Below, in pieces: positions 1-64,000 of a DNA stretch of 64,000 nt. Source of the DNA: Microbacterium jejuense (lineage in GTDB: Bacteria; Actinomycetota; Actinomycetes; Actinomycetales; Microbacteriaceae); the NCBI RefSeq assembly GCF_019511665.1, contig NZ_JAEUAW010000002.1, forward strand, positions 310,001 to 374,000, read 5' to 3'. The position numbers and the translations under genes were made by a program. Each line of letters begins with the position of its first letter. Position 1 is the stretch's first letter. The notes under the pieces are model-generated. The model was not told the origin of the DNA, ran no database searches, and saw only the letters and a program-made list of their open reading frames with translations.

Positions 1-63
1 GCCGCCACCGGGGTTCCGCCCGTCCGGTCACCGGCCTAGGCTCGGGCACGAGGCGCTCATGCG

Positions 64-100
64 GAGCGAGCGCCGGCGAGACGAAGCGCCGCTCGGCCGG
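64..100. repeat. Fragment of dispersed repeat family
   Basis: The stretch with GAGCGAGCGCCGGCGAGACG is, on the opposite strand, nearly identical to 17355-17390 and to part of the array at 21.3-21.8 kb. It lies just upstream of the first gene, and the rest of bases 1-145 shows no gene or other structure. Confidence 0.5.
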
Positions 101-145
101 TGTTCCTGCGCGAGAAGCCGGGAACCGCACGCGAAGGAGGCTCGG

Positions 146-712
146 ATGCAGACGCTGACGATCGACTTCATCATGTCGCTCGATGGCTACGGCGCGGCAG
201 AGGGATGGCCGGGGTGGTGGGGGCTGGAAGGCCCCGAGTACCTGAAATGGCTCGAAGACCTGTCGGAGCAGGACCACCCGATCCTGATGGGCGCGGCCAC
301 GTACCGCGTCATGTCGGAGCTGACCGCGAGCGGCGAAGAGGGCACCGACGTGCTCAACGGTGTGCAGAAGTACGTCTTCTCATCGACACTCGACGAGCCC
401 CTCACGTGGCAGAACTCCACGCTCGTGCGCGAGGACGCCGTCGAGTTCGTGCGGCGGCTCAAGGAGGAGTCCGACCGGCCGCTGCGCACCCTCGGCAGTG
501 TGTCGCTGTGCCGCTCGCTGCTCATGGCCGGGCTCGTGGACCGCTATCGCGTCGTCGTGTTCCCCGTGATCACGGGGGCGACCGGGCAGGAGCGCATCTT
601 CGACGGCTACCCCGACGTGCGGCTCGACCTGGTCGAGGCTCGTACGTTCGACCAGCGCAGCCAGCTGCTCGAGTACGTGCCGACGGTGCTCGACCGCCCG
701 CCGCTCGGCTGA
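146..712 (+). CDS. Dihydrofolate reductase family protein (RibD C-terminal-like)
   Basis: This predicted 188-residue cytoplasmic oxidoreductase resembles the RibD C-terminal/DHFR-like fold that binds NADPH. The N-terminus TIDFIMSLDG, the central PILMGAATYRVM and the C-terminal RTLGSVSLCRSLL...VVFPVITG follow the family order. The start is the ATG at 146, because GAAGGAGG lies a few bases upstream. An in-frame ATG at 59 has no such site and would add 29 basic residues that do not fit the family. The true substrate is unknown. These stand-alone proteins are common in actinobacteria and are rarely real folate enzymes. Confidence 0.85.
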   Translation: MQTLTIDFIMSLDGYGAAEGWPGWWGLEGPEYLKWLEDLSEQDHPILMGAATYRVMSELTASGEEGTDVLNGVQKYVFSSTLDEPLTWQNSTLVREDAVEFVRRLKEESDRPLRTLGSVSLCRSLLMAGLVDRYRVVVFPVITGATGQERIFDGYPDVRLDLVEARTFDQRSQLLEYVPTVLDRPPLG

Positions 713-730
713 TCCCTCAGGCACGGAGCG

Positions 731-736
731 TAGGCT
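731..736 (+). promoter_or_regulatory. Leaderless-type -10 element (TAGGCT)
   Basis: TAGGCT is followed by exactly six bases and then the GTG at 743, so transcription would begin at or next to the start codon. No Shine-Dalgarno sequence is present. Confidence 0.5.
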
Positions 737-742
737 CGCCGC

Positions 743-1720
743 GTGCGTGCGATCGTCCATCACGAGTTCGGCGACCCGGCCCAGGTGCTCGGCGTCGAAG
801 ACCTGCCCCTGCCCGAGCCCGGCCCCCGCGAGGTGCGCCTGCGCGTCCTGCTCGCCCCCATCCACAACCACGACCTGTGGACGATCCGCGGCACCTACGG
901 CTTCAAACCCGACCTGCCCGCGCGCGCCGGGACCGAGGCGGTCGGCATCGTCGACGCGATCGGCGACGAGGTCGAGGGCATCGCGGTGGGCCAGCGGGTC
1001 GCGACCGGCGGGACCTTCGGCGTGTGGTCGGAGTTCGCGCTCGCCAAGGCCGGCGCGGTCGTGCCGGTGCCGGACGCCATTCCCGACGAGGTCGCCGCGC
1101 AGCTGATCTCGATGCCGTTCAGCGCGATCTCACTCGTCGACTTCCTCGAGGTCGGCGAGGGCGACACGATCGTCCAGAACACCGCCAACGGCACGGTCGG
1201 CCGGCTGGTGGCGCAGATCGGCGCGAGTCGCGGCATCCACGTCATCGGCATCGTGCGAAGAGAAGCGGATGCCGCAGAGCTGGCCGCCGCCGGGATCCCC
1301 GATGTCGTCGCCACCGCCGACCCCGCGTGGCGGGAGCGGGTGCGCGAGCTCGCCGGCGGCCGGCCCATCCGCGCCGCGGTGGACTCGGTGGGCGGCTCGG
1401 CCTCCGGCGATCTGCTGCACCTGCTCGCCGACGGCGGCACGCTCGTGTCGTTCGGCGCGATGGCCTCGGATCGCATGGAGCTGTCGTCGGGCGACCTCAT
1501 CTTCAAGCAGGTGGTCGTGAAGGGGTTCTGGGGCAGCAAGGTGTCGGCCGCGATGCCGTCCGAGACCCGGCGCGCGCTGTTCGGCGAGCTGTTCGGGCTG
1601 GTCGGCAGCGGGCGCCTCACGCTCCCGGTCGACAGCATCCACTCCTTCGACGACGTGCGCGCAGCCGTCGAGGCGAGCGGACGCCCCGGCCGCGTGGGCA
1701 AGGTGCTGCTGCGCCCCTGA
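743..1720 (+). CDS. Zinc-independent medium-chain dehydrogenase/quinone oxidoreductase
   Basis: This 325-residue MDR-superfamily oxidoreductase is predicted to use NADPH on an enone, quinone or enoyl substrate. The catalytic GroES-like domain spans about 1-125. The Rossmann motif is seen at NTANGTVGRLVAQIG (about 146-160). Cysteine and histidine zinc ligands are absent, which places it with quinone-oxidoreductase/trans-2-enoyl-reductase-like members rather than alcohol dehydrogenases. The GTG start fits a leaderless promoter. It begins 30 bases after the reductase gene, but its own -10 suggests separate transcription. Substrate cannot be assigned. Confidence 0.85.
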   Translation: MRAIVHHEFGDPAQVLGVEDLPLPEPGPREVRLRVLLAPIHNHDLWTIRGTYGFKPDLPARAGTEAVGIVDAIGDEVEGIAVGQRVATGGTFGVWSEFALAKAGAVVPVPDAIPDEVAAQLISMPFSAISLVDFLEVGEGDTIVQNTANGTVGRLVAQIGASRGIHVIGIVRREADAAELAAAGIPDVVATADPAWRERVRELAGGRPIRAAVDSVGGSASGDLLHLLADGGTLVSFGAMASDRMELSSGDLIFKQVVVKGFWGSKVSAAMPSETRRALFGELFGLVGSGRLTLPVDSIHSFDDVRAAVEASGRPGRVGKVLLRP

Positions 1721-1765
1721 CGCGACCGGCGTCGGGCCGGCGGCATCCCCCATGCGTGTGACGGC

Positions 1766-4267
1766 TCACCCGTCGCCGTGACCGCCGCCGCCGCCCCCGC
1801 CGTTGCCGGGGCCTCCGCCGCCGCCGGGGCCTCCGTCGCCGCCGGGAACGGGGCCGGGGTCAGGGGTGGTGTCGTCGGGCGGGGGTGCCGGCGTGCTCGG
1901 CGGTGGCGTCGTCGGCGGAGGTGCGGACGGTCGGCCCACGAGCTCGCCCGGAGGGGCGGGGAACGGGCCGCCCGGGTAGAGCTGGTCGGCGGTGAGCTGG
2001 ATGTCGCGCACGATCGGAAGCCGCAGCGACGAGAGCAGCCGCCCGTTGTACGAGGTGTGGAACAGGTCGCCGAAGCCGTCGGTGTTGCCGACCCAGGCCG
2101 TCGTGGTCACGCGGGTGTTCGACTGCACGAACCAGGTCTGGTACTGCTCGTGCGTGCCGGTCTTGCCGATCGTCGGCGTGCCGTCGTTCGGGTTGCCTCC
2201 TGAGCCGGTGCCACCGCTGCGGGTGACGCCCTGCAGCGCGAGGGCCGTCGCAGCCGCCACCTGCGGACTGACGGCCTGGGTGCAGCGGTCTCCAGGCACG
2301 GCGATGTCGGTGCCGTCGGCATCCGTCACGCGCTCGATCACGCGGGGCACGCAGTACACGCCGTCGTTGGCGATCGCCGCGTACGCCGAGGCGAGCGCGA
2401 CGGGCGCGATGTTGTTGGTGCCGATGATCGCGGCGGCGCCGTCGATGTCGACCGGGCTCCCGTCGCCGCGCGTCACGCCCAGTCGCGCCGTCACCTCCTC
2501 GATGTCGCACAGGTCGAGCTGCTCGGCCATGCCGAGGTACCCGCTGTTCAGCGACTGCGCGGTGAACTGCAGGGGCGTGCCGGTGTAGCCGCGCACGCCG
2601 CCGAAGTTGCGGACGATGTGGTTCTCGCGGTTGATCCACGGGCCCTCGCACCGATCGGCCAGACGCGGGATCATCCGCAGATTGCCGTTGACGCTCTGGG
2701 TGAGCGTATGCCCTTTCTCGAGCCAGTCGACGAGCGTGAACAGCTTGAACGTCGAACCCGTCGGAAAGCCCTTCGAGGCGCCGTGCACGAGATCGCCCGC
2801 GTAGACGAGCGACGTGTACGCCGGGTCGGTCGCGGCGAGGTCGCGGTCCTCGGTGAAGACGTTGTTCTGGCTGATCGCGAGGATGCGCCCGGTCGCCGCC
2901 TCGATGCTCACGGTCGCCGCACCGAACGCCATGCCCGCCACGGCCCGTGGCGCGTACTGCTGCATCGCGGCCTGCGACGACAGCTGCAGCCGCCAGTCCA
3001 GCGTCGTGTAGATGTTCAGGCCGTCGCGCGTGAGCGAGCGCTGGCGGTCCTGCGGCGTCTCGCCGAACGCGCTCGCGTAGTCGGGGTCGGAGCGCACCGT
3101 GTTCACGACGTACTGGCAGAAGAACGGCGCGGCGGTCGCCGCGCATCCGGTCAGCGCGGGCTGCAGCACCGGCACGATGGGCTCGATCGCCGCGGCCACG
3201 AACTGCTGCTCGGTGATGCGCCCGTCCTCCCGCATCCGGTCGAGCACGTAGAGCTGGCGGCCCTTGGTCGCGCTGTACGCATCGCCCGCGGCGAGGTACT
3301 GCTCCGGCGTGATCGAGCCGTCGGCGAGGAGCGTGTCGAGAGCTGCCAGCGTGCCCGGGGTGACGTCGTCGACCGAACCGTCGGCTGCCTTGTTGAACGC
3401 CGCCCCGTCGGGGCCCGGGATCGAGCCCCCGGGCCGGTCGATGCGGAACGTGTTCGGGTTCTGCACGATGCCCGCGAGCGTCGCCGCCTGCCCGAGCGTG
3501 AGCTGCGCGGCCGTGGTGCTGAAGTAGTAGCGCGCCGCCGCCTCGATGCCGTACGTCGTACCGCCGAAGTTGGCGATGTTCAGGTAGCCGAGCAGGATGT
3601 CGTTCTTGGAGTACTCCTGCTCGACCGCGACGGCGTAGCGGATCTCCTGCAGCTTGCGCTGGTAGCCGTCGACACCGCTGGCGTCCGTCGCATCGAGCCA
3701 GCACGCGCGCAGCACCTGGTCGCGCGTCTCGGTGTCGGTGGCCGCGGCATCCCGTTCGCAGCGCTGCACGAGCACGTTCTTCACGTACTGCTGACTGATC
3801 GAGGAGCCGCCCTGCGTCACATTGCCCTGGACATTGCTGATGAGCGCACGCGTCGTGCCCAGGATGTCGATGCCGCCGTGCTCGTAGAACCGCGGGTCCT
3901 CGGACGCCAGGATCGCGTCGTACATGACGACCGCGACCTCGTCGAACGAGACCGGAACGCGGTTCTGGTCGTAGAACGACGTCAGCTCGGCATCCTCGCC
4001 CGTCTGAGGATCGCGCGCGTAGATGGTCGTCGGCAGCATGAGCCGGTCGATCTCGAGATAGCTCGGCATGCTGTCGAACAGCGAGACGGCAGTGCTCGCC
4101 GCGGTGCCCGAGATCGCGATCGCCGGAGCCAGCGGTGCCACGATCAGCACGCCCGCGATCGCGCTGAGCGCCAGCAGGCCGACGATGCCGCCGAGCACCC
4201 CGGCGACCGTGCGCCGGGTCCGCGGTATCGACGCGACCGGCGAAGGGACCTCTGTTGGTGGCTTCAC
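1766..4267 (-). CDS. Class A penicillin-binding protein (bifunctional glycosyltransferase/transpeptidase)
   Basis: It polymerises and cross-links peptidoglycan at the outer face of the membrane. A single membrane anchor lies at about 21-48. The glycosyltransferase (GT51) domain shows ASEDPRFYEHGG (121-132) and QGGSSISQQ (152-160). The transpeptidase domain shows the catalytic GSTFK (Ser505, Lys508), QSLNSG (SxN at 572-574) and GKTG (701-704). At 833 residues it has the usual size. The end is a Pro-rich then almost pure Gly tail (about 777-833) instead of PASTA domains. The GTG start sits six bases after a TAGGTA -10, so it is probably leaderless. Confidence 0.95.
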   Translation of the reverse strand: MKPPTEVPSPVASIPRTRRTVAGVLGGIVGLLALSAIAGVLIVAPLAPAIAISGTAASTAVSLFDSMPSYLEIDRLMLPTTIYARDPQTGEDAELTSFYDQNRVPVSFDEVAVVMYDAILASEDPRFYEHGGIDILGTTRALISNVQGNVTQGGSSISQQYVKNVLVQRCERDAAATDTETRDQVLRACWLDATDASGVDGYQRKLQEIRYAVAVEQEYSKNDILLGYLNIANFGGTTYGIEAAARYYFSTTAAQLTLGQAATLAGIVQNPNTFRIDRPGGSIPGPDGAAFNKAADGSVDDVTPGTLAALDTLLADGSITPEQYLAAGDAYSATKGRQLYVLDRMREDGRITEQQFVAAAIEPIVPVLQPALTGCAATAAPFFCQYVVNTVRSDPDYASAFGETPQDRQRSLTRDGLNIYTTLDWRLQLSSQAAMQQYAPRAVAGMAFGAATVSIEAATGRILAISQNNVFTEDRDLAATDPAYTSLVYAGDLVHGASKGFPTGSTFKLFTLVDWLEKGHTLTQSVNGNLRMIPRLADRCEGPWINRENHIVRNFGGVRGYTGTPLQFTAQSLNSGYLGMAEQLDLCDIEEVTARLGVTRGDGSPVDIDGAAAIIGTNNIAPVALASAYAAIANDGVYCVPRVIERVTDADGTDIAVPGDRCTQAVSPQVAAATALALQGVTRSGGTGSGGNPNDGTPTIGKTGTHEQYQTWFVQSNTRVTTTAWVGNTDGFGDLFHTSYNGRLLSSLRLPIVRDIQLTADQLYPGGPFPAPPGELVGRPSAPPPTTPPPSTPAPPPDDTTPDPGPVPGGDGGPGGGGGPGNGGGGGGGHGDG

Positions 4268-4273
4268 GGCGGC

Positions 4274-4279
4274 TACCTA
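4274..4279 (-). promoter_or_regulatory. Leaderless-type -10 element of the PBP gene (TAGGTA)
   Basis: On the minus strand TAGGTA is followed by six bases and the GTG start at 4267. Confidence 0.45.
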
Positions 4280-4367
4280 CCTGCTGAGCCCAAGGATGAC
4301 AGACACCGCGGCGAACCGCGAGGGGTTGCACGGTGGCGGCGAACGGGGCAGGCGTAGGTTGGAAGGC

Positions 4368-5603
4368 ATGGCTCGCATCCTCGCCGTCACCGGCGGCTAC
4401 GTCGTCCCTGTCAGCTCCGACCCCATCGAGAACGGCACCGTGATCGTCACCGATGGCCGGATCACCGCCGTCGGCGGATCCGACACCCCGGTGCCCGAGG
4501 GAGCCGAGGTGGTCGACGCGGCCGGAAGCTGGGTCGTGCCCGGCTTCGTCGAGTCGCATGGCCACGTCGGCGTGCATGAGGAGGGCGAGGGCTGGTCGGG
4601 CAACGACACGAACGAGATGACCGACCCGAACGGCTCCGCGTTCCGCGCGCTGGACGGCATCGACATCGAGGAGGAGGGCTTCCGCGACGCCCTCCGCGGC
4701 GGCGTCACGACCGCCGTCATCAAGCCCGGGTCGGGCAACCCCATCGGCGGCCGCACCGTGGCCATCAAGACGTGGGGCGGCCGCACCGTCGACGAGCAGA
4801 TCCTCGCCGCCGACGTGTCGGTCAAGTCGGCGCTCGGCGAGAACCCGAAGCGCGTGTGGGGCGACAAGGGCAAGACGCCGCAGACGCGCCTGGGTGTGGC
4901 ATCCGTTCTTCGCGAAGCGTTCGCTGCGGCACAGGCGTACGCCGAGAAGCGTGACGCCGCGGCCGAGAAGGGCGAGCCGTTCGAGCGTGACCTCGGCAAA
5001 GAGACGCTGGCGGCAGTGCTCGCCGGCGATCTGCTGTGGGACCAGCACTGCCACCGCCACGACGACATCGCGACCGCGATCCGCATCGCCGAGGAGTTCG
5101 GCTACACGCTCGTCGTGAACCACGGCACCGAGGCGCACAAGATCGCCGACGTGCTGGCCGAGAAGCAGATTCCGGTGATCTTCGGGCCGCTGCTGACCTC
5201 GCGCTCGAAGGTCGAGCTGCGCGACCGCGCCATCGGCAACCTGGCGCTCATCGCCGAGGCCGGCGTCAAGGTCGCCATCACGACGGATCACCCGGTCGTG
5301 CCGATCGACCAGATCCGCCTGCAGGCCATCCTCGCCGTGCGCGACGGGCTGCCCGCGACGACCGCCCTCGAGGCGCTCACCGCGAACCCGGCCGACATCC
5401 TCCGCCTGAACGAGCGCGTCGGCGCCCTCGAAGTCGGCCGCGACGGCGACGTCGTCGTGTGGTCGGGTGATCCGCTCGCCGTCGACTCGCGCGTGCAGCG
5501 CGTCTTCATCGAGGGCCGTTCCGTCTACGAGCCCGCCGCCGACGGCTCGGGTCCGCGCACGGTCGAGCGCTGGGAGCGCTTCGGACGCACCGCCTGGAAC
5601 TGA
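4368..5603 (+). CDS. Amidohydrolase (imidazolonepropionase/dihydroorotase-like fold)
   Basis: This 411-residue metal-dependent amidohydrolase is probably cytoplasmic. The small beta domain (GTVIVTDGRITAVGG, about 24-38) precedes the TIM barrel, with the first metal site at ESHGHVG (about 64-70). Later metal ligands are likely in WDQHCHRHDD and VVNHGTEAHK, and the catalytic Asp in ITTDHPV. The ending VGALEVGRDGDVVVWSG...VFIEGRSVY is typical of the family. Start choice: ATG 4368 with GGAAGG upstream and a TAGGTT hexamer seven bases before it. It is divergent from the PBP gene. The substrate is unknown. Confidence 0.88.
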   Translation: MARILAVTGGYVVPVSSDPIENGTVIVTDGRITAVGGSDTPVPEGAEVVDAAGSWVVPGFVESHGHVGVHEEGEGWSGNDTNEMTDPNGSAFRALDGIDIEEEGFRDALRGGVTTAVIKPGSGNPIGGRTVAIKTWGGRTVDEQILAADVSVKSALGENPKRVWGDKGKTPQTRLGVASVLREAFAAAQAYAEKRDAAAEKGEPFERDLGKETLAAVLAGDLLWDQHCHRHDDIATAIRIAEEFGYTLVVNHGTEAHKIADVLAEKQIPVIFGPLLTSRSKVELRDRAIGNLALIAEAGVKVAITTDHPVVPIDQIRLQAILAVRDGLPATTALEALTANPADILRLNERVGALEVGRDGDVVVWSGDPLAVDSRVQRVFIEGRSVYEPAADGSGPRTVERWERFGRTAWN

Positions 5604-5623
5604 GGCCCGTTCGGAACACCGCG

Positions 5624-5661
5624 GAGGGAGTGGATGCCGGGCGCCCGGCATCCACTCCCTC
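5624..5661. terminator. Bidirectional hairpin terminator built from GGATGCC/GGCATCC
   Basis: A perfect 19-base-pair inverted repeat without a real loop (GAGGGAGTGGATGCCGGGC against its complement) lies between two convergent genes. There is no U-tract, as usual in high-G+C actinobacteria. Confidence 0.8.
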
Positions 5662-5673
5662 ACTCGTGCGGGG

Positions 5674-6585
5674 TCACATGTCGCGCGCGTGATCCACGAA
5701 CGTGTCGAGCGCGGCGCGCAGCGCGGGGGAATCGCCTTGTGACCGGCGGTGCACGGCGAGCACGTCGCGGGTCGAGGCCGGGCCGGCCGTCGGGATCGCG
5801 ACCATGTCGGGCCCGAGCTCGCCGCGACCGAGGCGCGGCACGAGCGCGACGGCCAGTCCGGCGCGGGCGAGCTCGAGGTGGTTCTGGAACTCCATCGACT
5901 CGTGCACGACACGCGGCGCGTTGGGCACGCCGTCGAAGAGCCGCCGCAGCCACTGGCGGCAGATCGTGGCCTCGAAAGTGGCGACCCACCGTTCGCCCGC
6001 CAGTTCTTCCGGGTGCAGCTCGGTGCGATGGGCGAGCGGGTGGTCGCGCGGCAGGATGACGTCGGCGACGTCGGTGAACAGCGGGGTCGACACGAGGTCG
6101 TCGGGCATCGCGAGGGCGACGCCGCCCCAGCGATGCACGATGCCGAGGTCGCGCTGACCGGAGGCGACGAGGGCGATGGTCTCCCACGGCTCACTCTCAC
6201 GCAGCGGCAGCGCGAGCTGCGGGTGGCGCTCGGCGAGGTCGCCCAGCACCGGGATGACGAGCCCGCGCACGACGGTCGAGAAGGCCGCCAGCCGGATCTC
6301 GCCGACCACCCGGTCGTCGGGGCCGCCGGCGAGCTGAAGGTCGGCGCGCAGGCGCTCGAGGTCGGCGAGGATCGGTGTCGAGGCGACGACGAGGCGTGTG
6401 CCGGCCTCGGTGAGGATGACGCCCCGGCCGGCTCGTTCGAGCAGCGCGACGCCGGTCTCGCGCTCGAGGCGCTTGACCTGCTGCGAGACGGCGGATGGCG
6501 TGTACCCGAGGCTCGTCGCGGCGGCGACGACGCTGCCCTGCGTCGCGACCGCGCGGAGCGACATCACGGCTTCGAGATCGATCAT
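5674..6585 (-). CDS. LysR-family transcriptional regulator
   Basis: This 303-residue regulator has an N-terminal winged helix-turn-helix (GSVVAAATSLGYTPSAVSQQ, about 17-36) and a C-terminal periplasmic-binding-protein-like effector domain. It is divergent from the EamA transporter gene at 6658, the usual arrangement for a regulator and its target. The ATG start lies six bases after a TAGCTT -10, so the transcript is probably leaderless. The effector is unknown; amino acids or their analogues are common for regulators of EamA exporters. Confidence 0.9.
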   Translation of the reverse strand: MIDLEAVMSLRAVATQGSVVAAATSLGYTPSAVSQQVKRLERETGVALLERAGRGVILTEAGTRLVVASTPILADLERLRADLQLAGGPDDRVVGEIRLAAFSTVVRGLVIPVLGDLAERHPQLALPLRESEPWETIALVASGQRDLGIVHRWGGVALAMPDDLVSTPLFTDVADVILPRDHPLAHRTELHPEELAGERWVATFEATICRQWLRRLFDGVPNAPRVVHESMEFQNHLELARAGLAVALVPRLGRGELGPDMVAIPTAGPASTRDVLAVHRRSQGDSPALRAALDTFVDHARDM

Positions 6586-6633
6586 GAAGCAAAGCTACAA
6601 GATTTGATCACGAAAGGGTTGCTTGTGCTTCAT
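6584..6633. promoter_or_regulatory. Candidate LysR operator between divergent genes
   Basis: ATGAAGCA (6584-6591) and TGCTTCAT (6626-6633) form a perfect inverted repeat with arms 34 bases apart. Overlapping it, AAGCAA (6588-6593) pairs with TTGCTT (6619-6624). The left arm covers the lysR start codon and the right arm lies about 25 bases before the transporter start. Confidence 0.4.
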
Positions 6634-6657
6634 CGATGGACGCGATGAAGTGGAGCC

Positions 6658-7650
6658 ATGACTCGACGCGACATGGTGCTGGCGGCGATCGTCGCCTCGT
6701 TCTGGGGCTTCAACTTCGTCGTCATCGACTGGGGCATGGACGGGATCCCGCCGTTGCTGTTCGTGGCCATCCGCTTCGCGGTGGTGGCCCTGGCGGCGTT
6801 CGTCGTGCCGCGGCCGCGCACCTCGTGGCGCACGGTGGTCGGCGTGGGGCTGTTCATGAGCCTCGGGCAGTTCGGGCTGCTGTACACGTCGATGGCGCTC
6901 GGTCTGCAGCCGGGGCTTGCGGCGCTCGTGCTGCAGGCGCAGGCGGTCTTCACGATCCTCATCGCCGCGGCGGTGCTGCGCGAGCGGCCGACGGTGCCCC
7001 AGATCATCGGCGTCGGTCTCGGCATCATCGGGCTCGCGATCGTTGCGGCCGGTCGCGGCGGCGACGCCCCGGCGCTCGCCGTGGCGCTGGCACTCGCCGC
7101 GGCGTTCTCGTGGGGCATCGGCAACGTCATCTCGCGTCGTGCCGGCGCGGTGAGCGGTCGCGGACGCCTCGGCTCGCTGTCGCTCACCGTGTGGTCGGCG
7201 ATCGTCGTGCCCGTCCCCGCCCTCGCGCTGTCGTTCGCTGTCGAGGGGCCGGAGGCGATCGTCGTCGGCCTTGCCGCGTTCGGGTGGCAGTCGGCGCTGT
7301 CGACGCTGTACACCGCGGGCCTGTGCACGATCGCCGGCTACTCGATCTGGAACGCGCTCCTGGCCCGCAACCCGTCGGCCGCCGTGGTGCCGTGGGTGCT
7401 GCTCGCCCCCGTCATCGCGATGGCGTCTGCGGCCCTGCTGCTCGGCCAGCTGCCGACGGCGGGCGAGGTCATCGGCGGAATGCTCCTCGTCGGGGGCGTG
7501 CTCGTCACCGGCTTCCGTCGCCGGAGGAGGTCGTCCGGCGAGCCGGGATTCGCCGGCGTTCCGGAACCCGTGACGGCGGTGGCCATCTCGACGCCGGCCG
7601 CCGTCGGCGAGGGTGTGCCCGCCGTTCCGCCGGCGCCGCCCCGGGGTTGA
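6658..7650 (+). CDS. EamA/DMT-family transporter
   Basis: This 330-residue inner-membrane protein has two EamA repeats with about ten hydrophobic helices. It starts VLAAIVASFWGFNFVVIDWG, typical of the drug/metabolite superfamily, and the second repeat ends GMLLVGGVLVTGFRRRRR. The soluble tail after about residue 290 is rich in Pro, Ala and Val. It probably exports a small metabolite or amino acid. The upstream LysR gene is its likely regulator. ATG 6658 is used; an ATG five codons later is possible because the Shine-Dalgarno match is poor. Confidence 0.88.
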   Translation: MTRRDMVLAAIVASFWGFNFVVIDWGMDGIPPLLFVAIRFAVVALAAFVVPRPRTSWRTVVGVGLFMSLGQFGLLYTSMALGLQPGLAALVLQAQAVFTILIAAAVLRERPTVPQIIGVGLGIIGLAIVAAGRGGDAPALAVALALAAAFSWGIGNVISRRAGAVSGRGRLGSLSLTVWSAIVVPVPALALSFAVEGPEAIVVGLAAFGWQSALSTLYTAGLCTIAGYSIWNALLARNPSAAVVPWVLLAPVIAMASAALLLGQLPTAGEVIGGMLLVGGVLVTGFRRRRRSSGEPGFAGVPEPVTAVAISTPAAVGEGVPAVPPAPPRG

Positions 7651-7679
7651 CCGGCCCGGGGCAGCCCGCCGGGCCTCGC

Positions 7680-8954
7680 TCAGACCGCCGAACGTTCGGG
7701 GCGCGTGGGTGTCGGGCGCCCGGCATCCCCCTGCTCCACCGTGTCGGCGACGGGCGTGAGGTCGTTCCGCTCGCGCAGGAACAGCGAGCACACCAGCGCG
7801 GCGGCGATGACCGCCGCGATCACGACGAACACGGCGCGGGGGTCGACCGCGTCGGCGAGCACACCCAGCAGGGGGGTGAGCAGGCCGCCGAGCGCGGTCG
7901 CCATGCCGAGGGTGACTCCGCTCGCGGTGCCGAGGTGACGCGGCAGGTACGCGTGCGACAGCGTGACATGCAGGGCGAACGGCAGGAACAGCGCCCATCC
8001 GAGCACCCCGGCCAGCACGATCGCCGCGATCTCGTCGGCGACCAGGACGTACCCGATCGCCGCAGCCGTCGCGAGCGCGTAGCCCAGCACGATGACGCGC
8101 GTGCGGCCGAACCGGTCGGCGAAGAAGCCGCCCACGAGCGTGCCGAGCGCCGCGGCCAGCGAGAACACCGTGAGCGCGACGTTGCCGACGTCGGTCGAGG
8201 CGTCGAACCGGTCGATCACGTCCAAGGCGACGAACGAGCGCGCACCGACGTATGCGACTGACCACAGACTCACGATGAGCAGCAGCCACGCGAACCTCCC
8301 CCACAGATCGCGAGGGACTCGAGTGGATGCCGCTCCGGCGGCCTCGTCGGCGCCCGCGGCCGGAGCAGCCGCTGCCGGACGCAGGGCCGCACGCCGGTTC
8401 AGCACGAGGTACACGGCCGCGATCGCGATGGTGGGGATCAGCAGCAGCGGCGTCGCCTGCAGACCGAGGATGCCGACGGTCAGGCCGACGCCGATGGGCG
8501 CGATCGCGGCGCCGACGTTGCCGCCGACCGAGAAGATGCTCATGGCGCGGTTGGTGCCCCCGCCCGCCTCCTTCGCGGCGACGGTGGCGGCCGGGTGATA
8601 CGCGGCGACGCCAAGGCCCGACAGTGAGAAGGCGATCCACGTGAGCCAGTAGTCCGCCGAGATCAGGCCTGCGACCGCGATGCCGAGCGCGGCGACGGCG
8701 AGACCCACCACGATGAGCGGGCGGAGCGCGAAGCGGTCGGTGAGCCAGCCGAACACGGGCTGGAAGATGCTCGACAGCGAGGTGGCGGCGAGAGTGAGCC
8801 CGGCGACCGCGGCGTAGTCATAGCGCTGTTCGAGCACGAAGTACGGAAGCAGCGCGGCGGCGGCGCCGGTCTGGAAGTCGTTCATCACATGGGTGCCGAC
8901 GAGCGACCAGAACAGGGGTCGGCGCGACGGGGCGGAGAGAGCTTCTGAAGACAT
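7680..8954 (-). CDS. MFS transporter, fosmidomycin-resistance (Fsr) type
   Basis: This 424-residue protein has twelve predicted membrane helices. It begins with GTHVMNDFQTGAAAALLP and contains GLGVAAYHPAATVAA and GGNVGAAIAP, which match the Fsr branch of MFS exporters. The family includes fosmidomycin exporters, but many members have unknown substrates. It is convergent with the EamA gene. Its start has a leaderless-type TAAGCT seven bases upstream. The 3' end of the gene contains GGGCGCCC followed by GGCATCC, resembling the neighbouring terminators. Confidence 0.85.
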   Translation of the reverse strand: MSSEALSAPSRRPLFWSLVGTHVMNDFQTGAAAALLPYFVLEQRYDYAAVAGLTLAATSLSSIFQPVFGWLTDRFALRPLIVVGLAVAALGIAVAGLISADYWLTWIAFSLSGLGVAAYHPAATVAAKEAGGGTNRAMSIFSVGGNVGAAIAPIGVGLTVGILGLQATPLLLIPTIAIAAVYLVLNRRAALRPAAAAPAAGADEAAGAASTRVPRDLWGRFAWLLLIVSLWSVAYVGARSFVALDVIDRFDASTDVGNVALTVFSLAAALGTLVGGFFADRFGRTRVIVLGYALATAAAIGYVLVADEIAAIVLAGVLGWALFLPFALHVTLSHAYLPRHLGTASGVTLGMATALGGLLTPLLGVLADAVDPRAVFVVIAAVIAAALVCSLFLRERNDLTPVADTVEQGDAGRPTPTRPERSAV

Positions 8955-8961
8955 GGCGGCG

Positions 8962-8967
8962 AGCTTA
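8962..8967 (-). promoter_or_regulatory. Leaderless-type -10 element of the MFS gene (TAAGCT)
   Basis: On the minus strand TAAGCT is followed by seven bases and the ATG at 8954. Confidence 0.4.
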
Positions 8968-9065
8968 CTCCTCAGACAAGCTGATAAGTCAAGTCGTCGT
9001 TCGGCTCGCTCCGGGTAAGCTGTGCGAGGTCAGCCCTGCTGCCGTCCGACAACCGGAGGTCGTGA

Positions 9066-9737
9066 ATGCCGTCGATCGTCCACCGTGCCCCGCTCGCCGC
9101 GCAGGCCGCCGAGATCCTGCTCGGCCGCATCCGCGCCGGCGAGTTCGCGCTCGGTCAGCGGCTGCCGGGCGAGACGACGCTCGCCGCGCAGCTCGGCGTC
9201 GGCCGCTCGACGATCCGCGAGGCCGTGCGCGAGCTCGCGGGGCGCGGCGTGCTCGACTCGCGCCAGGGCGCGGGTGTGTTCGTGACCGCGCTCGACGTCG
9301 CCGACGACTGGGACACCGTGCTGCGACGCGCCTCGATCACCACCGTCATCGAGGCGCGCATCGCGATCGAGGCCGAGGCCGCGGCCCTCGCGGCCGAGCG
9401 GCGCACGCCGGCCCAGCTGCGTGGACTGCGCGCGGCGCTCGCCGCCCGGGCGGCCGCCGATCCCGCACCCGAACCCCACGTCGACGTCGACATGGCGCTG
9501 CACCGGCTCATCGTGGTCGCATCGGGCAACGAGGTGCTCGTCGAGCTGTTCGACGGCTTCGTGCCGCGCGTGCGCTCCGCGATGGTCGACATGCTGAAGA
9601 TCCGGCCCACGGCGTCGCACGAGGCCGACCAGGCCGCGCACGCCGTCGTCGTCGACGCCATCGCCGATCGTGACGCGCGCCGCGCGGCCGAACTCAGCCG
9701 CGCGCACCTGAACACGCTGAAGTTCGCTCTGTCGTGA
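9066..9737 (+). CDS. GntR-family regulator with FCD effector domain
   Basis: This 223-residue DNA-binding regulator has an N-terminal winged helix (QRLPGETTLAAQLGVGRSTI with VREL following, about 31-58) and an all-helical FCD domain. Probable metal ligands are in DVDMALHRLIV (Asp/His) and in the C-terminal helices with HAVV and RAHL. GGAGG seven bases upstream of ATG 9066 decides the start. It is divergent from the Fsr-like exporter, which is a possible target. A TAAGCT hexamer at 9017-9022 could be its promoter with a leader of about 40 bases. FCD members usually sense organic acids. Confidence 0.9.
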   Translation: MPSIVHRAPLAAQAAEILLGRIRAGEFALGQRLPGETTLAAQLGVGRSTIREAVRELAGRGVLDSRQGAGVFVTALDVADDWDTVLRRASITTVIEARIAIEAEAAALAAERRTPAQLRGLRAALAARAAADPAPEPHVDVDMALHRLIVVASGNEVLVELFDGFVPRVRSAMVDMLKIRPTASHEADQAAHAVVVDAIADRDARRAAELSRAHLNTLKFALS

Positions 9738-9746
9738 CGGCCGGCG

Positions 9747-9787
9747 AGGGCGAGTGGATGCCTCGGCCCGCGGCATCCACTCGCCCT
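9747..9787. terminator. Bidirectional hairpin terminator
   Basis: AGGGCGAGTGGATGCC (9747-9762) pairs perfectly with 9772-9787. It lies between the convergent GntR and metallohydrolase genes and again contains GGATGCC/GGCATCC. Confidence 0.8.
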
Positions 9788-9792
9788 TCGGT

Positions 9793-10572
9793 CTACGCGA
9801 CCGTGAGCCGCTCGCCGCGCACCGGCATGCGCAGTCGGTCGGCGAGGCCGGCGTAGCCGAACGTCCGCTCGAGCCGCTCCAGGGTCTCGCTGAAGTGCGC
9901 CCAGCCTTCGCCGTGCACCGGGACGATGAGTGCGTCGCCGAGCGCCTCGGCGGCCTGCACGGCGGTGTGGGCGTTGAGGGTCACATCGGTGTCGCCGAAG
10001 CGGCCGGGGTTCGCGGCGCCGACGAACAGGACGGCCACGTCGATCGGCGTGAACCGCGCGGCGATGTCGCGCACGAGGCCTACCGAGGCGTTGTCGCCCG
10101 AGACGTACACGGCGGGCTCTCCGTCCGCCCGCAGGACGAAGCCGGTCACCACGCCGCTCAGCGCCTCGGCTCCCTCGGGCCCGTGCAGCGCCGGCACCGC
10201 CGTGATCTCGACGGAGCCGACCGTCGTGGTCTGCCACGGTTCGAGGCCGACGATCCCGGGGATGCGGGCGGCGGCATCCGGAGTCGACAGGACCGTGGGA
10301 ACGCGGTCGAGCAGCGCGCGCCCGGCATGGTCGAGGTTGTCGAAGTGCTGGTCGTGCGACAGCAGCACGACGTCGATGGCGCCCAGCGCCTCCACGCCGA
10401 CAGCCGGTCCGGTGAGCTTGTGCAGCACGACGGGCCCGTCGTAGTCCTGCGGCTCGTCGAACGTCGGATCGGTCAGGAACGACAGCCCGGCGTAGTCGAA
10501 CTGCAGCGTGGGGCCGCCGATGAGCAGCGCGGTCAGGGCGGTCGTGGTGGTCTCGGTCGTGGACTCGGTCAT
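9793..10572 (-). CDS. MBL-fold metal-dependent hydrolase (UlaG-like)
   Basis: This 259-residue metallo-beta-lactamase-fold protein is probably cytoplasmic. The metal motif is the variant SHDQHFDNLDHAG, followed by VPALHG (about residue 128 onward), SGDNAS and VPVHGEGW. These match the UlaG/YfhA-like group, which acts on phosphodiester or lactone substrates. The short stretch before the fold (TESTTETTTTALTALLIGGP) is low complexity. It is divergent from the GlxA-type regulator by 70 bases, so that regulator may control it. Confidence 0.85.
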   Translation of the reverse strand: MTESTTETTTTALTALLIGGPTLQFDYAGLSFLTDPTFDEPQDYDGPVVLHKLTGPAVGVEALGAIDVVLLSHDQHFDNLDHAGRALLDRVPTVLSTPDAAARIPGIVGLEPWQTTTVGSVEITAVPALHGPEGAEALSGVVTGFVLRADGEPAVYVSGDNASVGLVRDIAARFTPIDVAVLFVGAANPGRFGDTDVTLNAHTAVQAAEALGDALIVPVHGEGWAHFSETLERLERTFGYAGLADRLRMPVRGERLTVA

Positions 10573-10630
10573 GACTCGATGCTCGCGCCGTTGACGGCCG
10601 GACGACAGTGGCCCGAAGGCACCATTTCGC

Positions 10631-10636
10631 TAAGAT
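10631..10636 (+). promoter_or_regulatory. Leaderless-type -10 element (TAAGAT)
   Basis: TAAGAT is followed by six bases and the ATG at 10643, with no Shine-Dalgarno sequence. Confidence 0.5.
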
Positions 10637-10642
10637 CGGGCC

Positions 10643-11617
10643 ATGACTCGCGTTCGGTCCCTGCCGCGTGTCGCCGTGCTGGCGTTCGAGGGGATCAGCC
10701 CTTTCCATCTGTCGGTGCCGACGCTGGTGTTCGCCGCGGCCGGGCTCGACAGCGCCGAGCCGCTGTACGACGTGGTGGTGTGCGCGGAGGAGCCCGGCTC
10801 GCTCATGACCGGCTCCGGCTACCGCATCGCCGTCGATGCGGGGCTGGAGGCGTTCGCACGCGCCGACATGATCGTGCTGCCCAGCTGGCGGCAGGACCGT
10901 GCACCGTCGCCTGAGCTGCTCGACGCCGTGCGGGCCGCGCATGCCCGCGGCGCGCGCATCGTGGGGCTGTGCCTCGGCGGGTTCGTTGTGGCAGCGACCG
11001 GCATCGCCGATGACCGGGAGCTCGTCACGCACTGGGCCGCCGCCGACCGGCTGGCCGCGGAATACCCCGGCGTGGCCGTGCGTCGCGACGTGCTGTGGCT
11101 CGACCACGGCGATGTCATCACGTCCGCCGGTGTTGCCGCCGCACTCGACTGCTGCCTGCACATCGCCCGCCTCGACCACGGCGCCGCGGCGGCGAACACG
11201 CTCGCCCGCGCGCTGGTGCTTGCGCCGCATCGCAGCGGGTCGCAGGCCCAGTACATCCCGGTGCCGGTGGCGGACCCCGTCGGCGGCGAACCCATCGAAG
11301 AGGCGATGGCATGGGCTCGGGCACGGCTCGCCGAGCCGCTCGAGCTCGACACGTGGGCGGCGGCCGTGCACCTCTCGCGCCGCACGTTCACGCGCCGGTT
11401 CCGCGAGCGGACCGCGACGAGCCCGCAGCAGTGGCTGCTGACGCAGCGGCTCGACCACGCACGGCTGCTGCTCGAGACGGATGACACCCCGATCGAACTC
11501 GTCGCCGAGCAGTCCGGGTTCGGCAGCGCCGTGACGCTGCGCCACCACTTCTCACGGCGCCTCGGTGTGAGCCCGGCAGCGCATCGAGCGGAGTTCCGCG
11601 GGCGCGCGCACGGGTGA
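10643..11617 (+). CDS. GlxA-family regulator (DJ-1/PfpI-like plus AraC domains)
   Basis: This 324-residue transcription factor has an N-terminal DJ-1/PfpI-like domain, with the nucleophile-elbow cysteine in GARIVGLCLGGF (about 107-118). The C-terminal AraC-type double helix-turn-helix covers about 225-320 (LSRRTFTRRFRERT, then ELVAEQSGFGS). In this family the DJ-1 domain binds a ligand and is not normally a protease. It is probably leaderless. The divergent metallohydrolase is the closest possible target. Confidence 0.9.
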   Translation: MTRVRSLPRVAVLAFEGISPFHLSVPTLVFAAAGLDSAEPLYDVVVCAEEPGSLMTGSGYRIAVDAGLEAFARADMIVLPSWRQDRAPSPELLDAVRAAHARGARIVGLCLGGFVVAATGIADDRELVTHWAAADRLAAEYPGVAVRRDVLWLDHGDVITSAGVAAALDCCLHIARLDHGAAAANTLARALVLAPHRSGSQAQYIPVPVADPVGGEPIEEAMAWARARLAEPLELDTWAAAVHLSRRTFTRRFRERTATSPQQWLLTQRLDHARLLLETDDTPIELVAEQSGFGSAVTLRHHFSRRLGVSPAAHRAEFRGRAHG

Positions 11618-11679
11618 CGTCCGCGCCGCGCGTGGCGTTCGCGCTGGGGGTGGCGTGGTGCGCCGCAGCGCGGCTGGCG

Positions 11680-13077
11680 TCAGAAGGGTGGTGCGCCTGG
11701 TGTGCCTGGTGGGTCTGCGGCGAACAGCCACGGCTCGTGGATGATGCGTCGGCGGAGTTCGAGGAGGGCGTCGTCGGGGATGAAGCGGACGACGGGTTCG
11801 GGTCTGTCGGTGTGTCGTCGGCCGGTGGGGCTCGTCCAGACCAGGACGCCGGGCGTGGTCTGTTCAACTGTCCAGGCTTCGATGGTCTTGAGGATGTGGT
11901 GGCGGCGGCAGAGGTGGGCGAGGTTGTCGTGGCGAGTGGGGCCGCCGTTGGCGGCGCCGATGGTGTGGTCCAGGTCGCAGCGCCAGACGGGGCGGCGGCA
12001 GCCGGGGAAGCGGCAGTGTTCGTCGCGGGCGGCGAGTAGGCGTTGGAGGGCGGGGCCGGGTCGGTATCGGTCGACGGCGAGGACGGCGCCGGTGACGGGG
12101 GAGGTCATGACGCGTTCCCAGCCGGGTGTGGTGCCGGCGAGGGTGCGGGCGGTGTCGGGGTCGATGGGTCCGTAGCCGGTCAGCAGGCACGGTTCGTCGG
12201 TGGCGCCGGTCATGGTGAGCACCGGGACGGTGATCTGCACGGTGGCGTGGATGGCGGCCAGTCCGGTGCCGGCGACGCAGTCTTGTGGTCCCGCGGTCAG
12301 CAGGATGTCGGTGGCGATGTCGGCGCGCAGCTGGTCCATCGTCCGCGCATCCACCGCGGCGTCGGAACCATCCGCGGTGTCGGAATCATCCGTGGTGTCA
12401 GTGCCGGCGTCGATGGCGGGTTCGCGGGCGGCGATCACGGAGCGTGCTTGCGCGGTGAGCCGGTCATGGATGCCGTGCACGAGGGTCGCGTCGGAGGTCA
12501 GGATGAGGGAGGCGAGGTTGTCGGGCAGGTCCACCACCTCGACGCAGCGCTTCGCCGCCGTGTCGGCGGCGCGCTCGTGAAGGGTGCGTTCGATGAAGCG
12601 GTCGGCGATCACCCGCAGCACGGGTGCCAGCCTGCCCGGGCTCAGCTGCCGGGCGCGGTCGATCGCGACCGAGAGGAACTCGGCGCGTGCGGTGTCGTCC
12701 TCGATCGCGTCCCCGATGTCGTGGATGACCGACACGTGCCGACGGGAGATCACCCCGGCCTGCAGCGCGTCCACGACGGCAGGGAACCGGGTGCACAGGT
12801 CGGTGGCCTCGCTGAGCAGCCGTGTCACCGTCCACTCCGAGGTCCGCGTCGACGTGGCCAGGTCCGAGATCAGCGCCCGCCTTGACAGTTCCGCCCGCCG
12901 CCGCTGCTCGGCCGACGCGCCGGCACGGCCGGCGACGGCGGCTGCCGCATCGGCGAGCAGCCGGATCTCGGCCGCCTCAGCCTCTGCCCGCACGACCCGC
13001 CCCGCCTCGAACGCATCCACGAACCGGCCCGTCGCCGCGAACGTCGCAGACGGATCGAACACGGGATCGGCGGACAT
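11680..13077 (-). CDS. DUF222 and HNH endonuclease domain protein
   Basis: This 465-residue protein has an N-terminal helical DUF222 domain (about 1-330) and a C-terminal HNH nuclease motif (CRFPGCRRPVWRCDLDHT, then HDNLAHLCRRHH). The family is highly multiplied in actinobacterial genomes and its role is unproven. A linker at about 218-240 is low complexity (Asp/Thr/Ala) and comes from a short DNA duplication near 12360-12400. I chose ATG 13077; a GTG at 13203 would add 42 residues unlike the family start. The end is Pro-rich. Confidence 0.85.
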   Translation of the reverse strand: MSADPVFDPSATFAATGRFVDAFEAGRVVRAEAEAAEIRLLADAAAAVAGRAGASAEQRRRAELSRRALISDLATSTRTSEWTVTRLLSEATDLCTRFPAVVDALQAGVISRRHVSVIHDIGDAIEDDTARAEFLSVAIDRARQLSPGRLAPVLRVIADRFIERTLHERAADTAAKRCVEVVDLPDNLASLILTSDATLVHGIHDRLTAQARSVIAAREPAIDAGTDTTDDSDTADGSDAAVDARTMDQLRADIATDILLTAGPQDCVAGTGLAAIHATVQITVPVLTMTGATDEPCLLTGYGPIDPDTARTLAGTTPGWERVMTSPVTGAVLAVDRYRPGPALQRLLAARDEHCRFPGCRRPVWRCDLDHTIGAANGGPTRHDNLAHLCRRHHILKTIEAWTVEQTTPGVLVWTSPTGRRHTDRPEPVVRFIPDDALLELRRRIIHEPWLFAADPPGTPGAPPF

Positions 13078-13284
13078 CGAGACTCGCAGACAGTGGCAGG
13101 CGGAACCGGGATCGAGACTCCCCGCCGAAGCGGCACCAACCCTGTCAAACCCGCGGCAACCGCCGCACAAACCACCCCAACCCGACCGAAGCCGAGGCAC
13201 CAACTCATCGAATCTCTGATCTATAGAGTATCAAGTGAACTAGCGCCCTGGCAAGAAGAAATGTACGATTCCTCTCCGGATGCG

Positions 13285-13290
13285 TAGGCT
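13285..13290 (+). promoter_or_regulatory. Leaderless-type -10 element (TAGGCT)
   Basis: TAGGCT is followed by seven bases and a GTG at 13298. This favours the GTG over the ATG at 13280, which lies upstream of the -10. Confidence 0.45.
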
Positions 13291-13297
13291 GTCGAAC

Positions 13298-13615
13298 GTG
13301 GCCACGCCCGACCGACCCGAGATCGTCTGCCTCTGCGGCTCCACCCGTTTCGCCGACGAGATGCGCGAGGTCAACCGCCTCCTGACGTTCGCGGGCATCA
13401 TCGTCGTCGCGCCCGGGGTCTTCGCCCATGCGACGGGTGAAGACATCACCGACGAGCAGAAGCGGGCGCTCGACGCCCTCCACCTGCGCAAGATCGACCT
13501 CGCCGACCGGGTCGTCGTCGTCAACCCCGGTGGTTACATCGGCGAGTCGACGAGCAGAGAGATCGCGTACGCGCGCGCAACGGGCAAGCCGGTGTCGTTC
13601 ACGGCGCCTGCCTGA
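13298..13615 (+). CDS. Nucleoside 2-deoxyribosyltransferase-like protein (DUF4406 type)
   Basis: This 105-residue protein has a Rossmann-like fold. It starts with VCLCGSTRFADEMREVN, continues with HLRKIDLADRVVVVNPGGY and ends with IGESTSREIAYARATGKPV. These motifs match small proteins related to nucleoside deoxyribosyltransferases and TIR-like NAD-binding folds. The enzymatic activity of this short group is not established. An ATG at 13280 would add six residues, but the promoter position argues for GTG 13298. Its stop lies inside the 3' end of the convergent MmyB-type gene, a 17-base tail-to-tail overlap. Confidence 0.75.
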   Translation: MATPDRPEIVCLCGSTRFADEMREVNRLLTFAGIIVVAPGVFAHATGEDITDEQKRALDALHLRKIDLADRVVVVNPGGYIGESTSREIAYARATGKPVSFTAPA

Positions 13616-14507
13616 TTCGGCCGGCCTCAGCACCTCCGGCCGACGCATCCACAGGCTGCGATGCGCCCCATGACGCGAGCAGCCGCAGCCGCTCCGCCGA
13701 TGCCGAGCCCGGCTCGGCGGTGTAGATGAGCATCACGTTGCCCGGCTCGGCGGTCAGCGCGAGCTCCTCGTACGCGAGGGTGAGCTCACCCACGACAGGG
13801 TGAACAAATCTCTTCGTGCCTGCGCCGTGGGTGCGCACGTTGTGAGCCGCCCATAGGGTGCGGAACGTCTCGCTGTGGGTCGAGAGCTCGCCCACGAGAT
13901 CCTGCAGCCCCTTGTTGTGCGGGTCACGGCCCGCCTCGGCCCGCATGATGCCGACGCACATCTGCGCGAACAGCTCCCAGTCCGGGTAGAACTCGCGCGC
14001 GGCGGGGTCGAGGAACTGGAATCGAGCGAGGTTCGGGGTGCGCCCGCCGTCGCCGATCACCGGCGAATAGAATGCGCGGCCGAGGTCGTTCACCGCGACG
14101 ATCTCCTGCCGCGGATTGCGCACGACGGCGATGCCGTCGGTGATCGCCGCGAGCGCCCACTCCAGACTCGGGCGCGGCGGGCCGGGCTTGGCGGTGCGGC
14201 GACGCGGACGACCGGAGGTCGGGATGCCGTCGGCCGCGCGCGCCAGGTCCAGCAGGTGCGCGCGCTCGGTGTCGTCGAGTTGGAGCGCCCGTGAGACAGC
14301 GTCGAGGACGGATGCCGACGCCCCCGAGATCGCCCCGCGCTCCAGCTTCGCGTAGTACTCGACGCTCACTCCCGCGAGCATCGCGACCTCGCTGCGTCGC
14401 AGCCCCGCCACACGCCGGTTCGAGCCCGCGGCGATGCCGGCGGCATCCGGCGACACGCGCGCGCGGCGCGTCATCAAGAACTCGCGCACCTCGGCCTTGT
14501 TGTCCAT
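13599..14507 (-). CDS. XRE-type regulator with MmyB-like ligand-binding domain
   Basis: This 302-residue transcription factor has a Cro/C1 helix-turn-helix at about 33-60 (GLRRSEVAMLAGVSVEYYAK) and a C-terminal MmyB-like PAS-type domain that in relatives binds a fatty-acid-like ligand. RAFYSPVIGDGGRTPNLARF and FYPDWELFA are typical. It is divergent from the exporter/dehydrogenase/cupin operon at 14609, its likely target. The ATG start lies six bases after a TAACCT -10. Confidence 0.9.
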   Translation of the reverse strand: MDNKAEVREFLMTRRARVSPDAAGIAAGSNRRVAGLRRSEVAMLAGVSVEYYAKLERGAISGASASVLDAVSRALQLDDTERAHLLDLARAADGIPTSGRPRRRTAKPGPPRPSLEWALAAITDGIAVVRNPRQEIVAVNDLGRAFYSPVIGDGGRTPNLARFQFLDPAAREFYPDWELFAQMCVGIMRAEAGRDPHNKGLQDLVGELSTHSETFRTLWAAHNVRTHGAGTKRFVHPVVGELTLAYEELALTAEPGNVMLIYTAEPGSASAERLRLLASWGASQPVDASAGGAEAGRIRQAP

Positions 14508-14513
14508 GCGGAC

Positions 14514-14519
14514 AGGTTA
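14514..14519 (-). promoter_or_regulatory. Leaderless-type -10 element of the MmyB-type gene (TAACCT)
   Basis: On the minus strand TAACCT is followed by six bases and the ATG at 14507. Confidence 0.45.
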
Positions 14520-14608
14520 GGCCGCTCCGGCGGGGCGAAGGGTGCCCTGACAGTACATCCCACGGCAGGAACTCCCGCGCCCGAGCGGTCGCCGCGACCA
14601 TCGAAGAC

Positions 14609-15874
14609 ATGACTTCTCTCGCACCTTCTCCGGTCACCGTGCACCGGCGGCTGCTGCCGAGCCTGCTCCTGCTGCTGACGGTGTTCGGCCCGATCTCGAT
14701 GGACCTGTATCTGCCCGCGCTGCCCGCTCTGACGAGCGAATTGGATGCCGCCACCTCTGTCGCGCAGCTGACCATCACGGCGTGCCTGCTCGGGCTCGCC
14801 GTGGGGCAGCTCGTCGCAGGGCCGCTGTCTGACCGTTACGGCCGGCGCGGTGTCCTGGTCATCGGCGTCGTCGCGTACGTGGGCGTCTCGCTGCTGTGCG
14901 CGATCAGCCCCTCGGTCGAGCTGCTGATCCTCGCTCGCCTCGTGCAGGGCCTCGCGGGCGGCGTCGGCATCGTCATCGCCCAGGCTGCCGGTCGCGACAT
15001 CTACTCCGGCGGCGCTCTCATCCGCTTCTATGGCCGCGTCACCGTGGTCAGCGGGCTGGCGGCCGTCATCGGGCCGATGCTCGGCGGCGTGCTGAGCAGC
15101 GTCATCGACTGGCGAGGGCTCTTCGTCTTCCTCGCGGGGATCGGCGCCGGCATCCTGCTGGCCACGCTGTTCGCGTTCGACGAGACGCTTCCCGCCGACC
15201 GGCGCACGAGCGGCGGGTTCGCCAGGACCCTCGTCGACTACCGCGCGCTCCTGCGCGACCGGACCTTCGTGGGCGCCGTGCTCAACCAGGGCTTCATGTA
15301 CGCGGCGACCTTCGCCTATCTCGCCGGCGCCACGTACGTGCTGCAGGAGATCTACGGCCTCACGCCGCTGCAGTACGCCGCCGCGTTCGGGCTGAACTCC
15401 GCGGGATTCATGGTATTCGGTTACCTCGCCGGGCGGACGTCGGAGCGCTGGAGCGTGCGCGGCACGCTGGCCGTCGGTGTCGCGCTCACCGGGCTTGGCT
15501 CGCTGGGGCTGCTGGCCGCGGGCCTCACGCCGATGTCCCTCTGGGTGGTCATCGTGTCGCTGTTCGCGCTCGCCGGCGGCGTAGCGGTCACCTCCCCGCC
15601 CGCGACGACCCTCGCCCTCGTCGGCTATCCGCAGATCGCCGGCACCGCCTCGTCGCTGCTCGGCACCGTGCGGTTCGGCTTCGGCGCCGTCTCGGCGCCG
15701 CTGGTCGGATTGGCCGGGGCCGCCAGCATCCTTCCGCTCGGTCTGGTCACCGTCGCCGCGACCGTCCTCGCCGCCGCCGCTTCGCTGCTCGTCATCGCGC
15801 CGCGTGGAACGCGCGGCCCGGCACCGGACCCGACACCCGCGGGAGAGCCTCGCACCCTCGAGAACGCACACTAA
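14609..15874 (+). CDS. Bcr/CflA-type MFS multidrug exporter
   Basis: This 421-residue protein has twelve membrane helices. Motifs of the Bcr/CflA group are present: PISMDLYLPALPALTSEL in helix 1, GQLVAGPLSDRYGRR (motif A) and RLVQGLAGGVGIVIAQAAGRD (motif B/C). It probably expels a toxic small molecule. It is the first gene of a three-gene unit: the dehydrogenase starts 11 bases after its stop and the cupin follows. The divergent MmyB-type regulator is 101 bases away. Confidence 0.9.
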   Translation: MTSLAPSPVTVHRRLLPSLLLLLTVFGPISMDLYLPALPALTSELDAATSVAQLTITACLLGLAVGQLVAGPLSDRYGRRGVLVIGVVAYVGVSLLCAISPSVELLILARLVQGLAGGVGIVIAQAAGRDIYSGGALIRFYGRVTVVSGLAAVIGPMLGGVLSSVIDWRGLFVFLAGIGAGILLATLFAFDETLPADRRTSGGFARTLVDYRALLRDRTFVGAVLNQGFMYAATFAYLAGATYVLQEIYGLTPLQYAAAFGLNSAGFMVFGYLAGRTSERWSVRGTLAVGVALTGLGSLGLLAAGLTPMSLWVVIVSLFALAGGVAVTSPPATTLALVGYPQIAGTASSLLGTVRFGFGAVSAPLVGLAGAASILPLGLVTVAATVLAAAASLLVIAPRGTRGPAPDPTPAGEPRTLENAH

Positions 15875-15885
15875 GGAGAGACCTC

Positions 15886-16905
15886 ATGCGTGGAGTCATC
15901 ATGTACGCGCCCGGCGACGTCCGGGTCGAAGACCGCGATCAGCCGGCCATCGTCGAGCCGACCGACGCCGTCATCCGCCTCGCGGCGACCTGCATCTGCG
16001 GGTCCGACCTGTGGCCCTACCGCGGCATCGAGCACGTCGACCACACTCCGATGGGCCACGAGTACGCCGGCGTCGTCACCGAGATCGGCGCCGACGTGAA
16101 GAACGTGAAGGTCGGCGATTTCGTCGTGGGCTCGTTCTTCGCGTCCGACAACACCTGCCAGATCTGCGAGGCCGGCTATCAGTCGCGGTGCGTCCACAGC
16201 GTGCCGATGGGCTCGATCGGCACGCAGGCCGAGTACGCCCGCATCCCGCTCGCCGATGGCACGCTCGTGGCGACGCCGGGCGAGCCCGACCCCGAGCTGA
16301 TCCCCGCACTGCTCACGGCGTCGGACGTGCTCGGCACCGGGTGGTTCGCCGCGGTCGCCGCCGAGGCCGGGCCGGGCAAGACGGTGGCGGTCGTCGGCGA
16401 CGGCGCGGTGGGACTTCTCGGTGTCCTCGCGGCCAAGCAGCTGGGCGCAGAGCGGATCATCGCGATGAGCCGGCACGCCGACCGCCAGGAGCTGGCCCGC
16501 CGATTCGGTGCCACCGATATCGTCGAGGAGCGCGGCGACGCCGGCGTGGCGCGCATCAAGGAGCTCACCGACGGCCTTGGCGCCCACTCGGTCATCGAGG
16601 CCGTCGGCACGCAGGAGTCGATGGAGCAGGCCATCCGCGCCACTCGCCCCGGCGGTCACGTCGGCTACGTGGGCGTCACTCACGGCGTCTCGCTCGACGG
16701 CATGGAGCTGTTCTTCTCGGGCGTGCACCTGCACGGCGGACCCGCCCCCGTGCGCCGCTTCCTCCCCGAACTCATCCGGCTCATCTGGGACCGCGAGATC
16801 GACCCCGGTGTCGTCTTCGACCTCACGCTGCCCCTCGAGGATGCGGCCGAGGGCTACCGCGCCATGGACGAGCGTCGCGCCACCAAGGTGCTGCTCACCC
16901 TCTGA
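15886..16905 (+). CDS. Zinc-dependent alcohol dehydrogenase (MDR family)
   Basis: This 339-residue enzyme is predicted to oxidise an alcohol or reduce an aldehyde with NAD(P). Catalytic zinc ligands are in CICGSDLWP and MGHEYAG. A structural-zinc-type lobe with three visible cysteines (DNTCQICEAGYQSRC) is present. The nucleotide site is VAVVGDGAVGLLGVLAAKQL. AAGGAGAG precedes ATG 15886. It lies between the exporter and the cupin, which suggests detoxification of an electrophile or aldehyde. Confidence 0.9.
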   Translation: MRGVIMYAPGDVRVEDRDQPAIVEPTDAVIRLAATCICGSDLWPYRGIEHVDHTPMGHEYAGVVTEIGADVKNVKVGDFVVGSFFASDNTCQICEAGYQSRCVHSVPMGSIGTQAEYARIPLADGTLVATPGEPDPELIPALLTASDVLGTGWFAAVAAEAGPGKTVAVVGDGAVGLLGVLAAKQLGAERIIAMSRHADRQELARRFGATDIVEERGDAGVARIKELTDGLGAHSVIEAVGTQESMEQAIRATRPGGHVGYVGVTHGVSLDGMELFFSGVHLHGGPAPVRRFLPELIRLIWDREIDPGVVFDLTLPLEDAAEGYRAMDERRATKVLLTL

Positions 16906-16934
16906 CACTCGGGCGTCACGACAAGGAGATCCGC

Positions 16935-17342
16935 ATGAACATCGAGCCGACGGCATCCACGGTCAAGAACCCACCCGAGCAGTTCTGGGGCGACGTCTGG
17001 GTCGACACCATCGCCGCCCCGCACGAGCCCGACCAGCGCTTGACGGTCGCCCTTGTGTGCTTCGCGCCGGGCGCTCGGACCGCGTGGCATTCCCACGCGC
17101 GCGGCCAGTACGTGCGCGTGACGCAGGGGATCGCGCGGTTCGGCACGAGGGACGGCCAGGTCGTCGAGGTGCGCCCGGGGCAGACGCTGTACACGCCCCC
17201 TGGTCAGGACCACTGGCACGGCGCGTCACCGGACTGCTTCATGGAGCACCTCGCCATCCTCGAAGCCGGCGACGACCCCGCCACCACCACGATCTGGAAG
17301 GAGCACATCACCGACGCCGAGTACGAGGGCTCGGCCGGCTGA
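16935..17342 (+). CDS. Single-domain cupin protein
   Basis: This 135-residue protein has one cupin barrel with metal-binding motif 1 (AWHSHARGQYVRVTQG) and motif 2 (PGQDHWHGASPD). It resembles carboxymuconolactone-decarboxylase-associated cupins often placed next to alcohol dehydrogenases. AAGGAGAT lies upstream of ATG 16935. It is the last gene of the exporter-dehydrogenase-cupin unit. Its substrate is unknown. Confidence 0.85.
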   Translation: MNIEPTASTVKNPPEQFWGDVWVDTIAAPHEPDQRLTVALVCFAPGARTAWHSHARGQYVRVTQGIARFGTRDGQVVEVRPGQTLYTPPGQDHWHGASPDCFMEHLAILEAGDDPATTTIWKEHITDAEYEGSAG

Positions 17343-17354
17343 GTCCCCCGCGCC

Positions 17355-17390
17355 GCGCTTCGTCTCGCTGGCGCTCGCTCAGCGACCGGG
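17355..17390. repeat. Single fragment of dispersed repeat family
   Basis: GCGCTTCGTCTCGCTGGCGC and the following CTCGCTCAGCGACCGGG match the core of the array at 21.3-21.8 kb and the fragment near position 64. Confidence 0.5.
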
Positions 17391-17445
17391 TGGTCGGGCT
17401 GGGAGGGTGTGGCCCGGTTGTTGACGGCCGGCGATCGTGGGAGAG

Positions 17446-17467
17446 GGATGCCGGGCGCCCGGCATCC
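17446..17467. terminator. Bidirectional palindromic terminator
   Basis: GGATGCCGGGC and its perfect complement form a 22-base palindrome between the convergent cupin and amidohydrolase genes. Confidence 0.75.
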
Positions 17468-17488
17468 ACTCCTCCGCTGTCTCTGCCG

Positions 17489-19093
17489 CTAGGCCTCGTG
17501 CACGGTGCGCCCGCCGACGACCGTGCGCACCACCCGTGTCTCGAGCAGCTCGTCGGGCGAGGCGGCGAAGATGTCGCGGTCGAGCACGATGAAATCGGCG
17601 CTCAGCCCCGCGGCTATGCGGCCGTATGTGCCGTCGGCGCGGCTCGCCCATGCGGCGTCGCGCGTCGCGTGCTCGATCGCCGTCAGGAGGGGCAGTGCGT
17701 AGCCCGGCACGTTCGCCGGCAGCGACGGGTCGAGCGCCGAGCGGCGCGTCGCGGCGATGAACATGTTCGGCAGGGGCGCGTACGGCGACGTCGGCGAGTC
17801 GGTGCCGAACACCAGCGGCGCCCCGGCGTCGGTCATCTCGGGCCACGGGAAGCCGCGGTCGACGCGCTCGTCGCCGAGCATGGCGCGCCAGTTGTCCTGG
17901 ATCGCAGGGTCGGCGTGAACGGGCTGCATGCTCGCGGTGATGCCGAGCGCGGCGAGGCGGTCGATGTCGGCGCGCTCCACGACCTCGAGGTGCTCGATCC
18001 GGTGGCGACGCTCGCGCGGGCCGTTGACCGAGATCGCGTGCTCCACCGCCGAGATCGCGATGCGCACCGCTTCGTCGCCGATGGCGTGCATGGCGACCTG
18101 CAGGCCCGCGGCGTCGGCGGCTGCGACGACCGGAGCGAGCTCATCGAGGCTCCACACCGGATCGGGGTCGGCGCCGTTCGCGTACGGGTGCCCGACTGCG
18201 GCGGTGCAGCCGTCGACCGTGCCGTCGATCATGACCTTGATGCCCACGACCCGCAGCCACTGCGACGTGTGGACGGCGGCGAGTTCGGCAGCGCGGGCCA
18301 CCTGCGCGAGGTTCTGCTCCTCGGCGCCCGTCGGCTGCACGCGCCAGTGCCCGGCGATGTGCGCCGTCAGGGCTCCGGCCTGCTCGGCGCGCACCATGGC
18401 GGCGAGGTCGGCCTCGTCGAGGCCCATGTCGGTGGCCGCCGTGACGCCCGTCTCGGCGTAGCCCCGGAGGGCTGCCGCCAGGGCGGCGTCGCGGTCGTCG
18501 TCGGTCGTGAAGCCGGCGAGCACCGGCTGCACGAGAAGGTGCATGGCGGTCTCGTCGACGAGGCCCGACGCGTGGCCGTCGGCGTCACGGTGCACCATCC
18601 CGCCGGCCGGATCGGCGGTGTCGTCGTCGATGCCGGCCTCGGCGAGGGCGGCGGTGTTGAGCCAGATCGAGTGGAAGTCGAACGCATCCGCGTAGACCGG
18701 TCGGTCGGCCACGACCGCGTCGAGCAGCTGCCGCGTCGGACGCCCGCCGACGGCGGCGTGCTGCCAGCCCTGCGCGCGGATGCGCGGGAGGTCGGGATGT
18801 GCCTCGGCGAACGTGCGGATGCGGCGCTGGATCTCGTCCAGGGTGGTGGCGCCCCACAGGTCCACCTGCGCGGCCGCCTCACCCGTGCCGACGATATGGG
18901 CGTGGCCGTCGACGAACCCCGGCAGCACCGTGGCGCCGGCGAGGTCGATGTCGTCGGCATCCGCGCCCGCGATGCGGCGCGCGGTGACGTCGTCGCCGAC
19001 ATAGGCCATCCGGCCGTCGCGGACGACGACGGCGGTGGCCCACCGCCGGGAGTCCGCCGTGAAGACGTGGGCGTTCGAGTACAGGGTCGTCAT
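17489..19093 (-). CDS. YtcJ-like metal-dependent amidohydrolase
   Basis: This 534-residue cytoplasmic hydrolase of the amidohydrolase-3 group has the first metal motif PGFVDGHAHIVGTG (about 59-72), then MHAIGDEAV, HRIEHLE and FGTDSPTSP for the other metal and catalytic residues. Its ATG overlaps the TGA of the upstream permease gene (ATGA at 19090-19093), so the two are translationally coupled. This suggests it hydrolyses the compound the permease imports. Relatives act on formamides and cyclic amides, but the substrate here is unknown. Confidence 0.88.
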   Translation of the reverse strand: MTTLYSNAHVFTADSRRWATAVVVRDGRMAYVGDDVTARRIAGADADDIDLAGATVLPGFVDGHAHIVGTGEAAAQVDLWGATTLDEIQRRIRTFAEAHPDLPRIRAQGWQHAAVGGRPTRQLLDAVVADRPVYADAFDFHSIWLNTAALAEAGIDDDTADPAGGMVHRDADGHASGLVDETAMHLLVQPVLAGFTTDDDRDAALAAALRGYAETGVTAATDMGLDEADLAAMVRAEQAGALTAHIAGHWRVQPTGAEEQNLAQVARAAELAAVHTSQWLRVVGIKVMIDGTVDGCTAAVGHPYANGADPDPVWSLDELAPVVAAADAAGLQVAMHAIGDEAVRIAISAVEHAISVNGPRERRHRIEHLEVVERADIDRLAALGITASMQPVHADPAIQDNWRAMLGDERVDRGFPWPEMTDAGAPLVFGTDSPTSPYAPLPNMFIAATRRSALDPSLPANVPGYALPLLTAIEHATRDAAWASRADGTYGRIAAGLSADFIVLDRDIFAASPDELLETRVVRTVVGGRTVHEA

Positions 19094-20538
19094 GGCCGAC
19101 CGTCCTTTCCGAGCGGGGTGCGCAGGAGCACCGCGTAGACGAGCACCGAGACCAGCATCCCGGCAGGGACCGACAGGTCGACGTAGCCGAGGGCCTCCGA
19201 GGCAGGCCCGGTCCACACCGTCGTCGACAGGCACACCGCCGTGGCGATGCCGCCCAGGAGCGCGGCGGCGACACCCGGGATGCTCCAGCCTGCGCTGTAC
19301 CAGAACCGGCCGCCGCGGCCCTCGTCGAAGAGGTCCGGGCCGTCGTACCGGTTGCGCCGCAGCACGACGTCCGCGACGAACACCGCCATCGTCGGCGCTG
19401 AGACGATGACCAGGAACTGCAGCATCAGGTTGACGGCATCCAGCAGGCTCGTCGACAGCGCGAGGTAGATGGTGAGCGCCGTGCCGATCACGCCGACGAC
19501 GATGGCGGCGGGGATGCGGCGCAGCGGGATGCCGATCGCCTGCAGCGCCATGCTCGACGTGTAGGTCGTCATGCCGTTGAGCGCGACCGTGTTGACGATG
19601 ACGCCGATGACCAGCACGGGGCCGAGCCAGCCGGGCAGGATGCCGAGCAGAGCGGATTCGATGCCGGCATCCATTCCGTTCATGACGACGGTCGCCAGCA
19701 GCACGCCGACGAACGTGAACACCATGCCGGGGATGGCGCCGCCGAGCGCGGTCGCGGCGACGATGTGCGAGGGCTTCGTCGACCGCGGCAGGTACCGGGC
19801 GATGTCGGGGCTGTTGATGTACGAGATCGGCCCCGACGCGACGAGCGTGAACCCGATCGTGATCGACGACCACAGCGCCACGCCCGAGAGCGGCTCGGCG
19901 GCCCGGTAGGCCCAGTCCACCTGCGGCAGGATGAACGCCGTCACCGTCACGAAGATGACGGCCAGCACGATCGCGAGCCACGAGTAGACGCGCAGGATCA
20001 GCGCATGCCCGTAGACGGCGACGAGCACCGTGAGTGCCGAGATCACGAGCGTGACCGCGATCGGCACGACGACGGGATCGGTGAGCCCCATGCCGGCGAG
20101 CAGATCGGCGCCGAGGAACGACGACGCCAGCCAGTTGAGGGCGAGGAACACGGCGCCGATGAGCCAGCCCGTGAACGCGACGACCGGCTTGTTGCCGATG
20201 ACGCCGTAGATCGCGCGCGTGATGACCGAGCCCGACGTGCCCGCGGCCGGACCGCTGATCGCGATGAGGCCGGGGAAGACCCACATGAGCGAGCCCGCGA
20301 TGACGACGAGCATCGCCTGCCACAGCTCCAGCCCCAGCAGCACGAGCGTCGCGCCGACGGTGAAGTTCAGGATGCTGACGCTCGGCGCCGCCCAGACGAA
20401 GAAGAGGTCGCGGGCCCGGCCGTGGCGCTCCTCGGCCCCGATCAGCTCGATGCCCCGGGTCTCGGGCTGGGTCGCGGCATCCACGAATCCGTCTGTCGCA
20501 GTCGGGGGTGCCTTGGTGGTCTGTGCTTCGTGTGACAC
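19090..20538 (-). CDS. NCS1-family permease (purine/cytosine permease-like)
   Basis: This 482-residue membrane protein has about twelve helices. It imports a nucleobase-, hydantoin- or related nitrogen compound by family analogy. Typical motifs are WAAPSVSILNFTVGATL, ISGPAAGTSGSVITRAIYG and GPISYINSPDIARYLP. The start is GTG 20538, with GAGG six bases upstream. An upstream ATG at 20655 would add 39 polar residues and run through the operator region. It is the first gene of a two-gene unit with the YtcJ-like amidohydrolase, divergent from a TetR regulator. Confidence 0.9.
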   Translation of the reverse strand: MSHEAQTTKAPPTATDGFVDAATQPETRGIELIGAEERHGRARDLFFVWAAPSVSILNFTVGATLVLLGLELWQAMLVVIAGSLMWVFPGLIAISGPAAGTSGSVITRAIYGVIGNKPVVAFTGWLIGAVFLALNWLASSFLGADLLAGMGLTDPVVVPIAVTLVISALTVLVAVYGHALILRVYSWLAIVLAVIFVTVTAFILPQVDWAYRAAEPLSGVALWSSITIGFTLVASGPISYINSPDIARYLPRSTKPSHIVAATALGGAIPGMVFTFVGVLLATVVMNGMDAGIESALLGILPGWLGPVLVIGVIVNTVALNGMTTYTSSMALQAIGIPLRRIPAAIVVGVIGTALTIYLALSTSLLDAVNLMLQFLVIVSAPTMAVFVADVVLRRNRYDGPDLFDEGRGGRFWYSAGWSIPGVAAALLGGIATAVCLSTTVWTGPASEALGYVDLSVPAGMLVSVLVYAVLLRTPLGKDGRP

Positions 20539-20621
20539 GGAGGTCCTCTCGGGGCGGCTGGACGTCGTCGTCGTTCGCCGGCGGCTTCGTTGCTTCGGGA
20601 AGGGATGAGTGGATGCCAGTC

Positions 20622-20643
20622 CTATTGGCCGCAAGGCCAATAG
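20622..20643. promoter_or_regulatory. TetR operator candidate 1
   Basis: CTATTGGCC-GCAA-GGCCAATAG is a perfect inverted repeat with nine-base arms. It lies about 85 bases upstream of the permease start and 34 bases from the TetR start. Confidence 0.65.
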
Positions 20644-20644
20644 A

Positions 20645-20666
20645 CTATTGGTCACACATCCAATAA
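20645..20666. promoter_or_regulatory. TetR operator candidate 2
   Basis: CTATTGG (20645-20651) and CCAATAA (20660-20666) repeat the half-site of operator 1 and overlap the TAACAT -10 of the tetR gene, fitting autorepression. The two dyads have centres 23 bases apart, about two helical turns. Confidence 0.6.
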
Positions 20667-20669
20667 CAT
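20664..20669 (+). promoter_or_regulatory. Leaderless-type -10 element of the tetR gene (TAACAT)
   Basis: TAACAT is followed by seven bases and the ATG at 20677. It overlaps the end of operator 2. Confidence 0.4.
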
Positions 20670-20676
20670 GGCGGCC

Positions 20677-21306
20677 ATGGTGTCAAGCGGTTCGGAGCGG
20701 CGGATCCGCAAGCGCCCCGAGGAGCGGCGCGAAGAGATCCTCGGGGCCGCCGCAGCCATCGCGCTCGCCGAAGGGCTCGAGCGCGTCACCCTCCGGGCCG
20801 TCGCGGACCGGCTCGGCGTGCGGCCCGGGCTCATCACGCACTACTTCCCGGCCGCCGAGGACCTCGTGGCCGCCGCGTTCGCGCGTGCCGCCGCCGGCGA
20901 GCGCGAGCAGCTGTTCGCCCGGGACGGCGATCCGCTGTCGCGCCTGCAGAGATTCGTCGACGTGATCGGCGGTGACCAGTCGCGCGATCTGTCGAGGCTC
21001 TGGCTGAACGCTCGCCACCTGTCGCGCTTCAGCCCCGTGCTCGACGCGGCGGTGGTCGAGCAGGAGGCGCTCAACGACGAGGGCATCGTGGCGCTCATCG
21101 AGGACGGCGTCGCGGCCGGCGTCTTCACCGCGGACGATCCGCTCCGCGCCGGCGTGCGGATCCTGATGGCGGTCGACGGGCAGAGCGCGTACGTCAACAA
21201 CACCCGCGAGTCCGGAGGGGCGGTCTACCGTGACTTCGTGGCAGAGACGGCGGAGTGGTCGCTCGGCCTGCCGCCGGGCACGCTCACCTCAGCCCGGCTC
21301 GATTGA
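20677..21306 (+). CDS. TetR-family regulator
   Basis: This 209-residue repressor has an N-terminal helix-turn-helix (TLRAVADRLGVRPGLITHYF, about 39-58) and a C-terminal TetR ligand domain. RKRPEERREEILGAAAAIAL is the usual lead-in. I chose ATG 20677 over ATG 20668 because the -10 and operator 2 run up to 20669. It is divergent from the permease/amidohydrolase unit and most likely represses it and itself through the CTATTGG dyads. The inducer is probably the permease substrate. Confidence 0.88.
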   Translation: MVSSGSERRIRKRPEERREEILGAAAAIALAEGLERVTLRAVADRLGVRPGLITHYFPAAEDLVAAAFARAAAGEREQLFARDGDPLSRLQRFVDVIGGDQSRDLSRLWLNARHLSRFSPVLDAAVVEQEALNDEGIVALIEDGVAAGVFTADDPLRAGVRILMAVDGQSAYVNNTRESGGAVYRDFVAETAEWSLGLPPGTLTSARLD

Positions 21307-21317
21307 GCTCGCGGCCC

Positions 21318-21822
21318 GGCACGGGGGTTGCTCGTGCGGTCGGGGCGTTTCGTCTCGCTCGTGCCTCGCTCGCTCAACGGCCGGGGGTGGGTGTGCCGGT
21401 CGTTGCGCGGAGCGCGCTCTGGCGCGCGCAGACGAAGCGCGTTCTGGTAGGGGGTTGCTCGTGCGGTCGGGGCGTTTCGTCTCGGGAGTCGGTCGCTGAG
21501 CGAGGAGCGCCAGCGACGAGACGAAGCGTCCTCGCTCGCTCAACGGCCGGGGGGGTGTGCCGGTCGTTGAGCGGAGCGCGCTCTGGCGCGCGCAGACGAA
21601 ACGCGGACTGGCACGAGGCCGACCGTGCGGGCGGGGCGTTTCGTCTCGCTCGTGCCTCGCTCGCTCAACGGCCGGGGGGGGGTGTGCCGGTCGTTGAGCG
21701 GAGCGCGCTCTGGCGCGCGCGGACGAAACGCGGTCTCGCACGAGGTTGCTCGTGCGGTCGGGGCGTTTCGTCTCGCTCGTTCCTCGCTCGCTCAACGACC
21801 GGGGGGGGTGTCGCTCAACGAG
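21318..21822. repeat. Intergenic array of about four degenerate 120-170-bp repeats
   Basis: This 500-base gap between tetR and the toroid gene holds no credible gene. It is filled by about four copies of a unit containing GGGGCGTTTCGTCTCGCTCG, then CTCGCTCGCTCAACG, CCGGGGG, CGGTCGTTGAGCGGAGCGCG and GGACGAAACGCG. The cores begin near 21344, 21468, 21636 and 21758. Single fragments occur at 64-100 and 17355-17390, and a full inverted copy lies inside the coding sequence at 61411-61524. Short complementary stretches could fold, but no transposase or clean end is visible. Confidence 0.75.
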
Positions 21823-22795
21823 TGGAGGCGGCATCCCACCAGTCGAGCACGCGGGTGCCGAACAGCGTGAGCCAGCGGGATGCCTCACCCTCGCCGGCAT
21901 CGACGTCGAACCACGTGCGGCCGGGGAGCGGTGTCGTCTGCAGCCACGTGCCGTCGGGCTGACGGGCGGCGCGGACCGCCTCCACGGCGTCGGCGAGACG
22001 CGGATCGGGCGGAGTGCCCTCGAACAGCGACGCGTCGCGGAAGTGATCGAGCGCGAACAGGGCGCTGTAGCGGTGGCGGTTCGGGTACACGAAGCGCGTG
22101 ACGAAGTCGCCCACGACCTCGCCGGTGCTGGCGCGGACCATCAGGCGCCGCGACAGCAGATACTCCTCGCCGCCGTGGCGGGCCTCGCGCATGCTGGTGT
22201 CGCCGGTGAACCGCTCGTACGCGAGGATGCCGCGCGCCGCGTTGAGCGTCGAGTGGAACGACGACCGCACCGAGTCGCCCTCTTCGGCCTCGCAGTTCCA
22301 GCCGCCGTCCGCCAGCCGGTGCGCGGGGAACCACTCGACGAGCCGCGACACGTCGGCGCCGAGCCAGGCGCCGCTGGCGAGCGTGTAGGAGTTGATGCAG
22401 ACGTCGACCTCGCCGCCCCAGTACGGCAGGTCGTCGTACTCCCATCGGCTGTTCGCGGCGATGCGGTCGGCGGTGTCGCCGAGCACCGCCGCGTCGACGC
22501 CCCACTCGCGCAGGTCACGCAGCGCCCACGTGGTCGCCACCCATGGCTGCCCCGGCTCCTTCGCCTCAGGCGTGTCGAAGAACGCCGTGCCCCCTGGGAA
22601 GAACGCGCCGCCCGCCCATTGCCCGTCGGGATCTTGCCGCGCGAGGAGTGCCGCGCCGAATCCCTCGACGGGCACACGCGCTCGCGTGGCCTGCCACACC
22701 TCCGGAGGCGCGCCGGCCAGGTCGCGCTCGACCTGCCAGCGCAGCGCGGGATCGGAGTCGAGCAGCCATTCCAGCACCTGCGGTTCGACGGACAT
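21815..22795 (-). CDS. Alpha/alpha-toroid (terpene-cyclase-like fold) protein of unknown function
   Basis: This 326-residue protein has repeated motifs of the prenyltransferase/squalene-oxidase fold: LLARQDPDGQWAG, WALRDLREWGVD, LADGGWNC and RAARQPDGTWLQ. No DxDD or prenyl-diphosphate site is evident, so catalysis is unproven. There is no signal peptide or membrane segment. It is a stand-alone gene whose ATG lies six bases after a TAGCGT -10. The 3' end runs into the repeat array. Confidence 0.7.
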   Translation of the reverse strand: MSVEPQVLEWLLDSDPALRWQVERDLAGAPPEVWQATRARVPVEGFGAALLARQDPDGQWAGGAFFPGGTAFFDTPEAKEPGQPWVATTWALRDLREWGVDAAVLGDTADRIAANSRWEYDDLPYWGGEVDVCINSYTLASGAWLGADVSRLVEWFPAHRLADGGWNCEAEEGDSVRSSFHSTLNAARGILAYERFTGDTSMREARHGGEEYLLSRRLMVRASTGEVVGDFVTRFVYPNRHRYSALFALDHFRDASLFEGTPPDPRLADAVEAVRAARQPDGTWLQTTPLPGRTWFDVDAGEGEASRWLTLFGTRVLDWWDAASTR

Positions 22796-22801
22796 GCGGG
22801 C

Positions 22802-22807
22802 ACGCTA
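22802..22807 (-). promoter_or_regulatory. Leaderless-type -10 element (TAGCGT)
   Basis: On the minus strand TAGCGT is followed by six bases and the ATG at 22795. Confidence 0.45.
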
Positions 22808-22900
22808 CGCCGCGCCACCGACACGGGGAACCCGGACGGACGATCGCGTCGCGCCGGTGGCATCCCTCGCCCTCGTTTTGCGCAAAGCACAAGATTCGTC

Positions 22901-22929
22901 CAGACAATCCCGAATCGATTCGATATCAT
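22901..22929 (+). promoter_or_regulatory. Promoter of the MATE gene with palindromic operator in the spacer
   Basis: CAGACA (22901-22906) and TATCAT (22924-22929) are 17 bases apart and could be -35 and -10. The spacer contains the perfect palindrome CGAATCGATTCG (22911-22922). A second palindrome, TTTGCGCAAA, lies at 22877-22886. The stretch is AT-rich compared with its surroundings. Confidence 0.45.
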
Positions 22930-22988
22930 ATTCGGCAGCCGCTTTCCGGCCCCTCCGTCTTCGCCTTCTCCCTCGAGAGCTCGCCTTC

Positions 22989-24515
22989 ATGTCCACCGCC
23001 CTGACGACGGGCCGCCCCTGGCGCGTCATCGTCCTGTTCGCCGTGCCCCTGCTCATCGGCAACGTCGTGCAGCAGCTGTACCAGTTCGTCGACGCCGTCG
23101 TCGTCGGACGCCATCTCGGCGTCGACGCGCTCGCCGCCGTGGGCGCGACCGGCAGCATGCTGTTCCTGCTGCTGGGCTTCGCATGGGGTCTGACGTCGGG
23201 TTTCGCGATCCCGACGGCGCAGGCGTTCGGCGCGCGCGACTATGCGGCCGTCCGCCGTTCTGTCGCGGCCGGCACGATCCTGACCGCACTGTGCACCGTC
23301 CTGATCACGGTGGGTGCGCCGCTGCTGGCCGGTCCGCTGCTCGCGCTGCTGCAGACGCCCGCCGAGCTCATGGACGACGCGATCGTCTTCGCGCAGATCA
23401 GCTTCCTCGGCGCGGGCGCCATGATGTTCTTCAACTACCTGTCGGCGATCATCCGCGCGATCGGCGACTCGCGCACGCCGCTGGTGTTCCTGACGCTGGC
23501 GTGCGGCCTCAACGTCGTGCTCGTGATCCTCATGGTCGGCACCTTCGGCTGGGGCGTCGGCGGCGCGGCCCTCGCGACCGTCGTGTCGCAGGCGATCTCG
23601 GTGCTGCTGTGCCTCGAGTTCGTGCGCCGCCGCGTTCCGGTGCTGCACCTTCACCGCGAGGACTGGCGCGTCAGCCGCGCCGACCTCGCCGAGCACCTGC
23701 GTCTCGGTCTGCCCATGGGCTTCCAGGCCTCGATCATCGCTATCGGCACGCTGTCGGTGCAGGTGGCCCTCAACGAGCTCGGCGCCGACGCGGTGGCTGC
23801 GTACACCTCGGCCTCGCGCGTGGACGGCCTGGCCGTCGCGCTGCTGCAGTCTCTGGGCCTCGCGGTGTCGATGTTCGTCGCGCAGAACCACGGCGGAGGC
23901 CGCCCCGACCGCATCCGCAAGGGCGTGACGCAGGCGACCTGGATCTCGCTGGCCGCGGCCCTCGTGCTGGGCGCGCTGCTCATCGCGTTCGGCGCGCACC
24001 TCGTGCAGCTGTTCGTCGGCGACGCGGAGGCCGAGGTCGTCGGCCTCGCCGCGCAGATGCTCGCGATCAACGGCGCGACCTACTGGATCCTCGCGGTGCT
24101 GTTCGTGCTGCGCGGCGCGCTGCAGGGCCTCGGGCACACGCTCATCCCCACCGTCACCGGCGTCATCGAACTGGTCATGCGCGTGGCCGCCGCCGTCGTG
24201 CTGGGGGCGATCTTCGGCTTCATCGGCGTCGCGGCCAGCAACCCGCTCGCGTGGCTCGGCGCGGTGGTGGTGCTCGTGCCGGCGTACGTGCACGCGCACC
24301 GCAAGCTCGCGCACGAGCCGATCACGCCCGCCGTCGCCACCCCGACCACCCCGATTCCCATCGTCGGTCCGACGGACGGCTCGATGGTGGTGGATGCCGT
24401 CGTCACGGCGCCGATCGTCCTGCCGACCGCCGCGCAGACGGCCTCGCCGACGGCTCCCCGTCGTCGCCGCCGCTTCCCGGTGCGCCGTCCGCGCGACCGC
24501 AGCCCTCGCGGCTGA
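22989..24515 (+). CDS. MATE-family efflux transporter
   Basis: This 508-residue membrane protein has twelve helices. It probably exports drugs or metabolites using an ion gradient. Characteristic stretches are VPLLIGNVVQQLYQFVDAVV and GRHLGVDALAAVGA in the first bundle, and LRLGLPMGFQASIIAIGTLS at the start of the second. After about residue 445 there is a long Thr/Pro- and Arg-rich cytoplasmic tail (ending RRPRDRSPRG) that most MATE proteins lack. ATG 22989 is used; no clear Shine-Dalgarno sequence is seen. No linked regulator gene is present, though its promoter carries a dyad. Confidence 0.9.
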   Translation: MSTALTTGRPWRVIVLFAVPLLIGNVVQQLYQFVDAVVVGRHLGVDALAAVGATGSMLFLLLGFAWGLTSGFAIPTAQAFGARDYAAVRRSVAAGTILTALCTVLITVGAPLLAGPLLALLQTPAELMDDAIVFAQISFLGAGAMMFFNYLSAIIRAIGDSRTPLVFLTLACGLNVVLVILMVGTFGWGVGGAALATVVSQAISVLLCLEFVRRRVPVLHLHREDWRVSRADLAEHLRLGLPMGFQASIIAIGTLSVQVALNELGADAVAAYTSASRVDGLAVALLQSLGLAVSMFVAQNHGGGRPDRIRKGVTQATWISLAAALVLGALLIAFGAHLVQLFVGDAEAEVVGLAAQMLAINGATYWILAVLFVLRGALQGLGHTLIPTVTGVIELVMRVAAAVVLGAIFGFIGVAASNPLAWLGAVVVLVPAYVHAHRKLAHEPITPAVATPTTPIPIVGPTDGSMVVDAVVTAPIVLPTAAQTASPTAPRRRRRFPVRRPRDRSPRG

Positions 24516-24564
24516 CGCGGGAGCGCGCTCGGTCCCGGCGCAGCGCTGCGGCGCCGGCATCCAC

Positions 24565-25077
24565 TCACCCGTCGAAGACGTTCCAGCAGATCGCGCTGCG
24601 CAGGCGCTGGTCGTCGAGCACGAGGTCGCGGATCGCGCCGGGAAGCTGGGCGCGCTGCCAGTCACGTTCGCGGACCCGTGCCGCTTCGGCTCCGTCCGCC
24701 GCGGCCATCGCCGCCCTGATCGCGTAGGCCGCCGCCCCGAGCTCGTGCGCGGGAACGTGGGCGACCGCCACAGCCTGGCCCGCGGCCAGCGCCGTGAATC
24801 GCGCGGGGTCGGGCAGCCCCTTGCCGGCGGCGTTCGCGACGAACGCGCGCTGGTGCGCCTCGCGCATCGGCACCTCGCCGCGGATCCACGCGCGGGTGAG
24901 GTCCAGGGTGTCGACGAGGACCGGATCGTCCGGCCGCTCCGCGGCGAACAACGGCAGCACATGCTCCACACACGCGATCGCCCACTCCGCCAGCAGATGG
25001 TGCTCGCCGTCGGTCAGCGTGCCGCCGCGCCGGATGGTGATGAACCGGGGATCACGGACGGCGGGCAGGATCGGCAT
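24565..25077 (-). CDS. Putative immunity protein (Imm5-like domain)
   Basis: This 170-residue all-helical cytoplasmic protein ends RERDWQRAQLPGAIRDLVLD and AICWNVFDG, with HVPAHELGAAAYAIRAAMAA in the middle. These resemble proteins annotated as Imm5-like putative immunity proteins. The family name comes from polymorphic-toxin loci, but no toxin gene is adjacent here, so the role is unproven. The start is ATG 25077. It is divergent from the pyruvate oxidase gene by 99 bases. Confidence 0.6.
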   Translation of the reverse strand: MPILPAVRDPRFITIRRGGTLTDGEHHLLAEWAIACVEHVLPLFAAERPDDPVLVDTLDLTRAWIRGEVPMREAHQRAFVANAAGKGLPDPARFTALAAGQAVAVAHVPAHELGAAAYAIRAAMAAADGAEAARVRERDWQRAQLPGAIRDLVLDDQRLRSAICWNVFDG

Positions 25078-25176
25078 CCCCTCATCATGCCGTTCCGGGC
25101 CCCCGGCAAGGCATGCACCTTGCGCGACCCGCGCGGCGCTGATTCGCTGAAGGAGGACCCGAGGCGAGGAGCAGAG

Positions 25177-26910
25177 ATGGCCGCCAGCATTGCGGATGTG
25201 TTCGTGCAGACGCTCGTGGACGCGGGAGTCACGAGGGTGTGGGGACTCCCCGGCGACTCGCTCAACGCGTTCACCGACGCGCTGCGACGGGACGGGCGCC
25301 TGCGCTGGTTGCACATGCGGCACGAAGAGGCGGCGGCGTTCGCGGCGGGAGCCGAGGCCGAGATCACCGGCCAGCTCGCGGTCGTGGCGGGCAGCTGCGG
25401 ACCGGGCAACCTGCACTTCGTCAACGGCCTGTTCGACGCCCAGCGCTCGCGCGTGCCCGTGCTGGCGATCGCGTCGCACATCCCGTCGGCCGAGATCGGC
25501 AGCGGGTACTTCCAAGAGACGCATCCGCAGGAGCTGTTCCGCGAATGCAGCGTCTACTGCGAGATGATCTCGGACCCGTCGCAGATGCCGTGGGTGCTCG
25601 AGATCGCGATGCGCACCGCGGTCGAGAAGCGCGGTGTGGCGGTGGTCGTCGTGCCGGGTGATGTCTTCTTCGCGGATGCCCCCTCCCGGCGCCCGTCGGC
25701 ACCCATCAGGGCCGCGCGGCCGTCGGTGGTGCCGAGCGAGGCCGAACTGCGGGCGGCCGCTGAGATCCTGGACGGCGCGGGACGCGTGACGATCCTCGCC
25801 GGAGCCGGAGTCGCGGGCGCGCACGATGAGGTGCTCGCGCTGGCCGAGCGGCTGCAGGCGCCGATCGTGCACGCCTTCCGCGGCAAGGAGCACATCGAGT
25901 ACGACAACCCCTACGACGTCGGCATGACCGGGCTGCTGGGCTTCGCCTCGGGGTACCGCGCCATGGAGAAGTGCGACGCGCTGCTCATGCTCGGCACGGA
26001 CTTCCCGTACCGGCAGTTCTACCCGTCGAAGGCGAAGATCGTGCAGGTCGACCTGCGCGGCGAGCAGCTCGGCCGGCGCACCCCGATCGACCTCGGGCTC
26101 GTCGGAGACGTCGGCGTGACGGCATCCGCTCTGCTGTCGCATCTGCGCGGCGACCGCGACGATGCGCATCTGCGCGATGCGGTCGCGCACTATCGCAAGA
26201 CCCGCAAGGACCTCGACGACCTCGCCGTCGACGACGGCAGGGAGCCGCTGCACCCGCAGTTCGTGGCGCGGCTGCTCGACGAGCTCGCCGACGACGACGC
26301 GGTGTTCACGGCCGACGTCGGCGAACCCGTGGTGTGGGCGGCGCGGTACCTCACGATGACGAAGGAGCGCCGGCTGCTCGGATCGTTCACCCACGGGTCC
26401 ATGGCGAACGCCATGCCGCAGGCGCTCGGAGCGCAGGCCGTCGACCGCGACCGTCAGGTCATCGCGTTGTCAGGCGACGGCGGCATCGCGATGCTGCTCG
26501 GCGACCTGCTGTCGATCCGCCAGAACGACCTGCCGATCAAGGTCATCGTGTTCAACAACTCCGCTCTGGGGTTCGTCGAGGTCGAGATGAAGGCGGCGGG
26601 CATCGTGAACTTCGGCACGACGCTCGACAACCCGGACTTCGCGGCGGTCGCCACCGCGATGGGGCTCACCGGCATCCGCGTCGACCGCGGCGACGAGCTC
26701 GAACCGGCGCTGCGACGTGCGCTGCAGGTGCCGGGACCGGTGCTCGTGGACGTCAAGGTGGCCCGGCAGGAGCTGTCGATCCCGCCCGCAATCACGGCGG
26801 CACAGGCCAAGGGCTTCACGCTGTGGGCCCTGCGGACGGTGCTGTCGGGCCGAGGCGACGAGCTGCTCGACCTCGCCGACACGAACCTGTGGCGGCGCAT
26901 CTTCGGCTGA
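25177..26910 (+). CDS. poxB: Pyruvate oxidase/ubiquinone-type pyruvate dehydrogenase (PoxB-like)
   Basis: This 577-residue thiamine-diphosphate enzyme decarboxylates pyruvate, in PoxB-type members giving acetate and passing electrons to FAD and quinone. The order is the PYR domain (WGLPGDSLNAF, catalytic Glu in MRHEEAAAF at about 50), the central domain (GAGRVTILAGAGVAGAH) and the PP domain (LSGDGGIAMLLGDLLSIRQN to FNN, the GDG-X-NN motif). The length is close to E. coli PoxB (572). The C-terminal tail after AITAAQAKGFTLWALR may be the membrane/lipid-binding part. AAGGAGG and GAGGAG lie upstream of ATG 25177. Confidence 0.85.
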   Translation: MAASIADVFVQTLVDAGVTRVWGLPGDSLNAFTDALRRDGRLRWLHMRHEEAAAFAAGAEAEITGQLAVVAGSCGPGNLHFVNGLFDAQRSRVPVLAIASHIPSAEIGSGYFQETHPQELFRECSVYCEMISDPSQMPWVLEIAMRTAVEKRGVAVVVVPGDVFFADAPSRRPSAPIRAARPSVVPSEAELRAAAEILDGAGRVTILAGAGVAGAHDEVLALAERLQAPIVHAFRGKEHIEYDNPYDVGMTGLLGFASGYRAMEKCDALLMLGTDFPYRQFYPSKAKIVQVDLRGEQLGRRTPIDLGLVGDVGVTASALLSHLRGDRDDAHLRDAVAHYRKTRKDLDDLAVDDGREPLHPQFVARLLDELADDDAVFTADVGEPVVWAARYLTMTKERRLLGSFTHGSMANAMPQALGAQAVDRDRQVIALSGDGGIAMLLGDLLSIRQNDLPIKVIVFNNSALGFVEVEMKAAGIVNFGTTLDNPDFAAVATAMGLTGIRVDRGDELEPALRRALQVPGPVLVDVKVARQELSIPPAITAAQAKGFTLWALRTVLSGRGDELLDLADTNLWRRIFG

Positions 26911-26950
26911 CGTCGCGCACTCCTCTTTCGCGCTCTCGAGACGCGCTTGC

Positions 26951-26977
26951 TAACGTATCTGCGTATGAGTGCAGATA
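26951..26977 (+). promoter_or_regulatory. -10 element and ArsR-type operator spanning the start codon
   Basis: TATCTGC (26956-26962) and GCAGATA (26971-26977) form a perfect inverted repeat with an eight-base spacer that contains the ATG (26965-26967). TAACGT (26951-26956) is a plausible -10, so the operator would lie on the transcription start. This predicts autoregulation. Confidence 0.6.
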
Positions 26978-27330
26978 AGCAGGGATGCGGCTACACGGTC
27001 GAGAGCCCGTACGTCGAGCTGGCGGTCGAGGTCTTCGCGATGCTCGCCGACGCCACCCGGGTGCGCATCGTGATCGCGCTGCAGGATGCCGGAGAGCTCT
27101 CGGTCAACCATCTCGCCGACATCGTCGACAAGTCGCCGGCCGCCGTGTCTCAGCACCTCGCGAAGCTGCGCCTCGCGCGCATCGTGTCGACGCGGCAGGA
27201 GGGCCAGCGGGTGTTCTACCGCCTGGAGAACGAGCACGCGTCGCGCCTCGTCGCCGACGCGATCCACCAGGCGGAGCACTCGCTCGGCGGAACGCCGCGT
27301 CACCACCGCGCGACAGGCGTCGAGGCGTGA
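26965..27330 (+). CDS. ArsR/SmtB-family metal-sensing repressor
   Basis: This 121-residue winged-helix repressor has a recognition helix in LSVNHLADIVDKSPAAVSQH (about 46-65) and wing LRLARIVSTRQEGQRVFYRL. The C-terminal Asp/His-rich helix (LVADAIHQAEHSLGG and RHHRATG) fits an alpha-5 zinc- or cobalt-sensing site like NmtR/CzrA; the N-terminal Cys in KQGCGY may add a ligand. It overlaps the cation-efflux gene by 4 bases (GTGA) and so probably represses a two-gene metal-resistance operon. Confidence 0.9.
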   Translation: MSADKQGCGYTVESPYVELAVEVFAMLADATRVRIVIALQDAGELSVNHLADIVDKSPAAVSQHLAKLRLARIVSTRQEGQRVFYRLENEHASRLVADAIHQAEHSLGGTPRHHRATGVEA

Positions 27331-28349
27331 CCGCCGCGACCGCCGGGCGTCACGATGAGGGCGACCACCGGCATCCCCACGATCACGGGCACGACCACCC
27401 GCACGACGATCACCACCACCACGGCGGGCTGCGCGGTGTGCTGCACGAGCTGTTCGTGCCGCACTCGCACGATGCGGCCGATGCCATCGACGACGCCATG
27501 GAGGCGAATGCGGCCGGCATCCGTGCCCTCAAGATCAGCCTCGTCATCCTGCTCGCCACGACGGTGCTGCAGGCGGTCGTGGTGGCGTTCAGCGGGTCGG
27601 TGGCACTGCTCGCCGACACGATCCACAACCTGTCGGATGCGCTGACGGCGGTGCCGCTGTGGATCGCCTTCGTGCTGGGTCGTCGCGCGGCATCCCGTCG
27701 CTACACGTACGGTCTCGGGCGTGCCGAGGACCTCGCGGGTCTGTTCATCGTGTTCGTCGTGGCGCTGTCGGCGGTCGTCGCCGCCTGGCAGGCGATCGAC
27801 AGGATGCTGCACCCCCAGCCCCTCGACAACCTCGGCTGGGTGATCGCAGCGGGCGTCATCGGGTTCGCCGGCAACGAGGCGGTCGCGGTCTACCGCATCC
27901 GCGTCGGCAAGCGCATCGGCTCGGCGGCGCTCGTGGCGGACGGCGTCCACGCCCGCACCGACGGCTTCACGTCGCTCGCCGTGGTGCTCGGCGGCATCGG
28001 CGTGCTGCTCGGCTTTCCGCTCGCCGACCCGATCGTGGGGCTGCTCATCGCGGTGGCGATCTTCGTGCTGCTGATCGGCACCGTCCGCAGCGTGGGTCGG
28101 CGACTGCTCGACGGCGTCGAGCCCGAGCTCGTCGACCGCGCCGAGCATGCGCTCGAGCACGTCGACGGCATCGAGCGCATCGACAGGCTGCGGCTGCGCT
28201 GGGTGGGTCACCGCCTGCAGGGGGATGCGCTGGTCGCGGGTCGTCCCGGCGCCGACCCTGACGAGCTGGCGGCGACCGCCGAGGCCAGCGTGCGGGCGCA
28301 TCTGCGCAACGTCGACGACTTCACCGTGACCGTGCGCTCCCGTCCCTGA
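27327..28349 (+). CDS. Cation diffusion facilitator (zinc/cobalt efflux)
   Basis: This 340-residue inner-membrane antiporter exports divalent metals such as zinc. The N-terminus is strongly His/Asp-rich (HPHDHGHDHPHDDHHHHGG, about 12-30), a metal-capturing segment. About six helices follow. The metal site is given by HNLSDAL in helix 2 and HARTDGF in helix 5, and a cytoplasmic domain follows from about residue 250. The start is GTG 27327, overlapping the arsR stop; no in-frame ATG lies nearby. The pair gives a standard metal-sensor/exporter unit. Confidence 0.9.
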   Translation: MTAATAGRHDEGDHRHPHDHGHDHPHDDHHHHGGLRGVLHELFVPHSHDAADAIDDAMEANAAGIRALKISLVILLATTVLQAVVVAFSGSVALLADTIHNLSDALTAVPLWIAFVLGRRAASRRYTYGLGRAEDLAGLFIVFVVALSAVVAAWQAIDRMLHPQPLDNLGWVIAAGVIGFAGNEAVAVYRIRVGKRIGSAALVADGVHARTDGFTSLAVVLGGIGVLLGFPLADPIVGLLIAVAIFVLLIGTVRSVGRRLLDGVEPELVDRAEHALEHVDGIERIDRLRLRWVGHRLQGDALVAGRPGADPDELAATAEASVRAHLRNVDDFTVTVRSRP

Positions 28350-28475
28350 CCTCCGCGCAGCCTGACCCCGCGCCCCCGGGCGGCGAGCCCCGCGGCACGC
28401 CGGGCTGCGGATCGGGCGGTGCCGCCGGCATCCCGAATCAGGCGACGCGACGGAAGGCGCGTCGGAGCCACCCCG

Positions 28476-28481
28476 TAGGCT
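28476..28481 (+). promoter_or_regulatory. Leaderless-type -10 element (TAGGCT)
   Basis: TAGGCT is followed by six bases and the ATG at 28488. Confidence 0.5.
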
Positions 28482-28487
28482 CGCACC

Positions 28488-29735
28488 ATGTCCGTGACGA
28501 CGCGCCGCCTGCAGGATCTGACCATCGACGATCACACGCTGACACTGCCGCTGGTGTGGGGCGATCCGGACGACGCCCGCACGATCGACGTCCACGCGGC
28601 GGTCGTCGCGCGCGAGGGCGGCGAAGACCTGCCGTACCTGCTGTTCCTGCAGGGCGGACCGGGGCACGAGGCGCCGCGGCCCTTCCACGCGCCCGCCGCG
28701 CCGTCGTGGCTCGACGCGGCGCTCGAGCACCACCGCGTCGTGCTGCTCGACCAGCGCGGCACGGGCCTGTCGACCCCAGTCGGCGACGCCGACCTCGAGC
28801 GCGGCACCGAGGCGCTCGCCGAGCACATCACGCATCTGCGGGCCGACAGCATCGTGCGCGACGCCGAGGCCTTCCGCCAGGAGCTCGGCGCCGGCACGTG
28901 GAGCGTCCTGGGTCAGTCGTTCGGCGGCTTCACGACGCTGTCGTACCTGTCGACGGATGCGTCGTCCCTCGAGCGCGTCTACCTGACCGGCGGGCTCAGC
29001 GCGGTGGGGCGGCATCCCGACGACGTCTACGCGCTCACGTACGAGAAGCTGCGGCAGGCGTCCGAGCGCTACTACCGCCGTTTCCCCGCCCACCGCGACG
29101 CGGTGCGGCGGCTCGTCGACCTCGCCGATGCCGGCCGGCTCGTGCTGCCCGACGGCGAGGTCGTCTCGCCGTCGCGAGTGCGTTCGATCGGGCATCTGCT
29201 CGGCTCGAACGACGGCTGGCAGACGCTGTGGGCGCTGCTGGAGCTGCCGCCGCACACCAACGCGTTCCGCTACGACCTCGCCGGTGCGATGCCCTTCGAC
29301 GCCCGCAATCCGCTGTACTTCGTGTTCCACGAGTCCAGCTACGCCGACGGCCACGCGACGCGCTGGTCGGCCGAGCGCACCGAGCCCGAGGATTTCTGCG
29401 CCGACCCGACACTGCTCACCGGCGAGCACGTGCGCCGTGAATGGCTCGACACCGTGCCGGGCCTGCAGCCGTGGCGCGAGGTGACCGTGGCGCTCGCCGA
29501 CCACGAGTGGCCGCGGGTGTACGACGAGGCGGCCCTGCGGGCGTCCGGCGCACGCGGCGCGGCCGCCGTCTACGTCAACGACCTGTACGTGCCGTTCGAG
29601 TACTCGATGCAGACGGCCACGCTGCTCGAGGGCGTCACGCCGTGGATCACGAGCGAGCACGAGCACAACGGCCTGCGCGCCGGCGACGTGCTGTCGCGCC
29701 TGATCGACATCGCGCACGGCCGCGCCGTGCGCTGA
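28488..29735 (+). CDS. Alpha/beta hydrolase, prolyl aminopeptidase-like (peptidase S33)
   Basis: This 415-residue cytoplasmic hydrolase has the oxyanion motif LFLQGGPGHEAPRP, the strand LDQRGTGLSTP and the nucleophile elbow WSVLGQSFGGFTT (Ser at about 142). The catalytic His is probably in ITSEHEHNGLR near the C-terminus. The HGGPG-like and GQSFGG motifs mark proline iminopeptidases, which remove N-terminal proline from peptides. It is a single-gene unit, probably leaderless, ending at a strong hairpin. Confidence 0.88.
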   Translation: MSVTTRRLQDLTIDDHTLTLPLVWGDPDDARTIDVHAAVVAREGGEDLPYLLFLQGGPGHEAPRPFHAPAAPSWLDAALEHHRVVLLDQRGTGLSTPVGDADLERGTEALAEHITHLRADSIVRDAEAFRQELGAGTWSVLGQSFGGFTTLSYLSTDASSLERVYLTGGLSAVGRHPDDVYALTYEKLRQASERYYRRFPAHRDAVRRLVDLADAGRLVLPDGEVVSPSRVRSIGHLLGSNDGWQTLWALLELPPHTNAFRYDLAGAMPFDARNPLYFVFHESSYADGHATRWSAERTEPEDFCADPTLLTGEHVRREWLDTVPGLQPWREVTVALADHEWPRVYDEAALRASGARGAAAVYVNDLYVPFEYSMQTATLLEGVTPWITSEHEHNGLRAGDVLSRLIDIAHGRAVR

Positions 29736-29741
29736 CACGGC

Positions 29742-29782
29742 GAGGGGACGGGATGCCGCGGCCCGCGGCATCCCGTCCCCTC
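29742..29782. terminator. Bidirectional hairpin terminator
   Basis: GAGGGGACGGGATGCCGCG (29742-29760) pairs perfectly with 29764-29782 across a three-base loop, between convergent genes. The stem includes GGATGCC/GGCATCC. Confidence 0.8.
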
Positions 29783-29801
29783 ACTGCGGGAGCGGTCGGC
29801 G

Positions 29802-31127
29802 TCAGCCGTCCAGCCGCGTGATGGGCTGCGGGACATACGTGCCGTCGAGCACCGCGTCGCCCGGCATGTACATGCGCAGGATCGGCCGGAAGGCTCCCGC
29901 GGGCGCCGGCAGCCAGTTGGCGGCCGCCTCGTCATCCGACGGCCGTGTGCGACCGATGCGGATCGTGAGTCCCCCGTCGGGATCGGTCACGATGCCGGGG
30001 GTGCGGTCGCCGACCGAATAGCGGTCGATGTCGTTCTCGACGAGGTAGAAGTCCGGCAGCGAGTACATCGTGACCGACCAGAAGGCGCCGACCGGCGGAG
30101 GCGGCGAGAGCCGCAGCTCATACTCGTACTCGCCGGTCAGGGGCTGTCCGTCGCTGTCCTGGAACGTCACGACGTACGCGGCCTCGTACCCGTGGTTGCC
30201 CCACAGGCCCGCCCTGGCGGCGACGGCGCGCTCGCCGATGCGCCGCCTCGGGTCGGCGATCTTCCACGCCGGATCGTCCTTCGCGCCCACCTCGAAGAAG
30301 TCGAGGTTGTAGTCGAACGCGTGGAGCGACTGCGACCACGCGCCGGGCGTCGCCCCGACAGCGGCATCGGCCATCGCCTGCGTGATGACGCTCTCACCAG
30401 CACGCGCTCCGGCGCGCAGAGCGTCCTGCTGCGCGGGTGTGAGCCCGGTCACGGGGGTCTCGCCGGTCAGGCCCAGCGGCGCGAACGACGCCTGCAGCTC
30501 CTTGTCGCGCGCCGCGGGCGGGAACGCCTGCGACCACACGCGGTACTTCTCCCAGAAGTCGAGCGCGTCCTCGCCCTGCGGCGCGGTGACCGGGATGCCG
30601 GCGGCCGTCGCGTCCGGGTCAGCGGGTGCAAGCGTCGTGGCGTCCTGCAGCGCGTGCACGGCCGGGAGATCGTCGGTGCCGGCGCACGACCAGCGACCGA
30701 CGATCGACACGATGCGGGTGGGGGCGTGGATGACGGTCAGGCCGCCGGCATCCCCTCCCCATCCCGGCGGGACGATCAGGAACTCGCCGGCCGCGTCGCC
30801 GGTGCCGCGGGTGCCGACGTAGGCGAAGTTGTCGGTCCACGCGTCGACGAACTGAAGCACGTAGTAGCGGTCGGAGGCCGGCACGGAGAGCCGAACCGGT
30901 CCGACGCCGAGGTCCAGCGAGGCCATCGAGTACACCGTGTCGTTGTTGATCGACACGAAGGTGTCGGCTGCCGAGGCCAGGGAGCGCGCGTGCGAGAAGG
31001 TGTTGAACGCCGCCGGCGGGTTGGCGCCCACTCCCGTGGTCGTGTAGCGCCCGGCCTGCTCGAGGTCGAAGACGAGCGGGAAGCCGTAGAGGTACGCCTG
31101 CGCGGCAAGGGTGTCGAGGTCGGTCAT
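29802..31127 (-). CDS. DUF1254/DUF1214 domain protein (second of a tandem pair)
   Basis: This 441-residue protein has an N-terminal DUF1254 domain (AAQAYLYGFPLVFDLEQAGR, then NNDTVYSMASLDLG) and a C-terminal DUF1214 domain (PPPPVGAFWSVTMYSLPDFY). No signal peptide is visible, unlike many family members. AAGGAGG lies five bases before ATG 31127, and the start overlaps the stop of the upstream paralogue (TGATG). The biochemical role is unknown; relatives have been linked to hydrophobic or sterol-like compounds only by context. Confidence 0.85.
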   Translation of the reverse strand: MTDLDTLAAQAYLYGFPLVFDLEQAGRYTTTGVGANPPAAFNTFSHARSLASAADTFVSINNDTVYSMASLDLGVGPVRLSVPASDRYYVLQFVDAWTDNFAYVGTRGTGDAAGEFLIVPPGWGGDAGGLTVIHAPTRIVSIVGRWSCAGTDDLPAVHALQDATTLAPADPDATAAGIPVTAPQGEDALDFWEKYRVWSQAFPPAARDKELQASFAPLGLTGETPVTGLTPAQQDALRAGARAGESVITQAMADAAVGATPGAWSQSLHAFDYNLDFFEVGAKDDPAWKIADPRRRIGERAVAARAGLWGNHGYEAAYVVTFQDSDGQPLTGEYEYELRLSPPPPVGAFWSVTMYSLPDFYLVENDIDRYSVGDRTPGIVTDPDGGLTIRIGRTRPSDDEAAANWLPAPAGAFRPILRMYMPGDAVLDGTYVPQPITRLDG

Positions 31128-32569
31128 CACGCCTCCTTCTGGATCTCGGGCAGCCGCCAGGTCTTGTCGAACCACGGTTCGAGCGGGCCGTAGAGGCGGA
31201 ACATGGGGAAGAACGACTTGCCGGGGATCGTGGGGATCCAGTTCGCCTCCTTGCCGGCGGGCGCCGTGGGAGCGAACCACAGCAGGTACGAGCCGTCGGC
31301 CTCGGCCTGCACGGTGCCGCCGAGGCTCGACAGCGCAGGGTAGGGCGTCGATTGCAGCAGCGAGCGGGTCTGCGTGTCGTACAGGTCGATCGACCAGAAG
31401 TTCTTGGCGGGAGGGTCGGCGGGGATGCGCAGCGAGTACGTCGCGGAACCGTCGAGCACGTGGCCGTCGGCATCCTCGGCCGTGTAGGCGTATGCCGAGC
31501 CCGCGCCCACCTGCGCGTGGGCCATCGCCGGCGTGATCACCGTCGCGAAGTAGTGGAACTGGGTGCGCGCGTCGAGGTTGCGCGCGCCGTCGCGCAGGAA
31601 CTCATAGCTGCCACCCACGAAGGCGTTCTTCCACGAGTTGCCCTCCCAGAAGTACGCCTCGGGGTCGCGCGGCTTGTACACGAGGGCGCGGGCGATGGCG
31701 GCGCCGATACGCGCGGCGTCGTCGAGGATCCCACGCAGCCGGTCGTCCGGAGCGAACGGCGTGCCGTGCGCGATGCCGACCGCGGCCAGGGTCCCGGCGC
31801 GCTCGGGGTCGAGGGCCGACACCGGCTCCTCGGCCACCAGCTGCGCGATCTCTTCGAAGAACGTGAAGTCGTTCGCGTGGACGGTGTTCTGCAGCACGTC
31901 GGCGATGTTGACGAAGGTGTTCTCCCGAGGGCCGTCAGCCTCGGCGAGCGGGTGGATGCGGGTCTGCTTCATCGCGGGCACTCCGCCGAGCGTGCGCAGC
32001 ACGACCCAGTTCGCATACGTGGGCGACTCGAAGGTGTAGTAGCCGTCGGGCCGCTCGCCGTCGTAGCCCGGCGGCAGGAAGAGGTACTTGCCTCCGGCGC
32101 CCTTGTCGGGTCCGGGGATGCCCATGTCGGTGACGTAGCGGAACCAGAAGTCGTCGACGACGCACAGCGACTGCGGTGGAGCCTCGATGACTGTCGGCCC
32201 CCAGGCCTTCAGATCGAGGAACGTCGTGCCGTAGGTCGTCTCGGTGTTGGGCGTGAGGTAGAGGCCGCCTGAGTTCGCGCGGGGGTCGGTGAATCCGATG
32301 ATGTCGGGTGAGGTGACGCCCGCCGTCCGCAGACCGCGCCGCAGCGCGACGAGCGAGGCGCCAGGCACCGCCGTGAGGAAGGCGTCGATGCCGCGCAGCA
32401 GGTCGAGCGCGTCGTAGATGGACTGCACGGAATCCGCGCGCGGCACGCCGTCGATGAACTCGAGGTCGCCGAACGGCGTCTTGAGCAGGTCGGGCGTCGA
32501 GAGGTGGGTCACCTCCTCCGCGAGCTGCTCCTTCGTCAGTCCTGCACCCGGCGTGCCGTCGATGGCCAT
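31127..32569 (-). CDS. DUF1254/DUF1214 domain protein (first of a tandem pair)
   Basis: This 480-residue relative of the next gene has DUF1254 motifs (YLTPNTETTYGTTFLDLKAW) and a DUF1214-type end (PPAKNFWSIDLYDTQTRSLL). It has about 50 extra residues before the domain. It is cytoplasmic by sequence. It overlaps the next gene by one base and is preceded by an esterase gene on the same strand about 60 bases away, so the three may form one unit. The function is unknown. Confidence 0.85.
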   Translation of the reverse strand: MAIDGTPGAGLTKEQLAEEVTHLSTPDLLKTPFGDLEFIDGVPRADSVQSIYDALDLLRGIDAFLTAVPGASLVALRRGLRTAGVTSPDIIGFTDPRANSGGLYLTPNTETTYGTTFLDLKAWGPTVIEAPPQSLCVVDDFWFRYVTDMGIPGPDKGAGGKYLFLPPGYDGERPDGYYTFESPTYANWVVLRTLGGVPAMKQTRIHPLAEADGPRENTFVNIADVLQNTVHANDFTFFEEIAQLVAEEPVSALDPERAGTLAAVGIAHGTPFAPDDRLRGILDDAARIGAAIARALVYKPRDPEAYFWEGNSWKNAFVGGSYEFLRDGARNLDARTQFHYFATVITPAMAHAQVGAGSAYAYTAEDADGHVLDGSATYSLRIPADPPAKNFWSIDLYDTQTRSLLQSTPYPALSSLGGTVQAEADGSYLLWFAPTAPAGKEANWIPTIPGKSFFPMFRLYGPLEPWFDKTWRLPEIQKEA

Positions 32570-32632
32570 GTGCTTCCCTTCGTTGCCTGGATCCCGTCGC
32601 GACGCACGCGCCGGACGTCTGCCCGCAGTCTC

Positions 32633-33646
32633 TCAGGCGCGGGTGCGCGCCGAGGCGAGGCTGGCCGCGATGTGCGCCCGCGTCGCCGTCGCGGCCCGGG
32701 CCACGACCCGCAGCATGCCCGGGTACTCGGCATGCCCGGCAGGCAGGACCTCCAGCTCCAGCCGGGCACCCGAACCGCGTGCCTCGGCCTGCGCGACGGC
32801 GTTGGCGACGGCGAACTGGCCCGGCGCCGGGACGCTCGAGTCCCACAGCGCCGCCTCGACCCGGACGGGCACACGGGCGAAGGTCGCGGCGGTCGAGGCG
32901 TCGAACAGCCGCAGCACCTCGCGCGCCTCGGGGTGGTCCGCGACGTATCGGCGCACATGCTCCCCGCTGCCCAGGCACGGCACCTGCAGCCGGATGTCGT
33001 ACTGGCCGAAGCTCGGCACGACGAGCGTCGCCCCGATCATGCGGTCGTTCCACGGCAGGGCGAGAGCGCCGATGCCGCCGCCGAAGCTCTCGCCCACGAG
33101 GTACAGCGGCACGTCGCCGGCGAGCTCGACCACCACGTCGCCGGCGGTCCAGAGGTCGGCGGCGCAGCGGCCGAGCGCGTAGGTCTCGGCGTCGTCGATG
33201 CCGTGCAGCACGTGCCGTTCCGACGTCGACGGCGCGCCGACCTCGATGTTGAGCGCACCGAGGCCGCGTGCCACGGGAAAGATGACAGCAGCGTCGGCGG
33301 GCACACGGGCGAACTCGGGGACGTCGCGCCCGCCGTACCCGTGGCCGTGCACGATGCCGACGCGGGCGGGCCCGGCCGCCGGCATCCCGAACCAGCCCCG
33401 CAGGCGCAGTCCGTCGACCGTCGAGAACGCGACCTCGAACACGTCGTGCGCGCCGCGCCGACCGAGAGGCGTCAGCGCAGGCTCGGCGGCGACCGCCGCG
33501 GCCTCGCGGCGCCAGCGACGCCACGTGTCGGCGAATCCCGCCGGTGCGGGCACGGGCGCGACCGCGAGCAGCCCGTCGAGGTCGTACCCGTAGGTGCCGT
33601 CGATCGGGGCGTCGGGGAACCAGGCGTCGTAGGGCGAGGGGAACAC
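32633..33646 (-). CDS. Acetylxylan esterase/cephalosporin-C deacetylase-like hydrolase (AXE1)
   Basis: This 337-residue alpha/beta hydrolase follows the AXE1 family: FPSPYDAWFP at the N-terminus, VHGHGYGGRD for the oxyanion region, nucleophile VGESFGGGIGALALPWNDR and C-terminal GHAEYPG for the catalytic His. It removes O-acetyl groups in characterised members. I chose GTG 33646 because AGGAAGGA lies just upstream and the family starts here; an ATG at 33685 would add 13 residues. There is no signal peptide, so it is cytoplasmic. It precedes the DUF1254 pair. Confidence 0.85.
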   Translation of the reverse strand: MFPSPYDAWFPDAPIDGTYGYDLDGLLAVAPVPAPAGFADTWRRWRREAAAVAAEPALTPLGRRGAHDVFEVAFSTVDGLRLRGWFGMPAAGPARVGIVHGHGYGGRDVPEFARVPADAAVIFPVARGLGALNIEVGAPSTSERHVLHGIDDAETYALGRCAADLWTAGDVVVELAGDVPLYLVGESFGGGIGALALPWNDRMIGATLVVPSFGQYDIRLQVPCLGSGEHVRRYVADHPEAREVLRLFDASTAATFARVPVRVEAALWDSSVPAPGQFAVANAVAQAEARGSGARLELEVLPAGHAEYPGMLRVVARAATATRAHIAASLASARTRA

Positions 33647-33726
33647 GGGGTCCTTCCTGTGGGTGCGCACCTTCGACTCTGGCATCGCCGCCGACTTCGT
33701 GCGATCCCGCGGCGCGCGACAGAACG

Positions 33727-33765
33727 GGACGGGGGTGGGATGCCGCCGGCATCCCACCCCCGTCC
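33727..33765. terminator. Hairpin terminator of the GDPD fusion gene
   Basis: GGACGGGGGTGGGATGCCG (33727-33745) pairs perfectly with 33747-33765. It lies 14 bases after the minus-strand stop at 33779 and contains the shared GGATGCC/GGCATCC core. Confidence 0.8.
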
Positions 33766-33778
33766 GCTCTGCGTCGAC

Positions 33779-36055
33779 TCAGCCGGTGAGCGTCACCGTG
33801 TCGATCGTGATGGCGGCGATGTCGGGGTGGTCGCTGAAGACGCCGTCCATGCCCGCGCCGATGAAGGCCGCCACTTCACCGGCCAGGTCGCCGTAGGCGT
33901 TGGGGTCGGCGCTGGAGCGGAACTCGACGGGCAGGAACTGGTTCTCGGCGCGGAAGGTCCAGCCGTGAACCGTGAGCCCGGCGGCATGCGCGTCGGCGAT
34001 CACCGACGTGGGTGCTCCGAGCCGGCCGTCAGCGGTCCGCGGGATGAGCGCCGACTTCTCGACGCCCACGCCGTCGGCGTAGGAGGCGATGTCGGCCAGA
34101 CCTGCCGGCGTGACGAGGTCCTTGTAGGTGCGCGGGTCGCCCGCGAGCGTGAAGTCGTAGGGGCGGCCCGACGAGTTCACGAGCTGGGCGAGCGCGACGT
34201 CGGTCAGACCGTCGAGCTCACGGAGATTCGCGGTCTCGAAGCTCTGGACGATCACCGGCGCGTCGGCGCGGTCGAGTCCGTTCGCCCGCAGCGCGGCGAC
34301 GAGCGGCTCTTCGAGCGACAGGCCGATCGAGTCGAAGTACGACGGGTGCTTCGTCTCGGGGTACACGCCGACGGGGCGTCCGTCGCAACTCACCGAGTGG
34401 CGGGCGAGGTCGAGCACCTCGTCGAGCGTCGGGATGACGTACAGCCCGTCGAACGCGGTGTTCGCCGGCCGGGTCTGAGGCAGCCGCTCCTTCGCGCGCA
34501 GCGTGCGCAGCTCGGCGAGGGTGAAGTCCTCCGTGAACCAGCCGGTGATGGCCGCGCCGTCGATGGTCTTGGTGGTCCTGCGCGCGGCGAACTCGGGGTG
34601 CGCCGCCACGTCGGTCGTGCCACCGATCTCGTTCTCGTGACGCGCGACGAGCACGCCGTCCTTGGTCGACACGACGTCGGGCTCGATGTAGTCGGCGCAC
34701 TGCACGATCGCCGTCTCGTACGACGCCAGCGTGTGCTCTGGGCGGTGGCCGCTCGCGCCGCGATGGCCGATGAGCGTGACCGGCGACGGCTCGATCTTCG
34801 TCTTCGTCAGGTCGATGATCGCCATCTCGGTGTCGTCGGGTGTGCCCGGGATGCGCGCGTCGTTGCCCGGGTAGTTGTTGTCGTTGCCGATGAGCAGGCG
34901 GCCGTCCTTCAGCTGCACGACGGTCTCGAACGACTGCACGGGCAGCGAGTAGATCTCGCCGGTGCCGTAGCCGTCGCCCGCGCCGATCCCGTCCGGGTTG
35001 GCGATGCGCAGCGCGTCGAGCACCAGAGTCTTCTGCAGGTAGCCGTCCGCGTCGGTGCGGCGCAGGTCGACCTGGTAGACGCGCTTGGTGACGGCCTGCT
35101 CGCCCTCGAAGTCGTCCCGCTCGACGAGCAGCAGCACGTCGTTGCGCACGGTGAACGCGTCGCCGATGACGTTGGGCTCCTGGTCGGTCTGATAGCTCCA
35201 GGAGCGGCCGGTGTACGCGCCCGCACGCGTGTCGAACTCGCGGATCTCGCGACGCCGCAGGTCGGGGTCGTCGGCGAACGAGCCTTCGACGACCGGGTAC
35301 AGGTAGCGCCCGTTGACCGACGCCGCCAGCGCCTCGAAGCCGCGGCTGGCGCGTACGCGCGGGGTCTCGCCGGGCTGCAGGTAGGGGTTCTGCGGCGACT
35401 TGGCGCCGTCGAGCGAGAACGGCTTCTGCAGCAGCGTGCCGTCGGCATCGAAGTGCAGCAGGAAGGGCCCGAACTCCTCGCCCACCCAGAACGTGCCGTC
35501 CTTCGCCTTGACGACGGACTCGATGTCGAAGTCCGCACCGGTGAGGAGCCGGTCGGCCGTGCCGTCGTTCACGATCGGGAAGTCGAGCACATGGTTGCGG
35601 TCGTTATACGACACGAACCGCTCGATCCGGATCTCGCCCGTGCCGCCGGCGGCCGTCTGCCAGTCCGGGCGCACCAGGTAGTTGCGCAGCAGGAAGTCCG
35701 CCGAGTTCCCCTTGCTGCCGAACCCGTTGTCGGGCTGGGCCCAGAACGTGCCGTCGCCGTTGTCGATGGCTGCCGAGAACCCGGGGATCACCTGACCGTC
35801 CCACGGGCCGGTCCGGCCGTTGCCGGGACTCGCGAGCGCACCCGATGCCGGTCCGGGCTCGAGGTGGTCCGCCGACAGCGTGGCGCGCGCGACGAGCGTT
35901 GGCACGTGCGTCTGGACGAACGGCGACTGCGACGCCTGCGGGACCGCGGGCTGGGCGGAGGCGGCGGTGGTGGGCAGGAGGGCGACGGCGGTGGCCGCCG
36001 CCGCGGCCGCGGCCAGCAGGCGCGGCAGGCGGGGTCGTGTGCGGAATCGACTCAT
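33779..36055 (-). CDS. Secreted phytase-like esterase/glycerophosphodiester phosphodiesterase fusion
   Basis: This 758-residue exported protein starts with a signal peptide (LLAAAAAAATAVALLPTT; cleavage near ASA-QP, about 35). The first half (about 75-420) resembles the esterase-like domain of the phytase family, a predicted beta-propeller. The second half (about 428-750) is a GDPD barrel with LIGHRGASG, the acidic pair in YIEPDVVSTKDG and VARHE, and ends VFSDHPD. It probably releases glycerol phosphate from phosphodiesters outside the cell, perhaps for phosphate supply. No anchor motif is seen. Confidence 0.85.
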   Translation of the reverse strand: MSRFRTRPRLPRLLAAAAAAATAVALLPTTAASAQPAVPQASQSPFVQTHVPTLVARATLSADHLEPGPASGALASPGNGRTGPWDGQVIPGFSAAIDNGDGTFWAQPDNGFGSKGNSADFLLRNYLVRPDWQTAAGGTGEIRIERFVSYNDRNHVLDFPIVNDGTADRLLTGADFDIESVVKAKDGTFWVGEEFGPFLLHFDADGTLLQKPFSLDGAKSPQNPYLQPGETPRVRASRGFEALAASVNGRYLYPVVEGSFADDPDLRRREIREFDTRAGAYTGRSWSYQTDQEPNVIGDAFTVRNDVLLLVERDDFEGEQAVTKRVYQVDLRRTDADGYLQKTLVLDALRIANPDGIGAGDGYGTGEIYSLPVQSFETVVQLKDGRLLIGNDNNYPGNDARIPGTPDDTEMAIIDLTKTKIEPSPVTLIGHRGASGHRPEHTLASYETAIVQCADYIEPDVVSTKDGVLVARHENEIGGTTDVAAHPEFAARRTTKTIDGAAITGWFTEDFTLAELRTLRAKERLPQTRPANTAFDGLYVIPTLDEVLDLARHSVSCDGRPVGVYPETKHPSYFDSIGLSLEEPLVAALRANGLDRADAPVIVQSFETANLRELDGLTDVALAQLVNSSGRPYDFTLAGDPRTYKDLVTPAGLADIASYADGVGVEKSALIPRTADGRLGAPTSVIADAHAAGLTVHGWTFRAENQFLPVEFRSSADPNAYGDLAGEVAAFIGAGMDGVFSDHPDIAAITIDTVTLTG

Positions 36056-36186
36056 GCGCCCGAGTCAAACGAGCCCACCGTCACCGCCCGGTTGCCGGTC
36101 CGCGACGCGGTCGCGGCGATCACGTGAACGGCAGGCGAGCACGACGTGAGAGCGCCCTCATCTCATCGCCGCTGTGCGGTCGCGGG

Positions 36187-36666
36187 TCAGAGCAAGGCCA
36201 GCAGCCCGGCGAGCGGCGCCGGCATACGGTCGAGCGGCACCGCCTCGGCCAGCAGCCGGGCGTAGCGGACCTTGTTGCCGCTGCGGCCGCCGAAGAACCG
36301 GGCGAGTTGCGCCTCGGGCGGTCGGCCTCGCTGGAACGGCTGCTGCTGCAGCCTTCGGAACGAGCCCAGCTCGCCCTGCGCGTGGATCACCGCCTCGACG
36401 CCCGCGACCCCCAGTACGCGCACGAACTCGCCCTCCAGGCCGGGGTCGCACACGAACACTGTGTCGAGCACGCGCTCGAAGTCGGCGCGCTCGCCGACGT
36501 CGACCAGCCCGATGAGCCGCTCCGCGGTCGACGCGCCGGCCGCGCGTCGCGCACCCTTGGATCCGCCGACGACGAGGACCGCCGGCATCCCGATCCCCAT
36601 CCGTGCGGCGAGGGTCTCGAGAGCGACCCGATCGCTCTCGCCCTCGACCAGCACGACGATGGGCAT
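36187..36666 (-). CDS. Small TOPRIM-domain protein (OLD-nuclease-like)
   Basis: This 159-residue protein consists of little more than a TOPRIM fold. VVLVEGESDRVALETLAARM carries the conserved Glu. The usual DxD strand is seen only as IGLVDVGE, so the second acidic residue is missing. Family proteins with OLD ATPases have this domain fused; here no ATPase is present. The start is ATG 36666; an ATG at 36705 would run into the merR promoter. The ending is helical. It may be a regulatory or degenerate nuclease; the function is unknown. Confidence 0.65.
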   Translation of the reverse strand: MPIVVLVEGESDRVALETLAARMGIGMPAVLVVGGSKGARRAAGASTAERLIGLVDVGERADFERVLDTVFVCDPGLEGEFVRVLGVAGVEAVIHAQGELGSFRRLQQQPFQRGRPPEAQLARFFGGRSGNKVRYARLLAEAVPLDRMPAPLAGLLALL

Positions 36667-36684
36667 CACAGGGACATTGTTCCC

Positions 36685-36704
36685 TTGACCCTCACACTGT
36701 GTCA
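36685..36704 (+). promoter_or_regulatory. MerR-type promoter/operator candidate
   Basis: TTGACC at 36685-36690 resembles a -35. It is followed by CACACTGTG, a perfect dyad around a central C, inside a longer TGAC...GTCA frame. This fits a MerR-family site upstream of the merR gene, but no convincing -10 is seen. Confidence 0.35.
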
Positions 36705-36725
36705 TCGTCGAACGTGGTCCTCACC

Positions 36726-37529
36726 ATGTACACCATCGGACAGTTCGCCGCTCTCGGACGCGTCAGCGTGCGGATGCTGCGGCACTACGACGCGATCGGC
36801 CTGCTCGTGCCGGCCGAGGTCGACGATCGCACGGGGTACCGGCGCTACGCGCCGCAGCAGCTGTCACCGCTGTTGCGGATCGCGCAGCTGCGCGATCTCG
36901 GCTGCCCGCTCGACGACGCCGTCGCTGTGCTGCGCGCCGACGACGAGCAGGTCGCGCTCCGCCGCGTGCTGCAGCGCCGCCGGGCAGACCTCGTCGCGAG
37001 CGTCGCCGCCGACACCGCGCGCCTTGCGCGTCTGGACGAACAGCTCCGCCACCTCGAAGGAGAGACTGAGATGACCACCGTCGACTATCGCCGCCTCGAC
37101 CCCGTCACCGTGTACGCCGCCTCGGCCGTCGCCGCCGGCAGCGACAACGTGCCCGGCGCCGTGGACGAGGTTCTGCCCGGACTGCACGACGCGCTGGAGG
37201 CCTCGGGCGTCGCCTACCGCGAGCCCGGCATCTTCTGGTACGAGCCGATCGAGGGGACCGAGGACCTGCGCGTGTGGGTCTCGTGGATCGCCGACGACGA
37301 GCCTGTCGAGGACGACGCGTGGCAGGTCGTTGAGCTGCCCGCCGTCGAGCGTGCCGCCGTCACCACCTACCGGGGTGAGATGAGCGGCATCGGGGCGGCG
37401 TGGGGAGCGTTCATGCAGGCCGTCGTCGCGGACGGCGGCGAGTTCTCGGGCCCGTGCCGCGAGGTGTACCTGCAGGCGGACGGGCCGCAGTCGACGTGGG
37501 TCACGGAGCTGCAGCAGCCCGTGGTGTGA
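36726..37529 (+). CDS. MerR-family regulator with GyrI-like effector domain
   Basis: This 267-residue activator/repressor has a MerR winged helix (MYTIGQFAALGRVSVRMLRH, then YDAIGLL), a dimerisation coiled coil (about 75-117) and a C-terminal GyrI-like ligand domain (about 120-267). This resembles BltR/BmrR-type multidrug sensors. ATG 36726 begins exactly at the family motif. It is divergent from the TOPRIM gene; no drug exporter is next to it, so its target may be elsewhere or itself. Confidence 0.88.
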   Translation: MYTIGQFAALGRVSVRMLRHYDAIGLLVPAEVDDRTGYRRYAPQQLSPLLRIAQLRDLGCPLDDAVAVLRADDEQVALRRVLQRRRADLVASVAADTARLARLDEQLRHLEGETEMTTVDYRRLDPVTVYAASAVAAGSDNVPGAVDEVLPGLHDALEASGVAYREPGIFWYEPIEGTEDLRVWVSWIADDEPVEDDAWQVVELPAVERAAVTTYRGEMSGIGAAWGAFMQAVVADGGEFSGPCREVYLQADGPQSTWVTELQQPVV

Positions 37530-37533
37530 CGGA

Positions 37534-37577
37534 CACGACGATGCCCGGGAGCCTCGCTGCTCCCGGGCATCGTCGTG
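37534..37577. terminator. Bidirectional hairpin terminator
   Basis: CACGACGATGCCCGGGAGC (37534-37552) pairs perfectly with 37559-37577 around a six-base loop, between the convergent merR and csbD-like genes. Confidence 0.85.
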
Positions 37578-37582
37578 GCAGG

Positions 37583-37762
37583 TCACCGGTCGTCGGTGAG
37601 CGCGTCCTTGACGTCGTCGCCGGCCTTCTTGACCTTGGCCCCGGCCTGCTCGGCCACACCTTCGGCCTGCATGCGCTCGTTGTCGGTCGCGTCGCCGACC
37701 TTCTCCTTGACCTTGCCCTTCATGTCTTCGGCGTTGTGCTTGATGTCGTCTCCCAGACCCAT
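37583..37762 (-). CDS. CsbD-family stress protein
   Basis: This is a 59-residue, highly charged, helical cytoplasmic protein. It has the CsbD pattern MGLGDDIKHNAEDMKGKVKE followed by VGDATDNERMQAEG and the second KVKKAGDDVKDAL repeat. Family members are induced by general stress (sigma-B type) but have no known activity. GGGAG lies seven to eight bases upstream of ATG 37762. It is convergent with merR and stands alone. Confidence 0.85.
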   Translation of the reverse strand: MGLGDDIKHNAEDMKGKVKEKVGDATDNERMQAEGVAEQAGAKVKKAGDDVKDALTDDR

Positions 37763-37912
37763 GATCGGATCTCCCTTCGTGTGGTGGACGGTTCTGCGAC
37801 CCCCGCGGAGCGGATGGCTCCGGCGTGGTCCGCGTGCCCTCGACGTTAGGCGGGTGCCGCCCGGACCTCAGGAGGGTTGTCAGGTGGCCACGAGGTGTGT
37901 AGCCTGCCCGTT

Positions 37913-38599
37913 TCAGCGCTCGGCCAGCACCTCGACCAGGCGCTGCGCCGTCGCGATGCTCGAGGGCGGATTCTGGCCGCTCACCAAGGTGCCGTCGCGC
38001 ACGACCTCGACCGACCACGGCGCCGCAGGTGCGATGACCGCGCCGCGCTCGGCCAGCCGCGATGCGACGAGGTACGGGGTCGCTGTGCCCAGCCCGCCCT
38101 CGAGCTCCTCGTCATCGGTGAACACGGCGATCCGGCGCCCGGCGAAGGCGAACGAGCCGTCGGCGCGCACGGCGCTCAGCAGTCCCGCCGGTCCGTGGCA
38201 CAGCACCCCCACGACGGCGTCGCGGTCGACCGCGTCCACGAGCAGGCGGCCGAGGTCGGGGTCGACGGCGAGGTCGACCATCGGACCGTGGCCCCCTGGC
38301 AGCACGATCGCGTCGTACTCCCCGTCCGCCACCTCGCCGAGGGGACGCGGGTGCGCGAGCAGATCGTCGATGCCCGCCAGATAGGCGCGCAGCTCATCGG
38401 CGTCGTCGCCCGAGAGGCTGCCCGGGTCCACGGGCGGCCGCACGCCGCCCGGCGTCGCGATCGTCACGTCGTGGCCGGCCGCGGTCAGCCCCCGGTGCAG
38501 CTCGACGAGCTCCTCCGCCCAGAATCCTGTCGGGTGCGCCGATCCGTCGGTCAGCTCGATCGTGTCGGCGCCGGTGACCGCCATGAGTACGTGTGCCAT
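37913..38599 (-). CDS. DJ-1/PfpI-family protein (Hsp31-like)
   Basis: This 228-residue protein has the type-1 glutamine-amidotransferase-like fold. The conserved acidic residue is in HPTGFWAEELVE, and the nucleophile Cys-His in VGVLCHGPAGLL, with DAIVLPGGHG before it. Members act as chaperones or glyoxalase-like deglycases. GAGGAG lies about six bases upstream of ATG 38599. It is divergent from a LysR regulator whose start is about 100 bases away, a typical regulator/target pair. Confidence 0.88.
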   Translation of the reverse strand: MAHVLMAVTGADTIELTDGSAHPTGFWAEELVELHRGLTAAGHDVTIATPGGVRPPVDPGSLSGDDADELRAYLAGIDDLLAHPRPLGEVADGEYDAIVLPGGHGPMVDLAVDPDLGRLLVDAVDRDAVVGVLCHGPAGLLSAVRADGSFAFAGRRIAVFTDDEELEGGLGTATPYLVASRLAERGAVIAPAAPWSVEVVRDGTLVSGQNPPSSIATAQRLVEVLAER

Positions 38600-38690
38600 G
38601 TCTTCTCCTCGTGTTCGGCGGCTCATGCGAACCGCTCACGTCAGGAACGAGGCATCCATCGCGTTCATTTCGTACTCTGGGTCGCAGCCA

Positions 38691-38696
38691 TAGATT
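38691..38696 (+). promoter_or_regulatory. Possible leaderless -10 element of the lysR gene (TAGATT)
   Basis: TAGATT is followed by five bases and the ATG at 38702, a slightly short spacing. Confidence 0.35.
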
Positions 38697-38701
38697 TCTT
38701 G

Positions 38702-39616
38702 ATGAGTGGATGCCGCATGCAAGAGCTCGACCTGCTCCACACGTTCCTCGAGGTGCACCGTGCGGGCTCGCTCACCGCCGCGGCCGCCCGCCTAGGCGTG
38801 AGTCAGCCCGCCGTGAGCGAGAGGATCGCGCGGCTGGAGAGCGAGCTCGGCGCCGACCTGCTGGTGCGCTCGGCCCGGGGCGTCGCCCCGACCGCGGCGG
38901 GCGACGCGCTCGCCGCGCGGATCGCCGACCCCGTCGACCGGCTGCGCGACGTGTGGACGGCACGGGCGCCGGTCGCCGTCGAGACGGTGCGCGTCGGCGG
39001 AGCGAGCGACGTCACCGCGGCTCGGGTGATCCCCGCACTCGCCCCGCTCACGGCGAGCGGCGTGCAGATCGCCTTCACGCTCGGCCTCGCGCACGACCTG
39101 CTGGCCCTGCTCGCGGACGGCGGCCTCGACATCGTGGTGTCGTCGGTGCGGGCGCCGATCCGCGGCGTCCGCTACCGCGGCCTGGTCGACGAGGAATTCG
39201 TGCTGGTCGGACCGCCCGCCGCCGCCCGCGCCGTCGATCCGGCACGCCTTGCTGCCGCGCCGGCCGCGGCCCTCCAGCACCTGCCGCTGGTGGCGTACGA
39301 CGACGACCTGTCGATCGTGCGGCGGTACTGGCGCAGTCAGTTCGGGCAGCGGCCCGCCAACCCTGTCGCCCTGATCGTGCCCGACCTGCGGGGCGTGCTG
39401 GCGGCGGTCGTCGCGGGCGCCGGCGTCTCGGCCCTTCCCCGCTACGTCGCCCAGCCCGCCATCGACGCCGGGACCGTCGTCGTGCTGCACCGGCCCGACG
39501 AGGTGCCGCTCAACACGCTGTATCTGGCGATCGCCTCGGCCGCCGCGCCGACGCCCGCCACCGCGCGCGTCATCGACACGCTGGTCGAACGCGCGCGCGA
39601 GTGGGACACGCTGTGA
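38702..39616 (+). CDS. LysR-family transcriptional regulator
   Basis: This 304-residue regulator has an N-terminal winged helix (GSLTAAAARLGVSQPAVSER, about 22-41) and a substrate-binding domain. ATG 38702 is favoured by the TAGATT element; ATG 38717, five codons later, would place the start exactly at the family motif ELDLLHTF. It is divergent from the DJ-1-like gene, its likely target. DJ-1/LysR pairs often respond to reactive carbonyls or oxidants, an inference here. The hydrolase gene starts 50 bases after its stop. Confidence 0.88.
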   Translation: MSGCRMQELDLLHTFLEVHRAGSLTAAAARLGVSQPAVSERIARLESELGADLLVRSARGVAPTAAGDALAARIADPVDRLRDVWTARAPVAVETVRVGGASDVTAARVIPALAPLTASGVQIAFTLGLAHDLLALLADGGLDIVVSSVRAPIRGVRYRGLVDEEFVLVGPPAAARAVDPARLAAAPAAALQHLPLVAYDDDLSIVRRYWRSQFGQRPANPVALIVPDLRGVLAAVVAGAGVSALPRYVAQPAIDAGTVVVLHRPDEVPLNTLYLAIASAAAPTPATARVIDTLVERAREWDTL

Positions 39617-39666
39617 CCCGCTCCGGCGGCGGCCGCCCGGCCCCCGGGCGGGAGCAGAATGGCGGT

Positions 39667-40461
39667 ATGGATGCCGTCGCGCCGATCCTGCGCACCGAGA
39701 TGCCCCACCCGAGCTACGTCATGTCGGCGGAGGGGTACCAGATCGCGACGTACTCGTGGGGTGAGCCGGATGCCGACACCGTCCTGTGCGTGCACGGCTT
39801 CGCCTCCAGCTGCCGCGACAACTGGGTCGAGACCGACTGGGTGCGGATGCTGACGAGCGCCGGCTACCGCGTCATCGGCGTCGACCAGCGCGGCCACGGC
39901 GCCAGCGACAAGCCCCACGTGGCGGAGGCGTACTCGATGGCCGCGTTCGTGGGCGACCTGATGGCGGTCCTCGACACGTACCTCGTCGACGACGTCCGCT
40001 ATGTCGGCTACTCGCTCGGCGCGCGCGTGGGGTGGCAGCTCGCGGTCGACGCGCCGGAGCACGTCGGACGAGCCGTTCTCGGCGGCATCCCGGACGGTCG
40101 TCCGCTCGGCCGGCTGCGCATCGAACAGGCGCGCGCGTACGCGGAGCACGGCACGCCGGTGGAGGATCCGGTGACGCAGAACTACGTGCGGCTGGCCGAG
40201 CGCGTGCGCGACAACGATCTGCGCGCGCTCATCGCTCTGGCCGAGGGCATGCGGTTCGGCGACGCCGACCCCGACCCCGAGCGGCCGCCCGTGCAGCCCG
40301 TGCTGTTCGCGACCGGCACCGAGGACGCCATCCTGGAGCGGTCGCGGGCCCTTGCCGCGACCGCCCCGAACGGCACGTTCTTCGAGATCCCGGGGCGCCA
40401 CCACTTCAACGCGCCCGGATCGCGCGTCTTCCGCGAAGCGGCGCTGGACTTCCTGTCGTGA
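39667..40461 (+). CDS. Alpha/beta hydrolase
   Basis: This 264-residue cytoplasmic hydrolase has VLCVHGFASSCRDNW (oxyanion region), VIGVDQRGHGASDKP, nucleophile VGYSLGARVGWQLA (Ser at about 118), acidic residue in LFATGTEDAIL and catalytic His in GRHHFNAPG. It resembles haloperoxidase/esterase-like members. The start is ATG 39667, six bases after CAGAAT, a weak -10. The substrate is unknown. Confidence 0.85.
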   Translation: MDAVAPILRTEMPHPSYVMSAEGYQIATYSWGEPDADTVLCVHGFASSCRDNWVETDWVRMLTSAGYRVIGVDQRGHGASDKPHVAEAYSMAAFVGDLMAVLDTYLVDDVRYVGYSLGARVGWQLAVDAPEHVGRAVLGGIPDGRPLGRLRIEQARAYAEHGTPVEDPVTQNYVRLAERVRDNDLRALIALAEGMRFGDADPDPERPPVQPVLFATGTEDAILERSRALAATAPNGTFFEIPGRHHFNAPGSRVFREAALDFLS

Positions 40462-40482
40462 GCGCCGCGGCGCCGCCGTCGG

Positions 40483-40920
40483 TCAGGAGACGGCGGCCTT
40501 GACGAGCTCGCGGAACTTCGCCTCGATGTCGGCGTTCCACGCGAGCACGGCGAAGCTCACCGGCCACACGTCGCCGTCGTCGAGGTGCGCGGGGTCGTCG
40601 AAGCTGATCGTCCCGTAGCGCGTCTTGAACTTGCTGGCCGGCTGGTGGAAGACCACAACCTTTCCGTCGGCGTTCGCGAACGCGACGAAACCGTAGAACG
40701 TGCGCGGCATGAGCTCCGGCGCCACGTCGAGGACGAGGTCGCGCAGGCCCGTGGAGATCTGCTTGTCGAGTCCGTCGAGCTTGTCGATCGCCTCCTGGAT
40801 CTGCTTCAGCCCGGCTTCGCGGTTCTTGCCCGCCTTCGCCTGCTCCCGCAGCTCCTTGGCGCGCTGCTTGACAGCCGCGCGTTCGATGTCGGACAGGGTC
40901 TCGGATGCCTTCCCGGCCAT
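40483..40920 (-). CDS. Conserved hypothetical protein
   Basis: I do not recognise the family. This 145-residue cytoplasmic protein has a charged helical N-terminal half (IERAAVKQRAKELREQAKAG) and a beta-rich C-terminal half (FYGFVAFANADGKVVVFHQP, then YGTISFDDPAHLDDGDVWPV). AAAGGA lies upstream of ATG 40920. It is convergent with the hydrolase gene and divergent from the decarboxylase gene. Confidence 0.8.
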   Translation of the reverse strand: MAGKASETLSDIERAAVKQRAKELREQAKAGKNREAGLKQIQEAIDKLDGLDKQISTGLRDLVLDVAPELMPRTFYGFVAFANADGKVVVFHQPASKFKTRYGTISFDDPAHLDDGDVWPVSFAVLAWNADIEAKFRELVKAAVS

Positions 40921-41058
40921 GATCCATTTCCTTTCACGCTCGGGGCGCTGTGCGCCTGATGTCCTTCACGCTACGGGCCGCGGCATCCGCTCGCTTCTCC
41001 ATTCCTGCCCGATCGCATAGCGTGATCTGCAGCCGTCACCGTCGACCGAGGAGCCGCC

Positions 41059-42441
41059 ATGCCTGCGACGCCGCCCGATCACATGCACGCGATCTCACCC
41101 GACACCGAGCGGGCCGTCGACGACGTGCTGGACTACGCGCGCCGGCGCGCGCTGTACCCGGACGTGCCGCTCGACAAGCCGATGACCCCGCGCGACCTCG
41201 ACCGCCTGGCGTCTGGCTCGATCACTGCTGCAGGCATCGGCGCGCGCCGCGCGATCGCGCTGTTCGAGAACGTCCTGGCCCCGGCGTGCATCTCGACCGA
41301 CCACCCGGGCTACCTGTCGTTCATCCCCTCGGCACCCAGCAAGGCGTCGCTGGCGTTCGACGTCGTCGTGTCGGCATCCGCCGTCTACGGGGGCTCGTGG
41401 ATGGAGGGCGCGGGCGCCGTCTTCGCCGAGAACGAGGTGCTGCACTGGCTCGCGAAGGAGTTCGGGATGCCGGCGGCCGCGGGCGGCGTCTTCGTCCAGG
41501 GCGGCACGATCGGAAACCTCTCGGCGCTCGTGACCGCGAGGGATGCCGCACGCCGGCGTGCGGCATCGGAGGGGCGGGAGGCGCCTGCGCGGTGGGTCGT
41601 GGTCTGCAGCGCCGAGGCGCATTCGTCGATCGCGTCGGCCGCGGCCGTCATGGACGTCGACGTCGCCCCCGCCGAGGTGGATGCCGACGGACGCCTGCGC
41701 GGCGAGGCTGTCGCCCGCGTGCTCGACCAGCACGGCGACGCGGTGTTCGCCGTCGTCGCGACGGCAGGCACCACCAACTTCGGCATCGTCGACGACATCG
41801 CGGGGGTCGGCGCCGCGGCCCGGGAACGCGGGGTGTGGTTCCACGTCGACGGCGCCTACGGGCTCGCGGCGATGCTCGTGCCCGAGCTGCGGCCGGCGTT
41901 CGAGGGAGTGGGCCTCGCCGACTCGCTCATCGTCGACCCGCACAAGTGGCTGTTCGCACCGTTCGACGCGTGCGCGCTCATCTACCGCGATCCGGCGCAG
42001 GCGCTGGAGGCCCACACGCAGAAGGCGGAGTACCTCGACACCCTCACCGGCAAGCCGGACTGGAACCCGTCCGACCTCGCCATCCAGCTCACCCGCCGGG
42101 CCCGCGGCCTGCCGCTGTGGTTCTCGCTCGCGACGCACGGCACCGACCAGTACCGCGCGACGATCGCGCACGGCGTCGACCTCGCCCGCCGCATCGCCGA
42201 CGAGATCGACGCCCGTGACGGGCTCTCGCTCGTGCGCGAGCCGCAGCTGTCGGTGGTCGTGTTCCGCCGCGACGGCTGGAGTCTCGCCGACTACGAGGCG
42301 TGGTCGGCCAAGCTCCTCGACGACCAGCAGGGCTTCGTGGTGCCGAGCGCGCATCGCGGCGAACCCGTGCTGCGCTTCGCGATCATCTCGCCGCTCACCA
42401 CCTTCGAGCTGCTGACCGGCATCCTCGACACGCTGGAGTGA
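41059..42441 (+). CDS. Pyridoxal-phosphate-dependent decarboxylase (group II)
   Basis: This 460-residue enzyme belongs to the aromatic-L-amino-acid/glutamate decarboxylase group, which makes amines from amino acids. Seen are DHPGYLSFIPSAPSKASLAF at the N-terminus, GGTIGNLSAL (cofactor phosphate), WFHVDGAYG (Asp binding the pyridine nitrogen) and the PLP lysine in VDPHKWLF (about 297). GAGGAG lies upstream of ATG 41059, and CATAGCGT at about 41017 may be its promoter. The amino-acid substrate cannot be read from sequence. Confidence 0.88.
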   Translation: MPATPPDHMHAISPDTERAVDDVLDYARRRALYPDVPLDKPMTPRDLDRLASGSITAAGIGARRAIALFENVLAPACISTDHPGYLSFIPSAPSKASLAFDVVVSASAVYGGSWMEGAGAVFAENEVLHWLAKEFGMPAAAGGVFVQGGTIGNLSALVTARDAARRRAASEGREAPARWVVVCSAEAHSSIASAAAVMDVDVAPAEVDADGRLRGEAVARVLDQHGDAVFAVVATAGTTNFGIVDDIAGVGAAARERGVWFHVDGAYGLAAMLVPELRPAFEGVGLADSLIVDPHKWLFAPFDACALIYRDPAQALEAHTQKAEYLDTLTGKPDWNPSDLAIQLTRRARGLPLWFSLATHGTDQYRATIAHGVDLARRIADEIDARDGLSLVREPQLSVVVFRRDGWSLADYEAWSAKLLDDQQGFVVPSAHRGEPVLRFAIISPLTTFELLTGILDTLE

Positions 42442-42483
42442 CGGGATGCCGGCGGCCCCGGCCACGGGGAACGCCGAGGTTCG

Positions 42484-42489
42484 GCCCAC
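42484..42489 (+). promoter_or_regulatory. Candidate -10 element with a leader (TAGACT-like)
   Basis: A TAGACT hexamer near here lies about 55 bases before the GTG at 42546. This would give a normal leader with AGGA before the start, unlike the leaderless promoters elsewhere. Confidence 0.3.
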
Positions 42490-42545
42490 GTAGACTGGAG
42501 GCATCCGTTTCCCAGTCCTGGGAATCCGCCGCTCGCAGGATCACC

Positions 42546-43256
42546 GTGACCACAGCCGAATCCCGCACGTTCGACGTGCGCCATGTGCAGCTCGCACGCG
42601 CCGCTTTCGCGGCGATCGCGGCCCTCATGATCACGTTCTCGCCGGACCACTCGGCGGGCGTCGGCGCCGCCGTCTTCAGCGGCTTCGCGATCGCGACGGC
42701 GTTCGTGCACCTGCTGGCCGCGTGGCTCGTATACCCGGCCGGACGGCGGTGGGGATCCCTCGCGCTCGGCGTCGTCACGATCGTTGCGGGCATGGCGAGC
42801 GGGCTGTTCCCGCTTCGCACCGTCACCGGCTACTTCGTCATCGTGATCGCCTGGGCGATCCTGAGCGGCATCCTCGAGCTCGTCGTCGGCTGGCGCGGCC
42901 TGAAGGCGCGCACCGAACGCCGTGAGATCGTCCCCGGCGTCGCCGATGCGCGCCCCGTGGTGCCCGCCGGTCCTCGCTCCGAGAGCCGCGACGCCGTCGT
43001 CGTCGGCGCGGTGACGATCCTGCTGGGCATCGCGCTGCTGTTCGTGCAGCCCGCGTACTCGCTGACCTACCGCCTCGACGAGGCCGGCGTCACCGGCACG
43101 CTGACGGGCATCACCATCGGCGTCGGACTGTTCGGCGGCTATGCCGCGATCGTCGCCGTCTACCTCGGCATCGCAGGCTTCTCGCCGCGCGCCGTCGCCG
43201 TCCCGGCCGAGGCGCCCGCGCCCGCCGAGCAGGCAGACCGGAAGGACTCCCTGTGA
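42546..43256 (+). CDS. Multispanning membrane protein (DUF308/HdeD-like)
   Basis: This 236-residue protein has about six hydrophobic helices in two groups (about 18-120 and 150-215), joined by a charged loop (RGLKARTERREIVPGVAD). The layout resembles HdeD/DUF308 proteins, linked to acid stress in E. coli. GTG 42546 is preceded by AGGA at a good distance. The end is Ala/Pro-rich. Its stop overlaps the next gene's GTG by 4 bases. Confidence 0.75.
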   Translation: MTTAESRTFDVRHVQLARAAFAAIAALMITFSPDHSAGVGAAVFSGFAIATAFVHLLAAWLVYPAGRRWGSLALGVVTIVAGMASGLFPLRTVTGYFVIVIAWAILSGILELVVGWRGLKARTERREIVPGVADARPVVPAGPRSESRDAVVVGAVTILLGIALLFVQPAYSLTYRLDEAGVTGTLTGITIGVGLFGGYAAIVAVYLGIAGFSPRAVAVPAEAPAPAEQADRKDSL

Positions 43257-43606
43257 GCCACGAAAGCCCCACCCGCCGCGACCTCCTCAAGCCCCTGCAG
43301 CTGCTCGCGATGGCGTTCGGCGCCGCCCTGTTCGCCGGCGTCGTGACGCTCGTCTCGATGGGCTTCTTCCAGCAGCGGACCGCCGACGAGGCCTCGCGCG
43401 CGGTGATCACGGCCCTCGTCATCGCCGGCGTCAGCTTCATCGCCGTCCTGCTGATCGTGTCGCTGCTGCTGCTCGCGGTCGACCCGGCGCAGATCACCAA
43501 GCAGATCGACAAGCCCGTGCTGCTGCCGGACGAGCCCGCCGCCGGCGAGAAGGCCGCGAAGGACGAGAAGCCCGGCGACGCGGCATCCCCCGATCCGAAG
43601 GCCTGA
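43253..43606 (+). CDS. Small two-helix membrane protein of unknown function
   Basis: This 117-residue protein has two membrane helices (about 14-36 and 50-74) and a charged, Lys/Asp/Pro-rich cytoplasmic tail. I do not recognise a family with certainty. It is translationally coupled to the upstream HdeD-like gene through GTGA, so the two probably act together. Confidence 0.75.
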   Translation: MSHESPTRRDLLKPLQLLAMAFGAALFAGVVTLVSMGFFQQRTADEASRAVITALVIAGVSFIAVLLIVSLLLLAVDPAQITKQIDKPVLLPDEPAAGEKAAKDEKPGDAASPDPKA

Positions 43607-43700
43607 CACCCGCGCTTCCGCGCTGCACCGGGCCGGGCACGTCGGGCCGGGGGTGCCTCCGCTGCTCTGTGGCGCCGCGCAGGGCGCAGTCCTCACGTCG

Positions 43701-43990
43701 TTGTTGGCGAGTCGCCAGGAACGGCGGGTGTTGGGTGTCGATCTTGGCGAGTCGCCAGGAACGGCGGGTGTTGGGTGTCGATCTTGGCGAGTCGCGAGAA
43801 CGGTGGGTTGCGCGGGGCGCGAGGTCATCCGGGGCGTTGTTGGCGAGTCGCCAGGAACGGCGGGTGTCGCGTGTCGATCTTGGCGAGTCGCCAGGACCGG
43901 CGGGTTGCGCCGGGCGCGAGGTCATCCGGGGCGTTGTTGGCGAGTCGCCACGAACGACGGGTGCGGGGCGTAGTTCCTGGCGAGTCGCCG
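43701..43990. repeat. Nested tandem repeat with palindromic core GGCGAGTCGCC
   Basis: Seven cores start at 43706, 43746, 43786, 43842, 43882, 43939 and 43979; copies 3, 6 and 7 vary. Spacings are 40, 40, 56, 40, 57 and 40 bases, so a 40-base unit is nested in a 96-97-base unit. Most cores are followed by AGGAACGGCGGGTG. The longer unit carries GGGCGCGAGGTCATCCGGGG. The whole 430-base gap between the membrane-protein gene and purB (43607-44037) contains no credible gene. Confidence 0.9.
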
Positions 43991-44037
43991 AGATCGCCAC
44001 GACTGCGACCGCGACCCCGCGACCCCACCGAGCCGCG

Positions 44038-45420
44038 TCAGCCCAGCTCGTCGACCAGCCTCGACGCGAGGCCGTCGTACGTCGCGGGGGTGAGGGCGAG
44101 CAGGCGCTCCTTGGCGTCGTCGCCGATGTCGAGCCCCCGGACGAACTCGGCGAGCTCGGCGGCGCCGACGCGGCGGCCGCGCGTGAGGTCCTTCAGCAGC
44201 GCGTAGGGGTCGCTGATCTTCGAGCGGCCCGCGGCGATCTCGGCGCGCACGACGGTCTGGATCGCCTCGGCGAGCACCTCCCAGTTCGCGTCGAGGTCGG
44301 CCAGCAGAACGTCCTCGGCGAGCGAGATCTCGCCGAGCCCGCGCTGCAGGTTGTCGAGCGCCAGCAGCGAGTGGCCGAACGCGACGCCGATGTTGCGCTG
44401 CGTCGTCGAGTCGGTGAGGTCGCGCTGCAGGCGCGAGGTCACGAGCTTCTGCGACAGCGTCGCGAACAGGCCGCCGGCGATCTCGAGGTTGGCCTCGGCG
44501 TTCTCGAAGCGGATCGGGTTGATCTTGTGCGGCATCGTGGACGAGCCGGTCGCGCCGGCGACGGGGATCTGCGTGAAGTAGCCGATCGAGATGTAGGTCC
44601 AGATGTCGGTCGCGAGGTTGTGAAGGATGCCGCCGGCGTGCCGTGCCCGGTCGTACAGCTCGACCTGCCAGTCGTGCGACTCGATCTGGGTCGTGAGAAC
44701 GTTGAAGTCCAGCCCGAGCCCCTGGATGAACTCCCGCGAGACCGACGGCCAGTCGACCTCGGGCGCAGCCGACAGGTGCGCCGACCACGTGCCGGTGGCG
44801 CCCGAGAACTTGGCCAGGTACTCGCCGCGCTCGATCTGGTCGGCGACGCGGTCCAGGCGCCACGCGAAGACGGCGAGCTCCTTGCCCATCGTGGACGGGG
44901 TCGCCGGCTGGCCGTGCGTGCGCGACAGCATGGCGGCGTCGCGGTGCCTGACCGCCAGCGCCGACAGCGTCGCGACGACCTCGCGCAGCTTGGGCAGCCA
45001 CACCCGCTCCACGGCCCGGCGAACGGTGAGGGCGTACGAGGTGGAGTTGATGTCCTCGCTGGTGCACGCGAAGTGCGTGAGCTCGGCGACCGCGTCGAGG
45101 CCCAGCGACGAGAGCCGGTCGCGCACGAGGTACTCGACGGCCTTGACGTCGTGACGCGTCACCGCCTCCTTGTCGGCGAGCCAGTCGATCTCGGCCTGCC
45201 CGAACTCGCGGTACAGCGCGCGCAGCTTCGCCTTGTCGTCGTCCGACAGAGGCGACGTGCCGAACAGCCCCCGGTCGGTGAGCGCGATCAGCCACTCGAC
45301 CTCGACCTCGACGCGCGCCCGGTTCAGGCCCGCCTCGGAGAGGAACTCGCCGAGCTCGCCGACGGCCGCACGGTAACGGCCGTCGAGGGGGCTGAGGGGC
45401 TGCGGAGGAAGAGAGGTCAC
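44038..45420 (-). CDS. purB: Adenylosuccinate lyase
   Basis: This 460-residue enzyme cleaves SAICAR and adenylosuccinate in purine synthesis. It has the fumarase/aspartase signature GSSTMPHKINPIRFENAEAN (catalytic Ser loop), SRTHGQPATPSTMGKE and HFACTSEDINSTSYALTV. It is of the E. coli PurB type in length and in its start PLSPLDGRYRAAV. The start is GTG 45420 with GGGAG upstream. Its 3' end faces the nested repeat. No other purine genes are adjacent. Confidence 0.95.
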   Translation of the reverse strand: MTSLPPQPLSPLDGRYRAAVGELGEFLSEAGLNRARVEVEVEWLIALTDRGLFGTSPLSDDDKAKLRALYREFGQAEIDWLADKEAVTRHDVKAVEYLVRDRLSSLGLDAVAELTHFACTSEDINSTSYALTVRRAVERVWLPKLREVVATLSALAVRHRDAAMLSRTHGQPATPSTMGKELAVFAWRLDRVADQIERGEYLAKFSGATGTWSAHLSAAPEVDWPSVSREFIQGLGLDFNVLTTQIESHDWQVELYDRARHAGGILHNLATDIWTYISIGYFTQIPVAGATGSSTMPHKINPIRFENAEANLEIAGGLFATLSQKLVTSRLQRDLTDSTTQRNIGVAFGHSLLALDNLQRGLGEISLAEDVLLADLDANWEVLAEAIQTVVRAEIAAGRSKISDPYALLKDLTRGRRVGAAELAEFVRGLDIGDDAKERLLALTPATYDGLASRLVDELG

Positions 45421-45464
45421 GGTGGCTCCCGTCGGTGTCGTCGAAGACGTCGCCGCACTCCCGG

Positions 45465-45971
45465 TCAGGACACCGGGCGGATCGCGGGTTCGAGTTGCCG
45501 GAAGAGCGACCGGCTCGCGCTCTCGATCATACCGAGCACCTCGTCGAACATCCCGGGGCCCGCATAGTACGGGTCGGGGACGTCGAGGCTGTGCGCCGAC
45601 GGGTCGAATGACATCAGCAGCGCGATCTTGTCGGCGTCGGCCTCGCTGCGCGCCCAGCCGCGCAGGATGCGCTCGTGGCTGCGGTCGAGTGCGACCACGA
45701 GGTCGCTGCGCGCGAAGTCGGTGTGGGTGAACTGCCGCGCACGGTGGTGGGATCCGTCGTAGCCGGCGCGCGCCAGGGCCTCGATGGTGCGCTGGTCGGC
45801 GCGCTCGCCCACGTGCCAGTCGCCGGTCCCCGCGCTCGTCGACGCGACGCGCGGACCGAGGCCGGCGGCATCCGCGAATCCCCGGAAGACCACATCGGCC
45901 ATCGGCGAACGGCAGATGTTGCCGGTGCAGACGAACACGACACGGAAGGGTGCCACGTCGCCGGCGGTCAT
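45465..45971 (-). CDS. Low-molecular-weight protein tyrosine phosphatase
   Basis: This 168-residue cytosolic phosphatase has the P-loop VFVCTGNICRSPMA (CX5R, about residues 13-20) and the general-acid loop VPDPYYAGPG (DPYY) near the C-terminus. In relatives it dephosphorylates tyrosine kinases of capsule synthesis or other targets. The start is uncertain: ATG 45971 has GGAGG only two bases away, and an ATG three codons upstream (45980) is also possible. It is on the same strand as purB with about 45 bases between them. Confidence 0.92.
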   Translation of the reverse strand: MTAGDVAPFRVVFVCTGNICRSPMADVVFRGFADAAGLGPRVASTSAGTGDWHVGERADQRTIEALARAGYDGSHHRARQFTHTDFARSDLVVALDRSHERILRGWARSEADADKIALLMSFDPSAHSLDVPDPYYAGPGMFDEVLGMIESASRSLFRQLEPAIRPVS

Positions 45972-46135
45972 GACCTCCATTCTGGACCGAGACGACACCG
46001 AACGTTAAGGGTTCGTGTCCCCAGGGTCTTCCGGTGAGGGATGCCGCGGCTCTAGCTTGTGACGAACGGGTGGCGACAGACCGCCCGTGTTCTCATGTGC
46101 GGCGCACCCGCCGCCTTCCGTCCCGTGGAGGTCCT

Positions 46136-48784
46136 GTGTCCCATCCGCCCCGCAGACTCGTCGCCGCACTCGCGGCGCTCACCCTCGGCGCCGCCGGCGC
46201 CGTGGCCGCCGTCGCACCCGCGTCGGCGGCATCCGGAGATCTGCTCATCAGCGAGTACATCGAGGGATCGTCCAACAACAAGGCGATCGAGATCTACAAC
46301 TCGTCGGGGGTCGCCGTCGACCTCGCAGCCGACGGCTACAAGCTGCTCCAGTACTTCAACGGCGGCACGACCGCCGCCGCGCCGGTGAACCTCACCGGCA
46401 CCGTGCCCGCGGGCGGCGTGTTCGTCTTCGCCCACGCGCTGGCGTCGCAGGCCATCCTCGATCACGCGAACCAGACCGCGAACGTCGGCCTGTTCAACGG
46501 CGACGACGCCGTCGCCCTCGTCAAGGGCACCACCGCCGTCGACGTCTTCGGCCAGATCGGCGTCGACCCCGGCACCGAGTGGGGCACCGGCCTCACCTCG
46601 ACGGCCGACAACACGCTGCGTCGCGCCGCCTCCGTGACGGTGGGCGATCCGGACGGCTCGAACGCGTTCGACCCGTCGGTCGAGTGGGTCGGCTTCGCGA
46701 CCGACACCTTCGACGGACTGGGCGTGCCCGGCATCGGCGCGAACCCCGGCGGTGGCCCCGGCCCCGGCGGCAGCGCGGACTGCACCGCGGCCCCCGTCAC
46801 GATCGGGTCGGTGCAGGGCTCGGGCGCGGCCTCACCCGTCGCGGGGCAGAACGTGCTGGTCAAGGGCACGGTCGTCGGAGACTTCCAGACCGGCGGCTTC
46901 GACGGCTACTACGTGCAGGACGCCGGAGACGGCGATGCGGCGACCTCCGACGGCGTCTTCGTCTACGCCCCCGCGGGCGCAGCCGTCGCGACCGGCGACG
47001 TCGTGAGCGTGTTCGGCGGGGTCAAGGAGCAGTTCGGCCTCACCGAGATCGTCGCCGCCGACGTCGAGGTCTGCGCGACCGGCCAGGCGCTGCCGGCCCC
47101 GACGGCCCTGACGCTGCCGGCATCCACCGCTCAGCGCGAAGCGCTCGAGGGCATGTACGTGACGCTCCCGCAGCAGCTGGCGATCGGCGAGACCTTCGAG
47201 TTCGGCCGGTTCGGCACGATCACCCTCACGAACGGGCGCCTGGACACGCCCACCGCGGTCGTCGAGCCCGGCGCCGAGGCGAACGCGCTGGCCGCGGCGA
47301 ACCTCGACAACAGCATCACGCTCGACGACGGTCGCGGCACGCAGAACCCCGACCCGGCGATCCACCCGGACGGCCAGGTGTTCACGCTCGAGCACTCGTT
47401 CCGCAGCGGCGACCTCGTGCAGAACGCCACGGGCGTGCTCGACTACCGCTTCGACGTGTGGGGCGTGCAGCCCACCGAGGGCGCCGACTTCACCGTCGGC
47501 AACCCGCGCCCCGGCGTGCCGGAGGTCGGCGGTGACCTGAAGATCTCGAGCTTCAACGTGCTGAACTACTTCACCTCGCTCGACCCGACGCCGACGAACT
47601 CGAACGACGACGACTACTTCCGCGGTGCCGACACGGCCGAGGAGTTCCAGCGTCAGCAGGCGAAGATCGTCTCGGCGCTCGCGGCGATCGACGCCGACGT
47701 GTTCGGCCTGCTCGAGATCGAGAACAACGGCACGGCGGTGCAGGCCCTCGCCGACACGCTGAACGCGCAGGTCGGGGCGGGGACGTACGTCCCGGTCACG
47801 ACGGGCGTGATCGGCGGCGACGCGATCACGACGGCGCTGCTGTACAAGCCGTCCGCCGTCACCCCGGTGGGCGACTTCCAGCTCATGACGAGCGCCGTCG
47901 ACCCGGCCTGGCTCGACAACCGCAACCGTCCGGGTCTCACCCAGCGGTTCGCGTCGACCGAGACCGGCGAGGAGTTCGTGGTGTCGGTGAACCACCTGAA
48001 GTCGAAGGGCTCGGCGTGCACCGAGAGCCCCGACCTCGGCGACGGCCAGGGCAACTGCAGCGCGACGCGCACCGCGGCCGCGACGGCCCTCTCGACGTGG
48101 CTGAACGAGACCGTGGCGCCCGACGGGCGCGCCATCGTGATCGGCGACCTCAACTCGTACGACCACGAGGACTCGATCGACGCGTTCGTGAACGGCGGCT
48201 TCACCGACCTCGAGAAGCAGTTCGGCGGCGAGCACGCGTACTCGTACGTGTTCGACGGTCAGTCGGGCTACCTCGACTACGCCCTGGCCCAGTCGGCGCT
48301 CGCCGCCGACGTGACGGGTGCGGCGGCGTGGCACATCAACGCCGACGAGCCGAGCCTCATCGACTACGACATGTCGTTCAAGCTCCCGGCGCAGGACGCG
48401 CTCTACGCGCCCGACCCGTACCGCTCGAGCGACCACGACCCGGTGATCGTGGGCCTGAAGCTCACCCCGCCGGACGTCACGCCGCCGACCATCGAGGTGA
48501 CGGCCGACCAGTCCGTCATCATGCCGCCGAACAAGAAGGCCGCCACGGTGAACTTCTCGGTGGATGCCGCTGACGAGAGCGCGGGTGACGTCCAGGTCGC
48601 GCTCACCGACGTCGAGGTGACCGGCGGCGGCTCGTGGACGCAGACCGGCGACCGGTCGGTCGAGGTCACGGCCGTCAACGGCGCCGTCTACCGCTTCACG
48701 TGGACGGCGACGGACGCGGCGGGCAACACCGCGACCGACACCGTCACGGTCGTGGTCGGCAAGAAGGGCCAGAAGGCCGTGTGA
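46136..48784 (+). CDS. ExeM/NucH-family secreted endonuclease
   Basis: This 882-residue exported nuclease starts with a signal peptide (LVAALAALTLGAAGAVAAVA, cleavage near ASA at about 32). Next are a lamin-tail domain (about 35-165, with SEYIEGSSNNKAIEIYN), an OB-fold domain (about 215-330) and an endonuclease/exonuclease/phosphatase domain (about 468-772) with SSFNVLNYF, LLEIENNG, VNHLKSKG, GDLNSYDHED and SSDHDPV. A bacterial Ig-like domain ends the protein. GTG 46136 is preceded by GGAGG. It probably digests extracellular DNA. No LPXTG-type anchor is present. Confidence 0.9.
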   Translation: MSHPPRRLVAALAALTLGAAGAVAAVAPASAASGDLLISEYIEGSSNNKAIEIYNSSGVAVDLAADGYKLLQYFNGGTTAAAPVNLTGTVPAGGVFVFAHALASQAILDHANQTANVGLFNGDDAVALVKGTTAVDVFGQIGVDPGTEWGTGLTSTADNTLRRAASVTVGDPDGSNAFDPSVEWVGFATDTFDGLGVPGIGANPGGGPGPGGSADCTAAPVTIGSVQGSGAASPVAGQNVLVKGTVVGDFQTGGFDGYYVQDAGDGDAATSDGVFVYAPAGAAVATGDVVSVFGGVKEQFGLTEIVAADVEVCATGQALPAPTALTLPASTAQREALEGMYVTLPQQLAIGETFEFGRFGTITLTNGRLDTPTAVVEPGAEANALAAANLDNSITLDDGRGTQNPDPAIHPDGQVFTLEHSFRSGDLVQNATGVLDYRFDVWGVQPTEGADFTVGNPRPGVPEVGGDLKISSFNVLNYFTSLDPTPTNSNDDDYFRGADTAEEFQRQQAKIVSALAAIDADVFGLLEIENNGTAVQALADTLNAQVGAGTYVPVTTGVIGGDAITTALLYKPSAVTPVGDFQLMTSAVDPAWLDNRNRPGLTQRFASTETGEEFVVSVNHLKSKGSACTESPDLGDGQGNCSATRTAAATALSTWLNETVAPDGRAIVIGDLNSYDHEDSIDAFVNGGFTDLEKQFGGEHAYSYVFDGQSGYLDYALAQSALAADVTGAAAWHINADEPSLIDYDMSFKLPAQDALYAPDPYRSSDHDPVIVGLKLTPPDVTPPTIEVTADQSVIMPPNKKAATVNFSVDAADESAGDVQVALTDVEVTGGGSWTQTGDRSVEVTAVNGAVYRFTWTATDAAGNTATDTVTVVVGKKGQKAV

Positions 48785-48786
48785 TC

Positions 48787-48849
48787 CGCGGCCGGGCTCG
48801 TTCCCGGCCGCGACGGAGGCGTCGCACCCCTGCGGGGTGCGGCGCCTCC
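48787..48849. terminator. Two tandem hairpins after the nuclease gene
   Basis: CGCGGCCGGG (48787-48796) pairs with 48803-48812. A second, longer hairpin uses GGAGGCG and GCACCCC (48815-48830) against GGGGTGC and CGCCTCC (48834-48849). Confidence 0.7.
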
Positions 48850-48933
48850 TCCACATCTCCCGCCGGCGCACGTTCGTCCCCAGATCGCCGCAGTCGCGGG
48901 CCGCCGCCGACGGGCGCGGGCCACGATGAACCC

Positions 48934-49242
48934 GTGACCCCGTACGCGGCCGGCGACCCGGCATCCCATCAGCTGGCCATCGTGACGCGCGAGCTCTCGC
49001 GGCTCGTGGAACGACTCGAGGATGCCGCCGCCCTCGCCCGCCGCCTGTCGGGCGAGACCGCGTGGCAGGCGAAGGCGGCGACGGCGTTCCACGAGCGGGC
49101 CGACATATGGGCGGCGGCCGTCGCGACGCTGCCGGGACTCGCCGAGTCGGCGTGCCAGGCCGCCGCACACGCCCGCGACCGCGCGGCGTTCCTCGAGTCG
49201 GCGCGCGCGGTGTCGCTGCAGATCGCCGGGAGCCGCCCGTGA
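48934..49242 (+). CDS. WXG100-like small helical protein
   Basis: This 102-residue protein is predicted to be a helical hairpin. Its centre ETAWQAKAATAFHERADIWA resembles the W-x-G turn and AxxF helix of WXG100/ESAT-6-like proteins, although the motif reads WQA. The length is typical. The GTG 48934 start is unmarked by a Shine-Dalgarno sequence; CACGAT six bases before it may be a weak leaderless -10. It overlaps the next gene by 4 bases (GTGA). No type VII secretion core gene is in the window, so the assignment is tentative. Confidence 0.6.
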   Translation: MTPYAAGDPASHQLAIVTRELSRLVERLEDAAALARRLSGETAWQAKAATAFHERADIWAAAVATLPGLAESACQAAAHARDRAAFLESARAVSLQIAGSRP

Positions 49243-50849
49243 CGGCGCGGGGCGCCGACGAGCCGGAGGCGCCGCCCGATGCTCCGACGCCGATGGCTGA
49301 GGGGTGGCACGATCCCGCGACGGCCTGGCGCGACCCGCTGAGTGCGTGGCAGGGCGACGGCACGGCGACGCGGGCGCCGGACCCCGAGGGTGTCGTCGCC
49401 CTGGTCAGCGACACCTGGCCGCGGGCGGATGCCGGGCTGCAGATCACCGGCGGCGGCGCGGTCGCTGTCGACACCGACACGCTGCGGACGACCGCGACCG
49501 CGTTCACGACGGCCGCGAGCGAACTCGAGGCGATCGGGCTCCGACTGGGGTCGGTGCAGAACATGCTGCTGGGCACCTGGGGCGACGCCGACGAGGTCGT
49601 GGCGGCGGCATCCGTCCTCGGCACCCGCCTGCACGAGACGGGCGCCGAGGCCGTGGGGATCGCCGCGGCGCTGCGCGAGGCCGCAGCGGTGTACGAGGTC
49701 GTCGAGATCGACATCGCGCTGCGAGCGGCCGCGCTGGCCGGCGACGCCGACGCCTCCGCGCGGCTCGAGGCCCGGCGGGCGGACGTCCTCTCGCGCTACC
49801 CGGAGGCGGGCGAGCGCGCGGCGCTCGCCGCGTTCGAGCGCAGCGTCATGTGGCCCGGCGAGCTCGTGCGCCAGGGCACGCAGTGGGGTGTCGGCGTCGG
49901 CGACACCTTCAGTGAACCGGGAGCGGTGTGGGGCGGGCTCGCCGTCGGGCTGGGCACCATCGGCGGTGCGGCGCTGGTCGGCATCGGCGGGACCGGGCTC
50001 GTGCGCAGGGATGCGCGGCTGACGGGCGCGGCGGGGCCGGTCGTCGTGACGGCGGTGACGCCCGAGGGACCGCCGGGCGTGCGGGCGGGCGTCGCGCCCG
50101 GTGCGGCCGCGACCGGCGGCGTCGGCCAGGCCGCGCCCACGTCGTGGCGACCGCCCGCGGCCGTCGCGCCGCAGAGCCTCGCGGCGGCGGCATCCCGCAT
50201 CCCCGGCGACGGCGCCGCGCGCGTGCGCGTCGAGAAGTACACGATGCCCGACGGCTCGAAGCAGTTCGCGCTCTACATCGCGGGGATGCAGTCCGCCGAC
50301 GTGGCGTGCGGCGACGACCCGTGGGACAACGAGTCGAACCTGCAGCTGTACTCCGGGCGGATGTCGGACTCGTACGCCGCGACGCAGGCCGCGCTCACCG
50401 CCGCGGGGGCCGAGGCGGGCGACGCGGTGCACGTCGTGGCGTTCTCGCAGGGCGGCATGATCGGCGCGCACCTGGCCGTCGAGGGCGGGTACGACGTCCA
50501 GACGCTGGTGTCGCTGGGGTCGCCCGTCGAAGCCGACGTGGGGGCGGGCACCCTGAGCGTCGCCATCCGCCACACCGACGACCCCGTCGCCGGGCTGGCC
50601 GGCGGCGGCGCGCTGGGCGGCGTGGGCGCGCCCGGCAGCTTCGTGGCCGAGCGCGTGTACGACCCCGCCACCGCCCTGGAGGACGCCGCTCTCCCCGCGC
50701 ACCGGCTGACCGCCTACGCCGAGACCGCCGCGATCGTCGATGCGTCCGGCGACCCGCGGGTCGCGGACGTGCACGCCGTGTTCGAGGGTCTCGCGCAGGC
50801 CGAGGCCGTCGAGGTCAGCGAGTACGCCGCCGTCCGCGGCGACCGCTGA
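49239..50849 (+). CDS. Helical-N-terminus/alpha-beta-hydrolase protein, possible type VII substrate
   Basis: This 536-residue protein has a long helical region (about 60-230) containing LGTWGDADEV and then VYEVVE, which fit a WxG turn and a YxxxD/E-type export signal. Next come a Gly/Ala/Pro-rich linker (about 240-310) and a C-terminal hydrolase-like domain with the nucleophile elbow VVAFSQGGMIGAHLA (Ser at about 405). GxSxG and the fold suggest an esterase or lipase. It is coupled to the WXG100-like gene. I infer a secreted or surface enzyme; the substrate is unknown. Confidence 0.6.
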   Translation: MTARGADEPEAPPDAPTPMAEGWHDPATAWRDPLSAWQGDGTATRAPDPEGVVALVSDTWPRADAGLQITGGGAVAVDTDTLRTTATAFTTAASELEAIGLRLGSVQNMLLGTWGDADEVVAAASVLGTRLHETGAEAVGIAAALREAAAVYEVVEIDIALRAAALAGDADASARLEARRADVLSRYPEAGERAALAAFERSVMWPGELVRQGTQWGVGVGDTFSEPGAVWGGLAVGLGTIGGAALVGIGGTGLVRRDARLTGAAGPVVVTAVTPEGPPGVRAGVAPGAAATGGVGQAAPTSWRPPAAVAPQSLAAAASRIPGDGAARVRVEKYTMPDGSKQFALYIAGMQSADVACGDDPWDNESNLQLYSGRMSDSYAATQAALTAAGAEAGDAVHVVAFSQGGMIGAHLAVEGGYDVQTLVSLGSPVEADVGAGTLSVAIRHTDDPVAGLAGGGALGGVGAPGSFVAERVYDPATALEDAALPAHRLTAYAETAAIVDASGDPRVADVHAVFEGLAQAEAVEVSEYAAVRGDR

Positions 50850-50850
50850 G

Positions 50851-51240
50851 TCAGTCCTTCTTGGGGCGCAGGAAGATGCCGAAGATCCAGTTGATGAGCG
50901 AGATGATGATCGCCGCCACGACGCCCCACCAGAAGTCCTCGACGCGCAGGCCCCAGTTCCACCAGTGCGTGAGCCACGCCGTCAGCCACAGCAGGAACGC
51001 GTTGATGAGGAGCCCGATGAGGCCCAGCGTCAGGATGTACAGCGGGAACGCGAGCACCTTGATGACGGTGCCGATGATCGTGTTCACGATCGCGAAGATG
51101 GCGGCGACGATGAGGAGCGTCAGCACCAGCTGGAGCGTGTCGCCCGGCGGGAACGGCACGACGGTGACCTGGAGCGCCGGGATCAGGGTGACCACCCAGA
51201 TCGCGAACGCATTGACGACGACGCGGATGAGGAAGCCCAT
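50851..51240 (-). CDS. Phage-holin-family IV-type membrane protein
   Basis: This 129-residue protein has four hydrophobic helices and the stretch LLINAFLLWLTAWLT, with an Lys-rich end (LRPKKD). It matches the chromosomal 'phage holin family 4/DUF360' membrane proteins. No lysis genes or phage genes are nearby, so it is a housekeeping membrane protein of unknown role rather than a holin. It is convergent with the hydrolase gene, with one base between the stop codons. Confidence 0.8.
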   Translation of the reverse strand: MGFLIRVVVNAFAIWVVTLIPALQVTVVPFPPGDTLQLVLTLLIVAAIFAIVNTIIGTVIKVLAFPLYILTLGLIGLLINAFLLWLTAWLTHWWNWGLRVEDFWWGVVAAIIISLINWIFGIFLRPKKD

Positions 51241-51387
51241 AGTCCGGCCAGTCTTCCACGCCGGAGCAGCCGGGGCGAGGGGTTCCCGGCGACGCGTGTC
51301 GGCGCGTCTCGGCGCCTCGCGCGGAGCGATGCGGCTCTCAGGCGCGCGGGGTGCGGCATCCCTCTCCTCCGCCGTGCCGCCGGTTCG

Positions 51388-51393
51388 TAGACT
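51388..51393 (+). promoter_or_regulatory. Leaderless-type -10 element of hisC (TAGACT)
   Basis: TAGACT is followed by six bases and the GTG at 51400. Confidence 0.55.
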
Positions 51394-51399
51394 GGGCCG

Positions 51400-52512
51400 G
51401 TGACCGACGCGCCTGAGTTCCCCGTCCGCGTGCGCCCCGAGGTCGCCGCGCTTCCCCCGTACAAGCAGGGCAAGCAGGCCGGCGCCGAGGCGTTCAAGCT
51501 CTCCAGCAACGAGAACCCCTTCGATCCGCTGCCCGGGGTGCTCGGGCGCGTGCAGGCCGCGACCGCGCTGAACCGCTACCCCGACGCGACGGCCGCACGC
51601 CTGCGCGAGCGGCTCGGCGAACGCTACGGCGTCGGGGCCGACGGCGTGCACATCGGCGCGGGGAGCGTGTCGATCCTCGCGCAGCTGGTGCAGGCGACCG
51701 CCGGACCGGGCGACGAGGTCATGTACGCCTGGCGCTCGTTCGAGGCGTACCCGTGGCTGGCCGTCGTCGCCGGTGCAACCGCCGTGCAGGTACCGCTCGC
51801 CGCGGGCGCGCGGCACGACCTCGACGCGATGGCCGCCGCCGTCACCGACCGCACGCGGGCGATCATCGTGTGCAGCCCCAACAACCCGACGGGCCCGATC
51901 GTCACGCAGGCCGAGTTCGACGACTTCATCGCGAAGGTGCCGTCCGACATCCTGGTGATCCTCGATGAGGCGTACGCGGAGTTCGTCACCGACCCCGACG
52001 CCGTGCACGGCGAGGCGGTGCTGGCGAGCGGTGCGCACCCCAACGTCGTCGTGCTGCGCACCTTCTCGAAGGCGTACGGCCTGGCGGGCCTACGCGTCGG
52101 ATACGCCGTCGGCCACCCCCGCATCCTCGACGCGGCGCGCAGCACCGCGATCCCGCTGTCGGTGACCGCGTTCGGCGAAGAGGCGGCCCTGGCGAGCCTG
52201 GAGGTCGAGGACGAGCTGCTCGAGCGGGTCGGCGTCATCGCGGAACGCCGCGATCGCCTGGCGGCGGCGCTGCGCGCGGCCGGCTGGGCCGTCCCGGACG
52301 CGCAGGGCAACTTCGTGTGGCTGCCCGCCGGCGACGAGACGCTCGCCATCGCGGGGGCGTTCGAAGAGGCAGGGCTGATCGTCCGGCCGTTCGCCGGTGA
52401 CGGTATCCGCATCTCGGTCGGCGAAGAAGAGTCTGTCGATAAGGTCCTACGGATCGCGGAATCCGTTGTGAAGGACCTCCCAGAAGGCCACGCGGGACGC
52501 GGGCTAGCGTAG
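51400..52512 (+). CDS. hisC: Histidinol-phosphate/aromatic aminotransferase
   Basis: This 370-residue PLP enzyme of fold type I transfers an amino group in histidine or aromatic amino-acid synthesis. Motifs seen are [32 protein letters not shown], the PLP lysine in [18 protein letters not shown] and the final Arg in GIRISVG. A separate hisC is likely in a his operon, so this stand-alone copy may use phenylalanine or a related acid (pat-type). GTG 51400 is probably leaderless. Confidence 0.9.
52505..52510 (+). promoter_or_regulatory. Possible leaderless -10 for E1alpha (TAGCGT)
   Basis: TAGCGT overlaps the hisC stop codon and is followed by six bases and the GTG at 52517. This would allow separate expression of the dehydrogenase genes. 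Confidence 0.4.
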
Positions 52513-52516
52513 AACG

Positions 52517-53698
52517 GTGACCCCGCCTGAAGACTCGGTGCTGACCGACGCCACGGCAACGGACGCCGGTACGTCGGCCACCGACACCACCACCGTCCGC
52601 TTCCTCGATGCGGACGGGACGTTCGCGCCCACGCCCGCCGCCGAGCGGTACCGCGAGGCCGTCGACGGTCTCAGTGACGCCGACCTCGAGACCTTCTACC
52701 GCGACATGGCGGTGATCCGCGCCTTCGACGTGCAGGCCACCAACCTCCAGCGGCAGGGGCAACTCGCCCTGTGGCCGCCGAGCTACGGCCAGGAGGCGGC
52801 GCAGGTCGGCTCCGCCCGCGCCGCACGCGCCCAGGACCACCTGTTCCCGTCCTACCGCGAGCACGTCGTGACGAAGATCCGCGGCGTCGACCCGATCGAC
52901 ATCGTCCGGGTCATGCGCGGCCTCTCGCACGGCGGGTGGGATCCGAGCGACCCGAAGAACGGCAACACGCACATCTACACGCTCGTGCTCGGCTCGCAGA
53001 CGCTGCACGCCACCGGCTTCGGCATGGGGCTCGTCTTCGACGGCCGCTGCGGCACCGGCGACCCCGAGCGCGACGAGGCCGTCATCGTCTACTACGGCGA
53101 CGGCGCGTCGAGCCAGGGCGACGTCCACGAGGCGATGGTGTTCGCCGCGAGCTACCGCACCCCCGAGGTGTTCTTCCTGCAGAACAACCAGTGGGCGATC
53201 TCGGTGCCGGTGGCCACGCAGTCGCGGTCGCCGCTGTACAGGCGCGGGGAGGGCTACGGCATGCCGAGCATCCGCATCGACGGCAACGACGTGCTGGCCA
53301 GCTGGGCCGTCACGCGCGCCGCGCTCGACGAGGCGCGCGCCGGCGAGGGTCCGCGTGCCATCGAGGCGATGACCTACCGCCTCGGCGCCCACACCACGAG
53401 CGACGACCCCACGAAGTACCGCACGTCCGACGAAGAGGAGTCGTGGCGCCGACGCGACCCGATCGCCCGCATGCAGGCGTTCCTCCGAGGCCGCGGTGCG
53501 TCCGACGCGTTCTTCGCGGACGTGGATGCCGAGGCTCAGGCTCTCGCCGACGACGTGCGTGAGCGCACCAATGCACTGGGAGGCCTCGACGCCGACACGA
53601 TGTTCGCGCACGTCTACTCCGAGGAGCATCCCCTGATCGACCAGCAGCGTCAGTGGCTCGCCGCGTACGAGGCATCCTTCGAGGGAGGCCAGGCGTGA
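52517..53698 (+). CDS. pdhA: 2-oxoacid dehydrogenase E1 component, alpha subunit
   Basis: This 393-residue subunit binds thiamine diphosphate and decarboxylates pyruvate or a branched-chain 2-oxoacid. The ThDP motif GDGASSQGDVHEAM...NNQW lies at about 196-228. Also seen are GQLALWPPSYGQEAAQVGSA, RGLSHGG and the phosphorylation-loop-like YRLGAHTTSDDPTKYR. The first 30 residues are Thr/Asp-rich. The GTG start is probably leaderless. It overlaps the beta-subunit gene by 4 bases (GTGA). Whether the substrate is pyruvate or branched-chain acids cannot be told by eye. Confidence 0.9.
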   Translation: MTPPEDSVLTDATATDAGTSATDTTTVRFLDADGTFAPTPAAERYREAVDGLSDADLETFYRDMAVIRAFDVQATNLQRQGQLALWPPSYGQEAAQVGSARAARAQDHLFPSYREHVVTKIRGVDPIDIVRVMRGLSHGGWDPSDPKNGNTHIYTLVLGSQTLHATGFGMGLVFDGRCGTGDPERDEAVIVYYGDGASSQGDVHEAMVFAASYRTPEVFFLQNNQWAISVPVATQSRSPLYRRGEGYGMPSIRIDGNDVLASWAVTRAALDEARAGEGPRAIEAMTYRLGAHTTSDDPTKYRTSDEEESWRRRDPIARMQAFLRGRGASDAFFADVDAEAQALADDVRERTNALGGLDADTMFAHVYSEEHPLIDQQRQWLAAYEASFEGGQA

Positions 53699-54678
53699 CG
53701 GGCATCGAGACGCTCCCGCTCAGCCGCGCGATCAACGCCGGCCTGCGCGAGGCGCTCGCCGGCAGCGACCGCGTGCTGCTGATGGGCGAGGACATCGGCA
53801 AGCTCGGCGGCGTGTTCCGCGTCACCGAGGGGCTGCAGGCCGAGTTCGGCGAGCAGCGCGTGCTCGACACGCCCCTGGCGGAGTCGGGTCTGGTCGGCAC
53901 CGCGATCGGCCTCGCGATGGCCGGGTTCCGCCCGGTCGTCGAGATCCAGTTCGACGGCTTCGTGTTCCCGGCCTTCGACCAGATCACGACGCAGCTGGCC
54001 AAGCTCACCAACCGGCACGAGGGCGCGCTGCAGATGCCCGTCGTGATCCGCATCCCCTACGGCGGGCACATCGGCGCGGTCGAGCACCACCAGGAGAGCC
54101 CCGAGGCGTACTTCACCCACACGCCGGGTCTGCGGGTCGTCAGCCCGTCGACGCCGAACGACGGCTACTGGATGATCCAGGACGCCATCGCGTCGCCCGA
54201 CCCGGTGATCTTCCTCGAGCCGAAGAGCAAGTACTGGCAGAAGGGCGAGGTCGACACGAACGCCCGCGCGCTGCCGCTGCACGCGTCGCGCGTGGTCCGC
54301 CGCGGCACCGACGTCACGCTCGTCGGCCACGGCGCCATGGTGACGACGATGCTGCAGGCCGCTGCGCTGGCAGAGTCCGAGGGCACCAGCATCGAGGTCG
54401 TCGACCTGCGCTCGCTGTCGCCGATCGACTACGGCCCCATCCTCGAGTCCGTCCGCCGCACCGGCCGCATGGTCTACGCGCAGGAGGCGCAGGGCTTCAC
54501 GTCGCTCGGCTCCGAGGTCGCGGCGACCGTCATGGAGCAGGCGTTCTACGCGCTGGAGGCCCCGGTGCTGCGCGTGTCGGGCTTCGACGTGCCCTTCCCC
54601 CCGGCCAAGCTCGAAGGCGTCTACCTGCCGGACGCCGACCGCATCCTCGAGGCCGTCGACCGGTCCCTCGCCTACTGA
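53695..54678 (+). CDS. pdhB: 2-oxoacid dehydrogenase E1 component, beta subunit
   Basis: This 327-residue subunit completes the E1 heterotetramer. It has LMGEDIGKLGGVFRVTEGL (catalytic Glu), DTPLAESGLVGTAIGLAMAG, EIQFDGFVFPAFDQI and the C-terminal VYAQEAQGFTSLGSEVAATV. GGAGG lies just upstream of GTG 53695, which overlaps the pdhA stop. A 114-base gap with a large dyad follows before the E2 gene. Confidence 0.92.
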   Translation: MTGIETLPLSRAINAGLREALAGSDRVLLMGEDIGKLGGVFRVTEGLQAEFGEQRVLDTPLAESGLVGTAIGLAMAGFRPVVEIQFDGFVFPAFDQITTQLAKLTNRHEGALQMPVVIRIPYGGHIGAVEHHQESPEAYFTHTPGLRVVSPSTPNDGYWMIQDAIASPDPVIFLEPKSKYWQKGEVDTNARALPLHASRVVRRGTDVTLVGHGAMVTTMLQAAALAESEGTSIEVVDLRSLSPIDYGPILESVRRTGRMVYAQEAQGFTSLGSEVAATVMEQAFYALEAPVLRVSGFDVPFPPAKLEGVYLPDADRILEAVDRSLAY

Positions 54679-54721
54679 CCCCCGTCCTCCCTCTCGCCCT
54701 CCGATGTTGACTTGGCGTATA

Positions 54722-54750
54722 TGTACGACACGCCGGGCGTGTCGCGTACA
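54722..54750. promoter_or_regulatory. Large dyad upstream of the E2 gene
   Basis: TGTACGACACGCC (54722-54734) is repeated inverted as GGCGTGTCGCGTACA (54736-54750); the arms differ by a two-base insertion. TTGACT at 54707-54712 is a -35-like hexamer just before it. The dyad ends about 40 bases before the E2 start. It could be an operator or a processing hairpin. As a terminator it would be unusual because TGTACA ends are AT-rich. Confidence 0.45.
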
Positions 54751-54792
54751 TTCAAGGCAAGTCACGGAGCGCGCAGGGCGAAAGGAACTCGC

Positions 54793-56160
54793 ATGAGCAC
54801 CCAGACATTCGTCCTCCCCGACGTCGGTGAAGGACTCACCGAGGCCGAGATCGTGCAGTGGCGCGTCGCACCCGGCGACAGCGTCGCCGTCAACGACGTG
54901 CTGGTCGAGATCGAGACCGCGAAGTCGCTCGTCGAGCTGCCGTCGCCGTTCTCGGGCACCGTGGGCGAACTGCTCGCGGCCGAGGGCGACACCGTCGACG
55001 TGGGCGCCCCGATCATCACGATCGCCTCCGGCGCGGGAGTGGATGCCTCGTCCCCGGCGACCGTCGGACAGTCCGAGCACGGCGAGCCCGCCGACGCGGA
55101 CGGCGACAAGGGCGAGGGCGCGGTGCTGGTCGGGTACGGGACCGGCGGGCACGTGCAGTCGCGTCGCCGCAAGCCGGCAGCGCCGGCCGAGGAGCGGGTG
55201 GCGGCATCCGTCGGCGTCGTCGCCAAGCCGCCGATCCGCAAGCTCGCGCGGGACCTGGGGGTCGACCTCGCCGCCGTCACGCCCAGCGGCCCCGCCGGCG
55301 AGGTGACCCGCGACGACGTCGTCAAGCACGCGTCGCAGGCGAGCGTGTTCCGCAACATCGAGACGCCCGAGTGGGGCGACGTGCGCGAGGAGACGATCCC
55401 CGCGCCGGCGCGCACGGCGCCCGTCGTGGCGCCCGCCACTCCCGCGCCGGACGCCGCGGGCCGCGAGGAGACCATCGCCGTCAAGGGCGTGCGCAAGGCC
55501 ACCTCGTCGGCCATGGTGCAGTCGGCCTACTCGGCGCCGCACGTGTCGGTGTGGACCGACGTCGACGCCACGCGCACGATGGAGCTCGTCAAGCGGCTGA
55601 AGGCTTCGCCGGACTTCGCCGACATCCGCGTCTCGCCGCTGCTCATCATGGCGCGCGCCGTGATCTGGGCGACGCGCCGCACGCCGATGGTGAACGCCGC
55701 ATGGGTCGATGCCGAGGGCGGTGCCGAGATCCGCGTGCGCCGCTACGTCAACCTCGGCATCGCGGCCGCCACCCCGCGCGGCCTCCTGGTGCCCAACATC
55801 AAGGACGCGCAGGACCTGTCGATGCGTGAGCTCGCCAAGGCGCTCGAGAAGCTCACCCTGACGGCGCGCGAGGGCAGGACGACCCCCGCCGATCAGCAGG
55901 GCGGCACCATCACGATCACGAACATCGGCGTGTTCGGGATGGATGCCGGCACGCCGATCATCAATCCCGGCGAGTCCGGCATCGTCGCCCTCGGCACGAT
56001 CCGGCAGAAGCCGTGGGTCGTCGACGGCGAGGTGCGTCCCCGCTTCGTGACGACGGTCGCGGGCTCGTTCGACCACCGTGTGATCGACGGCGACGGGATG
56101 TCGCGCTTCATCGCCGACGTGGCGTCGATCCTCGAAGAGCCCGCCCTGCTGTTGGACTGA
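54793..56160 (+). CDS. 2-oxoacid dehydrogenase E2 component (dihydrolipoamide acyltransferase)
   Basis: This 455-residue core enzyme moves the acyl group to CoA. It has one lipoyl domain (about 1-78; lipoyl Lys44 in EIETAKS), a linker, an E1/E3-binding domain ([20 protein letters not shown], about 143-180), a Pro/Ala linker and the catalytic domain (about 225-455) with [11 protein letters not shown] near the end. AAAGGA lies upstream of ATG 54793. No E3 gene is in the window, so lipoamide dehydrogenase must come from elsewhere. Confidence 0.93.
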
Positions 56161-56166
56161 CGCGGG

Positions 56167-56811
56167 TCAGCGCACGGTCGGTGCGTCGTCCGTGTCGGCC
56201 GTGCGGTGGGCGTCGCGAAGAAGGGATGCCGGGGCCACCGACCGCGGCCGGCCGAGCGTCAGCAGCAGGGCGATGGCGCACAGGCCCCCGAGCGTGCCCG
56301 CAATCAGGTCTCCCATGGTGTCGACGAGACTGTCGAGCTGCGCGAACGTGCCGAGGATGTGGTCGCTCGCGAACTCGCAGATCTCCCACGCTGCGGCGAA
56401 GGCCATCGCCGTGAGCTGGATGACGAGAATTCCGAACCACGTCGGCAGCGAGACCTCGGTCCGCTCCTCGACGCGCCGCAGCCACAGCATGCCGATCCAT
56501 GCGACCAGGACGCCCGAGTCGAAGTGGATGAGCGTGTCCCACTCGTCGATCACCCAGTACACGTGCAGCGCGCTGCCCATGAACGGCCCGGCGACGATGA
56601 AGATCAGAAAGTGCAGCTGCAGCGCGCGCGGCAGCGTCGTGCGGAACAGCAGCTCGGCCGCCGCGGGCGCCCACATCGACAGTGCGAGCAGCACGGTGAG
56701 CAGCACCTCGACGTCGAGGCCTGCTGCCGCGAGCACGAGCGCCACCACGATCACGGCCACCTGGAACGGCAGCGCCAGAAGCAGGGATCGGCGGATCGCC
56801 TTGAGACGCAC
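56167..56811 (-). CDS. YjdF/DUF2238-like membrane protein
   Basis: This 214-residue protein has about six membrane helices. DEWDTLIHFDSGVLVAWIGM, AAWEICEFASDHIL and LVDTMGDLIAGTLGG match the DUF2238 pattern of conserved Asp/His/Glu residues. The role is unknown. The GTG start lies six bases after a TAGGGT -10. It is divergent from znuA by 79 bases, so the same region could respond to Zur, but the box covers only the znuA -35. Confidence 0.75.
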   Translation of the reverse strand: MRLKAIRRSLLLALPFQVAVIVVALVLAAAGLDVEVLLTVLLALSMWAPAAAELLFRTTLPRALQLHFLIFIVAGPFMGSALHVYWVIDEWDTLIHFDSGVLVAWIGMLWLRRVEERTEVSLPTWFGILVIQLTAMAFAAAWEICEFASDHILGTFAQLDSLVDTMGDLIAGTLGGLCAIALLLTLGRPRSVAPASLLRDAHRTADTDDAPTVR

Positions 56812-56817
56812 GGCCCG

Positions 56818-56823
56818 ACCCTA
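56818..56823 (-). promoter_or_regulatory. Leaderless-type -10 element (TAGGGT)
   Basis: On the minus strand TAGGGT is followed by six bases and the GTG at 56811. Confidence 0.5.
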
Positions 56824-56855
56824 GCAGGCAGCGGCGATCGGCCGGCCGCGGCGAT

Positions 56856-56884
56856 TTGAGAACGATTCTCATTAGCGTTAGGGT
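56856..56884 (+). promoter_or_regulatory. znuA promoter with Zur box
   Basis: TGAGAACGATTCTCA (56857-56871) is a perfect dyad around CGA and matches the actinobacterial Zur box. It covers the -35 TTGAGA (56856-56861); the -10 TAGGGT (56879-56884) is 17 bases downstream and six bases before the ATG at 56891. Zinc-loaded Zur would block RNA polymerase. Confidence 0.85.
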
Positions 56885-56890
56885 CGAAGC

Positions 56891-57895
56891 ATGACCCCGA
56901 CTCGACGTTCGATCACCCTGCTCGGCCTGGCCGCGGCATCCACCCTCGTCCTGGCCGGGTGCGCGAGCACCGCTCCGGCAGCAGGAGGCGACGGGCGCAT
57001 CCAGATCGTCGCGTCGACGAACGTCTACGGTCAGATCGCCGAGGAGGTCGGCGGCGACCTCGTCGACGTCACCTCGATCGTGACCAACGCGTCGCAGGAT
57101 CCTCACTCGTTCGAGCCGAGCGCGCGCGACCAGCTGGCTGTCTCGAAGGCCGACCTGCTGATCGAGAACGGGGGCGGCTACGACTCGTTCCTCGACGCCC
57201 TGATCGAGTCGAGCGGCACCGAGGCCCCCGTCGTCACGGCCGTCGAGCATTCGCATGCGTGGGAGGACGCCACCGGAGAGGCGCACGACGAGAGCGATGC
57301 GGAGGGCGGCGCGACCGAAGCCGCCCACGACGACGAGCACGAGCATGACCACGACCACGATCACATCGAGGGCTTCAACGAGCACGTCTGGTACGACCCG
57401 CACACCGTCGCGCACGTCGCCGAGGCGATCGCCGAAGAGCTCGGCGAGCTGAGCCCCGACGACGCCGCCACCTTCACCGCCAACGCCGAGGCGTTCGCCG
57501 GCGAGATCGACGGTCTGGAGGCCTCGCTCGACGAGATCGCGGCGGCGCACGAGGGCGAGCAGGTGTTCGTCACCGAGCCGGTGCCGGTCTACCTGATCGA
57601 GGCGGCGGGCCTCGTCAACGCGACGCCCGAGGCCTTCAGCGAGGCGGTCGAAGAGGGGCAGGACGTGCCGCCGGCGACCCTGCTCGAGTCGCAGCAGCTC
57701 ATCCGCGGCGGCGACGTGCGGCTCGTGATCACCAACGCGCAGACCGGCGGGGCCGAGACGCAGGCGGTGGTCGACGAGGCCGACGGGCTCGGCATCCCGG
57801 TGATCGCGTTTTCTGAAACGCTGCCCGAGGGGGAGACTTACATCTCGTGGATGCAGGCGAACATCGAGGCGATCAGCACGGCGCTGCAGGCGTGA
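56891..57895 (+). CDS. znuA: Zinc ABC transporter substrate-binding lipoprotein
   Basis: This 334-residue lipoprotein captures zinc outside the membrane. The lipobox LVLAGC places the lipid on Cys24. Ligand motifs are DPHSFEPS (about 74-81), the His/Asp/Glu-rich loop HDDEHEHDHDHDH (about 137-149), HVWYDPHTV and the C-terminal IAFSETL. The acidic His loop is the usual mark of zinc-type cluster A-I proteins. It is the first gene of znuACB under the Zur box and overlaps znuC by 4 bases (GTGA). Confidence 0.93.
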   Translation: MTPTRRSITLLGLAAASTLVLAGCASTAPAAGGDGRIQIVASTNVYGQIAEEVGGDLVDVTSIVTNASQDPHSFEPSARDQLAVSKADLLIENGGGYDSFLDALIESSGTEAPVVTAVEHSHAWEDATGEAHDESDAEGGATEAAHDDEHEHDHDHDHIEGFNEHVWYDPHTVAHVAEAIAEELGELSPDDAATFTANAEAFAGEIDGLEASLDEIAAAHEGEQVFVTEPVPVYLIEAAGLVNATPEAFSEAVEEGQDVPPATLLESQQLIRGGDVRLVITNAQTGGAETQAVVDEADGLGIPVIAFSETLPEGETYISWMQANIEAISTALQA

Positions 57896-58728
57896 CGCCG
57901 GACGCACGCACCTCGGAGCGCCCGGTCGTCCTGAGCATCCGGGATGCCGCACTGCAGCGGGGTCCGCGCGAGCTGTGGTCGGGGCTCGACCTCGACGTCC
58001 ACGCCGGTGAGCTCGTGGCCGTCCTCGGCCCGAGCGGATCGGGCAAGACCACGCTGCTGCGCGCCATCCTCGGCCTGGAGCCCCTGTCGCGCGGCAGCAT
58101 CGAGGTCGAAGGCGCGGCCGTGGCGCACCGGGGCAGCCGCCGCATCGGCTACATCCCGCAGGCCCGGCCGCTGCCCCGCGACACGTCGCTGCGGGGACGC
58201 GACCTCGTGACGCTCGGCGTCGACGGCCACCGCTTCGGCCTGCCGCTTCCGCGTCGAGGCGACCGCGCACGCGTCGACGCCCTCATCGACGCGGTCGGCG
58301 CACGAGGCTTCGCCGACCGCCCGGTCGGCGAGCTGTCTGGCGGTGAGCAGCAGCGGCTGCGCGCCGGGCAGGCCCTCGCCGACGATCCGCCGCTGCTGCT
58401 GTGCGACGAGCCGCTCACGAGCCTCGATCTCGCCAACCAGCAGGCCGTCATCGGCCTCATCGACCGTCATCGCCGCGAGCGCGGTGCGGCCGTGCTCCTC
58501 GTCACCCACGACATCAACCCGCTCCTCGGCAAGGTCGACCGCATCCTGTACATCGCCAACGGGCGCTTCACCCTCGGCACGCCCCAGGAGGTGCTGCGCT
58601 CGGACGTGCTCACGGCGCTGTACGGCGCGCACGTGTTCGTGCTGCGCGCGGGCGACCGGCTCGTCGTGGTCGGAGCGCCCGACGCCGAGGCATCCCATCA
58701 CCACCACGAAGGCCCGGTGCACGAATGA
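57892..58728 (+). CDS. znuC: Zinc ABC transporter ATP-binding protein
   Basis: This 278-residue cytoplasmic ATPase drives zinc import. It shows Walker A GPSGSGKTT (about 46-54), signature LSGGEQQRL, Walker B LLLCDEPLTSLD and switch His in LVTHDINP. GTG 57892 overlaps the znuA stop. The tail ends HHHHEGPVHE, and its last bases are the first unit of the 17-base tandem repeat. Confidence 0.93.
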   Translation: MTPDARTSERPVVLSIRDAALQRGPRELWSGLDLDVHAGELVAVLGPSGSGKTTLLRAILGLEPLSRGSIEVEGAAVAHRGSRRIGYIPQARPLPRDTSLRGRDLVTLGVDGHRFGLPLPRRGDRARVDALIDAVGARGFADRPVGELSGGEQQRLRAGQALADDPPLLLCDEPLTSLDLANQQAVIGLIDRHRRERGAAVLLVTHDINPLLGKVDRILYIANGRFTLGTPQEVLRSDVLTALYGAHVFVLRAGDRLVVVGAPDAEASHHHHEGPVHE

Positions 58729-58779
58729 GCGAGGTGCACGAATGAGCGAGGTGCACGAGTGAGCGAGGTGCACGAATGA
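58716..58779 (+). repeat. Four 17-bp tandem units forming chained mini-reading frames at the znuC-znuB junction
   Basis: GGTGCACGAATGA recurs at 58716, 58733, 58750 (with GTGA) and 58767, always 17 bases apart. Each unit carries a stop overlapping a start. Frames 58725-58745, 58742-58762 and 58759-58779 each read Met-Ser-Glu-Val-His-Glu-stop. The last stop overlaps the znuB ATG at 58776. Translation could pass from znuC to znuB through three terminations and restarts. Confidence 0.9.
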
Positions 58780-59639
58780 ACTGGGGCGACATCGCCGACG
58801 CCATGTTCGGCGGTCTGCCGTACTACGGCGAGATCCTGGCGCTCGTGTCGAACTCGGTGTGGGCCGGCGCGGTGCTGGGCCTCGTGGGCGGGCTCGTGGG
58901 CGTCTTCGTCATGCAGCGCGACATGGCGTTCGCCGTGCACGGCATCAGCGAGCTGTCGTTCGCGGGGGCGGCGGCCGCGCTGCTCATCGGCGTGGACGTC
59001 GTCACCGGCTCGATCGTCGGCTCGATCGTCGCCGCCGCCATCATCGGACTGCTCGGCGCCAAGGCGCGCGACCGCAACTCGATCATCGGCGTGCTGATGC
59101 CGTTCGGCCTGGGTCTGGGCATCCTGTTCCTGTCGCTGTACGACGGGCGCAGCGCCAACCGCTTCAGCCTGCTGACCGGCCAGATCGTATCCGTGCAGAC
59201 CGGGCAGCTGGGCTGGCTCATCGCCATCAGCGCCGTCGTCCTGCTGGGGCTGCTGCTCATCTGGCGGCCGCTGCGGTTCGACTCGCTCGACCCGCAGTCC
59301 GCCGCCGCGCGCGGGGTGCCGACCACCGCGGTGTCGCTCCTGTTCATGCTGCTGCTCGGGCTCATCGTCGCCGTCGCGGTCCACATCATCGGAGCGCTGC
59401 TCGTGATGGCGCTGCTCGTGACGCCCGCCGCCGCAGCGATGCGGGTCGCGTCCGGACCCCTGTCGGTCCCGTTGCTGTCGGCCCTGTTCGGCTTCGTGTC
59501 CGCGGTCGGCGGCATCCTCCTCGCCATCATGGGCACCCTCCCGGTGAGCCCGTACATCACGACGATCTCGTTCGTCATCTACGTCGTGTGCCGCCTCGTC
59601 GGCGCCCGCCGCGGCCGCGTCACGCGGGCGACCGCATAG
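58776..59639 (+). CDS. znuB: Zinc ABC transporter permease
   Basis: This 287-residue membrane subunit has about eight helices and forms the zinc channel. It starts MNWGDIADAMFGG and contains FVMQRDMAFAVHGISELSFA, the metal-transport signature of ZnuB/TroC-type permeases, then ALLVMALLVTPAAAAMRVAS. Its ATG is embedded in the last 17-base repeat unit. The zur start follows the stop by 45 bases. Confidence 0.92.
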   Translation: MNWGDIADAMFGGLPYYGEILALVSNSVWAGAVLGLVGGLVGVFVMQRDMAFAVHGISELSFAGAAAALLIGVDVVTGSIVGSIVAAAIIGLLGAKARDRNSIIGVLMPFGLGLGILFLSLYDGRSANRFSLLTGQIVSVQTGQLGWLIAISAVVLLGLLLIWRPLRFDSLDPQSAAARGVPTTAVSLLFMLLLGLIVAVAVHIIGALLVMALLVTPAAAAMRVASGPLSVPLLSALFGFVSAVGGILLAIMGTLPVSPYITTISFVIYVVCRLVGARRGRVTRATA

Positions 59640-59671
59640 CCGGTGCCCGGCTCGCGTCCAGGGGGCACCGG

Positions 59672-59677
59672 TAGACT
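59672..59677 (+). promoter_or_regulatory. Internal leaderless-type -10 of zur (TAGACT)
   Basis: TAGACT is followed by seven bases and the ATG at 59685. It would let zur be expressed without the znuA promoter. Confidence 0.5.
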
Positions 59678-59684
59678 CCCGGCC

Positions 59685-60107
59685 ATGGTCCAGCGCAACA
59701 CGTGGCAGCGCGAACGCGTGCGCGAAGCGCTGACGGACGCCCGCGGATTCGTCAGTGCACAGTCGCTGCACGCGACCCTCCGCGACGAGAACACGGGCAT
59801 CGGCCTGGCCACCGTGTACCGAGCCCTCGCCGGGCTCGCCGCGCAGGGCGAGGCCGATTCGCTGCAGAGCCCCGAGGGCGAGGCGCTGTACCGCGCGTGC
59901 GTCAGCGCAGGGCACCACCACCACCTCATCTGCCGCTCGTGCGGACTGACGGTCGAGATCGAGGCCACCGACGTGGAGCAGTGGGCGCGCGCCACCGCCG
60001 AGCGCCACGGCTTCCGCGACGCCGAGCACGTCGTCGACATCTTCGGGCTGTGCGCGGCCTGCGCCGCCACCGCCGACTCGCGCGCCGAGAAGCGTGACGC
60101 GCACTGA
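59685..60107 (+). CDS. zur: Fur-family zinc uptake regulator
   Basis: This 140-residue repressor has the Fur winged helix (FVSAQSLHATLRDENTGIGL, then TVYRALAGLA), the regulatory zinc site around AGHHHHLICRSCG and structural-zinc cysteine pairs CRSC and CAAC. Placement inside the znu cluster and the Zur box at znuA support Zur rather than Fur. A local TAGACT -10 suggests independent transcription. The following gene starts 14 bases before its stop. Confidence 0.93.
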   Translation: MVQRNTWQRERVREALTDARGFVSAQSLHATLRDENTGIGLATVYRALAGLAAQGEADSLQSPEGEALYRACVSAGHHHHLICRSCGLTVEIEATDVEQWARATAERHGFRDAEHVVDIFGLCAACAATADSRAEKRDAH

Positions 60108-61167
60108 TCCGAGCCCGCGGCGCGCGCCGGAGCGGTACGAGCCGGTCACCGCGCGCCTCGGACCGTCGCCGCAGGCCCGCGCGCTGCTGTGGCTGCTCAT
60201 CGGCCTCGCCGTCGTCGCCGGCCTGTTCCTGATCGACTGGCTCGCGCCGACGCTGTTCCCGGCATCCCTCCCCACCCGCGCGCAGGACGGCCTGACCCTC
60301 GCGATCAGCGTGCTCATCGAGTCGCTGCCGTTCGTGGCGCTGGGCGTGGTGCTGTCGATCGTCGTGCAGGTGTGGGTGCCGCCCGGCGTCATCGAGCGAT
60401 GGATGCCGCGACGCGCGTGGGCCCGTCGCGCGGTGCTGTCGCTCCTCGGCATGATCGTGCCGGTGTGCGAGTGCGGCAACGTGCCGTTCGCGCGCGGCCT
60501 GCTCATGCGCGGCTTCTCGGTTCCCGAGACGCTGACGTTCCTCATCGCGGCGCCGATCGTGAACCCCATCGTCATCATCACGACGCACCAGGCCTTCGGG
60601 TTCAGCGACGGCATCCTGGTCGCCCGCATCCTCGGCGGGTACGCGATCGCCAACCTCATCGGGTGGCTCTACTCGCGGCATCCGTCGCCCGACGCACTGC
60701 TGACCGACCGCTTCCGCGACACGTGCGCCCTTCGGCAGGCTCAGGAACCGGCAATCGGACCGGGCGGCAAGTGGCGGCGCACGATCGCGCAGTTCGTCGT
60801 CGAGCTGCGCGCCGTCATGCCCGCCCTCATCATCGGCTCGGCGCTCGCCGGAGCGGTGCAGGTGCTCATCCCGCGCGAGGCGCTCCTGGCCATCGGCTCG
60901 AACCCCGCGCTGTCGATCGTCGCGATGATGCTGCTCGCGATGGTGGTCTCGATCTGCTCGAACGTCGACGCGTTCTTCGCGCTGTCGTTCGCGTCGACCT
61001 TCACGCCGGGGTCGATCGTCGCCTTCCTGCTGGTCGGACCGCTCGTGGACGTGAAGATGCTGGCGCTGCTGCGCACCACCTTCACGTGGCGCACCCTCGG
61101 GGGCATCGTCGCGGTCGTCGTGCTGTCGGCCTTCGCGATCGGAGCGGCGGTGAACCTCCTTGCGTAG
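60094..61167 (+). CDS. DUF318-family permease (ArsP/YcgR-like)
   Basis: This 357-residue protein has about eight to ten helices in two halves. The first half holds VIERWMPRRAWARRAVL and VPVCECGNVPFARGLLMRGF, the second SICSNVDAFFALSFA and GPLVDVKML, the family signature of PF03773 permeases. Residues at about 212-218 (Leu-Arg-Gln-Ala-Gln-Glu) come from a short repeat. GTG 60094 overlaps zur by 14 bases. DUF318/TIGR03943 pairs occur near zinc genes, so a zinc-accessory role is inferred. Confidence 0.85.
   Translation: MTRTDPSPRRAPERYEPVTARLGPSPQARALLWLLIGLAVVAGLFLIDWLAPTLFPASLPTRAQDGLTLAISVLIESLPFVALGVVLSIVVQVWVPPGVIERWMPRRAWARRAVLSLLGMIVPVCECGNVPFARGLLMRGFSVPETLTFLIAAPIVNPIVIITTHQAFGFSDGILVARILGGYAIANLIGWLYSRHPSPDALLTDRFRDTCALRQAQEPAIGPGGKWRRTIAQFVVELRAVMPALIIGSALAGAVQVLIPREALLAIGSNPALSIVAMMLLAMVVSICSNVDAFFALSFASTFTPGSIVAFLLVGPLVDVKMLALLRTTFTWRTLGGIVAVVVLSAFAIGAAVNLLA
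60728..60749. repeat. Short CTTCGGCAGGCTCAGGAAC repeat inside the permease gene
   Basis: The 22-base sequence encodes the cytoplasmic loop of the permease. From memory, near-identical CCTTCGACAGGCTCAGG-type repeats are common between genes in Microbacteriaceae. Here one lies in frame in a coding region. Confidence 0.4.
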
Positions 61168-62068
61168 GTCGGGATACATCGGCACGCGGTGGCTGGGCGT
61201 CGGCCTGGCCGCGGTGCTCGCCGTCGTGACCCTCGGGCTGGCCGTGACCGGCCGGCTGGGGCTGTACATCAACCCCGACTCGGCCTGGTTCGCGGTGTCG
61301 ATGTCGGTCTTCCTGCTGCTCGGAGCCGTCGCGTCGTTCGCCCTGCCGCTCGGCGCCGAGGCGGACCACGGCCACGACCACGGCGGCCACCACGGCGACA
61401 CCGGATCCCGGTCGTCGAGCGAGCGGGGGTCGAGCGAGACGAGACGCCCCGTGCGCACGGACAGCCTCGTGCCGGACCGCGTCTCATCTGCGGGCGTCCG
61501 AGCGCCCTCCGCTCAGCGAGCGGGGGCTGAGCACGCCCACGACCACGAGCACGACCACCCGCGCCACCCGCTCGCGTTCGCGGCGACGGTGGCGGGCGGG
61601 GTCGCGGCGTCGGGCGTCGTGGTGCTGACGCTCGTGCTGCCGCCCGCGTCGCTGAGCGCCGAGCTCGCGATGTCGCGCGACGTGGGGGCGACGCCGCTGT
61701 TCGGCGGCGCCGACACCATCCAGCTGGCCTCGACCGGCGACACGTCCGCGTTCGGCGTCGGCGAATGGGCCACCGCCTTCGCGACGGCCACCAACCCCGA
61801 CGCGTTCGACGGCGATCCGGTGCAGCTCACCGGATTCGTCACGCCAGGAGCCGACGGAGGCTTCGACCTCACGCGGCTCGTGATCACCCACTGCGTCATC
61901 GACGCGCAGCCGGCGAGCCTGCCGGTGGTCGCCGCGTCGGATGTGCCCGACACCGGCCAGTGGGTCACCATCACCGGCACGGTGCGCTCGTCGTCCGACG
62001 GCCGGCTCGTGGTCGACGCCGCGCAGGTGGACGAGATCGCGGAGCCCGAGGACCCGTATGAGTACTGA
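61160..62068 (+). CDS. TIGR03943-family protein with repeat-derived insertion
   Basis: This 302-residue protein has two N-terminal helices, a His/Asp-rich segment (DHGHDHGGHHGD, about 69-80), a second one (HAHDHEHDHPRH, about 125-136), another helix and an outside OB-like domain with ITHCVIDAQPASLPV, the family core. Between the His segments lie 38 residues encoded by the dispersed repeat (61411-61524). The start is TTG 61160, overlapping the permease gene by 8 bases. Family members pair with DUF318 permeases and are thought to be zinc chaperones. Confidence 0.85.
   Translation: MRRSGYIGTRWLGVGLAAVLAVVTLGLAVTGRLGLYINPDSAWFAVSMSVFLLLGAVASFALPLGAEADHGHDHGGHHGDTGSRSSSERGSSETRRPVRTDSLVPDRVSSAGVRAPSAQRAGAEHAHDHEHDHPRHPLAFAATVAGGVAASGVVVLTLVLPPASLSAELAMSRDVGATPLFGGADTIQLASTGDTSAFGVGEWATAFATATNPDAFDGDPVQLTGFVTPGADGGFDLTRLVITHCVIDAQPASLPVVAASDVPDTGQWVTITGTVRSSSDGRLVVDAAQVDEIAEPEDPYEY
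61411..61524 (-). repeat. Inverted copy of the 21-kb repeat inside a coding sequence
   Basis: Read on the minus strand, CGCTCGCTGAGCGGAG, GACGCGGTCCGGCACGAGG and GGGGCGTCTCGTCTCGCTCG match in order the array at 21.3-21.8 kb. Its 114 bases are a multiple of three, so the reading frame stays open. Confidence 0.8.
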
Positions 62069-63479
62069 GCAGCCGACGCGTCGCGCCCGCGCGCAGCGTC
62101 GGCGCGGTCGCACGTTCGCCGCGAGCTTCGGGATCGTGCTGGGCGTCCTCGTCGTGCTGGGGCTCGGCGGCGCCGCCGCCAGCGTCGCCCAGGGTCCTCG
62201 TGTGACGGACGTCTTCGTCGATCCCGCGGCGGCGGCCGCGGCATCCGGATCCCGTCTCATCGTCACCACCACGCAGTCGCTCGCCGACGTCGATCCGTCG
62301 CAGGTGACGGTGAGCCCCGAGACTCCGTTCCAGGTCGACACGTCGGGACGCAGCGTCGGCGTGAGGTTCACCCTGCCGCTGTGGGACGACACCGAGTACA
62401 CGGTGAAGATCGCCGGCGTCGCGTCGCTCGGCGGCGGCCCGACCGCGACGCTCACCGAGACGTTCCGCACGCCGAAGGCCCAGGTGTACCTGCTGCAGCG
62501 CGGCGCGGACGGCGGCGACCTCATCTACCGCACCGACCTCAGCGGGCAGGAGGCCGTACCCGTCTTCCGGCACGACCACATCGAGGACTTCCGGGCCACG
62601 GCCTCGCATCTCGTCGTGTCGGTGCGCACCGATGACGACGAGGCGGGGCTCATCGTCACCGACCTCGACGGCAAGGATCAGCACGAGCTCCCCCTGCCCG
62701 GCGACGGGTACGTGTCGAACCTGCAGAGCGCCGACCGCGGCGACCGGATCGGCTACACGTTCTCGGACGCGCAGCTGACCGCCGACTCGGGGCGCGAGAG
62801 CCGCCTGTACACCGCCTCGCTCGGCGATCCCGCCGCCGACCCCGTGCCGATCGAGGTGCAGGGTGCCGATCCGCGTGTCGCCGAGTGGCGCTTCGTGCCC
62901 GACACCGACAGCATCCTGCTGCTGTCGTTCGACGGCTCGCTGCTGCTGACGGGGTCCGGCGGCTCCGATTCGGCGACCGCCCTGGGCGTCGCCCTGGGCC
63001 TCGACGGCATCGCGCGCGGCTCGAACGAGGCCGTCGTCGACCGTGCCGATCACGCCGCGGTCATCGACCTCACCGACGCGAGCGAGCAGCAGCTGGTGGC
63101 CCCCGACCACGACCTCGGCGGCACGACGTCGGTCACGCCGCTGCCGGACGGGTCGACGATCCGCACCGCCGCGGTGCTCGATGCCGACGGCATCCCCACC
63201 GGCCGCACCTCGGTCGCCCTCGTCGCGGCGGACGGCGCGACGCGCATGCTCACCGAGATCGACGACACGGATGCCGTCCTGCAGGTGTGCGTGTCACCCA
63301 GTGCGCGCTACGCCGCGGTGCTCGTGGCGCCCGACGCCGTCACGAACGCGTACGACACGTACCAGCTGCCGCTGCCGGAGCGGCCCGAGACGCGGGTGCT
63401 CGAGATCTCGGACGGCGCGCAGGTCGTCGCGCTCAAGGGCTCGTCGATCTCGTGGTGCCAGGTGCCGCCGGCGGCGTGA
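62058..63479 (+). CDS. Membrane-anchored beta-rich protein of unknown function (zinc cluster)
   Basis: This 473-residue protein has one membrane helix at about 21-44, then an Ig-like domain (about 47-140; VDPSQVTVSPETPFQVD) and a long region with propeller-like repeats (DLIYRTDLSGQEAVPVFR, LIVTDLDGKDQHELPLPG). I do not recognise a catalytic motif. The bulk should lie outside the membrane. It overlaps the TIGR03943 gene by 11 bases and has GAGGA before ATG 62058, so it belongs to the zur-permease unit and may act in metal handling. Confidence 0.75.
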   Translation: MSTEQPTRRARAQRRRGRTFAASFGIVLGVLVVLGLGGAAASVAQGPRVTDVFVDPAAAAAASGSRLIVTTTQSLADVDPSQVTVSPETPFQVDTSGRSVGVRFTLPLWDDTEYTVKIAGVASLGGGPTATLTETFRTPKAQVYLLQRGADGGDLIYRTDLSGQEAVPVFRHDHIEDFRATASHLVVSVRTDDDEAGLIVTDLDGKDQHELPLPGDGYVSNLQSADRGDRIGYTFSDAQLTADSGRESRLYTASLGDPAADPVPIEVQGADPRVAEWRFVPDTDSILLLSFDGSLLLTGSGGSDSATALGVALGLDGIARGSNEAVVDRADHAAVIDLTDASEQQLVAPDHDLGGTTSVTPLPDGSTIRTAAVLDADGIPTGRTSVALVAADGATRMLTEIDDTDAVLQVCVSPSARYAAVLVAPDAVTNAYDTYQLPLPERPETRVLEISDGAQVVALKGSSISWCQVPPAA

Positions 63480-63514
63480 CCCGGGGTTCAGGCCTGCGTG
63501 TCGGGGCGGCGACG

Positions 63515-63520
63515 TAGACT
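63515..63520 (+). promoter_or_regulatory. Leaderless-type -10 element (TAGACT)
   Basis: TAGACT is followed by six bases and the ATG at 63527. Confidence 0.55.
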
Positions 63521-63526
63521 CGCGCC

Positions 63527-64000
63527 ATGGTGCAGGAGAGGTGGCGGGCGGCGACGCGTGCCGACCTCGAGGGACTCGCGTCAGAGGTCGCGCCCCGGCT
63601 GCTCGGCGCGCGCCTGACGACCGTGGTCGGCGGCGAGACGGTGGCCGTGCGGATCACCGAGGTCGAGGCGTACCACGGACGCGGCACCGGCCCGGTGCCC
63701 GACCCCGGCTCGCACGCACGCATGGGCCCGACGGCGCGCAACGCCACGATGTGGGGCGAACCCGGTCACCTGTACGTCTACCTCAGCCACGGCATCCACT
63801 CATGCGTCAACGTCGTGAGCGGGCCCGAGGGGGTCGCCGGCGGCTGTCTGCTGCGCGCCGGCGAGGTGATCGAAGGAGTGGATGCCGCCTTCCGGCGCCG
63901 CCCGGCTGCCCGGTCGGTGCGCGACCTCGCCCGCGGACCCGGGCGATTCGGCGACGCCATCGGCTTGCGGCATCCGGTCCACGACGGCATCGACGCCGTC
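63527..64000 (+). CDS. 3-methyladenine DNA glycosylase (AAG/MPG type), cut by window end
   Basis: The first 158 residues are present. The enzyme removes alkylated bases from DNA. Seen are VRITEVEAYHG (catalytic Glu), DPGSHARMGPTARNATMWGE, PGHLYVYLSHGIHSCVNVVS and GGCLLRAGEVIEG, all in family order. The usual Tyr in the YVYxxYG segment is replaced (LSHG), a small difference near the base-flipping site. It is probably leaderless and separate from the zinc unit. Confidence 0.9.
   Translation, partial: MVQERWRAATRADLEGLASEVAPRLLGARLTTVVGGETVAVRITEVEAYHGRGTGPVPDPGSHARMGPTARNATMWGEPGHLYVYLSHGIHSCVNVVSGPEGVAGGCLLRAGEVIEGVDAAFRRRPAARSVRDLARGPGRFGDAIGLRHPVHDGIDAV

Follow-up and report, generated by a model that had tools for sequence, protein, structure and literature searches.

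A 17-bp repeat array that may relay ribosomes from znuC to znuB in Microbacterium

Background

Gene-junction repeats with an internal frame that is coupled to the following gene at a spacing of -4 have been described as mycobacterial interspersed repetitive units (MIRUs) (PMC12548453). The units at senX3-regX3 measure 77 and 53 bp (PMC4213456), both leaving a remainder of 2 on division by 3. MIRU units span 40–100 bp, occupy 41 places in H37Rv (PMC2734929), vary in copy number and are apparently mobile (PMC12548453). The rnc-fpg1 repeat of mycobacteria, with units of 55 and 79 bp that begin 40 bp past the stop codon, is off this 2 mod 3 rule (PMC2734929). Two other kinds of system are related. 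Termination-reinitiation coupling at -4 spacing relies on an NTGA stop/start architecture (PMC12548453, PMC6728339, PMC10666635), and in short upstream ORFs, minigenes and bicistronic designs a tiny frame possibly serves just to deliver a ribosome (PMC12548453; axe-txe minigene, PMC8708949); the examples described in these sources lie in leaders or inside a gene, not on the stop codon of an upstream gene.

Reports differ on how coupling tolerates distance. In native E. coli and Haloferax gene pairs reinitiation was nearly abolished by gaps of 20–38 nt (PMC10666635), and a review cites constructs whose coupling was undiminished by gaps as wide as +25 nt, along with others that lost it 3- to 10-fold at about +40 nt (PMC12548453). 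Among the matches listed, judged by titles and the beginnings of abstracts, there was no statement that small frames generally bridge gapped junctions. No paper in the collection searched joined Microbacterium, tandem repeats and translational coupling, and the papers listed for Microbacterium with znuB or zinc uptake had nothing on the znuC-znuB junction.

Results and discussion

The window (the whole 64,000-nt stretch of Microbacterium jejuense DNA that was analysed) contains, in a row and as judged by Pfam, znuA, znuC, znuB and a Fur-family gene (Table 1). The last of these is probably Zur, a name suggested by the neighbourhood. The relatives of this znuB assign the window to Microbacterium. 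If the GTG at 57892 is the start of znuC, as taken here, the TGA of znuA overlaps it by 4 bases.

Table 1. Features of the znuA-znuC-znuB region, in positions of the window
Feature	Coordinates	Strand	Basis or detail
znuA-like zinc-binding protein	56891..57895	+	Pfam PF01297 (ZnuA)
znuC, ABC ATPase, His-rich tail ending GPVHE	57892..58728	+	PF00005 (ABC_tran); start codon inferred (57892 GTG; longer start 57847 also listed)
17-bp tandem array, 3.8 copies	58716..58779	+	TRF, lag-17 identity
Mini-frame 1 of the putative relay, ATG AGC GAG GTG CAC GAA TGA (MSEVHE)	58725..58745	+	sequence
Mini-frame 2 of the putative relay, ATG..TGA (MSEVHE)	58742..58762	+	sequence
Mini-frame 3 of the putative relay, GTG..TGA (GTG start, then SEVHE)	58759..58779	+	sequence
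GAGGTG, Shine-Dalgarno-like, before mini-frame 2 start	58731..58736	+	sequence; predicted duplex -11.4 kcal/mol
GAGGTG before mini-frame 3 start	58748..58753	+	predicted duplex -11.4 kcal/mol
GAGGTG before znuB start	58765..58770	+	predicted duplex -11.4 kcal/mol
znuB, ABC-3 permease	58776..59639	+	PF00950 (ABC-3)
Fur-family regulator	59685..60107	+	PF01475 (FUR)

The stop codon of znuC (58726-58728) and the start of znuB are now 47 nt apart. TRF reports the array between and across them as a tandem repeat of period 17 with 95% matches and a score of 121, and the lag-17 identity across it is 45/47; when the full 64 kb was resampled 20 times with a first-order Markov model, the maximum per resampling was 26–32. 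The initial annotation had described a 17-bp repeat that makes three six-codon frames between the two genes, each step shifting frame and ending in a TGA over a new ATG or GTG, and both points were confirmed: the four successive starts fall at 0, 2, 1 and 0 modulo 3, and a 4-base stop/start overlap is present at every step from znuC through the three mini-frames to the znuB ATG at 58776.

When 3n-1 bases are duplicated in tandem across an NTGA overlap, the copy begins in the reading frame of the downstream gene and continues in that of the upstream one; it can therefore hold no stop, and neither gene is damaged. Since 17 is such a number (2 mod 3), gain or loss of a unit never breaks the chain of frames. 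In keeping with this, each mini-frame opens like znuB, with Met-Ser in place of Met-Asn, and closes with the znuC tail, which in the window reads Val-His-Glu-stop. This composition supports the proposal, also made in the initial annotation, that an ancestral ATGA overlap between znuC and znuB underwent duplication in steps of 17 bases, here to three extra units, with the chain to znuB unbroken. Arrays of the same period occur at three other kinds of Microbacterium junction, with gene kinds assigned by Pfam. Between nadK and a RecN-like gene the array encodes MIEETS three times, where the downstream protein starts MIEE and the upstream one ends TS; the array that separates a histidine kinase from a response regulator (L248) encodes MTRAAS and MTRAAL; and between a short-chain dehydrogenase and a MoxR-like ATPase it encodes MTGPVK and MTGLVK in four units. 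Two more junction arrays (L261 and L270) are degenerate and weaker cases, with poor unit identity and gene kinds judged by eye only.

Among the described systems, MIRUs such as those of senX3-regX3 come nearest in working. Here too a junction repeat holds a frame that overlaps the next gene by 4 nt, the unit length is 2 mod 3, the copy number varies (for the window array, between species only), and one of the arrays just listed likewise separates a histidine kinase from a response regulator. In contrast to MIRUs, the unit has a period of 17 rather than roughly 40–100 bp, derives from the junction's own sequence and is found in one place: a 301-base query covering the junction gave no other array-covering match in the same genome, and the pattern of three RTGA at 17-nt spacing hit the array (two overlapping matches) and one other, non-repetitive place. 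As the unit is too short, locally made and not found dispersed, the array is not a MIRU. Each step has the NTGA architecture of -4 coupling, with the difference that 47 nt separate the two genes and three mini-frames in series link them; and unlike the upstream ORFs and minigenes described, these frames start on the stop codon of the preceding gene and follow one another in series.

The junction was then compared in 210 sequences (80, 29 and 100 loci plus the window), with L001-L004 and L085 excluded as own or weak matches. Gene starts were set from conserved N-termini, the -4 start being preferred wherever it was in frame. In this set 191 junctions were at -4 and 19 were not. Duplicates were collapsed by 600 nt of sequence, the genus genomes partly overlapping the named loci, and this left 170 distinct junctions, comprising 155 plain -4 overlaps, 12 bridged junctions and three others. 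Of these three, L038 has a gap of 15 nt with no bridge, L074 has a -8 overlap, and L175 is a poor assembly in which the frame is broken and a spacing of -4 would be expected. Thus 12 of the 15 distinct loci that are not plain -4 are bridged at both ends, and in all 12 the znuB product begins (M/V)NW. The window is the sole locus with three bridging frames. A single frame is present in each of the other 11, of 17 nt in ten and of 65 nt in one (L092), where its 22 codons remain open and overlap both neighbours. A pattern search found the bridge in 11 of 366 genomes, every one already in the sample, and missed L008 and L109, which have a different znuB start.

This distribution bears on two artefactual or incidental explanations. 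If the array were an assembly error, as might occur in a draft genome (4.2 Mb in 49 contigs), it would be curious to find the single 17-nt version in ten other distinct relatives and a longer frame in one more; the array is also just 64 bp long and its copies are non-identical (ATG/ATG/GTG starts), and we regard an error as highly unlikely. It is equally improbable that the peptides themselves matter, for instance as a metal-binding hexapeptide. They do contain Glu and His in an operon that moves zinc, but the Val-His-Glu end is the znuC tail repeated and the sequences are not conserved, varying widely among relatives (MTGPRA, VNGGAS, MNGGRS, MSGGAA).

In a FastTree phylogeny of the 170 rows the junction state changes about ten times, at least nine of the changes being forced by starred branches, and these changes may be gains or losses; the placement of L105 rests on unstarred branches. 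The sisters L090 and L102, whose znuB sequences are 95.6% identical, differ in junction state (one unit in L090, none in L102), and L087, the nearest relative of the window in the set, carries one unit. In four bridges (L008, L049, L093 and L117) the resemblance to the flanks has been lost, as judged by eye, and both overlaps have been kept.

A second junction, nadK-recN, was examined in 50 loci chosen by recN homology (the top 30 and all but two of the 22 ranked below them; the two skipped, G084 and G365, are both at -4), with start codons again picked to favour the -4 overlap when in frame. Forty-four of these are at -4 and six are gapped. All six gapped junctions are bridged by one frame with 4-base overlaps to both genes, at start-to-start distances of 17, 17, 41, 32, 32 and 32 nt, each of which leaves 2 on division by 3. 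On the short, weakly resolved tree of the 50 rows they need three changes, of which at least two are forced. In addition, a search for RTGA 8–38 nt upstream of recN matched in 39 of 361 genomes. From these, 25 loci were examined, three were already in the set (G099, G100 and G119), and 11 with a distance of 35 were left out. The 25 comprise 14 junctions at -4 with a chance RTGA, six single bridges (distances of 8, 17, 23 and 29 nt), two loci (L379 and L383) in which a frame walk confirmed two bridging frames in series between nadK and recN, and three that were unclassed by script, of which L381 and L382 read as -4 in their reading frames and L374, by eye, is unlike a nadK-recN junction. At distance 35, L388-L390 have an internal GTG of nadK and no bridge, and the other 11 were assumed to be alike. 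Among the classed loci there was no gapped nadK-recN junction lacking a bridge, in a search that requires A or G before the stop.

If every locus is counted, a bridge is present at 18 of the 19 gapped junctions (12/13 for znuC-znuB and 6/6 for nadK-recN), and many of these share ancestry, which lowers the number of countable cases. A random duplication is 2 mod 3 one time in three, so a bridge comes free a third of the time without selection; for gaps of 5–60 nt in general, a rough estimate puts chance bridging at 13–33%. If the loci are reduced to seven tree-separated groups (for znuC-znuB a clade of 23 rows, L105, L008, L117 and the failing L038; for nadK-recN two), six are bridged, and p is about 0.007 as calculated by hand provided that the groups are separate gains, which the trees do not prove. 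The excess of bridged gaps over chance is suggestive and not final.

A further indication comes from the base before the znuC stop, which is the first base of the first mini-frame. It is A in eight and G in four of the 12 bridged loci; in the 155 plain loci, where the same base begins the actual znuB start codon, the counts are 107 A, 45 G and 3 C. Background A at third positions is 2.5% in znuC and 7.1% in its last 20 codons. In pairwise comparisons of the bridged loci, A is retained before the znuC stop in 56 of 88 cases (64%) as against 148 of 906 (16%) elsewhere in znuC, with one other third position of znuC likewise showing A in eight of the 12. The pre-stop base of bridged loci thus looks like that of a start codon in use.

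Our preferred reading, to which we assign a probability of 0.57, is that the duplications at this junction have been retained as a ribosome relay between znuC and znuB. Duplication of 17 bp across the ATGA overlap would have created three chimeric mini-frames with a znuB-like start and a znuC tail. After terminating at the TGA of znuC, a ribosome would restart on the overlapping ATG, read six codons, stop on the next overlap and repeat this until it reached znuB. This presumes that ribosomes translate the mini-frames and that the units were kept because of that translation. Given the effect of gaps in PMC10666635, coupling would be expected to fail over 47 nt if ribosomes were not carried across by the small frames. 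The constructs cited in PMC12548453 that remained coupled over a gap weaken this argument, as they suggest that a bridge may be unnecessary. Additional initiation at znuB from its own GAGGTG site is likely, and relay and direct entry can act together.

The serious rival is that the repeat is neutral: the copies would be harmless products of slippage, znuB would be started independently at GAGGTG, and the chain of frames would follow mechanically from a 3n-1 period. The initial annotation had set a strong separate ribosome entry for znuB, together with no coupling, against its own interpretation, and this is partly seen here. Duplex energies were computed against the 16S 3' tail found in the same genome. 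The znuB GAGGTG, lying 7 nt before the start (counted from GAGG), has a predicted energy of -11.4 kcal/mol and ranks 22nd of 168 loci, so independent ribosome entry is plausible; upstream of mini-frame 1 the predicted energy is -9.4 kcal/mol. In the predicted RNA ensemble the znuB start codon is 79% and the ribosome site 45% unpaired. Neutrality is also favoured by the locus with the unbridged 15-nt gap, which has the second strongest ribosome site of the 168 (-14.2), and by the positions of most 17-nt arrays in the genus, described below. It accounts poorly for the near-complete bridging of gapped junctions at both gene pairs, for the retention of start-codon bases at the first junction and for the four bridges that kept both overlaps after their likeness to a repeat had gone. 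On balance we consider the neutral explanation less likely than the relay. Neither of two local properties was upheld as the reason for the repeat. Predicted Shine-Dalgarno strength is alike at bridged and plain loci (p = 0.86), and RNA structure differs little between them, with median unpaired probabilities of 0.43 (bridged) and 0.32 (plain) at the ribosome site and of 0.48 and 0.41 at the start codon.

The initial annotation had also suggested that changes in repeat number tune or switch znuB output, and had proposed a comparison of copy number in relatives. Unit number does vary between species (0, 1 or 3), even between sisters 93–96% identical in znuB, with one genome representing the window's own species. 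Precedents exist in M. tuberculosis, where higher mRNA accompanied a longer repeat ahead of fpg1 (PMC2734929) and where promoter tandem-repeat copy number is reported to vary in isogenic populations, in 1 in 100 to 1 in 1000 chromosomes (PMC12817950); such variation within a culture indicates that broadly comparable repeats need not be stable. These cases concern promoters or mRNA level, however, and not coupling. Moreover, because the chain survives whenever 17 bp are gained or lost, and is continuous at loci of 0, 1 and 3 units alike, the sequence offers no ON/OFF state, and by this sequence argument a change of repeat number would not break and restore expression as in a phase-variable switch. 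Phase control was therefore not borne out and a dose or phase device as a whole seems improbable, although a graded effect of unit number on znuB dose is possible.

If the bridging of gaps does far exceed chance, coupling would be under selection in these operons, a point disputed in published reporter work, and the junctions would amount to an experiment, set up by nature several times over, that asks if direct ribosome hand-over between neighbouring genes is needed in bacteria. The array shows how an operon junction can take up a duplication without damage to either gene, and natural alleles of 0, 1 and 3 units are available for measuring the cost per hand-over. More tentatively, and with somewhat less than even confidence, -4 coupling may be so strongly kept in Microbacterium, and perhaps more widely, that gaps fill with relay frames, 3 to 22 codons long, under selection. 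Duplications of 3n-1 bases would be a self-healing supply of many of these, and chains of two to four frames would be the extreme. Operon junctions would then generally evolve by this rule, with MIRUs as its mobile special case.

Across the genus, 44 of the 366 Microbacterium genomes contain four RTGA spaced 17 nt apart, against 7 for the reversed control. The corresponding 16-bp pattern is found in 18 of 198 genomes (reversed control 11), several of its matches being 8-bp repeats, and the 20-bp pattern in 19 of 198 (reversed control 11), the three controls being table readings; a recount of the 17-bp pattern in the same 198 genomes gave 23. When coding regions around these arrays were called with a codon score trained on the window, 6 of 48 arrays of 17 bp lay exactly between two genes and 42 did not, compared with 0 of 18 for 16 bp and 1 of 27 for 20 bp, for which the arrays of four genomes were sampled in part. 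A special role for the 17-bp period was rejected, the excess over 16 and 20 bp being too small and most arrays not being at gene-gene junctions.

Several observations were made alongside these counts. The single 20-bp junction case (L316, in G168) has three seven-codon frames in series with 4-base overlaps and no sequence repeat, and may be chance or an old relay. By the codon score, eight 17-bp arrays start from a gene's stop codon with no gene start at the far end (e.g. L260, L267, L269, L271, L272 and L274). A 20-bp periodic repeat family (GTGAGTATTCG...CGA) occupies many places on both strands in a few Microbacterium genomes (G081, G259, G261 and G138), with 78 matches to the 20-bp pattern in G081. 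Among the znuC-znuB loci, a short contig filed as Stenotrophomonas maltophilia (L041) carries a Microbacterium-type junction and is probably contamination. Within the window, GGCATCC occurs 64 times, compared with 7.5 expected from base composition, and GGATGCC 43 times; the motif is also found inside znuC tails and is perhaps Chi-like or chromosome-orienting. Two larger tandem arrays lie at 21530-21808 and 43697-43989, with units of 127 bp (2.2 copies) and 40/97 bp, respectively.
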